This document shows, piece after piece, positions 1 to 48,010 of a stretch of DNA of 48,010 nucleotides; the stretch's first letter is position 1; each line of letters begins with the position of its first letter. Source of the stretch: Phycisphaerales bacterium (GTDB taxonomy: Bacteria; Planctomycetota; Phycisphaerae; Sedimentisphaerales; Anaerobacaceae); assembly GCA_020343675.1 (NCBI GenBank), contig CP070806.1:4425121-4473130 (forward strand). Reading direction: 5' to 3'. The notes beneath the pieces are model-generated. The model saw nothing but the letters and a program-made list of their open reading frames with translations. It was not told the DNA's origin and searched no databases. A program made the translations under genes and the position numbers.

Positions 1-1611
1 TTGTCGCCCGCGATGGCCTTTGAGTTTCGCGCCGTGGACCGCGGGCAGAGTGCGGGGGCAACATTCGATGTCAGCCTCAAGCCCGCCCAGGTATCGGCGA
101 CCGTTCACCGGCTTGTGAACGTCCAGCCCGGCTCAATCGAGCAGGAAGCAGTTATACAGTATCGGGTCCGCTATGCCCCGCTCGAGACCTTCTATCTGAA
201 AATGCCGGCGGAAGTGGCCGATTCCGATGTGCAGATAAGCGGAGCGGACATCAAGGAAAAGCCCCGCATAAACGAGCTGCCCCCCGACCAGCTTGGCGAG
301 GCGCCCGACCCGAATACCGAAGGTGGGAATTGGGCGTACTATAAAATCGTGCTGCAATCGGGCGTAACCGGCACCTACGATCTTGTGGTGCGGCTGCGTC
401 AACCCTTCCTGGCCGGCGAGACCGAACAAGCCACGACGATCAAGGTCGAACCCATCCTTGCGGCCGGCAGGCTCTCCGACCAGAACGGCCACATCGCCGT
501 CGCCAAAGCGGACACACTTGCCATCGGCGAGCCGGTCATCGAGAATCTCATACCGGCCGACGCCGGCAGTGCGAGCGACCTGCCCTATCCGCGTCACCGA
601 GCGATTGCCTCGCTTGCCTTCAAATACAACGCGCCGCCGTTCAGCCTGTCTCTGCCCGTGATCGCGCAAAAAGAGGCGACCGTCTTCACGACAATCGTCA
701 GCGGAGCAATCATCGAGCAGGTGCTGGCCCGTGACGACATGCTAAACACCCATGCGACCTACCTGGTAGCCACCAGTCAGGGCGACAGGCTGCCCGTGGC
801 ACTTCCCCCCGATGCGGAGCTTACCGCCGTGCTGCTCAACGGCAATGAGACCCCCGTGGAAAGAGGTCTCTCCGGTGATGAACTCGTCGTGCGCCTGCCG
901 CCGTCGGCGGGACAGGTATCGAGATTCATTCTTGAGATTTCGTACAGCCTGAAAGATGTTTCCGCATTCAATCTGGCCGCGCCGGCTCTGGCGGAGGAAA
1001 TCCCGACCCAGCAGACCCTCTGGCGGTTGTGGATACCGGAGGATTATTGCCTTCTGTGGCACGACAGGGTTTTCTCACGTGTCGGTTCCGGCAACAGCGG
1101 GTATGTCCTGCAGAAACTCAGAGCGAGCCAGCCGGGCGAAGTCACGTTCAAGCTGCCCGGCCAGGGCAAGGATTTCAACTTTACCCGTCAAGGGGCACCG
1201 GGTCGGCTCTGCGTGATGGTGGTCGGCAAGGAAGTGATCAGTGTCGTTGTCTGGGCGCTGATTATCGCCGCCGGCGTATTGATGCTCAAGCTGAGCGGAT
1301 TCCACCGAGTCCTTGTCATCCTGGCCGCCGCACTGGCGGCCGGCGTGATTCATCTGTTCGCCCCGTTGCTGGTCCATCGAATCCTGCGCGTGGGTGTATT
1401 TGCCGCGATTCTCATCCTGCTGCTCTGGCTCGCACAGTGGGCGTACTCGCGATGGCCTCAACTGCGTCAACAGTGGGCCGCCGGCAAACAACGGGCGGCC
1501 CAAGAGAAGCGCGACGCCGGGGCCCGGAAGCAACAGAAAACGAACGTCACCGAACAGGGATCTGAGATTCCCGACAAAAAGAAGAAGCCGTCGAAAAAAG
1601 ACCAGGGGTAG
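1..1611 (+). CDS. Exported beta-rich membrane protein, C-terminal part (5' end cut by window)
   Basis: The frame is open from base 1 to a TAG at 1609-1611, so the true start probably lies outside the window; the TTG at base 1 should not be trusted. About 400 residues of polar, beta-rich sequence are followed by three hydrophobic segments (about 410-430, 438-455 and 460-480) and a very basic, lysine-rich tail, which suggests a large extracytoplasmic part anchored at its C-terminus with a cytoplasmic tail. The stretch at about 200-350 has the same order of short motifs as modules in the next gene: a YNAPPF-type strand, an LPVALPPDAEL-type turn and a LWRLWIPEDY-type strand. No enzyme signature is visible. 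The next gene starts 5 bp downstream, so they are probably one operon. Function unknown. Confidence 0.75.
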   Translation: MSPAMAFEFRAVDRGQSAGATFDVSLKPAQVSATVHRLVNVQPGSIEQEAVIQYRVRYAPLETFYLKMPAEVADSDVQISGADIKEKPRINELPPDQLGEAPDPNTEGGNWAYYKIVLQSGVTGTYDLVVRLRQPFLAGETEQATTIKVEPILAAGRLSDQNGHIAVAKADTLAIGEPVIENLIPADAGSASDLPYPRHRAIASLAFKYNAPPFSLSLPVIAQKEATVFTTIVSGAIIEQVLARDDMLNTHATYLVATSQGDRLPVALPPDAELTAVLLNGNETPVERGLSGDELVVRLPPSAGQVSRFILEISYSLKDVSAFNLAAPALAEEIPTQQTLWRLWIPEDYCLLWHDRVFSRVGSGNSGYVLQKLRASQPGEVTFKLPGQGKDFNFTRQGAPGRLCVMVVGKEVISVVVWALIIAAGVLMLKLSGFHRVLVILAAALAAGVIHLFAPLLVHRILRVGVFAAILILLLWLAQWAYSRWPQLRQQWAAGKQRAAQEKRDAGARKQQKTNVTEQGSEIPDKKKKPSKKDQG

Positions 1612-1615
1612 TTTT

Positions 1616-4600
1616 ATGAAATCTCCTATGCTATGGCCGAGAACCCGCCCACGGCGGAATCGGCAGACCAGCAAACCGATCAGCCTGATATTCTGCGCTG
1701 CACTTCTGATGGTTGTATGCCATTTGGGGTCTCCGGCGCGGGCGCGGGAGAGCGGCCCGGATATTTATGTCCCGTACGAGGACCTGGCCCACTTGATCAA
1801 ACCGGCAGACAGAGCGGTATTGATGGGCCGCGCGGAATTTGAGGCGCTGCTGGCCGCCGCCGAAGCCGCTGCGCGAGACGCTTCCACTATCGAGCTGGGC
1901 CAGGTGCTGCAGGCGCGGTATGCCGGGGAGGTTGAAGAAGACAGGCTGACGTTGACCGGCACGTTGGAGGTCGTCTCTCTGGGCAGGGGGCCGGTCGCCG
2001 TGCCGCTGGCCTTCGGGCAAGTCGGACTGACGCAGGTGCTTCTCGACGGCAGAGGCGCACCGCTGGGATACGATAAGCGGGGCAGACTGACACTCATCAT
2101 CACGAACAAAGGAAGCCATCGCCTCGAGGTCAAAGGCACGGCGAAACTCAGGGAGCTCTCCAGCGGCGGCATGCAATTCGGCCTGTCTCTGCCCGCGGCG
2201 GTAGCCGGCAACATGGCGCTCAGCGCCCCGGGCGATCTGGAAATAGCAGCGAGCGTGCCCGTATCGGAATCGCGTTACGACAAGCAGGCCGACCGGACGA
2301 GTGTCGAGTTGACGCTCGGAGGTCAAGGCAAGGTGACGGTTATCCTGCTGGGGAACGGACGCCGGCAAGAGAAGGGGGCGATCTTGTTGGGTGAGTCGGC
2401 CGCAACGGTGCATCTGACCCGCTCGCACCAGGAATTGGGGTGTCTCTATACGGTGCAGGCGCTGCGGCAGGGCGTTCGCGAAGTTCGGTTTCATCTGCCT
2501 TCGGAATGGACCATCACAGAGGTCACGTGCCCGAACCTCGTCCGGTGGTCGATTGACACGGCTCAACTGTCACCGGGGCGGCAGACACTCACCGTGCGGC
2601 TGCGTTCGGAAAAGGCCGGCACAACGGGGCTCCATATCAGGGCCTCCGCGCTTCGCAAAGGCGATGCGTGGCGCGCGCCGCGCGTGATGCTCGTAGGGGC
2701 CTCCTACCAACGAGGCTACGTGCTGGTGAACACCGATGAAGAACTGAGCGTGCGGGCTGAGCAGTTGACCGATGCCCGGCGCGAGGATGTCTCGGCCGGT
2801 GCTCCGGCACCCCGTATGGTCAGTCCGCCATCTTCGGGGGCTGCCGGAGCAGGGCGTTTGTATTTTCACTGGGGTGATCGCTGGTCGGCACGTCTCGAAC
2901 TGGCAGAAGTAGAGCTGCGGCGCAGTATCAAAGAGCGGCAAACGGTGTCCGTTTCGCCGCAGCGGGTGACACTCACGGGGGATTTCGAGGTGACCGCCAT
3001 CGGCCGGGAACTCTTTGAGATGCCCTTCGTACTTGGAGGCCCGGCTCGGCAATGGCAGATCAAGACAGTGCAGGTTGACAGCCGGACGGCAGGCTTCGAG
3101 CATCGGGTCGAAGAGTCCGGCCCCGGAAGCCGGAACGGGCGTCTGCTCACAATCGAGCTGCCCAGACCCATTCGGCCCGAAAAAGTGGCAAACGTGACCA
3201 TCGAATTGCAGCACGTGCCCTCCGACTGGTATTGGCCGAGCGATGCGGCTGCTCGCAGCATTTCGGTGCCGTTGATCCGCCATCAGGTTTCCCCAAGCGA
3301 AGAATCGCGGATGCAGACGGTATCAGGAGAGGTCTTGATTTCAGCCGTGGACGACCTGGACGCTTTGCCGGAGGATGTGCCCGAGGCGCTTGAGGCGGTG
3401 CCCGTCGGCCGGATGGCATCCTTGGGAATCGAAAGATCCGTCCAATACGCCTACAGCTACAACACGCCCGCACCAGGTCAGATTCAGTTCCAGGTTTCCC
3501 GGCGCCGGCCTCGAACATCCGCAGACGCCGTCGGACTTATCACCGTGGGACCGCGCGAGTTTACAGGCCACTGGCGAATCACGTACGCGATCTCGCGCGC
3601 CTCTGCCAGGAGGTTGTATCTGCTTGCGGACAAGTCCCTCGGACAGGAAATCAAAATCACATCGCCGACGGTGCTCCTCAGTTCCAGGAGCATCGTCGTA
3701 CCGGATGCAAGAACCATATCTCTGTCCGCCGAGCTTGCACGGCGCTACGATGTGTGGCTGCTGAATCTCGATCGCAAAACCATCGGCGAGGTGGCCGTCC
3801 ACGTTCGCTACGAGCGCCCGAGGACTTCGGAGACGTTCGATATTCCGCTCGTGCGCCCGACGTGCGAGGGGCAGATAAACGAGCAGTTGGCGATTCAGGC
3901 CAGCGAGGAGCTGGCACTGGCCGTCAGTTCCGCGGGAGCCAAAGAGATTGACGCCGTGGATCTTCCACCGCTCCCTGTTGAAGCCGGCCGAGTGCTGGCG
4001 GCGTTTCGCATGGATGCGCCCACGACCGAAACCGGCTCTGGCGCAGCGGTCCAGGTCAGAACAGCCGTCCACGAAAACTACGAGATTCCCTCGGCTTTGG
4101 CCATTTCGGCAGAGCTAACCACATTTCTCGACGTCCAGGGCGGGCAACGGACCGAAGCGAGGTTCAACATTGCCAACGCCAGCCAGCAGTTTCTTACCAT
4201 TGGCCTTCCCGATGGTGCACAGCTTTGGTCGTTGCGCCTCGGAGATGAACAGGCCAAGCCTCAGCAGGGCGCAGCAGGGACTTACCAGGTTGCTCTTGGT
4301 CCATTGGGAAAGCCGGTTGGCGTTAAGATTGTGTACGCGTATCAGCCGGGCCGGTCAAACCTCGAACGGCTGGAACTGGGCGGGGTCGAACTTCCCGGTG
4401 TCGAGATCAACCAGATGAACTGGACCGTCGTTCCGCCGCCGGATTATTCGGTGACGACGCAGGTGACGAGAATGCGAACTCATGGTCTCATCGAGCCAAC
4501 GCCGGCCTATAAGCGGCTATATGATGTCCTGCTCAGGAGCCGATTTGTCAGCCCGGTACTGACCTATCGTCACGCCCAACTCGGGAAGTCCTATTATGCC

Positions 4601-7600
4601 GAAGAGCTCGCAGAAAGCAGGCGGGCACAGATCGCCCCCGGAGATGTGCTGTATCATGAATATGAAGGCGAAATGGGAGGAATGGACCGAAAGGGGACAA
4701 TGGGCGGATATGGGGGCGGCATGGCGGGCATAGCGCCCCCGGCGGCCCCGCCTGAACGTGCCACACCTTCGCCGGCCAAGCCTGCCCAAGGCAAGCCGGC
4801 AACCCAGAAAGCTCTGAGCGTCAGGACGCTTCACAAAGGTCGTTTTACATTGCCGGTGGATCTGGTCCCGACACCCGGCGCCGGGCCTGCGGTTCGATTC
4901 AAGGGGCTGGGGCCGGCTGAACTGGTCGTCGGCCTGACGAGCCGGTCCCGGCAAACGAGCTGGTGGACGCTGGGTTTGGTGCTGGTCGCAGCAATCGGTG
5001 TGGTTCTGGCTCGAAAGCGGGCGACAGTCAAGGCCGGGCTGATCGTTGCTGTTCTATCGGCGGCCTCTTTGTCGGCGCTCTGGCTGCCCGCGACGGCAAG
5101 TTTCGCCAACGGCGCGTTCACCGCCGGCGTGTGCCTGGTCCTGTTCTACGCTTTGGTTTGGCTCGCGCGGGGTATATGGAGCCGACTGTTCCTGGCCCCG
5201 GGTCCGGTAATGGCCGTCGTCTTGTTGGCATTGCTTGTATCAACCGCCCAGAGCACAGCGAGCGAAGCCAACTCAGAAATCCGACAAAATGCTCCAATCG
5301 CAGCGGTGGATCCGCCACCGGTGGTGATTCCCTATACGGGAGACCCCGGCACGGCCGAAGAAGCAGACAAGGTTCTGGTCCCCTACGCGCGTTTCGTCGA
5401 ATTGTGGAACCAGGCCTATCCTCAGGACGCCATCGACTGGGTCCGAGCCGAGACCCAAATCTCTCTGGCGGACGTTCGGTACAGGGTGACGGTGAGTTCC
5501 GAGCAGCTTAATCTCGTGCTGACAGCTCAGATCGAAACGCACGGCGCGGATTGGAGCGTGCTTGCTTTGCCGATCTCGTCTCTGGCGGTAACACGGGCCA
5601 CGTTCGCCGGCTTGCCGGCGCAGTTGCAGACCGGACCCAAAGGGATGGTCCTGATGCTCCCGGGTCAGGCATCAGGAAAGCTGGAACTTCATGCCGTGGC
5701 CAAGCCTGAGTATCTCGGCCGAAGAGGTAGCGCCGCCCTCTCTCTGCCGCCGCTGCCCGCGGCCGTGATGACGGTTGTTTTGCCTGAGGCGGACCTGGAA
5801 CTTGAGGTCGAGCAGATTGAAGCCGTACCGGCTAAGCGCATCGTCAACGGCTCGGTCGAATACACGTTTGGCCTGGGAATGGCGCGAACACTGACCCTGC
5901 GCTGGCTGCCGAAAATGGCGGGCTCAACGGCGGACCGCACGCTCTCGGCGAACGCACAGCACGATGTCCATGCATTCCACTGGGCAACCGTGGGAGTCAG
6001 CAAGATAACCTACAGTTTTTCGAGCGGCCAGTACGACCGATTCGCCCTGCTGATGCCACAAGGTATGACATTGACGGAGCTGGAAGGGACAAATGTCCGC
6101 GATTTTCGAGACGTCGGTGAGTCCGCCGCCCTGCCGGACGAGGGTAAGCCGTTCAGACTCATCGAGGTCCGGCTGCACCGCCCCACACAGAAGCAGTATG
6201 AGCTGACGGTCCGGTGGCTCAGCCCTCACGCTGACGGTGGGGGATTTGACTTCGATGAGCCTGTGGAACTGCCTCTGCTCCGGGCAGGCGCGGTCAGTCG
6301 CGAAAGCGGAACGGTCACTTTGCATGCCGCCGGAGGCATGAGCGTGAAAGTGACCAAGGTGACGGGCGGGCGCAGAGCCGATATCACCGCCCCGAATCAG
6401 CCGCAAGGCATCAACCTGCCCGCGGACAGGGCCAGGCCCGTTGCACGGTACTACTGGCCTTACAGACCGTTTGCATTGTTTGTCGAACTATCGCGATTGG
6501 CAGTGACTTCAAAGGTTCGTCTCAACCAGCTCGTGCGCATCAACACCGACCGCGTGGAACTGCTTGTTCAGGCCAATCTCAAAGCCGAGCAGGGTAAACT
6601 GTTCGGCGCCGGCTTCATCCTGCCTGAAGGCTACGAGCTGCTCAGCGCCGTTGGGCCCGCAGTGGCAAACTTCTACGAGCGTTCGAGCGAAGAAGGAAAA
6701 TTCGTTCATATCATGTTTCACGGCGGTCAGGCCAAGGCCCAGCTTGCGTTGATGCTGCTGCGAAAGGATGCGGAACTCGATTCCTTTGACGTGCCTGCGG
6801 TTATGTATCTCGACGAGCCAGGGCGTCCGTTGGCCGGGCAGCAAGGCCGGATGGCTGTGCAGGTGGCGGCGTCACTCGAAGCCGAGACCGCGGCCAGCCA
6901 AAACCTCAAATCCATCTCGCCTGCGACGTTGAGGGACTGGCTCGATGAAAGAACCGTCAATTCGGTACAGTTCGCCTACCGATACGAAGCCGCCAATCCC
7001 TCGCTTCGACTGACAATTCGTCGTCTGCCGACAACGATACGGGCAGAGGTTTTTGCCGGTCTGGTCGTCCGAACGACCGCGGCGGCCTACACCTACCGGC
7101 TGCGTTACAATATAACCGGCTCGCCCGTGGATCATCTCAGCTTCCTGCTGCCAAGCGAATACGCGCGACTTGTCAGCGCCAACTCCCGGGCGCTGCGAAG
7201 CGTCACGCAATCCGACGCCGGCAACGGCCGGACGCGATGGACCGTTGCACTGGTCAATGAGGTCACCGGCATCGTGGATGTCGTGGTGAACTTCGCGCTG
7301 CCGATTGACCCATCCACCAGCACGCTTCAGATTCCGCCGCTTGCCGCTGAGACGGCCTCGGAATATCGCGCCGTCGTCGCCCTGCAGAACATGTCACGGC
7401 ACGAAATCAGTGTCAGGGACAGCACGAATCTGTCCGACCTGGCCGCAAGCGAGCAACAAAGGCTAATGCCCCACCAAATGAGAGAATCCCTTCAGTATGT
7501 TTTCCAGTCGTTTGAAGAAGACTGGTCGCTGAATCTCGAATTCAAGCCCGCCAAGACAGCCACGCGGATTCAGGCCGTGGTGGATTTGCTGGAGGTAACA

Positions 7601-9292
7601 ACCGTCGTTGACCGCGGCGGCCGGTGCCGCTATGAGGCAAAAGTCGCCCTGCAGAACCGGAGCGAGCAATTCCTGCAGGTCAAGGTGCCGCCCGGTCTGC
7701 GTCTGTGGAGCGCGAACGTGGCCGGCCAGCCGGTCAAGCCTGTTATGGCGGAGGACTCCTCCGAGGCGGGAGTCCTGATACCGCTGGTGAAAACATCGCC
7801 GGGCGGCCTGCCCTACGACGTGTACTTCTACCTTGCAGACGATGGCGCCGCGCCGCTAGTGACTCCGCTGAACGGGATAACCAGGCTCAAGCCGCCGAGC
7901 CTATTGATCGTCGGAATTCCCGTCATGCAGACGACATGGTCGCTTCGCCTGCCGGGCGGCTATCGCTATATACGGCCGGGCGGGAACATGTCGCCGGTGG
8001 CTGGAACGGTCGAGGTGCTGAGCCTCGGTATCGAGGCAAAGCTCGAGCAGTTGAAAAGACTCGAAAGAACATATCGCGACGTCGCCGGCTCATCTGTTCG
8101 CAAAGAGCAAATCGCCAAGTCGAACTGGGAAGCATTCAACAGGAAACTTGCCGCTGATATCGGCCAGGCACAGTCCTATCTGGCCTCTCGGCGCGGCCAG
8201 GTCAGCGAAGATGACTACAGACGTCTCAACACAAAGCTCGACGCGCAGAGGCAACAGCAAGCCGGACTGCTGGGCAGCAACACCGTTTTTGTCCGGAAAC
8301 AACAAGAGCAGGCTCGCCAGGATTTGAATGTCTTTCTCAATGTGGACGCCTCAAATGCCGGGGTGGCGGAGATCGTCCGGAACGAGGCTCTGCTGGAAAA
8401 GCCCGAATTTCTCAGCAAGAGCGAAGAGCAGCAGATTGCCCGGCTGGAGCAGGAACTCGAACTCTCACAAGAGCAGTTGAAGCTCCTTGAGCAGCACAAG
8501 GAGGGACTGGTCGGGGCCGATGAAGATATCAGGGAGGATGACACTAAAGCCGCGGGCACGAAGGCCGGCGAGTTGATCGTCAAATTCAAGGACAAAGAAG
8601 CGGAGATGGGCAGAACGCTGGATCAGTTGGCGCGCGACACCGCCGCGCAGATCGACCAGAAACAAGCCCAGATCAGAGGACAATTGGACGAGCTGAAGGA
8701 CAGCCGGCTACAAAGACATTTCCAGGCCAGTTTGGGCAAGATGCTGGCACTTCGCCCGGAGGCCGAACCGCAGGGACAGCGGAGAGTGGCGGGTCCCGGA
8801 CTCGGAGTCGAGGCCGAAGAAGCGGCGGAGCTCGCGGGGGGACTCAGGGGGGGGCTCGATCAAGCTTACGAATTTCGAACAGCCCGCACAGACTTGCAGC
8901 CTTACACGGCCAGGGGCACCTACTCGCTGCCGGTGAGCCTGCCCGAAGGCGAAGTTCGGCTGGATTTCGCCCGGCCCTCCGGTGAAGCGGAATTGAGTCT
9001 CTGGGCGGTGCCGGTCAGAATGATTCACAAGCTTTACGGAACAATCGCCATCCTCGCAGCGCTGCTGGCGATACTGGCCCTGGTGAAGATATGGCCGCAG
9101 CCACAGAGCAGGCAACCGACCTCGGCCAGGCGCATCATCGGCTATGCCCTGCTGTTTGTGGCTCTGAGTCTGGCGCTGGGTATCTCGGGCGTGCTTATCA
9201 GCCTTGTCGTTATTGTTCTGTGCGAGGCCAGACGCGGCGCGTTCGTCCCCGCGGGGCCGGGCCCGCACACCGCAGGTACGCACCAGAAATAA
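1616..9292 (+). CDS. Giant exported beta-rich membrane protein, internally duplicated
   Basis: About 2558 residues. The frame stays open upstream to 1394, but that part overlaps the previous gene. ATG 1616 lies 5 bp after the upstream stop and begins a typical signal peptide (basic start, hydrophobic core, cleavage near SPARA), so 1616 is preferred. Half one (about 44-1215) starts with a YVPYEDL motif, continues through many beta-rich modules, then a Gly/Pro/Ala-rich linker, a GRFTLPVDL motif and a cluster of membrane helices at about 1113-1215. Half two repeats this: VLVPYARF near 1250, beta modules, a long coiled coil at about 2140-2380 rich in E, Q, K and L, a Gly-rich spot, GTYSLPVSL near 2440 and two final helices. 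The order suggests an old duplication or a fusion of two paralogues. No catalytic motif is recognised. A structural or cell-envelope role is a guess. Confidence 0.8.
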   Translation: MKSPMLWPRTRPRRNRQTSKPISLIFCAALLMVVCHLGSPARARESGPDIYVPYEDLAHLIKPADRAVLMGRAEFEALLAAAEAAARDASTIELGQVLQARYAGEVEEDRLTLTGTLEVVSLGRGPVAVPLAFGQVGLTQVLLDGRGAPLGYDKRGRLTLIITNKGSHRLEVKGTAKLRELSSGGMQFGLSLPAAVAGNMALSAPGDLEIAASVPVSESRYDKQADRTSVELTLGGQGKVTVILLGNGRRQEKGAILLGESAATVHLTRSHQELGCLYTVQALRQGVREVRFHLPSEWTITEVTCPNLVRWSIDTAQLSPGRQTLTVRLRSEKAGTTGLHIRASALRKGDAWRAPRVMLVGASYQRGYVLVNTDEELSVRAEQLTDARREDVSAGAPAPRMVSPPSSGAAGAGRLYFHWGDRWSARLELAEVELRRSIKERQTVSVSPQRVTLTGDFEVTAIGRELFEMPFVLGGPARQWQIKTVQVDSRTAGFEHRVEESGPGSRNGRLLTIELPRPIRPEKVANVTIELQHVPSDWYWPSDAAARSISVPLIRHQVSPSEESRMQTVSGEVLISAVDDLDALPEDVPEALEAVPVGRMASLGIERSVQYAYSYNTPAPGQIQFQVSRRRPRTSADAVGLITVGPREFTGHWRITYAISRASARRLYLLADKSLGQEIKITSPTVLLSSRSIVVPDARTISLSAELARRYDVWLLNLDRKTIGEVAVHVRYERPRTSETFDIPLVRPTCEGQINEQLAIQASEELALAVSSAGAKEIDAVDLPPLPVEAGRVLAAFRMDAPTTETGSGAAVQVRTAVHENYEIPSALAISAELTTFLDVQGGQRTEARFNIANASQQFLTIGLPDGAQLWSLRLGDEQAKPQQGAAGTYQVALGPLGKPVGVKIVYAYQPGRSNLERLELGGVELPGVEINQMNWTVVPPPDYSVTTQVTRMRTHGLIEPTPAYKRLYDVLLRSRFVSPVLTYRHAQLGKSYYAEELAESRRAQIAPGDVLYHEYEGEMGGMDRKGTMGGYGGGMAGIAPPAAPPERATPSPAKPAQGKPATQKALSVRTLHKGRFTLPVDLVPTPGAGPAVRFKGLGPAELVVGLTSRSRQTSWWTLGLVLVAAIGVVLARKRATVKAGLIVAVLSAASLSALWLPATASFANGAFTAGVCLVLFYALVWLARGIWSRLFLAPGPVMAVVLLALLVSTAQSTASEANSEIRQNAPIAAVDPPPVVIPYTGDPGTAEEADKVLVPYARFVELWNQAYPQDAIDWVRAETQISLADVRYRVTVSSEQLNLVLTAQIETHGADWSVLALPISSLAVTRATFAGLPAQLQTGPKGMVLMLPGQASGKLELHAVAKPEYLGRRGSAALSLPPLPAAVMTVVLPEADLELEVEQIEAVPAKRIVNGSVEYTFGLGMARTLTLRWLPKMAGSTADRTLSANAQHDVHAFHWATVGVSKITYSFSSGQYDRFALLMPQGMTLTELEGTNVRDFRDVGESAALPDEGKPFRLIEVRLHRPTQKQYELTVRWLSPHADGGGFDFDEPVELPLLRAGAVSRESGTVTLHAAGGMSVKVTKVTGGRRADITAPNQPQGINLPADRARPVARYYWPYRPFALFVELSRLAVTSKVRLNQLVRINTDRVELLVQANLKAEQGKLFGAGFILPEGYELLSAVGPAVANFYERSSEEGKFVHIMFHGGQAKAQLALMLLRKDAELDSFDVPAVMYLDEPGRPLAGQQGRMAVQVAASLEAETAASQNLKSISPATLRDWLDERTVNSVQFAYRYEAANPSLRLTIRRLPTTIRAEVFAGLVVRTTAAAYTYRLRYNITGSPVDHLSFLLPSEYARLVSANSRALRSVTQSDAGNGRTRWTVALVNEVTGIVDVVVNFALPIDPSTSTLQIPPLAAETASEYRAVVALQNMSRHEISVRDSTNLSDLAASEQQRLMPHQMRESLQYVFQSFEEDWSLNLEFKPAKTATRIQAVVDLLEVTTVVDRGGRCRYEAKVALQNRSEQFLQVKVPPGLRLWSANVAGQPVKPVMAEDSSEAGVLIPLVKTSPGGLPYDVYFYLADDGAAPLVTPLNGITRLKPPSLLIVGIPVMQTTWSLRLPGGYRYIRPGGNMSPVAGTVEVLSLGIEAKLEQLKRLERTYRDVAGSSVRKEQIAKSNWEAFNRKLAADIGQAQSYLASRRGQVSEDDYRRLNTKLDAQRQQQAGLLGSNTVFVRKQQEQARQDLNVFLNVDASNAGVAEIVRNEALLEKPEFLSKSEEQQIARLEQELELSQEQLKLLEQHKEGLVGADEDIREDDTKAAGTKAGELIVKFKDKEAEMGRTLDQLARDTAAQIDQKQAQIRGQLDELKDSRLQRHFQASLGKMLALRPEAEPQGQRRVAGPGLGVEAEEAAELAGGLRGGLDQAYEFRTARTDLQPYTARGTYSLPVSLPEGEVRLDFARPSGEAELSLWAVPVRMIHKLYGTIAILAALLAILALVKIWPQPQSRQPTSARRIIGYALLFVALSLALGISGVLISLVVIVLCEARRGAFVPAGPGPHTAGTHQK

Positions 9293-9418
9293 GATTTGAG
9301 GGCATCCGCCGCGGGCGGGCAGGCAGGCAACGCAAGGCCAAAGATCAGCACCCGGACCTTCAATACCAAGGTAAACGATGTCACGTGATACTCTTCATTG
9401 CGTGTCCTGCTCATATGG

Positions 9419-9994
9419 CTATTGCCCTATCTTCTTGAGCAGCCAGGCCATGTTTCTACCCAAAGTTTCCATGGTTTTCAGGCCCTCCTCGTCTTGCTCG
9501 ACGTCGCCTATGGCTCGTCCGATTCCCACGTTCCAATACGATGACCCGGGCACGATCATCTGGCCGATCAGGAAGAAATGGTTGATCGAGTCGAAGGCGT
9601 GCATGGCCCCCGCTCTTCGCACGGCGACAACGGCTGCTCCGGCCTTGCGCCGGAGCATATCCGAATTGGCTCGCGCGACATAGCCTGCGCGGTCAATCAA
9701 AGCCTTTATTTCCGTCGTGACATCAGCAAAATACGTCGGTGAGCCTAAGATGATTCCGTCGGCCTGGCACATCTTCCCAATGCACTCATTGGCAAAATCG
9801 TTGGTGACTGCGCATCTCTTGTCTTTGTTCTTAAAGCATCTGCCACAAGCGATGCACCCTCGGATGGTATTGCCGGCTAACTGCACCAGCTCCGTCTCGA
9901 TGCCTTCGGCTTCGAGCGCGGAGAAGACTCTTCCAATCAAAATGGCGGTATTGCCGTCCTTGCGGGCACTGCCGTTAAAAGCTACGACTTTCAT
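9419..9994 (-). CDS. Flavodoxin-fold NAD(P)H-dependent FMN reductase / iron-sulfur flavoprotein-like
   Basis: 191 residues. ATG at 9992-9994 is chosen because AGGAGA sits 7 bp upstream and the protein then begins with the family's first strand ([15 protein letters not shown]), the FMN phosphate loop. An upstream in-frame start at 10045 adds 17 unrelated residues. The family reduces FMN, quinones or other acceptors with NAD(P)H. A later GSPTYF segment contacts flavin in relatives. Four cysteines (C47, C50, C53 and C61) form C-x2-C-x2-C-x7-C, close to the compact cluster motif of iron-sulfur flavoproteins, so a [4Fe-4S] centre is possible. It is the last gene of a three-gene minus-strand group with a racemase and a nitrilase, and it may simply be co-transcribed. 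Substrate unknown. Confidence 0.85.
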
Positions 9995-10053
9995 ACTGTT
10001 CTCCTGATCTGACCTGTTAAGGGTTGGTTTGCCGGATTGCAGCACAATAGCTA

Positions 10054-10746
10054 TTACTCCAATGCAAAACGAGCCGCAGATTCCGCATGAATCCTTGTCG
10101 TATCGAACACAGGAACCTGAACATCCTGCTGCTCGAGAAGCAGATAGATCTCCGTACAGCCTAAGATGACTCCTTGCGCGCCTGCTGCAACGAGATTCTG
10201 GCTAATCCTGCGAAACGTTTCTTTCGACGACGGCTGCACCTGGCCGATGCAGAGTTCATCATAAACGGTTCGATTCACAATCTGTCTCTCGTTGTCATCC
10301 GGTATAATCACTTCAAGGCCATAGTGTTCAACTAATCTCGCCTTCCAGAAATCCCCTTCCATGGTGAATTTCGTTCCCAGCAGGCCCACTTTCTTAAGGC
10401 CGGTCGCCTTGACTTCTTTGGCGGTCGCATCGGCAATGTGCAACAGAGGAATCCTAATATCCTTCTGGACCTCGTCCGCAACCTTGTGCATCGTGTTCGT
10501 GCAAATAACCAACACGTTCGCTCCGGCGGCCTCCAGTCTCTGAGCCGCACTTATGATTGACCTTGCGGCGGTTTCCCAGTCTGCTTCCTCTTGAAGCGCG
10601 GCCATTTCCGCTAAGTCGAAGGAGTGCATGACAATTCGGGCCGAATGAAGCCCGCCAAGTCGTTCCCTGACGGCCTCGTTGATGATGCGATAGTATTCAA
10701 GGGACGACTGCCAGCTCAGGCCCCCGACGAGTCCTATTGTCTTCAT
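10054..10746 (-). CDS. Aspartate/glutamate racemase family protein
   Basis: 230 residues. The two catalytic cysteines of cofactor-independent racemases are present: C82 in VICTNTMHK and C197 in [10 protein letters not shown], with the N-terminal [11 protein letters not shown] loop and a central GLLGTKFTM strand. The family interconverts L- and D-amino acids by two-base proton transfer; the YgeA/RacX branch is the best fit, but the substrate cannot be told from sequence. The ATG at 10744-10746 has GAAGGG about 7 bp upstream. A GTG at 10759-10761 overlaps the stop of the preceding nitrilase gene and would add only five residues. It lies 11 bp after that gene and 59 bp before the flavoprotein gene, so the three are probably one transcript. 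Confidence 0.88.
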
Positions 10747-10757
10747 GCCAGCACCCT

Positions 10758-11720
10758 TCACAAATCGGAGCCGAACCGGACACGCCGAAGGTCTTCTTCC
10801 TGTCCGGTCGGGACCGCGAGCGGGCCATACAATTCAGGTCTGCGCGTCTTGATCCACCGCACGCCCGTACAATTGTCTCGCAACCTCGCATCCAAATCAG
10901 CAACGACCATATCATCATCGGCCTTCCACGTCTCTTCGAGGATGCGCCCGTACGGATCCAGGATCGTCGCATTCCCGGTCCGGACCTCATCACCGTCAAT
11001 GCCGACGCCGTTGCTGAAAATCAGAAACAGCCCATTGTCATGCGAGCGGGCCGGCAGCCACGTCAAAAGCCATTGCCGGCCCTTGGCCCCCTTGAGCTCG
11101 GCCTCAATGGCCCGGGGATTTTCCTTTCGATTCTCCCACAGCGATTTTTCGACCACGCCCATGCAGTGAGGGCTGGGCGTTTTGCAGCCGCCGGTCTGGT
11201 GCGGCGCCAGCAGAATTTCTGCGCCCTTCAATGCGGCAATACGGACATTCTCCCCGAGATTATTATCATAGCAGGTCAGCACGGCCACGCGGCAGTCATG
11301 CGGGGTGTCAAAAACAGTATGATCGCAGCCGCACGAGAGGTGCTCGTTGATGAAACAGTGAATCTTTCGATGCCGCTGAAGCTCGCCGTTAGGCATCGCC
11401 ACAACGTAGGTGTTGTACATCTTCCCGTCGTCGGCCATCTCGACGAGCCCGGCGCCGATGGTCATGTGGCGTTCGGCCGCCAGGGCCACCAGGGCCCGCG
11501 CTGAAGGCCCGTGGGGTACCGGCTCAGCCAGGGCCTGCACCTGTTCTCGCGAGAGCCGTCGCAGGAACAGGTAGCCGGTAATGCAGCATTCGGGAAACAC
11601 GATAATCTCGACGTTTTGCGCCGCGGCCTGCCTCACGAAGCTCTCGATCTTGGCAAGATTGGCCTGCTTGTCTCCGGCTACATGCTCGAATTGAACGGAT
11701 GCAACGCGAATATCTCTCAT
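10758..11720 (-). CDS. Carbon-nitrogen hydrolase (nitrilase superfamily)
   Basis: 320 residues, normal for the family. The Glu-Lys-Cys triad is visible as E44 in IVFPECCITGY, K119 in RHRKIHCF and C150 in VLTCYDNN. Members hydrolyse amides such as N-carbamyl-amino acids or omega-amides, or nitriles, in the cytoplasm. The ATG at 11718-11720 matches the family's first strand (RVASVQFEHVAGD). It is the first gene of a minus-strand trio with an Asp/Glu racemase and a flavoprotein. A hydrolase that frees an amino acid next to a racemase suggests use of modified or D-amino acids, but this is only inferred from position. The exact substrate class is open. Confidence 0.9.
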   Translation of the reverse strand: MRDIRVASVQFEHVAGDKQANLAKIESFVRQAAAQNVEIIVFPECCITGYLFLRRLSREQVQALAEPVPHGPSARALVALAAERHMTIGAGLVEMADDGKMYNTYVVAMPNGELQRHRKIHCFINEHLSCGCDHTVFDTPHDCRVAVLTCYDNNLGENVRIAALKGAEILLAPHQTGGCKTPSPHCMGVVEKSLWENRKENPRAIEAELKGAKGRQWLLTWLPARSHDNGLFLIFSNGVGIDGDEVRTGNATILDPYGRILEETWKADDDMVVADLDARLRDNCTGVRWIKTRRPELYGPLAVPTGQEEDLRRVRFGSDL

Positions 11721-12181
11721 GTCCGTCAGGTCCTCATTGCCGGCGTGGAATGGCCGGACTGGTCAAAATGGTTTTCGAAGCCTCTTTGAGTTCGGCCCTT
11801 CTTTATCAATTGTCGATTGGGAATTGTCAATGCAAATTCTCCTCCGTGGACATCCCAAGGGCCTGACGGATTTCCCTTGACAGCGGGGAGGCGATTGTGG
11901 TAGGCTTTGAACAGGCAGGGTTTGTGCGTCCCTGGGCTTTGGCAACAGGGCGGCTTTCATCTCTGTTTGACCATTCGGCCGGGACACAGAGCAGAATGAA
12001 TCAGGCATCGGAGTCGTATGCTTCGGAGACCAGACCCTTGCCCCACCGATCAATGGTCGGTTCGCGAAGGAAAGAGGTGATGTCAATTCGCGAAGATCTT
12101 CATCGGCAAGTGATTAGGCATAGTGAGGACAAAAGAACTGTTGCGCATTCATCTATTAACTTCTTTTAGAGGAGGATTGTT
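11721..12181. other. Divergent intergenic region, no gene recognised
   Basis: About 460 bp between the minus-strand nitrilase and the plus-strand LamG gene. It should hold both promoters, but no convincing -35/-10 pair was found. A short repetitive patch near 11800-11840 contains CAATTGTCGATTGGGAATTG, an imperfect echo of CAATTG and GATTG units. A strong ribosome site, AGAGGAGGA, lies at about 12168-12176 in front of the LamG start. Confidence 0.4.
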
Positions 12182-14980
12182 ATGTACAGACAACTCATTC
12201 ATCATTTCCCTGTAGTTCTCGTGCTGGGCCTGATCCTGACAAGCACGACCAGTGCCGAGCTTATTGGCTGGTGGAAGCTCGATGAGACATCCGGCACGAT
12301 TGCTTCTGATTCGTCCGGCAACGGTAATGACGGCACCCTCCAGGGCGACGTGACGTGGGTGCCCGGCAAGATTGGCGGTGCATGGCAGGGAGACGGTTCC
12401 GGAGACTATATTCGAGTCCCGCATAGCGAGCTTTTAATGATCCAGGATGCCATCACGATTTCCGTGTGGCTGAATCATCAAGCGTCGCCTGCAGACCAGG
12501 TTATATGCAAATCTAACGGGACTGGTTTGGGCTGGCAGTCAAACTATGCTATTCGGCTCGACGACCAGGGACCACGGCGGGTCAACTGGCGTGGTCGCAA
12601 CAATGCCAATCAGAGTCTTACCTCGACGGCTTTGCTGGCGCAGGATGAATGGATTCATGTCGCCTGTACATTTGACATCGCCGAGGGAGTCAATAAGATC
12701 TATATCAACGGAGTGTTGGATTCTCAGAACACATCAACACTACAACTCGATCCGGGAAGTGGCGATCTCTTTATAGGCGCCGATCAGTATCCCACCAATT
12801 CCGCCCGTTGGACATTCCAGGGAATGCTCGATGACATACGGATCTATGACGAGGCTCTTACCCAAGAACAGATTTTAGTCGTTATGAGCGGCCGCGGTTT
12901 GGACACTGGAGCTGCCTCGAGCCCGATCCCGGATAACGAGGCCATAGACGTGCCCAGAGAGTCGGTCCTGAGCTGGGAACCGGGACCGTTTGCGAACACG
13001 CATGATGTGTACCTGGGAGCGAATTTCGACGATGTCAACAATGCCGATGCAAGCAGTTTATTACTGGTTGGTCCAGGCCAGAATGCGAACACCTACGATC
13101 CCGGCCGTCTCGAACTTGGACAGACTTATTTCTGGCGAATCGATGAGGTCAACGCCCCGCCGGATTCGACAGTGTTCAAGGGCGAGGTTTGGAGTTTTAC
13201 GACCGAGCCGATTGGCTATCCTATTGATGGTGCGAACATAGCTGCGACAGCGTCCAGCGCGGGCCAGGCAGATTTGGGCCCTGAGAAGACCATTGACGGC
13301 TCAGGACTCGATGATAACGACCTGCACTCGACGGCAGCGACGAATATGTGGCTCAGCGACAATGAACCGCTCGGGGCCTGGATCCAATATGAACTCGACA
13401 CGGTGCACAAGCTGCACGAGATGTGGGTCTGGAACTCCAATCAAGTGCTTGAGGCCTTTTTTGGGTTCGGGATCAGGGATGTTACCGTCGAGTATTCGAC
13501 CAACGGCGTCGATTGGACGGCTCTGGCCAATGTGCCTGAATTCGCCAGGGCGCCCGGAACAGATGATTATGCACACGATACGATCGTTGACTTTGGCGGC
13601 GCGGTGGCACAGTACGTCAGGCTGACCGCGACCAGCAACTGGGGAGGCATCCTGCCCCAATATGGTCTCAGTGAGGTGCGCTTCTTCCACATCCCTGTCA
13701 GCGCCAGAGAGCCCTCCCCGGACTCCGGGGCCGCCGATGTGGACGTGGATGCGACCCTCAGTTGGCGAGCAGGCAGAGAGGCCGCCACGCACGATGTGTA
13801 CTTGAGCGCCGACGAACAGGCCGTGATAGACGGTACCGCCCCGGCTGCGACCGTGGCCGACGCGAGCTACAGTCCCTCACCCCTCGATTTGGGCAGAACC
13901 TACTACTGGCGGGTCGATGAGGTCAACGAGACCGAGATGCCCACAACGTGGCAAGGGGATGTCTGGAATTTCTCAACACCTGACTATCTTGTCGTGGACG
14001 GTTTCGAGGACTACAACGACTATCCACCCGATGAGATATACTCGACATGGCTGGACGGATACGAGAACCCCGCAAACGGCTCCCAGGTCGGCTATCTGAC
14101 ACCTCCTACGATCGAGACTGGGACCGTTCACGGCGGCGCCCAGTCCATGCCGCTGCTCTACAGCAACACCGGCGGCGCCACGTACTCAGAGGCCGAACGC
14201 ACCTTTGCCGTTCCGCAGGATTGGGCCAAATATGGCATTCAAACACTGGTGTTGTACTTCCAGGGCACTGTGGGCAACACCGGGCAGGTGTATGTGAAAG
14301 TCAACGGCGTCAAGGTGCCCTATCCCGGCGCTGCGGCTGATATTCAGGAACTCCGGTGGAAGCAGTGGAATATCGACCTTGCATCGTTGGGTGTGAACCT
14401 GGCAAGTGTCACGACGCTGGCCATTGGCATTGACGGCAACGGCGCCGCCGGCACATTGTACATTGACGACATTGTGCTGTATCGGTTGGCTCCCGAGATT
14501 GTCGTTCCCTCGGAAGAAATCTGGATCGAGGCAGAGGCGGCCGATACGATCACAGCACCGATGCTGGTTTATGATGACCCCATAGCATCAGGTGGAAAGT
14601 ACATCAGTACAGACGAGAGTGTTGGCAACAGCAGTAGCAATCCGCCTGCTGACGGTGTCGCGACGTACAATTTCGCGGTAGCGGGCGGAACCTACAAGGT
14701 CAGCATTCGCGTACAGACTCCTGACGGCAGCAACTCCTTCTGGTTCCGCATCCAGGGAGCGACCACTCCCGCCGAGACCGGGCTGCACAGCAGCGGCTGG
14801 GTTCGTTGGAATGACCCTCCTGATTTAGGCGGGTGGTTCTGGAGCGACGTTTTCAGCGACGATGACAGTCAAGATGCAACGGTGCTGTTCACGATGGATC
14901 CAGGCACGTACACCTTAGAGGTCGCACGCCGCGAAGACGGCGCCCAGTTGGATGTTATTGTGATTTCCAAGATTGACTAA
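12182..14980 (+). CDS. Secreted LamG / discoidin (F5/8 type C) multidomain protein
   Basis: 932 residues with an N-terminal signal peptide (cleavage near TTSAE). The start follows AGGAGG by 6 bp. Domains in order: a LamG/concanavalin-like jelly roll at about 25-235 (WWKLDETSG, then FQGMLDDIRIYDEALT); an Fn3-like linker at about 240-345 (THDVYLG, TYFWRIDEVN); an F5/8-C or discoidin domain at about 350-500; a second, clearly homologous linker at about 505-600 (THDVYLS, TYYWRVDEVN); a region beginning DGFEDYND; and a CBM6/35-like domain at about 785-932 starting WIEAEAAD. It is probably a sugar-binding surface or secreted protein for polysaccharide use. No catalytic domain and no C-terminal sorting signal is seen. 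A strong terminator follows. Confidence 0.85.
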   Translation: MYRQLIHHFPVVLVLGLILTSTTSAELIGWWKLDETSGTIASDSSGNGNDGTLQGDVTWVPGKIGGAWQGDGSGDYIRVPHSELLMIQDAITISVWLNHQASPADQVICKSNGTGLGWQSNYAIRLDDQGPRRVNWRGRNNANQSLTSTALLAQDEWIHVACTFDIAEGVNKIYINGVLDSQNTSTLQLDPGSGDLFIGADQYPTNSARWTFQGMLDDIRIYDEALTQEQILVVMSGRGLDTGAASSPIPDNEAIDVPRESVLSWEPGPFANTHDVYLGANFDDVNNADASSLLLVGPGQNANTYDPGRLELGQTYFWRIDEVNAPPDSTVFKGEVWSFTTEPIGYPIDGANIAATASSAGQADLGPEKTIDGSGLDDNDLHSTAATNMWLSDNEPLGAWIQYELDTVHKLHEMWVWNSNQVLEAFFGFGIRDVTVEYSTNGVDWTALANVPEFARAPGTDDYAHDTIVDFGGAVAQYVRLTATSNWGGILPQYGLSEVRFFHIPVSAREPSPDSGAADVDVDATLSWRAGREAATHDVYLSADEQAVIDGTAPAATVADASYSPSPLDLGRTYYWRVDEVNETEMPTTWQGDVWNFSTPDYLVVDGFEDYNDYPPDEIYSTWLDGYENPANGSQVGYLTPPTIETGTVHGGAQSMPLLYSNTGGATYSEAERTFAVPQDWAKYGIQTLVLYFQGTVGNTGQVYVKVNGVKVPYPGAAADIQELRWKQWNIDLASLGVNLASVTTLAIGIDGNGAAGTLYIDDIVLYRLAPEIVVPSEEIWIEAEAADTITAPMLVYDDPIASGGKYISTDESVGNSSSNPPADGVATYNFAVAGGTYKVSIRVQTPDGSNSFWFRIQGATTPAETGLHSSGWVRWNDPPDLGGWFWSDVFSDDDSQDATVLFTMDPGTYTLEVARREDGAQLDVIVISKID

Positions 14981-15050
14981 GCGTCGTTGACAGAACGCCG
15001 GCTCGGCTTTGGCGCCTACGCGGGACGGCGGGTAGGATTTGTATTACTTC

Positions 15051-15090
15051 GGGGCCTGTATCGACCGATTCGGTACAGGCCCCTTCTTTC
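15051..15090 (+). terminator. Rho-independent terminator after the LamG gene
   Basis: A perfect 10-bp stem, GGGGCCTGTA (15051-15060) with TACAGGCCCC (15074-15083), encloses a 13-base loop and is followed by TTCTTTCC. It lies about 70 bp after the LamG stop. The rest of 14981-15431 holds a possible promoter but no gene. Confidence 0.8.
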
Positions 15091-15234
15091 CTCATGCGTT
15101 GGCCCTTTGAGTTCGCTCTGTCCGGCCCTCGTTGCCGGCGTTGAATTGCCGGACAAGCTCGCGCGCTGTGGGCTCTTGTTTGCTCCAGGGCGTTCAAGGC
15201 AAGTGAGAGGGGAAAATTATTTGGCTTTTCCTGC

Positions 15235-15264
15235 TTGCTTTTGTTTTCTGAGGGCCGTTATAAT
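15235..15264 (+). promoter_or_regulatory. Possible sigma-70 promoter for the first Gfo/Idh/MocA gene
   Basis: TTGCTT at 15235-15240 and a perfect TATAAT at 15259-15264 are separated by 18 bp. The gene starts about 165 bp downstream, leaving a leader with a small hairpin (CCGAC-N7-GGTCGG near 15302). The assignment is by eye only. Confidence 0.45.
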
Positions 15265-15431
15265 TATGCTTCTCGTGCCTCGATCCGAGACGTCAAAAGT
15301 CCGACATCGAAGGTCGGATGCTGGAGGTCTTCTGATCCAGTGAGAAGGAAGGACACAGGAACTACCACAGGGTTCACCCCATGGGACGTCGCCACTGGCG
15401 TTTCTGATGGGGTAGAGTTGGAGAGAAAGAC

Positions 15432-16748
15432 ATGGACCAAAAACAGAAACTGACACGACGAGAACTTCTGAAGAGTTCGGCCTTCGCAGCCGGGACGCTT
15501 GCGCTGGCGGGCGCAACCGGCCCCCTGGCCGAAGCCAGGGGCAGCAACACTATTCGCGTCGGCGTGATCGGATGCGGCGGCCGAGGATCCGGGGCAGCGC
15601 GGAACTGCGTCGAGTCTTCGCAGGGCGTGCAGATTGTTGCTCTGGCCGACGTTTTCGCCGACCGCTTGAACGGTCTGAAGAATGAATTCAAGATCCCCGA
15701 CAGCCACTGCTTCACCGGACTCAACGCATACAAAGAATTGCTGGCGTTGGACGACGTGAATCTGGTCATCTTAGCGGCGCCGCCGGGCTTCAGGCCGGTG
15801 CAGTATGCGGCCGCGATTGCCGCCGGCAAGAATGTCTTTATGGAGAAACCCGTGGCGGTCTGTCCGGCGGGTATCAAGATGGTTATCGAGAGTTCTCGGC
15901 GGGCGGGCCAGAAGGGTTTGGCCGTGGTGGCGGGAACTCAGCGACGTCACGAGCCGAAATATGTTGAGACGATGAAACGCATTCACGACGGAGCCATCGG
16001 CGAAATCGTCTCGGCCCAATGCTATTGGAACATGGGCTCGCTGTGGGTGGATCGCGCCAAGACCAACTGGGACAACTACAAGAGCGGGAAATGGTCGGAT
16101 GTGGAATGGCAAATTCGCAACTGGTTGTTCACGGGGTGGCTCTCGGGCGACCACATTTGCGAGCAACACGTACACAACATCGACGTGATCAACTGGGCTT
16201 TTAATGACCTGCCCGAGCAGGTCCACGGCGTGGGCGGCCGGCAGTACCGAACGGAGCCCCAGTACGGCAACATCTTCGACCACTTCGGCGTCGAGTTCTT
16301 CTATCCCAACGACGTGCGGACCATTAGCACGTGCCGGCAAATCGAGGGAACCACAGGCAACGTCAGCGAACGCGTGGCCGGGACCAAGGGTACCAGCGAC
16401 TGCTGCGGGATCATCCAGGGGGAGAACCCGTGGCGCTACGACGGACCGAATCCCAATCCGTACGTGGTCGAGCATACCGACCTGATCAGGAGCATCAGGA
16501 CCGGCGAGCCGCTCAACGAGGGCCAGAGAATCGCCGAGAGCACGCTCTGTGCGATCATGGGCCGGGAGTCCGCCTATTCGCGGCAGCAGTTCAAGCGGTC
16601 GTGGTTCATGAGCCGGTGCACACTGAATCTGCTACCGCCCAACGACCTGAAGCTGAGTGATTCCAGACCGCTGGAGCCGTTTGCGATCCCGGGTCAATAC
16701 AAGTTGCCCGGCCTCGCGCCGGAGAGTCGGGGCAGAAGGCGCGGGTAG
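15432..16748 (+). CDS. Tat-exported Gfo/Idh/MocA family oxidoreductase
   Basis: 438 residues. The N-terminus has a twin-arginine signal (TRRELLKSS with R9-R10, then a hydrophobic Ala/Leu stretch), so it is probably folded with its cofactor in the cytoplasm and then exported. The dinucleotide-binding loop is GVIGCGGRGSG (about 45-55). The family's EKPV motif is at 138-141 with K139, and the substrate-site pattern EQHVHNID places the catalytic-type H248 before D251. Such proteins oxidise or reduce sugars or inositols with NAD(P), and many Planctomycetota have large expanded sets of them. A related gene follows after 80 bp, probably in one operon. The sugar acted on cannot be named. Confidence 0.9.
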   Translation: MDQKQKLTRRELLKSSAFAAGTLALAGATGPLAEARGSNTIRVGVIGCGGRGSGAARNCVESSQGVQIVALADVFADRLNGLKNEFKIPDSHCFTGLNAYKELLALDDVNLVILAAPPGFRPVQYAAAIAAGKNVFMEKPVAVCPAGIKMVIESSRRAGQKGLAVVAGTQRRHEPKYVETMKRIHDGAIGEIVSAQCYWNMGSLWVDRAKTNWDNYKSGKWSDVEWQIRNWLFTGWLSGDHICEQHVHNIDVINWAFNDLPEQVHGVGGRQYRTEPQYGNIFDHFGVEFFYPNDVRTISTCRQIEGTTGNVSERVAGTKGTSDCCGIIQGENPWRYDGPNPNPYVVEHTDLIRSIRTGEPLNEGQRIAESTLCAIMGRESAYSRQQFKRSWFMSRCTLNLLPPNDLKLSDSRPLEPFAIPGQYKLPGLAPESRGRRRG

Positions 16749-16828
16749 CCGATCGATAGCAGATTGATCGAACGCGCCTGCCGATTCGATAGAAAAGCTC
16801 GAAAGAACGAACAAAGGAGATTCATAAT

Positions 16829-18175
16829 ATGACAGCGTTAGAGAAAGACAAAGGCATATCCAGCAAGCACGCGACCACGGCCGCCGGTGCGATGGCGTTG
16901 GCCGGTGCGGTGGCCAATGTAGCCTACACACAAGGGTCCGGCAGAATCAGGGTCGGATTGCTCGGATGCGGCGGCCGCGGCAACGGCGCCCTGCGCCACT
17001 GCCTCCAGGCCGATCCTGCGGTGGAGGTCATCGCTCTGGCCGACCTGTTCGAGAGTCAGGTTCGGGGAACCAGAGATCGCTTCATGAAGGACGATAAGTT
17101 CCAGGGCCGGGTGAAGATCGACGACGATCACCTGTTCTGGGGATTTGACTGCCATGAAAAGCTGGCCCGGTGCGAAGCCGACCTGCTGTTGATGGCGACG
17201 GCGCCGGCGTTTCGGGGCCGGCAAATGATGGCGGCCATCAAAGCCGGCAAGCATATCTTTACCGAGAAACCCGTGGCCACGGACGTCGCAGGCTGCCGGG
17301 AAGTGATGGAGGCCTCGAAGCTGGCCAAGCAGAAAGGCCTGGCCATTGTCTGCGGCACGCAGCGCCGGCATGAGTTCAGCCGGGTGGAGTTGATGAGGCG
17401 CATCCACGACGGTCAAATCGGCGAGCTGGCCGGGGGCCAGTGTTATTGGTATGGCGGCGGCATCTGGTTCCGGGGCTACAAGGAGGGCATGAGCGAATTA
17501 GAGTGGCAGTGTTATAACTGGTATCACTTCAACTGGATATCGGGAGACCAGATCTGCGAACAGCATATCCACAATATCGACGTGATGAATTGGTGTTTCG
17601 ACGGCCCGCCGGTAAAGTTTACCGCCGTGGGCGGCCGGGCCTGGCGCAGCTACAACGAGAGCCAGGTCAAGTCGGCCAAGGAGGTCTGCCGCAAGTATAA
17701 CAACGGCAGCGAAGCCAATTGGGAAAAATACAACGGCGACATCTGGGACCACATCTTCGCCGAGTTTGAATACGCCAACGGCGCACGCTGCCTGAGCTTC
17801 AGCGGGCACAGTCCCGGCAAAGGACGCAATGGCGAGAAGATCGTCGGCACCAAGGGAACCAGCAACTGCAGCGACAGCATCTCGGGCGAGAACCCGTGGA
17901 AGTTCAGCGGCAAGCACGTGAACGGACAACAGCAGGAACACATCGACCTGATCCAGAGCATGCGCAGCGGCAACCTGCTCAACGAGGGCCAGCGCATCGC
18001 CGAGAGCACTCTGACGGCGATCGGCGCGCGAATCGCCGCGTACACGGGTCGCACCTTCAGTTGGAAGTGGCTGCTCAACGCCTCCAAGCAGGAACTGGTA
18101 CCGAAACAAGAGGATTTGAGGCCCGGCCCGGGGATATTCCACCCCGTCGCCAGCGGTGCTGATGAACTGGTATAA
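16829..18175 (+). CDS. Gfo/Idh/MocA family oxidoreductase with degenerate Tat signal
   Basis: 448 residues, starting 9 bp after AGGAG (CAAAGGAGATT). It is a close paralogue of the preceding gene: same dinucleotide loop (GLLGCGGRGNG), EKPVA, GDQICEQHIHNIDVMNW and the TKGTSNC segment. Where the upstream paralogue has TRRELLK, this one has ISSKHATTAAGAMALAGAV, which keeps the Ala-rich hydrophobic stretch but has no arginine pair. It may be exported with its partner, or may have become cytoplasmic. An insert around 275-300 is absent from the paralogue. The pair probably works on related sugars. A terminator follows 44 bp after the stop. Confidence 0.9.
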   Translation: MTALEKDKGISSKHATTAAGAMALAGAVANVAYTQGSGRIRVGLLGCGGRGNGALRHCLQADPAVEVIALADLFESQVRGTRDRFMKDDKFQGRVKIDDDHLFWGFDCHEKLARCEADLLLMATAPAFRGRQMMAAIKAGKHIFTEKPVATDVAGCREVMEASKLAKQKGLAIVCGTQRRHEFSRVELMRRIHDGQIGELAGGQCYWYGGGIWFRGYKEGMSELEWQCYNWYHFNWISGDQICEQHIHNIDVMNWCFDGPPVKFTAVGGRAWRSYNESQVKSAKEVCRKYNNGSEANWEKYNGDIWDHIFAEFEYANGARCLSFSGHSPGKGRNGEKIVGTKGTSNCSDSISGENPWKFSGKHVNGQQQEHIDLIQSMRSGNLLNEGQRIAESTLTAIGARIAAYTGRTFSWKWLLNASKQELVPKQEDLRPGPGIFHPVASGADELV

Positions 18176-18218
18176 GACGTAGCGCCCCGCTTGTCATCAG
18201 GCACAGAGGCACAAGGGA

Positions 18219-18256
18219 GCAGAGGCAATAAGGCTCTTTTGTGCCTCTGCTTTTTT
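18219..18256 (+). terminator. Rho-independent terminator after the oxidoreductase pair
   Basis: GCAGAGGCA (18219-18227) pairs with TGCCTCTGC (18242-18250) and is followed directly by TTTTTT. An earlier copy of AGAGGCACAA at about 18205 can compete for the same right arm. Confidence 0.8.
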
Positions 18257-18347
18257 GTCCCTTCGGGCCTTGCCCCTTTGGTCCTTCGCTCTTGAGTTTT
18301 GCATTTCCTGCACGATTTCTTATATTTTAATAGGAGGGTGTCTCGCT

Positions 18348-18572
18348 ATGAGTACGATAAGAGGATTCTGGAAGCACACAAGCGGCGGTATCTATGCGAT
18401 TGAGAGCGACACGTTTGGAAGAATCGTAGGCGGGGTCGGCCCGTTGGATCCCAACGACCTGCGCGACCTTGACGAATACGATTACAAACCCGCCATCATC
18501 GGATGGATCCAGGACGCAGTCGCCGAACACAGGCTGCATAGAGTCAATATCAGTCCCGCCTCGTATCGCTGA
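18348..18572 (+). CDS. Small conserved-looking hypothetical protein (74 aa)
   Basis: ATG 18348 is chosen because AGGAGGGTG lies 8 bp upstream; the longer frame back to 18255 begins inside the terminator tail of the previous gene. The protein starts MSTIRGFWKHTSGGIYAIES and is acidic in the middle (DPNDLRDLDEYD) and mixed at the end. It has no signal peptide, membrane segment or cysteine. The strong ribosome site and a terminator just upstream support an independent gene. I do not recognise the family. The FWKHTSGGIYAIESD start and the GWIQDAV helix would be the parts to search with. Confidence 0.65.
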   Translation: MSTIRGFWKHTSGGIYAIESDTFGRIVGGVGPLDPNDLRDLDEYDYKPAIIGWIQDAVAEHRLHRVNISPASYR

Positions 18573-18600
18573 AGCAGAATGCAGATTGCGGAGAATTATG

Positions 18601-18633
18601 AATTCTCACTTCTGAATTCTGAATTCTGAATTC
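18601..18633. repeat. Short tandem repeat, TGAATTC x3
   Basis: Three direct copies of TGAATTC (18613-18619, 18620-18626 and 18627-18633) follow a fourth, separate ATGAATTC. The last copy runs into the stop codon of the minus-strand pseudopilin gene. The patch can also fold back on itself because GAATTC is palindromic. Confidence 0.8.
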
Positions 18634-20026
18634 AAAGTGCCGATTCCGAGTAAGAGACAGGATTGTAATCCAGCTCTCGATACAAATCGAAGCCGGCCGG
18701 AATCTTCGTGCTGCCCGCCCGGTCAAAATTCATGACCGCGTTGCCCTCGACGACCGTCGGGCTATTCGAGTAATTCACAATCGAGCCTTTGATCTGCGCA
18801 TTTACATTGCCCGAGAAGTGTATGCCGCTGACCGCTATGACTCCTTCCAGCGTGGAGAAGTTGCCGCTGAAAGTCGTGAAGAAACCCGGAGCAAGGATGG
18901 ACGTGCCCTCCTCGGCGCGAAGCGCATCAAACTGGGGATCGTTCGGGTACGGACCGCTGGCGAAATTGCCCTGAATGTCAATTCTGCGAGTGCCTGGGTC
19001 GGGATTATGCACGTCCCCATCGCCCACGATGATGCCGTTGAGGGCCACGTTCTTTCCAAATGTCACCCTGTTGGGCGATTCGATAAACAAGACGCCATTT
19101 ATTGTGGCCGTGCCCTGAAAAACAGGATTGGTCCCAGCCTTTATCATCGCATTGGTCAGAGTGATTCCTGGAGCGCTCAGATCGGTGGAGCTGTCAATGA
19201 GAGGCCCCGTAGCATAGGTCCTGAAGCGATCCGTGTCAGGGACGGGAAACTCGGGGCTGTCATTGCCGATAGAGACGTGATTGTCGATAGCGGTCTGGCC
19301 GTGGTCGCCGGCGATTTGCACATCGGACTGAAAATCGACATTGGCGACCGGGTTGCCTATGTTGACCTCCCCATCGAAGTTCAGGTTGCCGATACTGAGC
19401 ATGGCAATGGGATTGGCTAGACTTTCGATGAAGATGTCCGCCTCCCATGCGGAGTTCACAGCGGTTATCGTGGGGTTGCCCGGGAAGTTGACGGGCCCTT
19501 TCGTAGCCAGGCCAAAATTGAAAATTGGAAAGACGTAAGGCTGGATGTTGTACTGAATATCTATGGCGCGCTTTATGTCCCCACTGTAGCCTGTGACGCG
19601 AGTCTGCAGGATTGTGGGTTGGCTGGCATCGATCTTCAAACTTCCGTCGAATCTCCGGCCGGTTGTCGAGTCCAGCATCACGGCTCCGATCGTTCCGTCG
19701 CTCTGAACGGTCAGATTCGTAACCGCGCTGTCGCTCAAGTCGTTCTGCAGTGCAGCCACAATCGTAGTGAAGTACTCGGCCTGTGGCGTCGAGCTTGAGA
19801 ACAGCACACGACTGAGCCAGTACCTGATGACCTCCTGGCCGGATTGCGCAGTCGCAAGGGCCGCGTTGACATTGTGGTGATTCGAGGCAAGTTGGATGTT
19901 TGTACTCGAAAGAGTCATCATACTGATGGCCAGGGCCGAGAATATGAGCACAAACATCAGCGAGACGATCAGCGCGCTGGCGCGGCGATTGCGGCACGCT
20001 TTCTTTACCTTTTTTGCGGGCGTCAT
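18632..20026 (-). CDS. PilX-like pseudopilin with a beta-helix-type passenger
   Basis: 464 residues. ATG 20024-20026 follows a GGGGAG-rich stretch by 7 bp; an in-frame ATG at 20056 has no ribosome site. A basic start (KKVKKACRNRRAS) precedes one hydrophobic helix (ALIVSLMFVLIFSALAISMM) that continues into a polar amphipathic helix rich in Asn and Gln, the layout of PilX or type II secretion minor pseudopilins. No Glu is seen at the usual position after the cleavage glycine. The remaining roughly 400 residues are full of short repeated beta strands (GNLNFDG, GTATINGVLFI, GKNVALNGIIVGDG), as in a right-handed beta-helix. No other pilus gene is nearby. It probably sits in the membrane and displays the helix outside. 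Confidence 0.7.
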   Translation of the reverse strand: MTPAKKVKKACRNRRASALIVSLMFVLIFSALAISMMTLSSTNIQLASNHHNVNAALATAQSGQEVIRYWLSRVLFSSSTPQAEYFTTIVAALQNDLSDSAVTNLTVQSDGTIGAVMLDSTTGRRFDGSLKIDASQPTILQTRVTGYSGDIKRAIDIQYNIQPYVFPIFNFGLATKGPVNFPGNPTITAVNSAWEADIFIESLANPIAMLSIGNLNFDGEVNIGNPVANVDFQSDVQIAGDHGQTAIDNHVSIGNDSPEFPVPDTDRFRTYATGPLIDSSTDLSAPGITLTNAMIKAGTNPVFQGTATINGVLFIESPNRVTFGKNVALNGIIVGDGDVHNPDPGTRRIDIQGNFASGPYPNDPQFDALRAEEGTSILAPGFFTTFSGNFSTLEGVIAVSGIHFSGNVNAQIKGSIVNYSNSPTVVEGNAVMNFDRAGSTKIPAGFDLYRELDYNPVSYSESAL

Positions 20027-20535
20027 CTTTCTCCCCCCCCAAGGAAAAGCCCCCATTAAGCAGACATTCTGTGACTTCTATGTGCCAGTTAAAGTATAAC
20101 AAACGCCTGACCGGGGGCAAAACGGCCGCCCCCAAACGAGACCGCACTCCCCTGGCTCTTCGGAACAGCTATCTCTTTCTCTTCTTTATGGGACTTTATG
20201 AGTGCCCCGATGGACCACCCGAGTTCTGGAGTTCAGGCCGACTCCTGCGAAGTCCGACTGTCCGAAGTTCGGCCATAAGTCAACTTTGGTGTGCTCTTTG
20301 ATTTTTGAGAAAGTAGTGAATAGGGGTGCTCTTCCCGCCGAAATGGAGATGGAAACCCATCAGGTTCCCAATATTGGCAAATTGGCAAGCAGTCGCAAGA
20401 ACTTTTCTTGCAGTCTGGGGTATAATCTGCTACAATAAACGTTTTGTGAGGGTCTTTTCCTAATCATGGGAAGAATCAACGGTTATGTATGACCCATCGA
20501 ATCCCTTTGGTATTGTTCAGTAGTAAGAATGACCG
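20027..20535. promoter_or_regulatory. Divergent intergenic region before the haem operon, with a -10-like box
   Basis: About 500 bp with no gene. A perfect TATAAT lies at 20421-20426 (GGGGTATAATCTGC), but no good -35 box stands 16-18 bp in front of it, so the promoter call is weak. The middle (about 20215-20275) has imperfect repeats of a TCCGA/TTCGG kind. The leader from the box to ahbB is about 105 bp. Confidence 0.35.
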
Positions 20536-21048
20536 ATGAAGTGTCCGATTTCCGATGTTGACCGGAGGGTGCTGACTGTTCTTCAGGGGGGATTTCCCAG
20601 AAGTCAAACCCCCTACAAGGACATGGCCGAGCAGGCGGGAATCAGCGTGACAGAACTGCTGGCCACCCTGGAGAACTGGAAGCGGGAAGGCAAACTCCGG
20701 CGAATAGGCTCCATTGTCGATCATTTCAAAGTGGGCCTGTCCGGCGGGGCGATGGTTGTCTGGCATGTTGAGCCTCCGCGTCTGGAACAGGTAGGGGCGA
20801 TGTTGGCAGGTTTCAAAGAGGTCAGTCATGCCTACGAGCGGGATGTGGCTGAGAACTGGCCTTTCAATCTGTACACGATGGTCCACGGGACGGATAGCGA
20901 ACACGTGGAGCAGACGGTCGAGCGTATGAGTCGAGCGTGCGGCATATCCGACTGCCGCATACTGAAGACTGAAAAGGAACTCAAGAAGGTCCCGCCGACC
21001 TACTTCCCGGATCCGGGTTCGGACGGTGCTCAGGCTAAGGGAGAATAA
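20536..21048 (+). CDS. ahbB: Sirohaem decarboxylase subunit, AhbB-type
   Basis: 170 residues. The protein has an AsnC/Lrp-like winged helix (about 5-60, with GKLRRIGSIVDHFKVG) and an alpha-beta domain carrying SHAYERD-x4-NWPFNLYTMVHG, the pattern of the AhbB/NirH branch. AhbA and AhbB together remove two acetate carboxyls from sirohaem to give 12,18-didecarboxysirohaem. The short C-terminal KKVPPTYF tail is also common in AhbB. Many such proteins are misnamed transcription regulators, but the company of hemA, ahbC and ahbD speaks for the enzyme. Its partner subunit gene is not adjacent; it lies at 32777. First gene of a five-gene group; the HemX-like gene starts 3 bp later. Confidence 0.82.
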   Translation: MKCPISDVDRRVLTVLQGGFPRSQTPYKDMAEQAGISVTELLATLENWKREGKLRRIGSIVDHFKVGLSGGAMVVWHVEPPRLEQVGAMLAGFKEVSHAYERDVAENWPFNLYTMVHGTDSEHVEQTVERMSRACGISDCRILKTEKELKKVPPTYFPDPGSDGAQAKGE

Positions 21049-21051
21049 AGG

Positions 21052-21933
21052 ATGTCTGGACTGCCTTTGCGTGAAACGGTGATTTTTGCTCTGGTCGTTG
21101 CGATATATTTAGCCGCGGCGGTGGTGGGCGTTCTTCAACTGCGTTCGAGGGGGGAGAAATACAGGCGATTTCTTCTGCCCTTGGTTTCGTTGGCCCTGAC
21201 CCTCGAGGCGGTGATACTTGTTTTCAGGGCCGTCACGATAAAAGCGGTGCCGCTGACCGGCCTGTTTGAGTCGATGATTGTATTGACTATCGTGTTTGGC
21301 CTGACCTACCTTTTTCTCAGTATCGCTATCCAGCAGGTGTGGTTCGGTTCGGTGATGGTATGGGTGATCCTGTCGCTCGTTTTGCTGGCCGGGATAGTCG
21401 CCGAACCGGCCGCGCAGGCCCATGCCGCCGCTTCCACGCCGTGGGCCATTATTCACGCCATAGCCATGATCCTCGGAGGCGCTGCAGCGATGCTCGCAAT
21501 GGCCAGCGCGGTGCTTTACCTTTTTGCCAGGCGAAGACTCAAACAAAAGGACCTGCTCGGCGTCCTTGGCAAGGTGCCCAACGTCGAGAAGCTCGAGCGC
21601 ATGAACCTACTCGGTCTGAAGTCCTGCTTCGTACTGATTACCTTCGGGCTGGTAAGCGGCATGGGCCTGGCGGCGACATCAACCTCGCTCGACATGACGG
21701 CCCATGATTGGCTCACGGACCCGAAAATTGTCCTTGTCGCAGTCGTGTGGCTGCTTCTGGGAACAATCCTGGCGTTGTGGAGGACGGTCAAGCTGAAGGA
21801 AAAGACGATTGCTCACGTGACGATTGTCGCGTTCGCTTTGATTCTATTTGCCGTGGTGGGCACTTCGATATTCTGTGGGACAGGGCACGACTTTACCGGC
21901 GGTGACATTGAGACTTCCGAACAGGTCAGATAG
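21052..21933 (+). CDS. HemX/CcsA-like eight-helix membrane protein
   Basis: 293 residues with about eight membrane helices. The GLFESMI segment after helix 2 matches the position of the PLxNLYES motif of the cytochrome c assembly (CcsA/CcmC/HemX) family, and a histidine in AIIHAIAM at the start of helix 5 is a candidate haem ligand. The tryptophan-rich WWD motif of true haem exporters was not found, so a HemX-like role fits better. HemX of Bacillus lies next to hemA and lowers HemA level. Here it lies 3 bp after ahbB and 12 bp before hemA. It may tune glutamyl-tRNA reductase or handle haem at the membrane. A role in cytochrome c maturation remains possible given the many c-type cytochromes downstream. 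Confidence 0.75.
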   Translation: MSGLPLRETVIFALVVAIYLAAAVVGVLQLRSRGEKYRRFLLPLVSLALTLEAVILVFRAVTIKAVPLTGLFESMIVLTIVFGLTYLFLSIAIQQVWFGSVMVWVILSLVLLAGIVAEPAAQAHAAASTPWAIIHAIAMILGGAAAMLAMASAVLYLFARRRLKQKDLLGVLGKVPNVEKLERMNLLGLKSCFVLITFGLVSGMGLAATSTSLDMTAHDWLTDPKIVLVAVVWLLLGTILALWRTVKLKEKTIAHVTIVAFALILFAVVGTSIFCGTGHDFTGGDIETSEQVR

Positions 21934-21945
21934 TAAGAGCAAGGC

Positions 21946-23253
21946 ATGAAGATCGCAGTATTGGGACTCAACCATAAAACGGCTTCGGTGGAGATTCGCG
22001 AGAAGCTGGCCTTCGACGCCGAAGCGACGAGCAGGGCGCTTTGCGAGCTCAAAAAGAGGTTCGCCCAGGCAGAGTTCGTGCTTCTATCGACGTGCAACCG
22101 TGTCGAGCTTTATTGCGCCGGCAAGCACTGCCAGGGCGCCGATCCGGAACGGCTCGCCGAGTTCCTCGCTGAGTTCCAGAATATCGAGTTGGACAAGTTC
22201 AGCCCGTTCCTTTACATGTATGAAGACGACGATGCGGTTCGGCACCTGCTGACCGTCGCATCGAGCCTGGACAGCCTCGTCGTGGGCGAGGCGCAAATCA
22301 TCGGGCAGGTCAAAGAGAGCTACAAGCTCGCCTGTGCTGCCAAGACCACGGGCAAAGTCCTCAACCGTCTGTTCCACTGTGCCTTTGCCGCGAGCAAGCA
22401 GGTTTGTACGACGACTTCCATCTCAAGCGGCCGGGTCAGTGTTGCAGGCGTCGCGGTCGAGCTGGCCAAGCAGCTTTTTGCCGATATCTCATCGGCCAGG
22501 GTGGTCGTCATCGGCGCCGGTGACATGGGCCAGCTCCTGGTCCAGCACCTCCTTCAAGTGGGGGCCCGGGACATTACCGTGGTCAACCGTTCGTACGACC
22601 GCGGATTGAAGCTGGCCAAGGAGTGCGGGATCAGGGCTCAGAAATGGGAACAGCTCGAAGAGCAGTTGATTCAGGCCAACATTGCCATCGCCTCGGCCTC
22701 GGTGCAGGATTACCTGTTTAAGAGAGAGTCGTTCAAGAAGATCATGGCGCAGCGCAAGGATGGGACGCTGCTGATTATCGATATTGCTGTACCGCGGAAC
22801 TTCGAGTCGGCGGTCAATGAATTCGAGGGCGTTTATCTGTACAGCGTGGATGACCTCGCGGCGGTGGTGGAGCAGAATCGAAAGGCCCGCGAGCGGGACA
22901 TGGCCCGGGGGATGAAGGTCGTTCTTGAAAATGTCGCGGACTTCATGGAGTGGTTCGGGGCCAAGGATATCGGGCCTCTGATCGGCCGGATGAAGGAGCA
23001 ATTCGTCCAGATCGGCAAGAATGAAATGGAGCGTTTCTTCGTCGGCAACAGAGAAGAGGCCTCGTGCAAAGAGGTCATGGAGGCCATGGTCAATCGCGTT
23101 GTCAACAAGCTGCTGCACTGCGTGATCAAGAACGTCAACGTGGTTGCTAAGGAGAACGGAGCGACCGAAGCGGCAAAACTGGTGACCCACATTGTCAGGC
23201 AGGCCGAAGAGATAACATCAGAACCGGATGACGCGGAGGATACGCAGTCGTGA
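21946..23253 (+). CDS. hemA: Glutamyl-tRNA reductase
   Basis: 435 residues, usual length. The first committed step of tetrapyrrole synthesis by the C5 route: glutamyl-tRNA plus NADPH gives glutamate-1-semialdehyde. The catalytic cysteine is C50 in LLSTCNRVELY. GLNHKTA opens the protein, VVGEAQIIGQVK lies near 110, and the NADPH fold begins VVVIGAGDMGQL near 185. The C-terminal helical dimerisation domain is complete. Its product is used by HemL, which is encoded at 29827-31107. It begins 12 bp after the HemX-like gene, and its stop overlaps the GTG start of ahbD (GTGA), which indicates translational coupling. Confidence 0.97.
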   Translation: MKIAVLGLNHKTASVEIREKLAFDAEATSRALCELKKRFAQAEFVLLSTCNRVELYCAGKHCQGADPERLAEFLAEFQNIELDKFSPFLYMYEDDDAVRHLLTVASSLDSLVVGEAQIIGQVKESYKLACAAKTTGKVLNRLFHCAFAASKQVCTTTSISSGRVSVAGVAVELAKQLFADISSARVVVIGAGDMGQLLVQHLLQVGARDITVVNRSYDRGLKLAKECGIRAQKWEQLEEQLIQANIAIASASVQDYLFKRESFKKIMAQRKDGTLLIIDIAVPRNFESAVNEFEGVYLYSVDDLAAVVEQNRKARERDMARGMKVVLENVADFMEWFGAKDIGPLIGRMKEQFVQIGKNEMERFFVGNREEASCKEVMEAMVNRVVNKLLHCVIKNVNVVAKENGATEAAKLVTHIVRQAEEITSEPDDAEDTQS

Positions 23254-24356
23254 AAGATATGCCGGAGGTCAGGCAGCTTTTGAGGCTCCTGTTTTGGGAG
23301 AGCACGATACGGTGTAACCTGACCTGCGCGCACTGCCGGCGCGTGGAGTCCGACCAGACCGCTCACAGAGACCTCTCGACTGCCCAGGCCAAAGATCTCA
23401 TCGGGCAGTTGGCTGAGATGGGCAAAGGTGGACCGATGATGCCCGTCCTAGTGTTTTCGGGGGGTGAGCCGCTCTGTCGCGAGGACCTGTTCGAGTTGGT
23501 AGGACAGGCCCGGAGCCTGGGGATTACGCCCGCCCTGGCGACGAATGGGACGTTGATCGATGCGGCTGTGGCCGGGCGGATACGCGAGAGCGGAGTCGCG
23601 AGGGTCTCGGTGAGTTTGGATGGAGCAACGGCTGAGGTCCACGACCGGCTGCGTCAACTGGCCGGGGCGTTCGAGAGGGCGATTGAGGGGATCGGCCATC
23701 TGCGTGATGTGAAGGTGCCCTTTCAGATAAATCTTACCCTGACCAAACATAACGCCGGACAACTGCACGAAGTCTATGAGCTTGCCAGATCGCTCGGCGC
23801 AGTGGCCGTGCACATATTCATGCTCGTGCCCGTCGGCTGTGGCCTGTCATTGGCCGAGACCGACATGCTCTCACCTGAACAGTACGAACAGAAAATGCTC
23901 GAGATATGCAGGCTCGATGGGCAGGGCAAACTTCAGATGAAAGTGACCTGCGGTCCTCACTATGAGCGAGTAATCAGGCAAGAGGGCTTGTACAAGTCTC
24001 GTATGAAGGCGAGCCGTGGCGGTGCCGTTCCGGGCAGGGCCGGACATGGAGGGACCTCGAAAGGCTGCCTTGCGGGTCTCGGGGTGCTCTTCGTCGGCCA
24101 TCAGGGCGACGTTTTCCCCTGTGGATACCTGCCCGTCAAGTGCGGAAACGTACTGGAACAAAGACTTTGCGATATTTGGTCTAAGAGCGAAGACCTCGCG
24201 CGCATGCGCAACACCAGCGAGCTCGAAGGCAAATGCGGGCTCTGTGGCTACCGCCAGATATGCGGCGGATGCCGCGGCAGGGCCTACGCCGCCACGGGCA
24301 ACTACATGGCTGAAGAACCGTTCTGTGCATATGTGCCGCCCGAGGTCATTCGTTGA
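23250..24356 (+). CDS. ahbD: Radical SAM haem synthase, AhbD-type
   Basis: 368 residues from the GTG at 23250, which overlaps the hemA stop and follows GGAGGA by 9 bp. The radical SAM cluster motif is C22-x3-C26-x2-C29 (RCNLTCAHC), followed by FSGGEPL. The C-terminus carries a second cysteine-rich domain: GCLAG, FPCGYLP, then KCGLCGYRQICGGCRGRAYA and EEPFCAY, very like AhbD. AhbD oxidatively decarboxylates the two propionates of Fe-coproporphyrin III to the vinyls of protohaem, the last step of the alternative pathway. The neighbours hemA and ahbC agree. Other radical SAM/SPASM enzymes look similar, but the whole set makes this assignment strong. Confidence 0.85.
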   Translation: MKDMPEVRQLLRLLFWESTIRCNLTCAHCRRVESDQTAHRDLSTAQAKDLIGQLAEMGKGGPMMPVLVFSGGEPLCREDLFELVGQARSLGITPALATNGTLIDAAVAGRIRESGVARVSVSLDGATAEVHDRLRQLAGAFERAIEGIGHLRDVKVPFQINLTLTKHNAGQLHEVYELARSLGAVAVHIFMLVPVGCGLSLAETDMLSPEQYEQKMLEICRLDGQGKLQMKVTCGPHYERVIRQEGLYKSRMKASRGGAVPGRAGHGGTSKGCLAGLGVLFVGHQGDVFPCGYLPVKCGNVLEQRLCDIWSKSEDLARMRNTSELEGKCGLCGYRQICGGCRGRAYAATGNYMAEEPFCAYVPPEVIR

Positions 24357-24389
24357 TGTCTCCGAGGATATTTTTTTAAAGGTTTATTT

Positions 24390-25640
24390 ATGATCAATAT
24401 CAGTAAATTGTATTGCGACCAAGTGACACCAGGCGATTGGCTGCGCTACGGAAAACCCGGTTCGGGCGAACGCGCCGGCGAAGTCGTGCCCAAGAAAGCC
24501 TCTGAAAGACGCCCCATCGTCGTCTGGAACATCACCCGCGCCTGCAATCTCAAGTGCGTGCATTGCTACAACGACAGCGGGGCCTGCAAAGCCGACGATG
24601 AGCTCGCCACCGACGAGGCCAAAGGCATCCTGGACGATCTCGTGCAGTTTGGCGTTCCCTCGGTGTTGTTCTCCGGCGGCGAGCCTCTGATGAGGCCCGA
24701 CCTGTTTGAACTGATTGGACATGCCGTTGAGCGGGGCCTGCGCGCGGTCATTTCAACGAACGGCACCCTCATCACGCCCGAGATGGCAAAGCGAATCAAG
24801 GACCACGGAGTTTCATACGTGGGCATCAGCCTGGACGGTATCGGCCCGGTCAATGACAAGTTCAGAGGCGTCACCGGGGCGTTTGAGCGCGCGGTCGCAG
24901 GCATAAAGAACTGCCAGGAGGCCGGCGTGCGAATCGGCCTGCGATTGACCTTGACGGGTAAGAATGTTCAGGACCTCGAGCGTTTGTTTGACTTCTTCGA
25001 GGCCGAGCAGATCGAGCGGGCCTGTTTCTATCATTTTGTTCCCAGCGGCAGAGGCGGGACAATGGCGGACGAGGACCTTACACACGTTCAAAGCAGGGAG
25101 GCCGTCGAGATGATATTAGCCAAAACGAAGCTGTTCAAGCAAGCGGGCAGGACGACGGATATCCTGACTGTGGATAACCACGTCGATGGCGTGTATCTGT
25201 ACCTGAAACTGCGGCAGGAGGATCCCAAACGCGCAGATGAGGTCTGGAAACTGCTCTGCTGGAACGGCGGTGGGATGTACAGCAGCGGCGTCGGTATAGG
25301 CTGTATTGATTTCCACGGAAAGGTGCATCCCGACCAGTTCTGGTGGCACTATAGCCTGGGCGATGTCCGGGAGAAACCATTCAGCCGGATTTGGATGGAC
25401 ACCTCCGATCCGCTGCTTCGGGGCCTGAAGGACCGTCGAGGCCACATCAAGGGAAGATGCAGGTTGTGCCGGTTCTTCGATGTCTGTGGCGGAAGTCTGA
25501 GGGTTCGCGCCGATCTGCATTTTGGCGATCCCTGGGCCCCGGACCCCGGCTGCTATCTGACGGATAACGAAATAGGCCTGGACGAGGCAAAACAAGCGGA
25601 GTTGGCGCGTACCGGAGACGCTTTCCAGATGCCCATGTAG
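24390..25640 (+). CDS. ahbC: Radical SAM 12,18-didecarboxysirohaem deacetylase, AhbC-type
   Basis: 416 residues; start preceded by AAAGG with 7 bp spacing. The N-terminus MINISKLYCDQ and LRYG is typical of AhbC. The radical SAM motif is C52-x3-C56-x2-C59 (ACNLKCVHCYND), followed by FSGGEPLMRPDLFEL. The C-terminal auxiliary cluster region has GIGCIDFHGKVHPDQFWWHYSLG and RCRLCRFFDVCGG. AhbC removes the two acetate side chains of 12,18-didecarboxysirohaem, giving Fe-coproporphyrin III, the substrate of AhbD just upstream. A NirJ-like role in haem d1 synthesis is the main alternative, but no other nir gene is present. Last gene of the ahbB-hemX-like-hemA-ahbD-ahbC group. Confidence 0.88.
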   Translation: MINISKLYCDQVTPGDWLRYGKPGSGERAGEVVPKKASERRPIVVWNITRACNLKCVHCYNDSGACKADDELATDEAKGILDDLVQFGVPSVLFSGGEPLMRPDLFELIGHAVERGLRAVISTNGTLITPEMAKRIKDHGVSYVGISLDGIGPVNDKFRGVTGAFERAVAGIKNCQEAGVRIGLRLTLTGKNVQDLERLFDFFEAEQIERACFYHFVPSGRGGTMADEDLTHVQSREAVEMILAKTKLFKQAGRTTDILTVDNHVDGVYLYLKLRQEDPKRADEVWKLLCWNGGGMYSSGVGIGCIDFHGKVHPDQFWWHYSLGDVREKPFSRIWMDTSDPLLRGLKDRRGHIKGRCRLCRFFDVCGGSLRVRADLHFGDPWAPDPGCYLTDNEIGLDEAKQAELARTGDAFQMPM

Positions 25641-25803
25641 TGGGCAGATGGGCTTGTTCCTCGGACGTATGGCAAACAGCCGGATTCAGCATGGTGCCTG
25701 GAGAGTATTTGTTTATCGACTGTTGATTCTTGAATCTTGGAAGTCGAAGGACAGAGTGAGGTGCTCAGAGAGTCAGTTTTTTCTCGAATACAGGAAGTTT
25801 TCC

Positions 25804-25832
25804 TTGCTTTTCTGTGGCAAAAAAGGTAGGAT
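25804..25832 (+). promoter_or_regulatory. Possible promoter for the kinase-NtrC gene pair
   Basis: TTGCTT (25804-25809), a 17-bp spacer and TAGGAT (25827-25832) lie about 70 bp before the kinase start, inside a 261-bp gap after ahbC. The gap also has a small GATTC-TT-GAATC dyad near 25720. Found by eye; moderate match to consensus. Confidence 0.4.
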
Positions 25833-25901
25833 ACCTGTTGTCTTGGAAAACGCCGCGTAATAGAAGATGCCGATGCAGGAAGGAAAGGGTGAGAGACAAC
25901 G

Positions 25902-27737
25902 ATGACTGCAAAGTCAGTAGTGGCAACCGATTTCATGGACAAGCCAAGTCAGTGTACTCGCGAAGCCCTCGTAGAGCAGATTCTCTGGCTGATACGGCTA
26001 CGGTGGATAGCCATCGGCGGGATGATCGGAGCGGCTCTGTTAGCCAGCCGTGTGTTTACTGTTCTGACCAACGTTGTACCCATCTATGGCTGCGCTGCCG
26101 CACTGCTGATCTCCAATATTCTGTATTTCCTGGCCGCAACAAAGAAGCCGGAGCAGGCAAGCCCGAGAGATCTGGTGTTGGGGATGATTCAAGTCGAACT
26201 GGATTTGTTCATACTCACGGCGGTTCTTCACTACTCGGGAGGCGTTGTCAATCCGTTTTTCCTTTTCTACATATTCCACGTCATCATCGCGGCCATCATA
26301 TTGCCGCGGAACCTGTCGTTCTGCGTCGGTCTGACGGCCATCCTGCTTTTTGGCCTCTTGGAGGTCAATGAGCTCAGCGGAGGTGCGCTGCTGAAAGGCT
26401 ATCATCCTCTTGAGCTTTCCGGCACCGGAGGCGTGTGGCGGGATCCGGTGTACGAGCTTGGAGTGTTCGGGGCGTTTGCCTGTACCGTGATGCTGGCCCA
26501 GTACCTGACCCGAATGATTATTACGCGAATGACCGCCAAGGAGCTCGAGGCGGCGCGAAATCACGATGTGCTCAGGGCCATCATCAACGCCATGTCGGAG
26601 GCACTCATATTTGTGACTAATGAGGGCAATGTGGCGATATGCAATCCGGCGGCCAAACTCTGGAAGAGGCAGAATGACCTTGGCGAACCGGGGCGTCCTC
26701 TCGACGATTTTCCCGCCCCTTTGGCCGAGGTGCTCAAGAGGCTTGTCTCTTCGGATGACAAAGCCGGGACGGTGGATACGTCCATAACATTTGAGACCTC
26801 CGGCCCACAGGCCAGCTATGTGGAAGCCAGGTCCTGCCCCGTCGTGGGTATCAACGGAAAGAAGCTGGGGAACGTCATTGTCGGCCAGGACCTCACCGAA
26901 CACAACAAGCTGGAGACCGATCTGCGGGAACGAACCGAGGAACTGACGGAGATCAACGAGATCCTGAAGATGTCCCAACTGGAGATGGCCCAGCGAGAGA
27001 AGATGGTCGCTATCGGGCAGATGGCCACAGGCATCGCGCATGAGATAGGCAATCCGCTGGCCAGCATCTCGTCGGTGGCGCAGTACCTGGTCCGAAAGCT
27101 CACCGTGCACGAACAGAAGGAACATCTGTTAGTGATACAGTATCATGTCAGCCGAATTTCAAATATTCTCAAGCGAATGCTGAGCCTGTCGCGTCCGGCC
27201 ACGAGCGAGTATCGATGGACGGATATCAACGAGCTTATCGAGAGCACGTTGTCCCTTGTTAATTTCGACAAGCGCGCGCGATCGGTGGCCATCCGGAATA
27301 TTGCCAATCCTGATGTGCCGACTGTGTGGCTGAATCCACAGCATTTCGAGCAGGTGTTTCTCAACATCTTTATCAATGCCCTGGACGCGATGGATGCCAA
27401 ACAGAACGATCAGGAGCATGTGCTTGAGATAACGAGGGAGCTGAAGGACGGAATGCTCGAGATTCGAACGAGTGACACGGGCGTCGGGATGAGCCCCGAA
27501 GTCTGCCGGCGGGCCTTCGAATCGTTCTTTACCACCAAGGAGATTGGCAAGGGGACGGGGCTGGGGCTGTTTATCAGCTACAACCTTATTACGGAGGTGG
27601 ACGGAACGATCGTGTTGGAATCGGAGCCGGGCAAAGGAACGACGGTTGTCATCCGGATTCCTCCGAAGCCCAAGAAAGATTTGATGGATGGACACGACGC
27701 CCAGAGCCGTTTTGGCAACCGGGCCCGGGCGGTCTGA
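25902..27737 (+). CDS. Membrane sensor histidine kinase (RegB-like membrane domain, PAS, HisKA, HATPase)
   Basis: 611 residues. Order: short cytoplasmic start, about six membrane helices (27-215), a PAS domain (about 225-340, AIINAMSEALIFVTNEG), a coiled linker, HisKA with H380 in TGIAHEIGNPLAS, and HATPase (DTGVGMS, GTGLGL). Between helices the sequence LHYSGGVVNPFFLFYIFH resembles the GG-x2-NPF loop through which RegB/PrrB senses the quinone pool. The catalytic half is of the NtrB/AtoS kind, and the next gene, 79 bp on, is an NtrC-type regulator, which is therefore its likely partner. The second kinase at 39776 has a related membrane domain. Redox or quinone sensing is inferred from the motif and from the haem and NQR genes around it. 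Confidence 0.88.
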   Translation: MTAKSVVATDFMDKPSQCTREALVEQILWLIRLRWIAIGGMIGAALLASRVFTVLTNVVPIYGCAAALLISNILYFLAATKKPEQASPRDLVLGMIQVELDLFILTAVLHYSGGVVNPFFLFYIFHVIIAAIILPRNLSFCVGLTAILLFGLLEVNELSGGALLKGYHPLELSGTGGVWRDPVYELGVFGAFACTVMLAQYLTRMIITRMTAKELEAARNHDVLRAIINAMSEALIFVTNEGNVAICNPAAKLWKRQNDLGEPGRPLDDFPAPLAEVLKRLVSSDDKAGTVDTSITFETSGPQASYVEARSCPVVGINGKKLGNVIVGQDLTEHNKLETDLRERTEELTEINEILKMSQLEMAQREKMVAIGQMATGIAHEIGNPLASISSVAQYLVRKLTVHEQKEHLLVIQYHVSRISNILKRMLSLSRPATSEYRWTDINELIESTLSLVNFDKRARSVAIRNIANPDVPTVWLNPQHFEQVFLNIFINALDAMDAKQNDQEHVLEITRELKDGMLEIRTSDTGVGMSPEVCRRAFESFFTTKEIGKGTGLGLFISYNLITEVDGTIVLESEPGKGTTVVIRIPPKPKKDLMDGHDAQSRFGNRARAV

Positions 27738-27816
27738 ATGAAATAACGAACGATAGGTGACAATAACGTGAATGTTGCTGAGGAAAGATGTTTGGTGAAA
27801 AAGGTATAGGTGAGCA

Positions 27817-29205
27817 ATGATTAGGAAAATACTGCTGGCAGATGATGAAGTCACCTTTCGCAAGACCTTCGCGAAGGTCCTTGTGGAAGAAGGCATGTCC
27901 GTGAAGGAGGTGGGCAACGGAACGGATGCCCTGGATGCGGTTACGAAAGAGCGTTTCGCCGTGGCGATACTGGATATTCGGATGCCCGGAGCGGACGGCA
28001 TAAAAGTCCTGCGAGAGATCATGCGGATACGGCCCGAAACGCGCGTGATCATGATCACGGCCTACGGCACCGTCGAGATGGCCGTAGAGGCGGTGAAGCT
28101 CGGTGCATGTGATTACGTAATGAAGCCGGTCGTGATGGATGATGTCCTGACGAAGATCCGAAAGAACTTGCGGTACCTGGAGCTGCAGGAGGAAAACAAG
28201 CAGCTTAAGCAGGAGCTGAGCGGCCGGTTTGATATCGGACAAATTGTGGGCCAGTCTTCCGCGATGCAAAAAGTCCTTGAGATGATTCGCAAAGTGGCCC
28301 CGACCAAGAGCAACGTCCTGATCACAGGCAAGAGCGGCACCGGGAAAGAGTTAGTCGCGCGCGCCATCCATTCTCTGGGATCTCAGAACGGGAGCCGGTT
28401 CGTGGCCGTCAACTGCAGCGCGATCCCCGAGAGCCTGCTCGAGAGCGAATTGTTCGGACACAAGAAGGGTAGCTTCACGTCCGCCTTTCAGGACAAGAAG
28501 GGGCTGTTCGAGTGCGCACGCGGCGGGACTTTGTTCTTGGATGAGATCGGGTACATGCCGATGAGCTGCCAGGTGAAGCTGCTTCGCGCCGTCGAGCACA
28601 GGCAGATCATCCCCGTCGGTTCTACGGTGCCCATCGACATCGATTTGCGCTTGATTGCCGCCACCAACAAGGACCTGGCGAAAGAGATCAAGGCGGTGCG
28701 CTTTCGAGAAGACCTGTATTACAGGATGAACGTTGTGGGCATTCACCTTCCCCCGCTGCGCGAGAGGAAAGAGGACATTCCACTGCTGGTAGAACATTTC
28801 ATCGGGAAATACAATGCCGAGATGGGCAAGCACTGCGTTGGGGTCAGCGACGACGTGATGCGGCTGCTGATGAGTTATGACTGGAAGGGCAACATAAGAG
28901 AAATGCAGAACGTGATTGAGCGGGCCGTCATATTCTCCGAAGATGAAGTTATCAGGATGTCCGACATCGGACTGTTGGGATGCCACGTTGTTTCATTGAG
29001 TGAGGAAAACGAGAACCTTCAGTTGGCCGTCCGAGCCTACGAGCGCGAGCACATTTGCCGGGTATTGAACAAGTACGACTGGAACAAGGTCGAGGCGGCC
29101 AAGGCTCTGAACATTGGACTGTCGAGTCTTTACCGAAAGATTGACGAGCTGGACATCGATTCTCAAAAACGCAAGCGTGAGAGCAAGGGAACCGCGGTGG
29201 CTTAG
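27817..29205 (+). CDS. NtrC-family sigma-54-dependent response regulator
   Basis: 462 residues. Receiver 1-120 with acidic residues D9-D10, phospho-site D53 (ILDIRMPGADG) and K103. AAA+ domain about 140-370 with Walker A GKSGTGKE (171-178), Walker B LFLDEIG, and an arginine-finger region. The sigma-54 contact loop, normally GAFTGA, reads GSFTSA (218-223). A Fis-type helix-turn-helix closes the protein (VEAAKALNIGLSSLYRKIDEL). It is the cognate partner of the kinase just upstream. Regulators of this class bind dyads some 80-150 bp upstream of promoters, so the repeated TTCTCA-N4-TGAGAA sites in this window are possible targets, though no clear -24/-12 promoter was found beside them. Confidence 0.93.
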   Translation: MIRKILLADDEVTFRKTFAKVLVEEGMSVKEVGNGTDALDAVTKERFAVAILDIRMPGADGIKVLREIMRIRPETRVIMITAYGTVEMAVEAVKLGACDYVMKPVVMDDVLTKIRKNLRYLELQEENKQLKQELSGRFDIGQIVGQSSAMQKVLEMIRKVAPTKSNVLITGKSGTGKELVARAIHSLGSQNGSRFVAVNCSAIPESLLESELFGHKKGSFTSAFQDKKGLFECARGGTLFLDEIGYMPMSCQVKLLRAVEHRQIIPVGSTVPIDIDLRLIAATNKDLAKEIKAVRFREDLYYRMNVVGIHLPPLRERKEDIPLLVEHFIGKYNAEMGKHCVGVSDDVMRLLMSYDWKGNIREMQNVIERAVIFSEDEVIRMSDIGLLGCHVVSLSEENENLQLAVRAYEREHICRVLNKYDWNKVEAAKALNIGLSSLYRKIDELDIDSQKRKRESKGTAVA

Positions 29206-29271
29206 ACCATCCGGAACGAGCCAATGGTCTGTGACCGGCCGGTGTGAGCCAGCAACTTTGGAGTCCAAGAC

Positions 29272-29772
29272 ATGAAAGTCACAAGGTCTTCCGTTTATGC
29301 GTTGCACGCGTTGATGTACATGGTCAGGCACAGCACGCAACTGCCCGCCACAGCGGCCACCATCGCCAGGGCCGAAGGGATGCCGTCCGATTATCTGGTC
29401 AAAATATTTCAGCAGCTCGTCAAGGCGCGCTTTGTCAGAGCGGTAAGAGGCAAGAAAAGGGGATACGTTTTCGTCAAATCGCCCGAGGAGATCAGCCTGC
29501 TGGAGTTGTTTGAGGCAATTGCGGGCCATTCGCTATTCGACGATTGCTTTTTGAGACACTGTGAATGCGGGGGGACTGTGGAGAATTGTCGCATCTTCTC
29601 GGTTTGGTCGCAGGCTACGCGTCAGATCAGGGAGCTGCTCGCCCAGACATCGGTGGCCGCCGCCGCGTGGAGCCATCCCGAGCATCGCTTCCTGAGCCTG
29701 TCCGAATCACTCACCGGCCCCGGGGCAAACGAGGGAACAGACCCGGCGGAATCCCAAATAGCCGCGTTGTAA
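29272..29772 (+). CDS. Rrf2-family iron-sulfur transcription regulator
   Basis: 166 residues. The protein has a winged helix with the Rrf2 features YALHALMYMV, YLVKIFQQLVKA and RGKKRGYVF. Four cysteines (C92, C97, C99 and C106; CFLRHCECGGTVENC) provide the usual ligands of a [2Fe-2S] or [4Fe-4S] sensor, as in IscR, NsrR or RsrR. It would respond to iron-sulfur status, nitric oxide or redox state. It sits 66 bp after the NtrC-type gene and converges on hemL, so it is a candidate regulator of the haem genes around it. The C-terminal tail after 120 is unremarkable. What it senses cannot be read from sequence. Confidence 0.9.
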   Translation: MKVTRSSVYALHALMYMVRHSTQLPATAATIARAEGMPSDYLVKIFQQLVKARFVRAVRGKKRGYVFVKSPEEISLLELFEAIAGHSLFDDCFLRHCECGGTVENCRIFSVWSQATRQIRELLAQTSVAAAAWSHPEHRFLSLSESLTGPGANEGTDPAESQIAAL

Positions 29773-29826
29773 GAACACGCGGGCGCACCGTCAGGGGAGT
29801 TTTTCAGAACCGCGGGGTTCAACACA

Positions 29827-31107
29827 TCACAGCGAGGCTTTCCGAGCGGCGGCAATTGTTTTGCCCATGTCTTTGTGCTTGTGTTCGGTCGAGACAAAGC
29901 ACGCCTCAAACTGGGAGGGCGGCAGGTAGATGCCCTCGCCAAGCATCGCGCTGTGAAATCTCGCGTACCGTCCAACATCGGATTTCACCGCGGAGACATA
30001 ATCGATCACTGGATCGGGATTAAAGAACACGGTGAACATCGAGCCGACGCGATTGATGGTATGCTTGATGTCCCGCCCGGACAACGCCTTGCCAATCCCA
30101 TCGCAGAGTTCTTTGGCGGCGCGCCCGAGAGCGGGATATGTGCCTTTTGATTTGAGCAATTTTAGTGTGGCGATGCCCGCGGCCACGCAGACGGGATTTC
30201 CCGAAAGAGTGCCCGCCTGGTAGATCTGCCCGGAGGGGGCCAGTCGATCCATCAATCCTTTCTTTCCGCCGCACGCGCCGATGGGGAATCCGCCGCCGAT
30301 GATCTTGCCTAAGCACGTCAGGTCCGCCTTTACGCCGAACGGCTCCTGGACGCTTCCATATCTGATTCTAAAGCCCGTTATGACTTCGTCGAAGATCAGA
30401 ATACTTCCGTTCTTCGTACATAATCTTCTGATGGTTTTCAGGAATCCGTCTGCCGGGGGGACGACTCCCATATTACCGGCGATTGGCTCGATAATGACCG
30501 CGGCTATCTGGTCTCGATACTTACTGAAAGCCCTCCCGATCATCTCGGGATCATTGTAGGGCAGCAGGAGGGTGTGTTTCGTGAAGTCCCTGGGCACGCC
30601 CGGGCTGCTGGGCGAGCCGAGGGTCGTCGCGCCCGAGCCCGCCTGGACGAGCATGTGATCGACGTGGCCGTGATAGCAGCCGATGAATTTTATGATCTTA
30701 TCGCGCCCCGTGCATCCGCGGGCCAGACGAATCGCGGTCATAACCGCTTCGGTGCCCGAGCTGACCAGGCGGACTTTTTCAATCGAGCCGATTGCCTGGA
30801 CAATCATTCTGGCCAGGTGCGTTTCAAGGGGCGTGGGGATGCCGAAACTGGTTCCGTTGACCATGACTTTCCTCACCTGGTCGAGGACTTCGCGGTGCGC
30901 GTGGCCGAGAATCATGGGCCCCCAGGACAGGCAGTAATCGATATAGCGGTTGCCGTCGACATCGTACAAATAGGCGCCTTTTGCCTTGCTGATGAAGATG
31001 GGGTTGGCCCCGACGGCTTTAAAGGCCCGAACGGGACTGTTGACCCCGCCGGGGATTACTCTTTGGGCGTCCCCGAACAGCTTCTTGCTCTTGCGAAATA
31101 CGGTCAT
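29827..31107 (-). CDS. hemL: Glutamate-1-semialdehyde 2,1-aminomutase
   Basis: 426 residues, full length. A PLP enzyme converting glutamate-1-semialdehyde, the HemA product, to 5-aminolevulinate. Family marks: VIPGGVNSPVRAF at the start, SSGTEAVMTA near 117, CYHGHVD near 144, the PLP aspartate in LIFDEVITGFR near 240, and the PLP lysine K268 in CLGKIIGGGFPIG. The start at 31107 has AAAGGGA 6-7 bp upstream. It follows the cobA-hemD fusion by 27 bp on the same strand, so the two are probably co-transcribed from the region near 32550. HemA is encoded about 6 kb away in a different operon. Confidence 0.97.
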   Translation of the reverse strand: MTVFRKSKKLFGDAQRVIPGGVNSPVRAFKAVGANPIFISKAKGAYLYDVDGNRYIDYCLSWGPMILGHAHREVLDQVRKVMVNGTSFGIPTPLETHLARMIVQAIGSIEKVRLVSSGTEAVMTAIRLARGCTGRDKIIKFIGCYHGHVDHMLVQAGSGATTLGSPSSPGVPRDFTKHTLLLPYNDPEMIGRAFSKYRDQIAAVIIEPIAGNMGVVPPADGFLKTIRRLCTKNGSILIFDEVITGFRIRYGSVQEPFGVKADLTCLGKIIGGGFPIGACGGKKGLMDRLAPSGQIYQAGTLSGNPVCVAAGIATLKLLKSKGTYPALGRAAKELCDGIGKALSGRDIKHTINRVGSMFTVFFNPDPVIDYVSAVKSDVGRYARFHSAMLGEGIYLPPSQFEACFVSTEHKHKDMGKTIAAARKASL

Positions 31108-31134
31108 CTGATTCCCTTTGCTTTGTCAGTCTTT

Positions 31135-32517
31135 TTACTGCGACAAGATCTCGGCATCGATGCCATGTTTGGCCGCTTCCGCCTGCGTTGGCGCGCCGAG
31201 GCAGCAGGCCTTGATGTGGGAGGGCACCCGGCCGAATCTTTTTACGAACGCCCTCGCCGTCGAGCCGCTGGTGAAAAGGATCTTGTCGATGTGTTCCAGG
31301 TCCACATCGGCGGGCTCTACTTCGACGGTTTGATAAACGGGCGCCTCTTCGACCATTGCCCCCATCGCGGCCAGGCCCTCGCGCAATTCACGGGAAGCAG
31401 CAGCAGCCTGGGGCAGAAGCACTTTCTTATCTCGCATATCGCGCTTCTTGAATTCTTCGAGCAGGCCCGCGCTGGATTCTGTATCCGGAACGAGGTCGGC
31501 CAGAATGCCGAAGCTTGTCAGCCTTCGGGCGGTCGTCCTTCCGATGACGGCGACTTTTGCCGAACAAAGCGCCCGGGCATCGAGGCCGCTCTGCCGGAGC
31601 CGCTCAAAAAAGAATCTCACGCCGTTGGCGCTGGTGAACACAAGCCAGTTGAAACCTTCGAGCGCCTTGATCATGCCATCAAGCTTCGAGGTGTCTTCCA
31701 GAGGCACGCACTTAACGATGGGCCGATGCACAATCGTACCGAGGTGTGTGTATTTTTCGGGATGCGTGCCGAGGACAAGAATCCTTGGCTTGCCGCCGAA
31801 CCAGTTCAGCTTCTCGTGAAGCTCTACGACTTTGCCCACGATGAAAATAGCGGGAGTGGACAAGCCGGCTTTCTTTACCGTCTGAACAAAACTCTCCAGG
31901 AAGCCCGTAACGACTCTTTGGTTGTAAAGCGTGCCTCTCTCCACCGCGGCAATCTTCGTCTGCGGGGACCAGCCTGCTTTGAGCAAAGAGCCGATGATCT
32001 TCTGAATGTTGCCGACACCCATAAGAAAAATGATGGTGCCGGCGTTTGGGATTTCAATGTCCTTCTGGGCTTTACGGTGTCCGGTTACGATGGCGACATT
32101 GGGCGTGAAATCTCGATGGGTCGGCGGGATTCCGGCGTATGAAGGAGCCGCCAACGCGCTGGTGACACCCGGCACCACTTCAAAATCGACACCCGCCTGC
32201 GCACACGCTTCGGCTTCCTCACCTCCCCGGCCAAAGAGAAACGGGTCGCCGCCCTTGAGGCGAACGACGATTCTGCGCATCCCGGCCTTCTCGATAAGCA
32301 GCGCATTGATCTGGTCTTGTGACATCGTATGCCGGCTGGCGAATTTGCCCACCGTGATGATTTCGGCTTCGGCCTTGGCCAGGTGCAGCAGCTCGGCCGG
32401 GATGAGATGATCGTGGAGAATGACATCGGCCTGGCAGATCAGCCCATAGCCCTTGAGCGTAATCAGCTCGGCGTCACCGGGGCCTGCGCCGACAAGATAG
32501 ACTTTTCCCTTTGGCAT
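31135..32517 (-). CDS. cobA-hemD: Uroporphyrinogen-III C-methyltransferase / uroporphyrinogen-III synthase fusion
   Basis: 460 residues, two domains. Residues 1 to about 240 are the SAM-dependent methyltransferase (VYLVGAGPGDAELITLKG, then RLKGGDPFLFGRGGEE and VPGVTSALAAPSYAGIP) that makes precorrin-2. Residues about 247-455 are HemD (VFTSANGVRFFFE, VAVIGRTTARRL, ILFTSGSTARAFVKRFG), which closes the tetrapyrrole ring. The fusion is well known in clostridia and other anaerobes. It feeds the sirohaem branch needed by AhbA and AhbB. HemB, HemC and the enzyme that oxidises precorrin-2 and inserts iron are not in this window. It is transcribed divergently from ahbA, with an operator-like dyad about 55 bp upstream. 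Confidence 0.95.
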   Translation of the reverse strand: MPKGKVYLVGAGPGDAELITLKGYGLICQADVILHDHLIPAELLHLAKAEAEIITVGKFASRHTMSQDQINALLIEKAGMRRIVVRLKGGDPFLFGRGGEEAEACAQAGVDFEVVPGVTSALAAPSYAGIPPTHRDFTPNVAIVTGHRKAQKDIEIPNAGTIIFLMGVGNIQKIIGSLLKAGWSPQTKIAAVERGTLYNQRVVTGFLESFVQTVKKAGLSTPAIFIVGKVVELHEKLNWFGGKPRILVLGTHPEKYTHLGTIVHRPIVKCVPLEDTSKLDGMIKALEGFNWLVFTSANGVRFFFERLRQSGLDARALCSAKVAVIGRTTARRLTSFGILADLVPDTESSAGLLEEFKKRDMRDKKVLLPQAAAASRELREGLAAMGAMVEEAPVYQTVEVEPADVDLEHIDKILFTSGSTARAFVKRFGRVPSHIKACCLGAPTQAEAAKHGIDAEILSQ

Positions 32518-32570
32518 TGTTGTCCCAAGTTGGAGGTCATTTCAGAAAAAATGTAAAGATTTTTTTGACA

Positions 32571-32586
32571 TTCTCAAATGTGAGAA
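32571..32586. promoter_or_regulatory. Operator-like dyad TTCTCA-N4-TGAGAA, site 1 (cobA-hemD / ahbA)
   Basis: A perfect 6-4-6 inverted repeat (TTCTCAAATGTGAGAA) lies in the 259-bp divergent gap between cobA-hemD and ahbA, just after a TTGACA. The same dyad recurs at 33345 and 46369. It lies about 54 bp from the cobA-hemD start and about 60 bp upstream of the proposed ahbA -35 box. The binding protein is unknown; CRP/FNR-like, Rrf2 and NtrC-type proteins are all possible. Confidence 0.6.
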
Positions 32587-32644
32587 AGCAACGGCATCAT
32601 TCACATGAACGCCAGGAACAAACCATTGTCCGACGAGCCTCGGC

Positions 32645-32673
32645 TTTACTTTTCGCTGTCATTCAACTATAGT
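32645..32673 (+). promoter_or_regulatory. Predicted sigma-70 promoter of ahbA
   Basis: TTTACT (32645-32650), a 17-bp spacer and TATAGT (32668-32673). The -10 box lies in the first unit of a 13-bp direct repeat. The predicted start point is about 95 bp before ahbA. Confidence 0.5.
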
Positions 32674-32687
32674 GTTCACCTATAGTA
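32662..32687 (+). repeat. 13-bp direct repeat over the ahbA promoter
   Basis: TTCAACTATAGTG (32662-32674) is followed at once by TTCACCTATAGTA (32675-32687), matching at 11 of 13 positions. It overlaps the predicted -10 box, so it may be a regulator site or a duplicated -10 element. Confidence 0.6.
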
Positions 32688-32776
32688 ATTTGAGAGCCAG
32701 GCGTCAAGTGAAAACATGAGGCCGGTCGTGGTAGCCGCCTCATCGAGAGGATTTGTCAGAGGGCAGAAAGGACATT

Positions 32777-33241
32777 ATGGATAGTATCGACCGCCAAATA
32801 CTCCAGGAGCTTCAAGACAATTTTCCTCTCAAGGAAAAGCCCTATGAGGTTTTGGCCGAGCGGTTGCAGATTCCCACAGAGGACCTCTGGGACCGGATTC
32901 AGCGGATGATCGATGAGGGAGTAATTCGCCGGATCGGGGCAAGCGTTGACTCCAGGAAGTTCGGTTTTCAAAGCACGCTGGCTGCCGTGAGCGTCGAGCC
33001 CGAACTCGTGGAGCGTTCCGCCGAAGTCATCGGCCGGTTTCATGAGGTGACCCACAGCTATCTTCGCGATGATGTCTTCAACATCTGGTTCACCCTAATT
33101 GCAATTGATCAGAAGCGAATAGAGGAGATTCTTGAGCATATCCGCAGTTCTCTATCGATCGAGAAGTCAAAGGTCCTCAATCTGCCGGTCAAGCATCTGT
33201 TCAAGCTGGATGCCCGTTTCAGCGTTTCCAGGGGGCCTTGA
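32777..33241 (+). CDS. ahbA: Sirohaem decarboxylase subunit, AhbA-type
   Basis: 154 residues from ATG 32777, which has AAAGGA just upstream and matches the family start MDSIDRQILQELQDNFPL. A frame-consistent TTG at 32753 adds eight odd residues. The winged helix runs to GVIRRIGASVDSRKFGF; the second domain has THSYLRDDVFNIWFTLIAI, the pattern of AhbA/NirD-type subunits. With AhbB (20536) it should form the enzyme that decarboxylates sirohaem. The two subunit genes usually lie side by side; here they are 12 kb apart. It is divergent from cobA-hemD, with the NQR operon following about 370 bp later. Which of the two is A and which is B rests on motif memory and could be swapped. Confidence 0.82.
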   Translation: MDSIDRQILQELQDNFPLKEKPYEVLAERLQIPTEDLWDRIQRMIDEGVIRRIGASVDSRKFGFQSTLAAVSVEPELVERSAEVIGRFHEVTHSYLRDDVFNIWFTLIAIDQKRIEEILEHIRSSLSIEKSKVLNLPVKHLFKLDARFSVSRGP

Positions 33242-33344
33242 TACCTGGGGATAGGTCCTCCGGGAATTTGCAGGGATATCGTTGGAACGGTGTTTCCTGC
33301 CGGAATCTGGGCAGTGCTTCGGAATCACGTCACTCTTCGAAAGA

Positions 33345-33360
33345 ATCTCAGAATTGAGAA
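33345..33360. promoter_or_regulatory. Operator-like dyad, site 2 (upstream of nqr operon)
   Basis: ATCTCAGAATTGAGAA matches the 6-4-6 dyad with one mismatch (a TCTCA-N4-TGAGA core). It is centred about 70 bp before the predicted nqr -35/-10 region, a typical activator distance. The gap 33242-33611 otherwise holds only the predicted promoter. Confidence 0.55.
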
Positions 33361-33409
33361 AAAGCAGCTATTTTGGCCAATGGATGGGCCTTGGAAGGCA
33401 ATAATGGAA

Positions 33410-33438
33410 TTGAACAGGGTGGTTCGTTTGTATAGAAT
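33410..33438 (+). promoter_or_regulatory. Predicted sigma-70 promoter of the nqr operon
   Basis: TTGAAC (33410-33415), a 17-bp spacer and TAGAAT (33433-33438). The leader to nqrA would be about 165 nt. Confidence 0.5.
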
Positions 33439-33611
33439 AGTGCGCGTATAACCGCGTTTGGGATACGGTTTGCAGGGCAACAGGCGCAGACGGCGCTGTT
33501 CTGTCATCGGATGGAGCAGTTCAAGGGTAATGTATGCTGCGCCCTCGTGACTTGGATAGTTCCCGGCGGCCTGCGGCAGCCTGAAGGATATTGGGCCTTG
33601 AAGTGCACAGG

Positions 33612-35177
33612 ATGGTGACTTCGTATGATGGGGCCGGATCTCCGGAGTTGTTGCCGGTTGTCGTACCGTCCCCTTCAGAGTACCTGACCCCGTATCAGGG
33701 TGTGTCAGTTACTCCGAGGATGAAGTTTGAATCATTTAGTGGGGAAGCTAAGAAAGTGAAATTCAGAGGCGGCTACAATATACTGCTCAAAGGAAAGCCC
33801 GAGGGCGCTGTAAAGGTGATGCCGGAACCGAAGGTCCTATATCTTCCCTTGCGCAGTGAGCGTTTCACATTCAGCGAAGTTCTCGTCAAGGATGGAGATC
33901 GAGTCAACGGCGGCGACGCCCTGGCCAGGGATCCGGACAACCACGACGTACCTTTGCTCACTCCGCGTGCCGGGACCGTTCGCCTCAAGGCTCTCGAGAA
34001 TCACATCGTGCTTGAAGACGTTGCGCATCGTGACGAGCATGCCGATATCGCTGAAGAGGAAATGTCGCACATCGCGCAGGAAATGGGCGCCGGAGGCATC
34101 AAGCGATACAAGCTCCTGTCGCTCGGAGCCTGGCAGTTCTTTTATGACGCCTTCACAGGGGCACTGCCGGACCCGCTCGGGACGCCGCAGGCGATCATCA
34201 TCTCCACGCTGAGCCTGGAACCGTTTGTCACCCGGGGAGACGTGCTGCTTCACAAGCGACTGCTGAACTTCACGCGCGGTCTGGAGCATTTGCAGTCTCT
34301 TCTGGAATATCAGCCCATTTATCTGGCGATGCCCGATGTCAGTTCTGAATTTGCCAATCTGGTTCGGAACCAGATTCGGGGTTATGCCTGGGCGAAAATG
34401 CTGGAAGTACCGCTGACCTACCCCTATGACAACTTTGCCATTCTTGCTCGAAGGCTGGAGCTCAGGCGGGACAAGGGGCCTATCTGGGGTGTTCGAACCG
34501 AGGGCGTCCTGGCGGTGGACCGCGCCCTGACTATGACCAAACCTTGTACGGTGAGGATCGTTTCCGTCGGCGGAATGGGCGTCAACGGGCCCGCTCACCT
34601 GAAGGTGGTGCCGGGCTATCCCATTGAGAGAATCAGGGAAAAGTACGTCTTTGAGCCGGCGGCGAGAGTGATCAACGGCGGCGTCCTGACCGGACGCGCT
34701 TTCACCGCAGAGGATGTGGGGATTGATGCCGAGTGCAGAGGCATAACAGTTCTTCCCGAATTGAGAGAGAGAGAATTTCTGGGTTTCATTCGGCCGGGTT
34801 GGAGCCGGAGTTCGTACTCGGATTGTTTCTTAAGCTCCATGAGGAAGAGATTCGCGGAACGACTCACCACAGGCATGCGAGGGGAAGAGCGGCCCTGCGT
34901 AGCGTGCAACTTCTGCGAGGAAGTTTGTCCCGCCGGTATTATGCCTTACCTCGTCCACAAATACCTGTATGCGGACTTGATTGAGGAAGCGGAGCAGGCC
35001 CGGGTGGATTTGTGCGTTGAATGCGGATTGTGCTCGTATGTCTGCCCATCGAAGATAGACGTGAGAAAGCAGCTCATCGAAGCTAAGGTTCTTATCGAGA
35101 AAGAGAAGGAAGAGATACGTCAAGAACAGTTGCGTCAGGAAGAAGCACGCAAACAAGCTGAGGAGAAAACCGAGTGA
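33612..35177 (+). CDS. nqrA: NqrA-type subunit with an RnfC-like double [4Fe-4S] C-terminus
   Basis: About 521 residues. The N-terminal half is NqrA-like: FRGGYNILLKGKP, YLPLRSERFTFSEVLVKDGD and LTPRAGTVRL, then an SLBB-like part with VSVGGMGVNGPAHLKV. The C-terminus differs: two ferredoxin motifs, C429-x2-C432-x2-C435-x3-C439-P and C468-x2-C471-x2-C474-x3-C478-P, then a charged Lys/Glu/Gln helix. Classical NqrA (about 450 residues) has no such clusters, but RnfC does. As first gene of an nqrA-F operon it should dock on the complex and may accept electrons from ferredoxin or pass them to quinone. The start is uncertain: TTG 33591 (weak GAAGGA), ATG 33612 and ATG 33720 are all in frame, and homology would fit 33720 best. 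The stop overlaps the nqrB GTG. Confidence 0.82.
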   Translation: MVTSYDGAGSPELLPVVVPSPSEYLTPYQGVSVTPRMKFESFSGEAKKVKFRGGYNILLKGKPEGAVKVMPEPKVLYLPLRSERFTFSEVLVKDGDRVNGGDALARDPDNHDVPLLTPRAGTVRLKALENHIVLEDVAHRDEHADIAEEEMSHIAQEMGAGGIKRYKLLSLGAWQFFYDAFTGALPDPLGTPQAIIISTLSLEPFVTRGDVLLHKRLLNFTRGLEHLQSLLEYQPIYLAMPDVSSEFANLVRNQIRGYAWAKMLEVPLTYPYDNFAILARRLELRRDKGPIWGVRTEGVLAVDRALTMTKPCTVRIVSVGGMGVNGPAHLKVVPGYPIERIREKYVFEPAARVINGGVLTGRAFTAEDVGIDAECRGITVLPELREREFLGFIRPGWSRSSYSDCFLSSMRKRFAERLTTGMRGEERPCVACNFCEEVCPAGIMPYLVHKYLYADLIEEAEQARVDLCVECGLCSYVCPSKIDVRKQLIEAKVLIEKEKEEIRQEQLRQEEARKQAEEKTE

Positions 35178-36277
35178 AATGGTTGTTAAAGGTCATTGAT
35201 GCCGTTCGCCCCAACTTCGAGGAAGGCGGCAAGCTGCGACTTCTCAATCCCGTGTTCGAGGCGCTGGAGCATGTGTTCTTTGCCCCGGGCACGACAACAC
35301 TGGAGGCCCCTCATGTTCGGGACCCGATCGATCTGAAGCGTTTTATGTCGATGGCGATCATCTCGGTCGTTCCCACGGTATTGGCGGCGTTCTACTTTTT
35401 CGGGCTCCGGTTTGTCGCCATGATCATCGTTTCCTATGCGGCGGGCCTGACAGTGGAGGCCCTCTTTGCGATAGTACGCAAGGAAGGCATTAACGAGGGC
35501 TTTTTCGTGACGGGCATACTCTTCCCGCTGATTCTGCCGCCCAGTATGCCTCTTTGGATGGTGGCTCTGGGGGTGGCGTTTGGCGTGTTCATCGGCAAGG
35601 AGTTATTCGGCGGAACGGGACGAAACGTCTTCAATCCGGCCCTTGTCGGTCGCTGCTTTCTGTCGCTGGCCTATCCGAAAACCATGGCGAAAAGTTGGGT
35701 GGAGCCCAGTGACTACCTTGCGGGCGCGCTGACGGACTGGGTCGGCCCCTCCCTGGACGCCGTGAGCGGGGCCACACCCCTGGCGCTGGCCAAGCAGGGA
35801 GAAATGGGAGCTGTCTCGCATTTGTTCCTGGGAAGTGTTCCGGGGAGCGCCGGGGAGACCTCGGCGGTTTTGATCCTGCTCGGCGGCGTGTTCCTGCTGT
35901 TCACCCGCGTCGCCAGTTGGCGAACGGTCGTGAGCATTCTCGGCTCATTCATTGTCTTGACCGGCGCCCTGGTGGCGGGCGGCGCGGTGAGCTACCCGAT
36001 GGCCGGCGTGTTCGGCCCGGTGATGTGGCATGTGTTTGCGGGAGGATTGCTTTTCGGCGTGTTCTTTATGGCGACCGACCCGGTGACAAGCCCGACGACG
36101 AATGCGGGCAAGTGGCTCTACGGCATCGTCATCGGTTCGACGACGGTTCTGATCCGGAACTTCACCGGATACGTCGAGGGCGTGACATTCGCCATCTTGT
36201 TGGGCAATATTGTCGCCCCCATTTTCGATGAAATCGTCATTGGCATTCGCATCAGGAGGCTCCGAAGTGAAGGGTAA
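35174..36277 (+). CDS. nqrB: Na+-translocating NADH:quinone reductase subunit B
   Basis: 367 residues with about ten membrane helices. The GTG start overlaps the nqrA stop (GTGA) and follows GAGGAG. NqrB features: NEGFFVTGILFPLILPP, GKELFGGTGRNVFNPAL, and the flavinylation motif D195-A-V-S-G-A-T201, where FMN is bound to T201. Also the FMATDPVTSPTT stretch. NqrB forms part of the sodium channel and carries FMN and riboflavin. RnfD is the homologue in RNF complexes, but the N-terminus and GTGRNVFNPAL favour NqrB. The ApbE enzyme needed to attach FMN is not in the window. Confidence 0.95.
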   Translation: MKWLLKVIDAVRPNFEEGGKLRLLNPVFEALEHVFFAPGTTTLEAPHVRDPIDLKRFMSMAIISVVPTVLAAFYFFGLRFVAMIIVSYAAGLTVEALFAIVRKEGINEGFFVTGILFPLILPPSMPLWMVALGVAFGVFIGKELFGGTGRNVFNPALVGRCFLSLAYPKTMAKSWVEPSDYLAGALTDWVGPSLDAVSGATPLALAKQGEMGAVSHLFLGSVPGSAGETSAVLILLGGVFLLFTRVASWRTVVSILGSFIVLTGALVAGGAVSYPMAGVFGPVMWHVFAGGLLFGVFFMATDPVTSPTTNAGKWLYGIVIGSTTVLIRNFTGYVEGVTFAILLGNIVAPIFDEIVIGIRIRRLRSEG

Positions 36278-36878
36278 CGTTTACACGCTTTGTTATGCCG
36301 CGGTGCTTGGCTCTGTTTGTGCCCTGCTGCTGACCGCTGCGGCCAGCTTTACCGCGCCGCACAGGAAAGCCAACGCCGAGGCAGAAGAAACTCTGAACAT
36401 TCTTCTGGCCTTAAACGTGCCTTTGGATGGCAAGTCATCCCCCGACGAATTAGCTGACATATATGAGGATAATGTCACTGAGGGCCAACGCGGGGATGTC
36501 ACGACTTATGTTTACGCGCCGCCTCCGCCGGATCCAAACGGCGCAATCGCGGTTCGGTTTGCCGGTCCCGGTTTGTGGGGTCCGATCAAGGGCTTCCTGG
36601 CTCTTGACCCGAAAAGAACGAAGATTCGCGGGATCACGTTTTACGAGCAGGAAGAGACACCCGGTCTCGGTGGTGATATCGTCAATCCGTCGTTTCGCGA
36701 CAAGTTTGTTGGGCTGATGACACGTGATGAAGCCGGAAACCCGGGAATAGTCATTAGCAGCAGAGGCGAGGATGCACCGAACAAAGTGGACGGCATAAGC
36801 GGGGCGACGATGACCTGTGATAAAGTGCAGGAGATGCTGAACGAAGCCATCCAGAGCCTTGTTGAGGAGAAGCAATAG
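36267..36878 (+). CDS. nqrC: Na+-translocating NADH:quinone reductase subunit C
   Basis: 203 residues from the GTG at 36267, chosen because AGGAGG lies 7 bp upstream and NqrC proteins begin just before such a helix (NVYTLCYAAVLGSVCALLLTAAA). It overlaps the end of nqrB by 11 bp. The FMN motif is D175-G-I-S-G-A-T181 near the C-terminus, the covalent FMN site. YEQEETPGLGGDI is the other family signature. One N-terminal anchor places the FMN domain outside the membrane. NqrC is shorter here than the usual 255 or so residues, mainly between the anchor and the FMN domain. Confidence 0.93.
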   Translation: MKGNVYTLCYAAVLGSVCALLLTAAASFTAPHRKANAEAEETLNILLALNVPLDGKSSPDELADIYEDNVTEGQRGDVTTYVYAPPPPDPNGAIAVRFAGPGLWGPIKGFLALDPKRTKIRGITFYEQEETPGLGGDIVNPSFRDKFVGLMTRDEAGNPGIVISSRGEDAPNKVDGISGATMTCDKVQEMLNEAIQSLVEEKQ

Positions 36879-36880
36879 CA

Positions 36881-37549
36881 ATGGCAGACAGTCAACAGTT
36901 AGCTTGCGGACCCTGTGCCAGCCAGGGATTGTGCGGCGGCAAAGGGCTACTTACTTTGAAAGAAGGGGCCTGGGCGAACAATCCACTGGCGATTCAGATG
37001 TTGGGCATTTGTTCTGCCCTGGCCGTGACAAACCGGCTTGAGAACTCGCTGGTCATGGGAGGGGCACTTATTTTTGTTTGCGTCGGCTCGAACCTGCTTG
37101 TTTCCCTGCTGCGCAAGGTCACGCCGCACCGGATACGCATGATTGCCGAAGTCGCCATCATTGCGACCTTTGTGATACTGTTCGACCAGTTTCTCAAAGC
37201 TTTCTACTGGGACATGTCGAAACAGCTTGGCCCGTATGTCGGCCTGATCATCACGAACTGCATCGTCATGGGGCGCGCCGAGGCCTTCGCGCTGCAAAAT
37301 CCACCCATGCTCTCTATCGTCGATGGCATAGCCAACGGCGTGGGCTACGCCGTAGTCTTGGGAATCATCGGCTTCTTCAGAGAGCTGCTGGGTGCCGGAG
37401 AGATCCTGGGACGCGAGATTCCCGGCTTTAGCTCCTGGTACACACCCAACCAGCTAATGATTTTGGCTCCAGGGGCGTTTTTTGCGCTCGGCATCGTGAT
37501 CGGGATATTCAACGCCATCAAAGGCCCGGAGCCTGAGGAGAACAAGTAA
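36881..37549 (+). CDS. nqrD: Na+-translocating NADH:quinone reductase subunit D
   Basis: 222 residues, six membrane helices. It has the subunit-D features NNPLAIQMLGICSALAVT and LIITNCIVMGRAEAFAL; C44 and the cysteine in ITNC are the usual ligands of the intramembrane iron-sulfur centre shared with NqrE. An extra N-terminal patch before the first helix carries C9, C12 and C18 (ACGPCASQGLCGGKG), which I do not know from standard NqrD. It starts 2 bp after nqrC, and its stop overlaps the nqrE ATG (TAATG). Confidence 0.95.
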   Translation: MADSQQLACGPCASQGLCGGKGLLTLKEGAWANNPLAIQMLGICSALAVTNRLENSLVMGGALIFVCVGSNLLVSLLRKVTPHRIRMIAEVAIIATFVILFDQFLKAFYWDMSKQLGPYVGLIITNCIVMGRAEAFALQNPPMLSIVDGIANGVGYAVVLGIIGFFRELLGAGEILGREIPGFSSWYTPNQLMILAPGAFFALGIVIGIFNAIKGPEPEENK

Positions 37550-38139
37550 TGAGCGAAACATCGGCGTGGGTCATATTCATTGCGGCGATATTCACAAACA
37601 ACATTCTGCTGACGAACTTTCTCGGCATGTGCTCGTTTATCGCCTGTTCCGGCCAGATCAAAACCTCGCTGGGTTTGGGGACTGCCGTCATATTCGTGAT
37701 GATTATGACGACGATGATAAACTACGTGGTTTACCACTTTGTCCTGGTGCCTCTGAGCCTCATTCATCTGCAATTCATTGTTTTCATAGCTGTCATCGCA
37801 GCCTTTGTGCAATTGGTGGAGATGTTCGTCGAACGGTTCAGTCCGAAGCTGTACTTTGCTTTGGGAATATTTCTGCCTCTGATTACGGTCAACTGCGCTA
37901 TTCTCGGCGCCTCTCTGTTCATGATCATCCGGAACTACAGCTTCATACAGTCCGTCGGTTTCGGCCTGGGGGCGGGAATCGGCTGGGCGGTTGCCATCGT
38001 GCTGTTGGCCGGTTTGAGACAGAAGATGACGTACAGCCATGTCCCGAAGCCATTTCAGGGCGTGGCGATAGCCATGATCGTTACGGGCGTGCTCGCCATG
38101 GCCTTTATGGGTTTTGCCGGAATGGTGGCCATCCAATAG
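37549..38139 (+). CDS. nqrE: Na+-translocating NADH:quinone reductase subunit E
   Basis: 196 residues, six membrane helices in the inverted topology to NqrD. Typical NIDLLTNFLGMC-like start (ILLTNFLGMCSFIACS) with C28, and ITVNCAILGASLFM with the second conserved cysteine, which together with NqrD hold the membrane iron-sulfur cluster. RVFAE-type end (GVAIAMIVTGVLAMAFMGFAG). Overlaps nqrD by one base and precedes nqrF by 9 bp. Confidence 0.96.
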   Translation: MSETSAWVIFIAAIFTNNILLTNFLGMCSFIACSGQIKTSLGLGTAVIFVMIMTTMINYVVYHFVLVPLSLIHLQFIVFIAVIAAFVQLVEMFVERFSPKLYFALGIFLPLITVNCAILGASLFMIIRNYSFIQSVGFGLGAGIGWAVAIVLLAGLRQKMTYSHVPKPFQGVAIAMIVTGVLAMAFMGFAGMVAIQ

Positions 38140-38148
38140 GAGTGCTCA

Positions 38149-39249
38149 ATGGATTATTCGGTTTACTTGTATTCAATACTATCTTTCTCCGGTCTGGTCG
38201 TGCTTCTGGCGGCCGGGTTGATGATTGCTGAACGGTTCCTGATCAACTACGGGATCTGCAAGCTTGACATCAATGCCGGCGAAAAACCGCTCGAGGTCCA
38301 GGGCGGGCAGACGCTCCTGTCGTGTTTGTACGCCAATGAAATCTTTATCCCATCTGCATGTGGCGGCAAAGGCTCGTGCGGACACTGCAAGCTCACCGTG
38401 ACTTCCGGCGGAGGGCCCGTGCTTCCCACAGAAACCCCGTATTTGTCGCGGAAGGAAGTTCGCTCCGGCGCCAGATTGGCCTGTCAGGTCAAGGTGCGAG
38501 AGGACATCTACGTTCGCATCCCCGAAGATTACCTGAACGTGAAGCTCTTCTCCGCTGCGGTGGAAAGCACCCGTAGTCTGACCCACGACATCAAGGAGAT
38601 TAGGCTGAAATTAAACGATCCTCCGGAGATTTCCCAGCGACCCGGTCAATATGTGCAGGTTCAGGCCCCATCCCCCGACGGTCCGGTCTTTCGCGCGTAC
38701 TCTATTAGTACTCCCGCTCATGAGCCGACCGTTGTGGAGCTTGTTGTCCGATTGGTGCCGGGGGGCATTGGCTCAACCTATCTTCACAATTTGCATGTGA
38801 ATGATGGGGCGGCTTTTACAGGTCCCTATGGAGAGTTTCACCTGAACGAGGATCCGTCTGTTGAAATTGTCTGTGTCGGAGGGGGCGCCGGAATGGCACC
38901 GATGAAGAATATCATCTACACGATCTATGACCGATGGCCTGATCGTTCGTGCTGGCTGTTCTTCGGCTGCCGGACGACGCAAGACATCTTCTACCTTGAC
39001 CAATTCAAGGAGCTTGAACGCAAGCATTCCAATTTTCATGTGGTCTATGCCCTGTCCGACGAGTTGGGACCTGAAGAAAAGTGGGATGGCGAAACCGGTT
39101 TCATTCATCTGTCGGTGGACAAATGCCTGGAAGCCGGGGTGGCTCGGCAGGCCTTCCTCTGCGGGCCGCCTTTGATGATTGAGGCGGTCACCAGGGTCCT
39201 TGAAGAAAAAGGCCTGCCTCCGGAAGACATCTTCTACGATGAGTTCTAA
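38149..39249 (+). CDS. nqrF: Na+-translocating NADH:quinone reductase subunit F
   Basis: 366 residues. One N-terminal helix (7-30), a [2Fe-2S] ferredoxin domain with C71-x5-C77-x2-C80 and C112 (CGGKGSCGHC and ARLACQ), then an FAD-binding domain (FRAYSISTPAHEP in place of RxYS) and an NADH domain (GGGAGMAPMKNI, FFGCRTTQDIFYLDQF, FLCGPPLMIEAV). It oxidises NADH and passes electrons to the other subunits. It is somewhat shorter than the usual 405-410 residues. Last gene of the nqr operon; a GC-rich hairpin follows. Confidence 0.96.
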   Translation: MDYSVYLYSILSFSGLVVLLAAGLMIAERFLINYGICKLDINAGEKPLEVQGGQTLLSCLYANEIFIPSACGGKGSCGHCKLTVTSGGGPVLPTETPYLSRKEVRSGARLACQVKVREDIYVRIPEDYLNVKLFSAAVESTRSLTHDIKEIRLKLNDPPEISQRPGQYVQVQAPSPDGPVFRAYSISTPAHEPTVVELVVRLVPGGIGSTYLHNLHVNDGAAFTGPYGEFHLNEDPSVEIVCVGGGAGMAPMKNIIYTIYDRWPDRSCWLFFGCRTTQDIFYLDQFKELERKHSNFHVVYALSDELGPEEKWDGETGFIHLSVDKCLEAGVARQAFLCGPPLMIEAVTRVLEEKGLPPEDIFYDEF

Positions 39250-39253
39250 AAGC

Positions 39254-39278
39254 GGCCCGATCTTGCGGAACTCGGGCC
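39254..39278 (+). terminator. GC-rich stem-loop after nqrF, partial terminator or mRNA stabiliser
   Basis: GGCCCGA (39254-39260) and TCGGGCC (39272-39278) form a perfect 7-bp stem with an 11-base loop, 5 bp after the nqrF stop. No T tract follows, so it is unlikely to be a full intrinsic terminator. Confidence 0.4.
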
Positions 39279-39375
39279 TGATAAGTACATCTTGCGGCGC
39301 TGGCACGAGATATTGGATTTATTGCAGGCGAATAATACTGTTCGCGGAAATGCACGAAATACTTCTGAGGCAAGT

Positions 39376-39774
39376 ATGGGAAACAGCAAAGTTTTGATTG
39401 TGGACGACGATCCTGATTTCGTTGCGGTTATGAAGGTTGTCCTGGAACGCGAGCAGTACACTGTAGCGACAGCATCCGACAGGGAGGAAGGCATGAGCCA
39501 GATTCAGGCGGGTAAGCCGGACCTGGTTATCATGGATGTGATGATGTCCACGTGGTCGGACGGATTTGAAATGTCCAGGAAATTGAAAAAAGACCCGCGG
39601 TATAAGGATATCCCCATTCTGATGCTGACCGGGGTCGAGCAGAAAACGGGCATCGGTTTCAAGTCCACTGCCGGAGACCCGGAATGGCTGCCGGTGAATG
39701 GATTCCTGGACAAACCCGTCGAACCACAGGTTTTGCTGGACGAGGTCAAGAGACTCCTGTGCCGGAAAGAATGA
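39376..39774 (+). CDS. Single-domain response regulator (receiver only)
   Basis: 132 residues from ATG 39376, which has GAGG 5 bp upstream; the frame stays open to 39292 but without a ribosome site. D10-D12 and D54 (VIMDVMMSTWSDG) form the acidic pocket, T87 is in MLTG and the lysine is in GFLDKPVE. There is no output domain. Between strand 4 and the lysine there is an extra loop of about 20 residues (KTGIGFKSTAGDPEWLPVN), seen in some receiver families. The stop is one base before the kinase start, so it is almost certainly the partner of that kinase, or a shuttle between this kinase and another regulator. Confidence 0.9.
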   Translation: MGNSKVLIVDDDPDFVAVMKVVLEREQYTVATASDREEGMSQIQAGKPDLVIMDVMMSTWSDGFEMSRKLKKDPRYKDIPILMLTGVEQKTGIGFKSTAGDPEWLPVNGFLDKPVEPQVLLDEVKRLLCRKE

Positions 39775-39775
39775 C

Positions 39776-41206
39776 ATGGAGCCGGTCCCCGAAAACATCA
39801 GACTGCTCAAAGGTGCTTACTGGCTGGCCAAACTCCGTTGGATAGCCATTGTTTATGTTGTTGTCGGGACCTACGTCGCGCACAAGATGTTGGGTGTGAA
39901 CTTGAACGACGGCGCCCTATACGTTATTGCAGGTTTGCTTGTGGTGTACAATACAACAGTGTTGGTCATGTTAAATCGTCTGATGCAGGCCGATCAGCAG
40001 GTGCCGTGCAGGGCGGCAAACAAGATTGCCTCTGCGTACAATATGGTGGTGTGGGTGCTGTTCAATCGTTTCACAAGGATTGACCCGCACGTCTCGTGCA
40101 AAGCGGTCAAGAGAATCATCAATTTCCAGATCTGCGCGGATCTATTGCTTCTGACGGTTCTGCTGCATTTCTCCGGCGGCATTGAGAACCCGCTGGTTTT
40201 CTACTTCATCTTTCATATGATTATCGCGAGCATTCTGCTTTCGATGCGAGAGAGTTATCTGCAGGCGACTTTTGCCGTTTGCCTTTTCGGTCTTCTGGTC
40301 TTGCTTGAATACGAGCAGATTGTACCTCACTACTGCCTGACGGGGTTTGTGTCCACGTGCTTGCGTCAGGAGAAGCTGTACATGCTCGGCACGTTCTTCG
40401 TTTTCACAACGGGGGTTTATCTGGCCGTGTATATGGCCAATTACATCGCCATAAGGCTTAAGCATACCGAGTACGCCTACAGGCAGGCCAACGCAATGCT
40501 TCAAGAGAAGGACCGGATCAAAGACGAATACGTCTTTCGTGTCACCCACGATATCAAGGGGCATCTGGCAACGATACGAGGGTGCCTTTCGGTGATTGTG
40601 AATCGATTAGCCGGACCTCCGGGCGGCGTTCAGGAGGCGGATCTGATCAGGCGGGCGCACAAGCGGACCGTCAAGCTCGCCAATTTTGTCAAAGCACTAT
40701 TGCAGTTGACCCAGATGCGACTGACCGACGAATCAGAGATGGACGTATGTTCGCTGCCCGAGATCCTGCAGTGTGCGGTCGGCGCCGTGGAGGCCAGGGC
40801 GGAAGAGAAATCCATCACCCTGGATTGCACGGTCGAATCGTCCGTGGGGGATATTTTTGGCGACCGGTTTTCCATAGAAGAAATGGTTGCGAACCTACTC
40901 ATGAACGCCATCGCGTACACGCCTGAAAAAGGAACCGTCTCGCTGAGTGCGAGAAGCGACGGAGACGGCGTGCTCGTTGAGATTTCAGATACGGGCATCG
41001 GCATACCCGAGCAGGAGCAGGGCAGGGTATTTGACGAATTCTACCGCGCGGCGAACGCCCGGCAACTCGAGCGGGACGGCACTGGCCTCGGACTGTCGAT
41101 CGTCCGGCTTATTGTGGGAAGACACGGTGGTGAGATACAAGTCGAGAGCAAGGAAGGCTGCGGCACCCGGTTCAGGCTCAGGCTGCCGCAGGGCCAGGGG
41201 TCATGA
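39776..41206 (+). CDS. Membrane sensor histidine kinase with RegB-like sensor domain
   Basis: 476 residues. ATG 39776 lies one base after the receiver stop. The membrane part (about 15-215) is related to the kinase at 25902: both begin with LRWIAI after a short lead, and both have a loop (here LLHFSGGIENPLVFYFIFH) like the quinone-binding GG-x2-NPF loop of RegB. Residues 57-116 are a tandem duplication of 30 residues with a cysteine in each copy (VPC and VSC). HisKA has H258 in THDIKGHLATIRG; HATPase has DTGIGIPEQEQGRVFDEFYRA and GTGLGLSIVRLI. There is no PAS domain. It sits between nqr and the cytochromes, so quinone or electron-flow sensing is likely but unproven. Confidence 0.9.
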   Translation: MEPVPENIRLLKGAYWLAKLRWIAIVYVVVGTYVAHKMLGVNLNDGALYVIAGLLVVYNTTVLVMLNRLMQADQQVPCRAANKIASAYNMVVWVLFNRFTRIDPHVSCKAVKRIINFQICADLLLLTVLLHFSGGIENPLVFYFIFHMIIASILLSMRESYLQATFAVCLFGLLVLLEYEQIVPHYCLTGFVSTCLRQEKLYMLGTFFVFTTGVYLAVYMANYIAIRLKHTEYAYRQANAMLQEKDRIKDEYVFRVTHDIKGHLATIRGCLSVIVNRLAGPPGGVQEADLIRRAHKRTVKLANFVKALLQLTQMRLTDESEMDVCSLPEILQCAVGAVEARAEEKSITLDCTVESSVGDIFGDRFSIEEMVANLLMNAIAYTPEKGTVSLSARSDGDGVLVEISDTGIGIPEQEQGRVFDEFYRAANARQLERDGTGLGLSIVRLIVGRHGGEIQVESKEGCGTRFRLRLPQGQGS

Positions 41207-41262
41207 GTGGGTTTCAACCGACGTATGTGAACTGAATTGTTGTTTGGGTGAGAAGCAGAATC

Positions 41263-42639
41263 GTGAGAGACAAAACGATATTTACAGCAGTGATCAATGT
41301 GTTCAGACAGATGAAATGGCCGGCACGAATCCTCTTGCTGGTCATCGTGGTGGCCCTGTTTGCATCCGGAGCGATTGTTGTGACCGGCCAGCCCGGTTTC
41401 TGCAATTCCTGCCACATCATGAATCCCTATTATGCGAACTGGAAAACGTCGGGGCATTCGCACGTCAATTGTCTCGACTGCCATTTGCAGCCGGGTTTTG
41501 CCGGGTACATCAAAGGAAAGATTAACGGGCTTGCCCAGGCGGTCGATTGCGCGGTGGGCAGGATCGGCACTAAGCCAAGCGCCACGGTGAAAGACGCCTC
41601 CTGCCTGAGGTCGGAATGCCACAGCACCGGGGAAATCGCATCGAAGAAGATCGATTACAACGGTGTGAAGTTCACTCACGAAAAACACATGGTGGAAGCC
41701 ATTGACGGAATAAGAATCTCGTGTGGCACGTGCCACAGCCACTTCGAGGGAGACGAACATTTCAGCGTCAACAACGAGGTCTGTTTTACGTGTCACTTTC
41801 TCAGGGGAATCGAAACCGAAGGCAACCTGGTTCGGACAAACTGTACGGCATGCCATGACGTTCCGGACACGCCCATTAAGCGCGGGCTGGTCACGATCAA
41901 CCACGCCGAGTTCATATCCTACAAAGCGAGCTGTGAGGAATCCTGTCACAAGAACGAGATACAGATGACAAGTAAGGTGGATGGTCGCGTGTGCCTGAAC
42001 TGCCACAGCTTCAGCAAAGACCAGCACGCCAGCGGCACGGAACTGCACGAAGCTCACACGGCCAAGGAGAAGGTCGAGTGCTTCGCCTGTCACGGGCAGG
42101 TCCCACACGGTCAAACGGCTGTGGCGTCTCTCGCGGTCATGATGGATTGCCGGAACTGCCACAGCGACACGCACCAGGTCCAGCGCACAATCTATGCCAC
42201 CGAGCACCCGATGCAGGAGGAAGCGACGGATCGCGTTCTGAGTCCGATGTTTCTAACGCACGTCGAATGCACCGGCTGCCACATCGAACGCGTACAAAAA
42301 CGATCCGGAGTGTTGGACAGTTTCGGAACAGTGGCCAAAGCAGTCCCTCGGGCCTGTGACGCATGTCACGAGGAAGGGACGGGACAACAGTACGTGTCGT
42401 TCTGGCAGGGCAAAATCAAAGCGAAGTTCGAGCAGGTGCGACTCAAGGTCGCGAATCTTGAGGCGCAGGCGCAGGTCCAGTCCGACGAAGAAACCGTCAA
42501 AAAACTTCGCGACAAGATCGGGCAGGCGAGGGCGATTCTTGAGTCCGTCACCTCGGATGGAAGCTGGGGTGTTCACAACTTCAAGTACACCGAGGCGATG
42601 CTTGCTCGTGCCGAAGAAATAGTCAGTGGAGCAAGGTAG
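41263..42639 (+). CDS. Membrane-anchored NapC/NirT-like multihaem cytochrome c
   Basis: About 458 residues. GTG 41263 has GAGAAG upstream; GTG 41248 is also in frame without a ribosome site. One helix (23-42) is followed directly by the NapC/NrfH-like start GFCNSCHIMNPYYANW and NCLDCHLQPG. There are ten CxxCH sites, plus CLRSECH (x4 spacing) and CEESCH (x3 spacing), so up to twelve haems. After the haem region comes a charged coiled coil (about 385-435) and a WGVHNFKYTEAM ending common in large cytochromes of this type. NapC-family proteins take electrons from quinol and hand them to periplasmic partners, here presumably the cytochromes encoded next. It is probably exported by its uncleaved anchor. 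Confidence 0.93.
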   Translation: MRDKTIFTAVINVFRQMKWPARILLLVIVVALFASGAIVVTGQPGFCNSCHIMNPYYANWKTSGHSHVNCLDCHLQPGFAGYIKGKINGLAQAVDCAVGRIGTKPSATVKDASCLRSECHSTGEIASKKIDYNGVKFTHEKHMVEAIDGIRISCGTCHSHFEGDEHFSVNNEVCFTCHFLRGIETEGNLVRTNCTACHDVPDTPIKRGLVTINHAEFISYKASCEESCHKNEIQMTSKVDGRVCLNCHSFSKDQHASGTELHEAHTAKEKVECFACHGQVPHGQTAVASLAVMMDCRNCHSDTHQVQRTIYATEHPMQEEATDRVLSPMFLTHVECTGCHIERVQKRSGVLDSFGTVAKAVPRACDACHEEGTGQQYVSFWQGKIKAKFEQVRLKVANLEAQAQVQSDEETVKKLRDKIGQARAILESVTSDGSWGVHNFKYTEAMLARAEEIVSGAR

Positions 42640-42643
42640 CGTT

Positions 42644-43819
42644 ATGAGGTTCCAGCCCCACAAAAACGGCCTCGGTCCTGTCGTGATGGCCCTTCTTTCG
42701 GCCGCGGTAGTGACAAACCTGATCCGGGTAAATGTGGCCTGGGCCGGGCTTGCCGGAGCACACCACTCCTTTCTTGGCGGCCCCTGGGAGCTCGTCGTCA
42801 AGATGGGCCTGGAGGGGGATGGGCTGCGTTTTCCCCTGACGGTGTCCGACGAGAGCAAGCCCCAGAAATTCGATGCGGTTCTGCCCGTTATGGGGACGCC
42901 TATCCAGGTGAAACTCGAAGAATACGTACCCGACCTGATGTGGGAGACTGTCGGTGTCGAGCACCCGGACGGCGGGATTGTCGCAAAGCTGGCCATCAAG
43001 GGCCAGAAGCTGCGCCAGGAAATCTGGCTGAGCCCGGCCGACCCGGCCAGGCAATCGATATCGTCCAGAATTGGAAGCGTCGCCATACGGAGATTCCACA
43101 ACCCCGACACTGCGGAGGTCCTGGTGCGGGAGCTGACCCATCCGAAGGCCGTTGGGTTCCTGACGATCTGGCCGGAGGACAGCAATCGACCGTTTGAGTG
43201 TGTGGCCAGGACCGGAGAGAAAACAGCCATACCGGGGTCCGGATACGAGGTAACCGTATTGGAGTACCTGCCGCATTATTCGATTGATACCGAGGCGAAA
43301 AAAGTGGTCAACCGGTCAAAGAAGCCCGTGAATCCTGCGGCCCGAGTGGCTGTCAGCGATGGACGCCGGACACTTGAGCGATGGCTTTGGGCCAAGTTCT
43401 TGTCGTCTCCGCACGAAGATGAGAAACTGCCCTTTCGTATGAGATATACCGATTTTAACCCTGGTGACGACAAGAGCGCATATATCCTTGCGGTCGCGAG
43501 TGGAACTAAGGCATGGCTTTTTCTGTCTAATAATAAGGGTTGGCGTGCGCAGAAAGCCGTTCCGGGGCGTTTCTACCCTTTCGCAGACAAGGAGTACGCT
43601 TTCAGCATTGAACGTATTATGGATAGGGCGATTATCAGGACCGAGTGGAAAAACAACTCTGAGAGATTGTTGTGTCCGGCCGTCATCGCGACGATTACCG
43701 AAGGCGGCGAATCTCAGCAGGCGGTCTTGGAACTGAACAAGCCCCTCCACCACAAGACAAAGTCCGGGATGTTGGTGCTGCTTTATAAACGCAGGCCCGT
43801 CTCGGCCGGGAGTCGTTGA
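42644..43819 (+). CDS. Exported beta-rich protein in cytochrome cluster, possibly ResB-like domain
   Basis: About 391 residues from ATG 42644 (AAGG 7 bp upstream), only 4 bp after the cytochrome. A signal peptide (VVMALLSAAVVTNLIRVNVAWA) precedes soluble sequence. Two stretches look alike: VKLEEYVPDLMWE near 97-110 and VTVLEYLPHYSID near 204-217, the second followed by NRSKKPVNPAARVAV and a WLWAKF strand. This reminds me of the periplasmic beta domain of ResB-like cytochrome c assembly proteins, but membrane helices and haem ligands are absent. It has no CxxCH motif. Likely a helper or structural partner of the neighbouring cytochromes; the assignment is tentative. Confidence 0.75.
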   Translation: MRFQPHKNGLGPVVMALLSAAVVTNLIRVNVAWAGLAGAHHSFLGGPWELVVKMGLEGDGLRFPLTVSDESKPQKFDAVLPVMGTPIQVKLEEYVPDLMWETVGVEHPDGGIVAKLAIKGQKLRQEIWLSPADPARQSISSRIGSVAIRRFHNPDTAEVLVRELTHPKAVGFLTIWPEDSNRPFECVARTGEKTAIPGSGYEVTVLEYLPHYSIDTEAKKVVNRSKKPVNPAARVAVSDGRRTLERWLWAKFLSSPHEDEKLPFRMRYTDFNPGDDKSAYILAVASGTKAWLFLSNNKGWRAQKAVPGRFYPFADKEYAFSIERIMDRAIIRTEWKNNSERLLCPAVIATITEGGESQQAVLELNKPLHHKTKSGMLVLLYKRRPVSAGSR

Positions 43820-43913
43820 CCAAGTGGACGTGAGAACGGAATTCCTGAGTGCAAGAGTACCTGATTGATATGAGTCTGTTATGAACGTTGGCAAGCATTA
43901 AGAGGGCGTGATG

Positions 43914-45245
43914 ATGGCAAAAAGAGTTTACCGAGTAGTAATTGTGTTCATGTGTGTCTTGATCTCCGGCGCATTGGCCGTGGACAAACCGACAACGCCG
44001 CAGAAAACGTGCGCCACGGACGAATGTCACGCAGACTACGGCAAGAAGGCTTTCGTCCACGGTCCGGTAGGCCTTGGCGACTGCAAGGCGTGCCATAAGC
44101 CGCTGAACCCCCAAGAGCATACGTATGAGTTCGACCGCAAAGGCAGAGATCTCTGCGAGTACTGCCACCTCGACCAGGCGACGAAGAAGAACATTCACGA
44201 GCCCGTGAAGACGGGCGACTGCATCGAATGTCATGATCCGCACAGCAGCGACGGTAAATTCCTGATTCCGGAGAAGACGGTTGCGGCTCTCTGCGCAAAA
44301 TGTCACACAGTGACCGAAGGGTTTGCATTTCTTCACGGGCCGACCGCTGTCGGTGAGTGCACCGTATGTCACCAGTCTCACAGTTCAGACTATCCTGATT
44401 TGTTGGTGAGTGACCACGCCGAGCTTTGTTTTTCATGCCACGTTGTCACACAGAGGGAATTGAAGAAATATGAATTCATACACGAGCCCACGAAGAACGA
44501 CTGCATCGGCTGTCACGATCCGCACGGAGGCAGCGACTCCAAGCTGGTCAAGAACCTTGCTCCCTTCCTGTGCTACACGTGTCATAAGGATATCCAGAAG
44601 ATCGCGGAGAACTCCACGTACCAGCACAGCGTGGTGGGAGATATCGGCGGCTGCATGAACTGTCATACGCCCCATGCTTCAACCGTCAAGTTCCTGCTGA
44701 AGAAGGACGCCGCGACCCTCTGCATAACGTGCCATGATAAACCCGTGGGAATAAGCGAAGACGAAGTTCTCCCGGCATTTACGGATGAGATAGAAGACAA
44801 AGAATTCAAGCATGGCCCTGTCGCCGAGAACGATTGCAGCGGCTGTCATGTCACCCACGGCGGCGAGCACTTTCGTCTGCTGGCAAAGGAATACCCTCCA
44901 CAGTTTTATGCGCCTTTCAGTAAAGAGAATTACGCACTGTGTTTCAGCTGCCATCCTGAGAGCGTCGTGCTGACACGAGAAACATCCGACCTGACCGATT
45001 TTAGAAACGGCAATCTGAATTTGCACTATGTGCACGTCAACAAACCGGATAAGGGCCGGACGTGTCGTTCCTGCCATGCAACGCACGCGAGCAACCTGCC
45101 CAAGCACATTCGCGAAAGTGTTCCGTACGGCGTGTGGAAGCTACCCATAAAGTTTGAAAAGACCGAGACCGGCGGCCGTTGCACACCGGGCTGTCACTTG
45201 CCCTACAATTATGATCGCCAGTCCCCGGAGGTGTATGAGCGATGA
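43914..45245 (+). CDS. Periplasmic multihaem cytochrome c (about 15 haems)
   Basis: About 443 residues. ATG 43914 is preferred because AGAGGG lies 7 bp upstream; GTG 43908 and ATG 43911 are in frame. A signal peptide (VYRVVIVFMCVLISGALA) is followed by 13 CxxCH sites, with CATDECH (x4) first and CTPGCH (x3) last, so 13 to 15 haems. Many come in pairs with the HDPH or HxPH pattern of doubled CxxCH cytochromes (CIECHDPHSS, CIGCHDPHGG, CMNCHTPHAS). It probably works as an electron wire in the periplasm or as part of an outer-surface conduit, taking electrons from the NapC-like protein. The spacing to the next gene is 58 bp. Confidence 0.95.
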   Translation: MAKRVYRVVIVFMCVLISGALAVDKPTTPQKTCATDECHADYGKKAFVHGPVGLGDCKACHKPLNPQEHTYEFDRKGRDLCEYCHLDQATKKNIHEPVKTGDCIECHDPHSSDGKFLIPEKTVAALCAKCHTVTEGFAFLHGPTAVGECTVCHQSHSSDYPDLLVSDHAELCFSCHVVTQRELKKYEFIHEPTKNDCIGCHDPHGGSDSKLVKNLAPFLCYTCHKDIQKIAENSTYQHSVVGDIGGCMNCHTPHASTVKFLLKKDAATLCITCHDKPVGISEDEVLPAFTDEIEDKEFKHGPVAENDCSGCHVTHGGEHFRLLAKEYPPQFYAPFSKENYALCFSCHPESVVLTRETSDLTDFRNGNLNLHYVHVNKPDKGRTCRSCHATHASNLPKHIRESVPYGVWKLPIKFEKTETGGRCTPGCHLPYNYDRQSPEVYER

Positions 45246-45303
45246 TCGTCTCTCGTGCGAGTTTTGACTGGAAAGGAGCCAGCGGCTTCAGAAAGGCGGA
45301 TTT

Positions 45304-46383
45304 ATGTTGTGGCCATCACGCAAAGGAAGGCCTCTGAAGATTCTTGTCCTTGGTCTGTTGGTGCAGACTGCTCTGTTAACATCTGCGGGCCGGGCGGAAC
45401 TGCGAAAAGTGAAAGTCGGCGATACGATGCCCGAGTTCTCCCTGCCGGACGCGACCGGAGCAACGTTCACGTACAAGCACGGCGCCAGCAAAGTCTTAAC
45501 TCTCACCTTTCTTCCTACGGTCCAGAGTCGATTCGAACGGGCGATTGCAGATATCGAAGCCGTCGCTGGCGTTCTTCCGGAGACCGCTGAAGGCTTAGGT
45601 TTTGCAGGCGTGATCAGCGGCTCGGCGGGAAAAGAACTGTTGAAGTCTTCCGGGTCCGGCTCCAAACCCGGTTTTCGCATATTGCTTGACGGCCAGTATC
45701 ACTTGTGGGGCACACTTGGTGTCGTCGCAGCGCCCACAGTCGTGATCGTTGGAAAGGACGACAGGGTCTTGTGGATAAAGGCCGGATACGGCTATGACTT
45801 CGTGCCCGTCGTGCGTGCCTACCTGAACCAGGCGATGGGCATTGCACAGGAGACCGCTCCCGAGCAGGCACAGCACGTCAAAGCCGTGACGAATGACACG
45901 GTTGTGGCCCGACTCCAGAGGCATCTTCAGATGGCGAGAATTCTCGAGCAGAAAGGTCGTCTCGAATCGGCCATTGCCGAGGTACAAAAGGCCATCGAAC
46001 TCGATCCCGACTCGATTGAGCCACCCCTTGTGCTGGGCGAGCTGTTCTGCAGGTCCGGCCGCAACAAAGAAGCGCTGGAATTGACGGGCAAACTCAAAGC
46101 CGTCAGAAAGACCCACAAAGCCAGACTGCTCCTGCTATCCGGCTGGGCCAGACGTCAAATGGGCGAGCTGGAGCCGGCGGAGAAACTCTTGATCGAAGCA
46201 ACGACCCTTGATCCAGAATCCGCGAGGGCCCTGTTTGAGCTGGGAAAGGTCTATCAGGCCCAGAGCCGGACAGGCAAGGCAATGGAATCCTACCGCAAAG
46301 CCCTGACGCTGGTATTCGACACCTCTGATAGGGTAGAGGTCTCGAACCGAGGGCAAGGCTCCGATCCTGTTTCTCAAAAATGA
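45304..46383 (+). CDS. Exported thioredoxin-like / TPR protein without active-site cysteines
   Basis: 359 residues, signal peptide (ILVLGLLVQTALLTSAGRA). Residues about 35-175 have a TlpA/peroxiredoxin-type fold: VGDTMPEFSLPDATG, then TLTFLPTVQSRFERA where the CxxC would stand, and a retained cis-proline segment VVAAPTVVIVGKDDRVLWI. No cysteine is left at the active site, so it cannot do normal thiol chemistry. Residues about 195-345 hold three to four TPR helices (AIAEVQKAIELDPDS; ALFELGKVYQAQSRTGKAMESYRKAL). It may act as a scaffold or chaperone for cytochrome assembly. AAGGCGG precedes the start. Its last bases carry an operator-like dyad. Confidence 0.85.
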   Translation: MLWPSRKGRPLKILVLGLLVQTALLTSAGRAELRKVKVGDTMPEFSLPDATGATFTYKHGASKVLTLTFLPTVQSRFERAIADIEAVAGVLPETAEGLGFAGVISGSAGKELLKSSGSGSKPGFRILLDGQYHLWGTLGVVAAPTVVIVGKDDRVLWIKAGYGYDFVPVVRAYLNQAMGIAQETAPEQAQHVKAVTNDTVVARLQRHLQMARILEQKGRLESAIAEVQKAIELDPDSIEPPLVLGELFCRSGRNKEALELTGKLKAVRKTHKARLLLLSGWARRQMGELEPAEKLLIEATTLDPESARALFELGKVYQAQSRTGKAMESYRKALTLVFDTSDRVEVSNRGQGSDPVSQK

Positions 46384-46388
46384 GAAAC
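46369..46388. promoter_or_regulatory. Operator-like dyad, site 3 (upstream of tetrahaem cytochrome)
   Basis: GTTTCTCAAAAATGAGAAAC is a perfect 8-4-8 inverted repeat and shares the TTCTCA-N4-TGAGAA core of sites 1 and 2. It overlaps the stop codon of the thioredoxin/TPR gene and is centred about 120 bp before the predicted -35 box of the next gene. It lacks a T tract, and its AT-rich stem argues against a terminator. Confidence 0.6.
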
Positions 46389-46497
46389 GCGGAGGGTGGC
46401 CTCCAGGCTGTTCAAGCAGCAAGGTGAGGGCCCTTTGGGAGCGGACTGCAGTAAGAGAAAAAGAGTGCGAATTATGGCCTCGTTTCTGTTTGAGTTC

Positions 46498-46526
46498 TTG
46501 ACTTGTGTGGGGCTCTTGCTTATAAT
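46498..46526 (+). promoter_or_regulatory. Strong predicted sigma-70 promoter for the tetrahaem cytochrome gene
   Basis: TTGACT (46498-46503), a 17-bp spacer and a perfect TATAAT (46521-46526). The leader would be about 145 nt. It is the best promoter match seen in the window. Confidence 0.7.
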
Positions 46527-46679
46527 GTAAGATGGAAGTGTGATGAGTGAGGAGGCATTTCTCTGCCGTTACACTTCTATGTCTGGAACAGGTGAGTCCG
46601 GCGTACGCGGAACGCGTTCTTGGCGTGGCGTCGGCACGGGAAAGATTGTGGACCTTGGGGTGGGTATGGAGAAGTAGCT

Positions 46680-47258
46680 ATGAAGTTGAGGCTTGCGAAG
46701 GTTGGCTTGGTGGCCGTTCTGGTTGGGCTGTTGGCACAGACGGCCGTGAGGGGCGTCGCACACTCTGATCTGTTCGGCTGCAATGGGTGCCATACGCCGC
46801 ACAACGCGGATGCCCTGCCGGGCGTACCATTGTGGAACGGTCTTGAGACACAAACGACATTCACGATGTATTCCAGCGACTCATTCCAGGGGACCATCGA
46901 CGGCCAGCCCAGTGGGAACTCCAGGCTGTGTCTGGGCTGCCACGACGGCGCCAACCCGGACTTCGCCTGGATGAACCCGGAACACGCGTTTGGCGCCGAC
47001 GACTTGACCTCTTCACACCCCGTTTCGTTCGTGTATGATTCAGGCTTGGCCGTCCTGGACGGCGCATTGAAGGATCCTTCGGAGGCGAGCACGCTCGGCG
47101 CAACGATCGCTGAAGACCTGCTCGACGGTGAGAGCAAGCTGCAGTGCGCCAGTTGCCATGATATACATTCGTCCGGCATTGGGGACAGCCTGCTACGGGG
47201 TTACGATTACGGCAACGGACACGGCCCCCAGCTGTGCCGTATGTGTCACCTCAAGTAG
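46680..47258 (+). CDS. Exported tetrahaem cytochrome c
   Basis: 192 residues from ATG 46680, with GGAG 8 bp upstream and an immediate signal peptide (MKLRLAKVGLVAVLVGLLAQ). An in-frame ATG at 46620 would spoil the signal peptide. Four haem sites: CNGCH, CLGCH, CASCH and CRMCH, the first in the CNGCHTPHN pattern of small multihaem cytochromes found with extracellular or porin-type conduits. A long middle part (about 70-145) has no haem. It is transcribed from its own promoter and is probably the first gene of a further unit with the NHL-type lipoprotein. Confidence 0.92.
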   Translation: MKLRLAKVGLVAVLVGLLAQTAVRGVAHSDLFGCNGCHTPHNADALPGVPLWNGLETQTTFTMYSSDSFQGTIDGQPSGNSRLCLGCHDGANPDFAWMNPEHAFGADDLTSSHPVSFVYDSGLAVLDGALKDPSEASTLGATIAEDLLDGESKLQCASCHDIHSSGIGDSLLRGYDYGNGHGPQLCRMCHLK

Positions 47259-47695
47259 ATTGTTGCGCTGCATACGTGTGGGACATTCTTGTGTAACCAG
47301 TCAGAGTTCTGCCATCCGGCAGTCCGTCCAGGATCGCGCCCCATAAAATCCACTGCGCACCCGTTAGTACGCAGGGTCCGTGTCTTTGACGCGTGCGGCA
47401 CCGCGTCTGCAAAAGTCACGACGCGGAGCGTGGACGTCCCATATACTTCGGGCAGGAGCCTGAGTGCATTTTGAACGAGATTGTTTGAGGTCCTGACAAT
47501 AGTCCATTCCAGGTCAGATGCTGACGAAGGCAGCGAGGATTCGACGCACGGAAGCCGTCTGATTCGCCTTGGCGCAGGAGGTGTTCGGCGATTCTCGCGT
47601 TTGCGTTTTTCTCGCCCGAGTAGAGCGTTCTTTGTGGGTCAAAAAGACATGCACTTTAGTTATCCAGCCCCCCTGAAATTGCCGAAGTAGTACTG
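47259..47695. other. Intergenic region with a possible alternative hairpin
   Basis: 437 bp without a convincing gene. GACGCG (47388-47393), CCGCGTC (47401-47407) and GACGCGG (47420-47426) allow two exclusive hairpins, as in attenuators or riboswitches, but no known riboswitch class was recognised and no T tract follows. No clear promoter was found. Confidence 0.35.
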
Positions 47696-48010
47696 ATGAG
47701 AACGCACAAATCTGTGTTACTTAAGGGCTTAGCATTTTTTGGCGTGATCTGGACGGCGTGCCTTTTCCTGGGGTGCCGGTCTGTCAAAATCGAGCAGCCT
47801 GTCTCAGAGCCGGTTTTCTTCCCGCCGCCGCCGGAGGTGCCGCGCTTGCAGTTTCTCACGTCTTTCTCCGGACCTGAGGATCTTGGTCCACGAGCGACCG
47901 GCGGCCTTGAGCGGTTTGTGCTCGGGGAGCCGGAAGCGATGGAGGGCATCGCCGCGCCTTATGGAATGGCGCTTTTCGAAGGCAAACTGTACGTGTGCGA
48001 CGTGGGCAGG
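47696..48010 (+). CDS. NHL-repeat / beta-propeller lipoprotein, N-terminal part (cut by window end)
   Basis: The frame is open from ATG 47696 through the last base, giving 105 residues, so the gene continues outside. The N-terminus is a lipoprotein signal: basic start, hydrophobic core, and a CLFLGC box with the lipidated cysteine at about residue 27. A proline-rich linker (FFPPPPEVPRLQFLTSFSG) follows, then IAAPYGMALFEGKLYVCDVG, which is the first blade of an NHL or six-bladed beta-propeller. Such lipoproteins are often found beside multihaem cytochromes in electron-export clusters. The reading rests on one partial blade, but the lipobox is clear. Confidence 0.75.
   Translation, partial: MRTHKSVLLKGLAFFGVIWTACLFLGCRSVKIEQPVSEPVFFPPPPEVPRLQFLTSFSGPEDLGPRATGGLERFVLGEPEAMEGIAAPYGMALFEGKLYVCDVGR

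Follow-up and report, generated by a model that had tools for sequence, protein, structure and literature searches.

Which DNA signal, and which protein reading it, could tie haem supply to the respiratory chain in a Phycisphaerales bacterium? The window, meaning the whole 48,010-nucleotide stretch analysed here, comes from a genome assembled as one contig of 5.06 Mb (82% complete; G000). It carries three copies of one inverted repeat, upstream of genes for haem synthesis, Na+-NQR and a c-type cytochrome:

32571–32586, no strand assigned: dyad 1, TTCTCAAATGTGAGAA, an exact TTCTCA-N4-TGAGAA in the cobA-hemD/ahbA divergent promoter
33345–33360, no strand assigned: dyad 2, ATCTCAGAATTGAGAA, upstream of nqrA, one mismatch
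46369–46388, no strand assigned: dyad 3, GTTTCTCAAAAATGAGAAAC, a perfect 8-4-8 repeat with an exact 6-4-6 core at 46371–46386
31135–32517, minus strand: cobA-hemD fusion, candidate target
32777–33241, plus strand: ahbA, sirohaem decarboxylase subunit, candidate target
33756–39249, plus strand: nqrABCDEF, candidate target
46680–47258, plus strand: small multihaem c-type cytochrome, candidate target

The initial annotation had described these copies correctly, two of them exact, the one at 33345 with one mismatch and the third a perfect 8-4-8 repeat, and no further copy occurs in the window at up to two mismatches. Its statement that all copies lie upstream of haem, NQR or cytochrome genes also holds, with the qualification that dyad 3 overlaps the stop codon of an upstream TPR gene (ORF end 46383) and is about 300 bp from the start of the small cytochrome gene.

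Chance and the repeated dyad

The pattern had been considered too rare to arise by chance. For a pre-specified sequence this is right: chance would give 0.003 exact copies in the window and 0.35 in the 5.06-Mb genome, which contains three exact sites, two of which are the copies that defined the motif. TTCTCA-N4-TGAGAA was, however, chosen after the fact, and some repeated perfect 6-n-6 dyad (n from 0 to 10) is present in 21 of 60 shuffled windows, with n = 4 in 3 of the 60. Because about one-third of shuffled windows hold such a repeat, it is not significant from the window alone. Allowing one mismatch yields 22 sites in G000, compared with about 12 expected from a Markov estimate and 2 for the reversed dyad pattern, which served as the control. 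Genome-wide counts at this threshold do not separate genomes with the candidate regulator from those without it, and we dropped them as evidence because enrichment over the reversed pattern is about equal in genomes that lack the regulator. A search of the window against Rfam gave no match, and a literature search on the dyad half-sites returned nothing relevant.

The repeats could on these grounds be chance dyads, or transcription terminators given that dyad 3 is located at a gene end. The comparative data presented below already contradict this explanation: the position of the dyad is conserved across diverged promoters, and the tandem spacing and A/T centre are features that lay outside the selection of sites. 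Terminators are further disfavoured by the lack of a T-run after the dyad arms, and we regard the explanation as highly improbable. Judged by sequence comparison, the motif is established through its conserved position and not through counts.

Conserved sites and their target genes

The comparison covered nqrA orthologue loci in relatives, the named records being Phycisphaerae/Sedimentisphaerales MAGs. Sites with at most one mismatch occur within 700 bp upstream of nqrA at eight named loci, compared with none for the reversed pattern. The dyad recurs in the cobA-hemD/ahbA divergent promoter of many relatives (including L054, L061, L065, L067, L075 and L076), and a counterpart of dyad 3 occupies the equivalent place in G064 (L047). 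The 89 family genomes yielded about 60 listed exact sites for the dyad and about 8 for the reversed pattern. The motif is thus found upstream of nqrA, cobA/ahbA and cytochrome orthologues, where the initial annotation had suggested looking for it, and its presence at the same promoters in relatives supports the proposal that one regulator may control haem supply and the electron chain together.

The apparent target set is wider than first claimed, taking in hdr, further cytochromes and the operon of the regulator itself. With names assigned through similarity to window genes or by sequence inspection, the dyad stands before the sensor kinase/NtrC operon (L075, L076 and G034), rrf2 (L075 and G097), an nrfH-like cytochrome gene (L075), RR2/HK2 (G012), a 371-aa gene followed by RR2 (G023; G064 has a similar gene), the small cytochrome gene after the TPR gene (window, G064 and G012), a hexahaem cytochrome gene (G000, G098 and G101), an hdr operon (G000 and G099) and an acetyl-CoA synthetase-like gene (G000). 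Several exact sites inside unrelated coding genes, in relatives and at 116550 in G000, look like background. Among 42 placed sites the central two bases, a feature outside the selection, are 94% A/T, and A or T also prevails at the flanking position, giving the refined consensus wTTCTCA-nWWn-TGAGAAw. From these genome comparisons we conclude that the dyad is genuine and serves as a regulon site conserved within a group of Phycisphaerae.

Several of these loci have features of their own. In genus g35 (G097–G101) a thioredoxin-like gene and a gene divergent from it have a dyad between them (L066, L175, L177 and L179); each side has a sigma70-like promoter at about 24 bp, which puts these sites out of helical phase with the other targets. 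The ahbA leader contains a conserved box, GTCAAGTGAAAA (32703–32714, plus strand), which is kept in about ten relatives, mostly at a near-fixed distance from the dyad, and has no Rfam match; a second copy in G000 (L158:7908) adjoins the dyad near the acetyl-CoA synthetase-like gene. Also in G000, tandem dyads 33 bp apart lie upstream of an hdrCB-like operon (L161:3006–3054; G000:C1:748005–748053). In NqrA (33756–35177) the C-terminal part is ferredoxin-like, with two CxxCxxCxxxCP motifs, and the protein matches RnfC as well, an NQR/RNF-like mix.

Promoter architecture around the dyad

A close second dyad occurs at 31, 32 or 33 bp, approximately three helical turns, at seven loci (hexahaem cytochrome three times, hdr twice, nrfH and the small cytochrome), and the reversed pattern gives none at these distances. 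Outward-facing sigma54 −24/−12 elements are found 100–180 bp from the dyad in 9 unique cases where 1.14 are expected (p = 3e-6); the sigma54 promoters lie 106–166 bp downstream of dyads and include the near-perfect elements CGGCACGCCAATTGCA and TGGCACGGCTATTGCT. Such elements recur before the same gene in different genomes, at the small cytochrome in G012 and G008 and at the hexahaem cytochrome in G000 and G098. At its simplest, a sigma54 enhancer consists of tandem activator sites placed upstream of the promoter (PMC4740811), and the dyads appear to follow the architecture of an NtrC-type enhancer (UAS), with dyad sites often in tandem and sigma54 promoters downstream of some. Most ahbA and nqrA sites, which speak against an NtrC-type reader in this respect, have no sigma54 promoter and a sigma70-type promoter instead. 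The elements in the window are:

32645–32673, plus strand: ahbA sigma70-type promoter, TTTACT-N17-TATAGT, 58 bp after dyad 1
33410–33438, plus strand: nqrA sigma70-type promoter, TTGAAC-N17-TAGAAT, 49 bp after dyad 2
33459–33474, plus strand: weak sigma54-like element, TGGGATACGGTTTGCA, with no counterpart at the equivalent place in relatives
46498–46526, plus strand: small cytochrome sigma70-type promoter, TTGACT-N17-TATAAT, 111 bp after dyad 3

The distance from the dyad to the ahbA promoter is 58–60 bp in L075, L076, L054, L067 and L171, which have TTTACA-like −35 boxes; the exceptions are G096 (about 29 bp, read by eye) and L089 (68 bp). For the nqrA promoter, of TTGAAC-TAGAAT-like sequence, it is 46–49 bp in L025, L027, L088, L026 and L089, and the same spacing is found before RR2/HK2-type genes in L166 and L169. 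At ahbA and nqrA alike, the distance has been kept while the spacer sequence diverged. The promoter of the small cytochrome gene differs between genomes: it is of sigma54 type in G012 and G008, sigma70-like in G064, and reads TTGACT-N17-TATAAT in the window.

A CRP/FNR-family protein acting as a class-I activator was among the readers first proposed, and the dyad centres estimated at the best-scoring promoters (near −50.5, −81.5, −92.5 and −102.5, those of the nqrA and ahbA sites being about −92 and −102) speak for it. The dyad half-site, however, lacks the usual CRP/FNR core, and the HTH_Crp_2 model, positive in 14 of 14 control genomes, has no above-cut-off match in G000 and finds only weak or unrelated HTH matches in relatives. 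The lack of such proteins in the assemblies contradicts a reader of this family, and we give this idea a negligible chance. The positions of the dyads are suggestive of a common helical phase; the clustering is seen at the best-scoring promoters only, with the thioredoxin-type gene at 24 bp off phase. A global helical-phase test over all predicted sigma70 promoters was not significant (R 0.04–0.06), so we limit the claim to fixed sigma70 spacing.

The candidate reader, its kinase and known systems

Two regulators named as candidates by the initial annotation are encoded side by side in the haem cluster, together with a sensor kinase:

25902–27737, plus strand: sensor histidine kinase with a RegB/PilS-like membrane part, GGVVNPF at residues 113–119
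27817–29205, plus strand: NtrC-family response regulator, proposed dyad reader, with receiver, sigma54-activator AAA+ domain with GSFTSA loop and Fis-type HTH
29272–29772, plus strand: Rrf2-family regulator with Cys cluster, rival reader

We favour, with moderate confidence, the NtrC-family protein as the reader of the dyad enhancer, paired with the kinase encoded before it. It is preferred because it has the full domain set (PF00072, PF00158 and PF02954, in that order), because its orthologues form a clear clade of 16, because sites precede its own operon in relatives and because it alone explains the combination of tandem sites with sigma54 promoters. Genomes with the orthologue hold on average 2.06 exact sites, compared with 0.37 in the others (p = 8e-6 for two or more sites). 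Against this assignment, the sigma54-contact loop is present as a variant, with GSFTSA replacing GAFTGA in 16 of 16 orthologues; the kinase operon in the window has only a degenerate dyad, with four mismatches, near 25781; and G021, G096, G009 and G013, all draft MAGs, have well-placed sites and no NtrC orthologue above 47% identity. Nor is it usual for NtrC proteins to activate a sigma70 promoter from one site positioned about 92 or 102 bp ahead of the start. A fifth apparent exception, G079, was withdrawn, as a 100-N assembly gap lies inside its kinase gene.

The adjoining rrf2 gene could instead encode the reader and govern this regulon, perhaps in response to an Fe-S or redox signal. Its product has a Cys cluster (CFLRHCECGG..NC), its profile over the 89 genomes is at least as good as that of the NtrC-type protein (p = 4e-8), and the dyad upstream of rrf2 in L075 and G097 is accompanied by a sigma54 promoter. 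Both correlations with site number arise in part because the two genes are neighbours and the genomes are related. G034, however, has sites and the NtrC-type regulator yet no close Rrf2, and in G021, G096, G009 and G013 the Rrf2 homologues are weak (37% identical at most), so that all five genomes bear sites without a close Rrf2. To our knowledge, tandem spacing with sigma54 coupling fits no known Rrf2 pattern, and we consider an Rrf2 reader improbable.

These four genomes, with sites and no close relative of either protein, would also suit a third regulator common to all motif-bearing genomes, for which the kinase/NtrC operon and rrf2 would be mere targets and the fixed sigma70 spacing, resembling that of class-I activators, would be natural. 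No candidate for it was found, CRP/FNR proteins being essentially absent; the tandem sites and sigma54 promoters indicate an enhancer-binding protein; and the exceptions are draft MAGs, one more having been explained by the G079 gap. A third regulator is in our view unlikely, if a little less so than Rrf2.

The membrane part of the kinase matches RegB over residues 28–157, and GGxxNPF, which in RegB senses ubiquinone (PMC8191878), is kept in the kinase orthologues whose sequence includes the membrane part. As the kinase carries this quinone motif, a quinone-redox signal is plausible, with the state of the quinone pool as the likely input. We do not file the kinase as RegB, because the redox-box cysteine is absent after the H-box (no Cys in about 80 residues, read from the sequence). 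Between nqrF and the cytochromes (39292–41206), beside the gene for a receiver-only protein, lies the gene for another kinase whose membrane part is RegB/PilS-like; the motif of this kinase reads GGIENPL, and GGIENPF or GGVENPF in some relatives. For sigma54, two models found no rpoN match in the G000 assembly, whereas rpoN is above cut-off in 75 of the 89 family genomes, including 15 of 15 other genomes with the NtrC-type regulator. Real loss of the gene is less likely than a segment missing from this 82%-complete assembly, in which the hexahaem cytochrome retains a sigma54-like element.

In the mechanism that we propose, the membrane kinase would sense the redox state of the quinone pool and the regulator would be phosphorylated and bind dyads as dimers. 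At cytochrome and hdr promoters it would bind in tandem, 31–33 bp apart, several of these having a downstream sigma54 promoter, and at ahbA, nqrA and its own operon it would bind single sites at a fixed distance from sigma70-type promoters. The effect would be joint induction of Ahb-route haem synthesis, Na+-NQR, multihaem cytochromes and heterodisulfide reductase. We infer three of these steps: the NtrC protein as reader, an activating and not a repressing effect, and the quinone signal. The complete picture is more tentative than the choice of reader: a RegB-like quinone-sensing kinase and an NtrC-type activator might use one enhancer word at sigma54 promoters (at variable distance, often in tandem) and at sigma70 promoters (at fixed distance, singly), with the same gene switching promoter type between species. 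One switch may thus build the whole respiratory chain, a candidate master control over the Ahb haem route, Na+-NQR, multihaem cytochromes and Hdr in Phycisphaerae that are represented here mainly by metagenomes. If true, this would connect a quinone-sensing motif already known with an NtrC-type activator, and it would provide orthologous promoters where an enhancer-binding protein seems to work with sigma54 or with sigma70 depending on the species.

The closest parallel is NtrC/NtrB. Escherichia coli NtrC at glnAp2 is likewise a receiver, AAA+ and Fis-type HTH protein acting from tandem palindromic sites that lie about three turns from each other and precede sigma54 promoters; at glnAp2 the spacing is 32 bp. 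The system described here differs in its recognition sequence (that of E. coli NtrC is TGCACCAnnnTGGTGCA; PMC8743547), its haem and respiration targets, its GSFTSA loop and the many targets with sigma70-type promoters at fixed spacing. NtrC proteins of Rhodobacter capsulatus and Caulobacter have an altered sigma54-contact loop and act at sigma70 promoters (PMC10274813); those proteins have lost the loop, whereas here it is present as GSFTSA and some targets have sigma54 promoters. RegB/RegA (PrrB/PrrA), which exerts global control of electron-transport genes (PMC8191878), shares the kinase membrane part with GGxxNPF, but here the partner is an NtrC-type AAA+ protein instead of RegA, the redox-box cysteine is not seen and the kinase core is closer to the AtoS/ZraS type. 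The regulon appears to be of a known kind, an NtrC-type enhancer system, made unusual by its RegB-like sensor, its haem, NQR and cytochrome targets and its apparent use of both promoter types.
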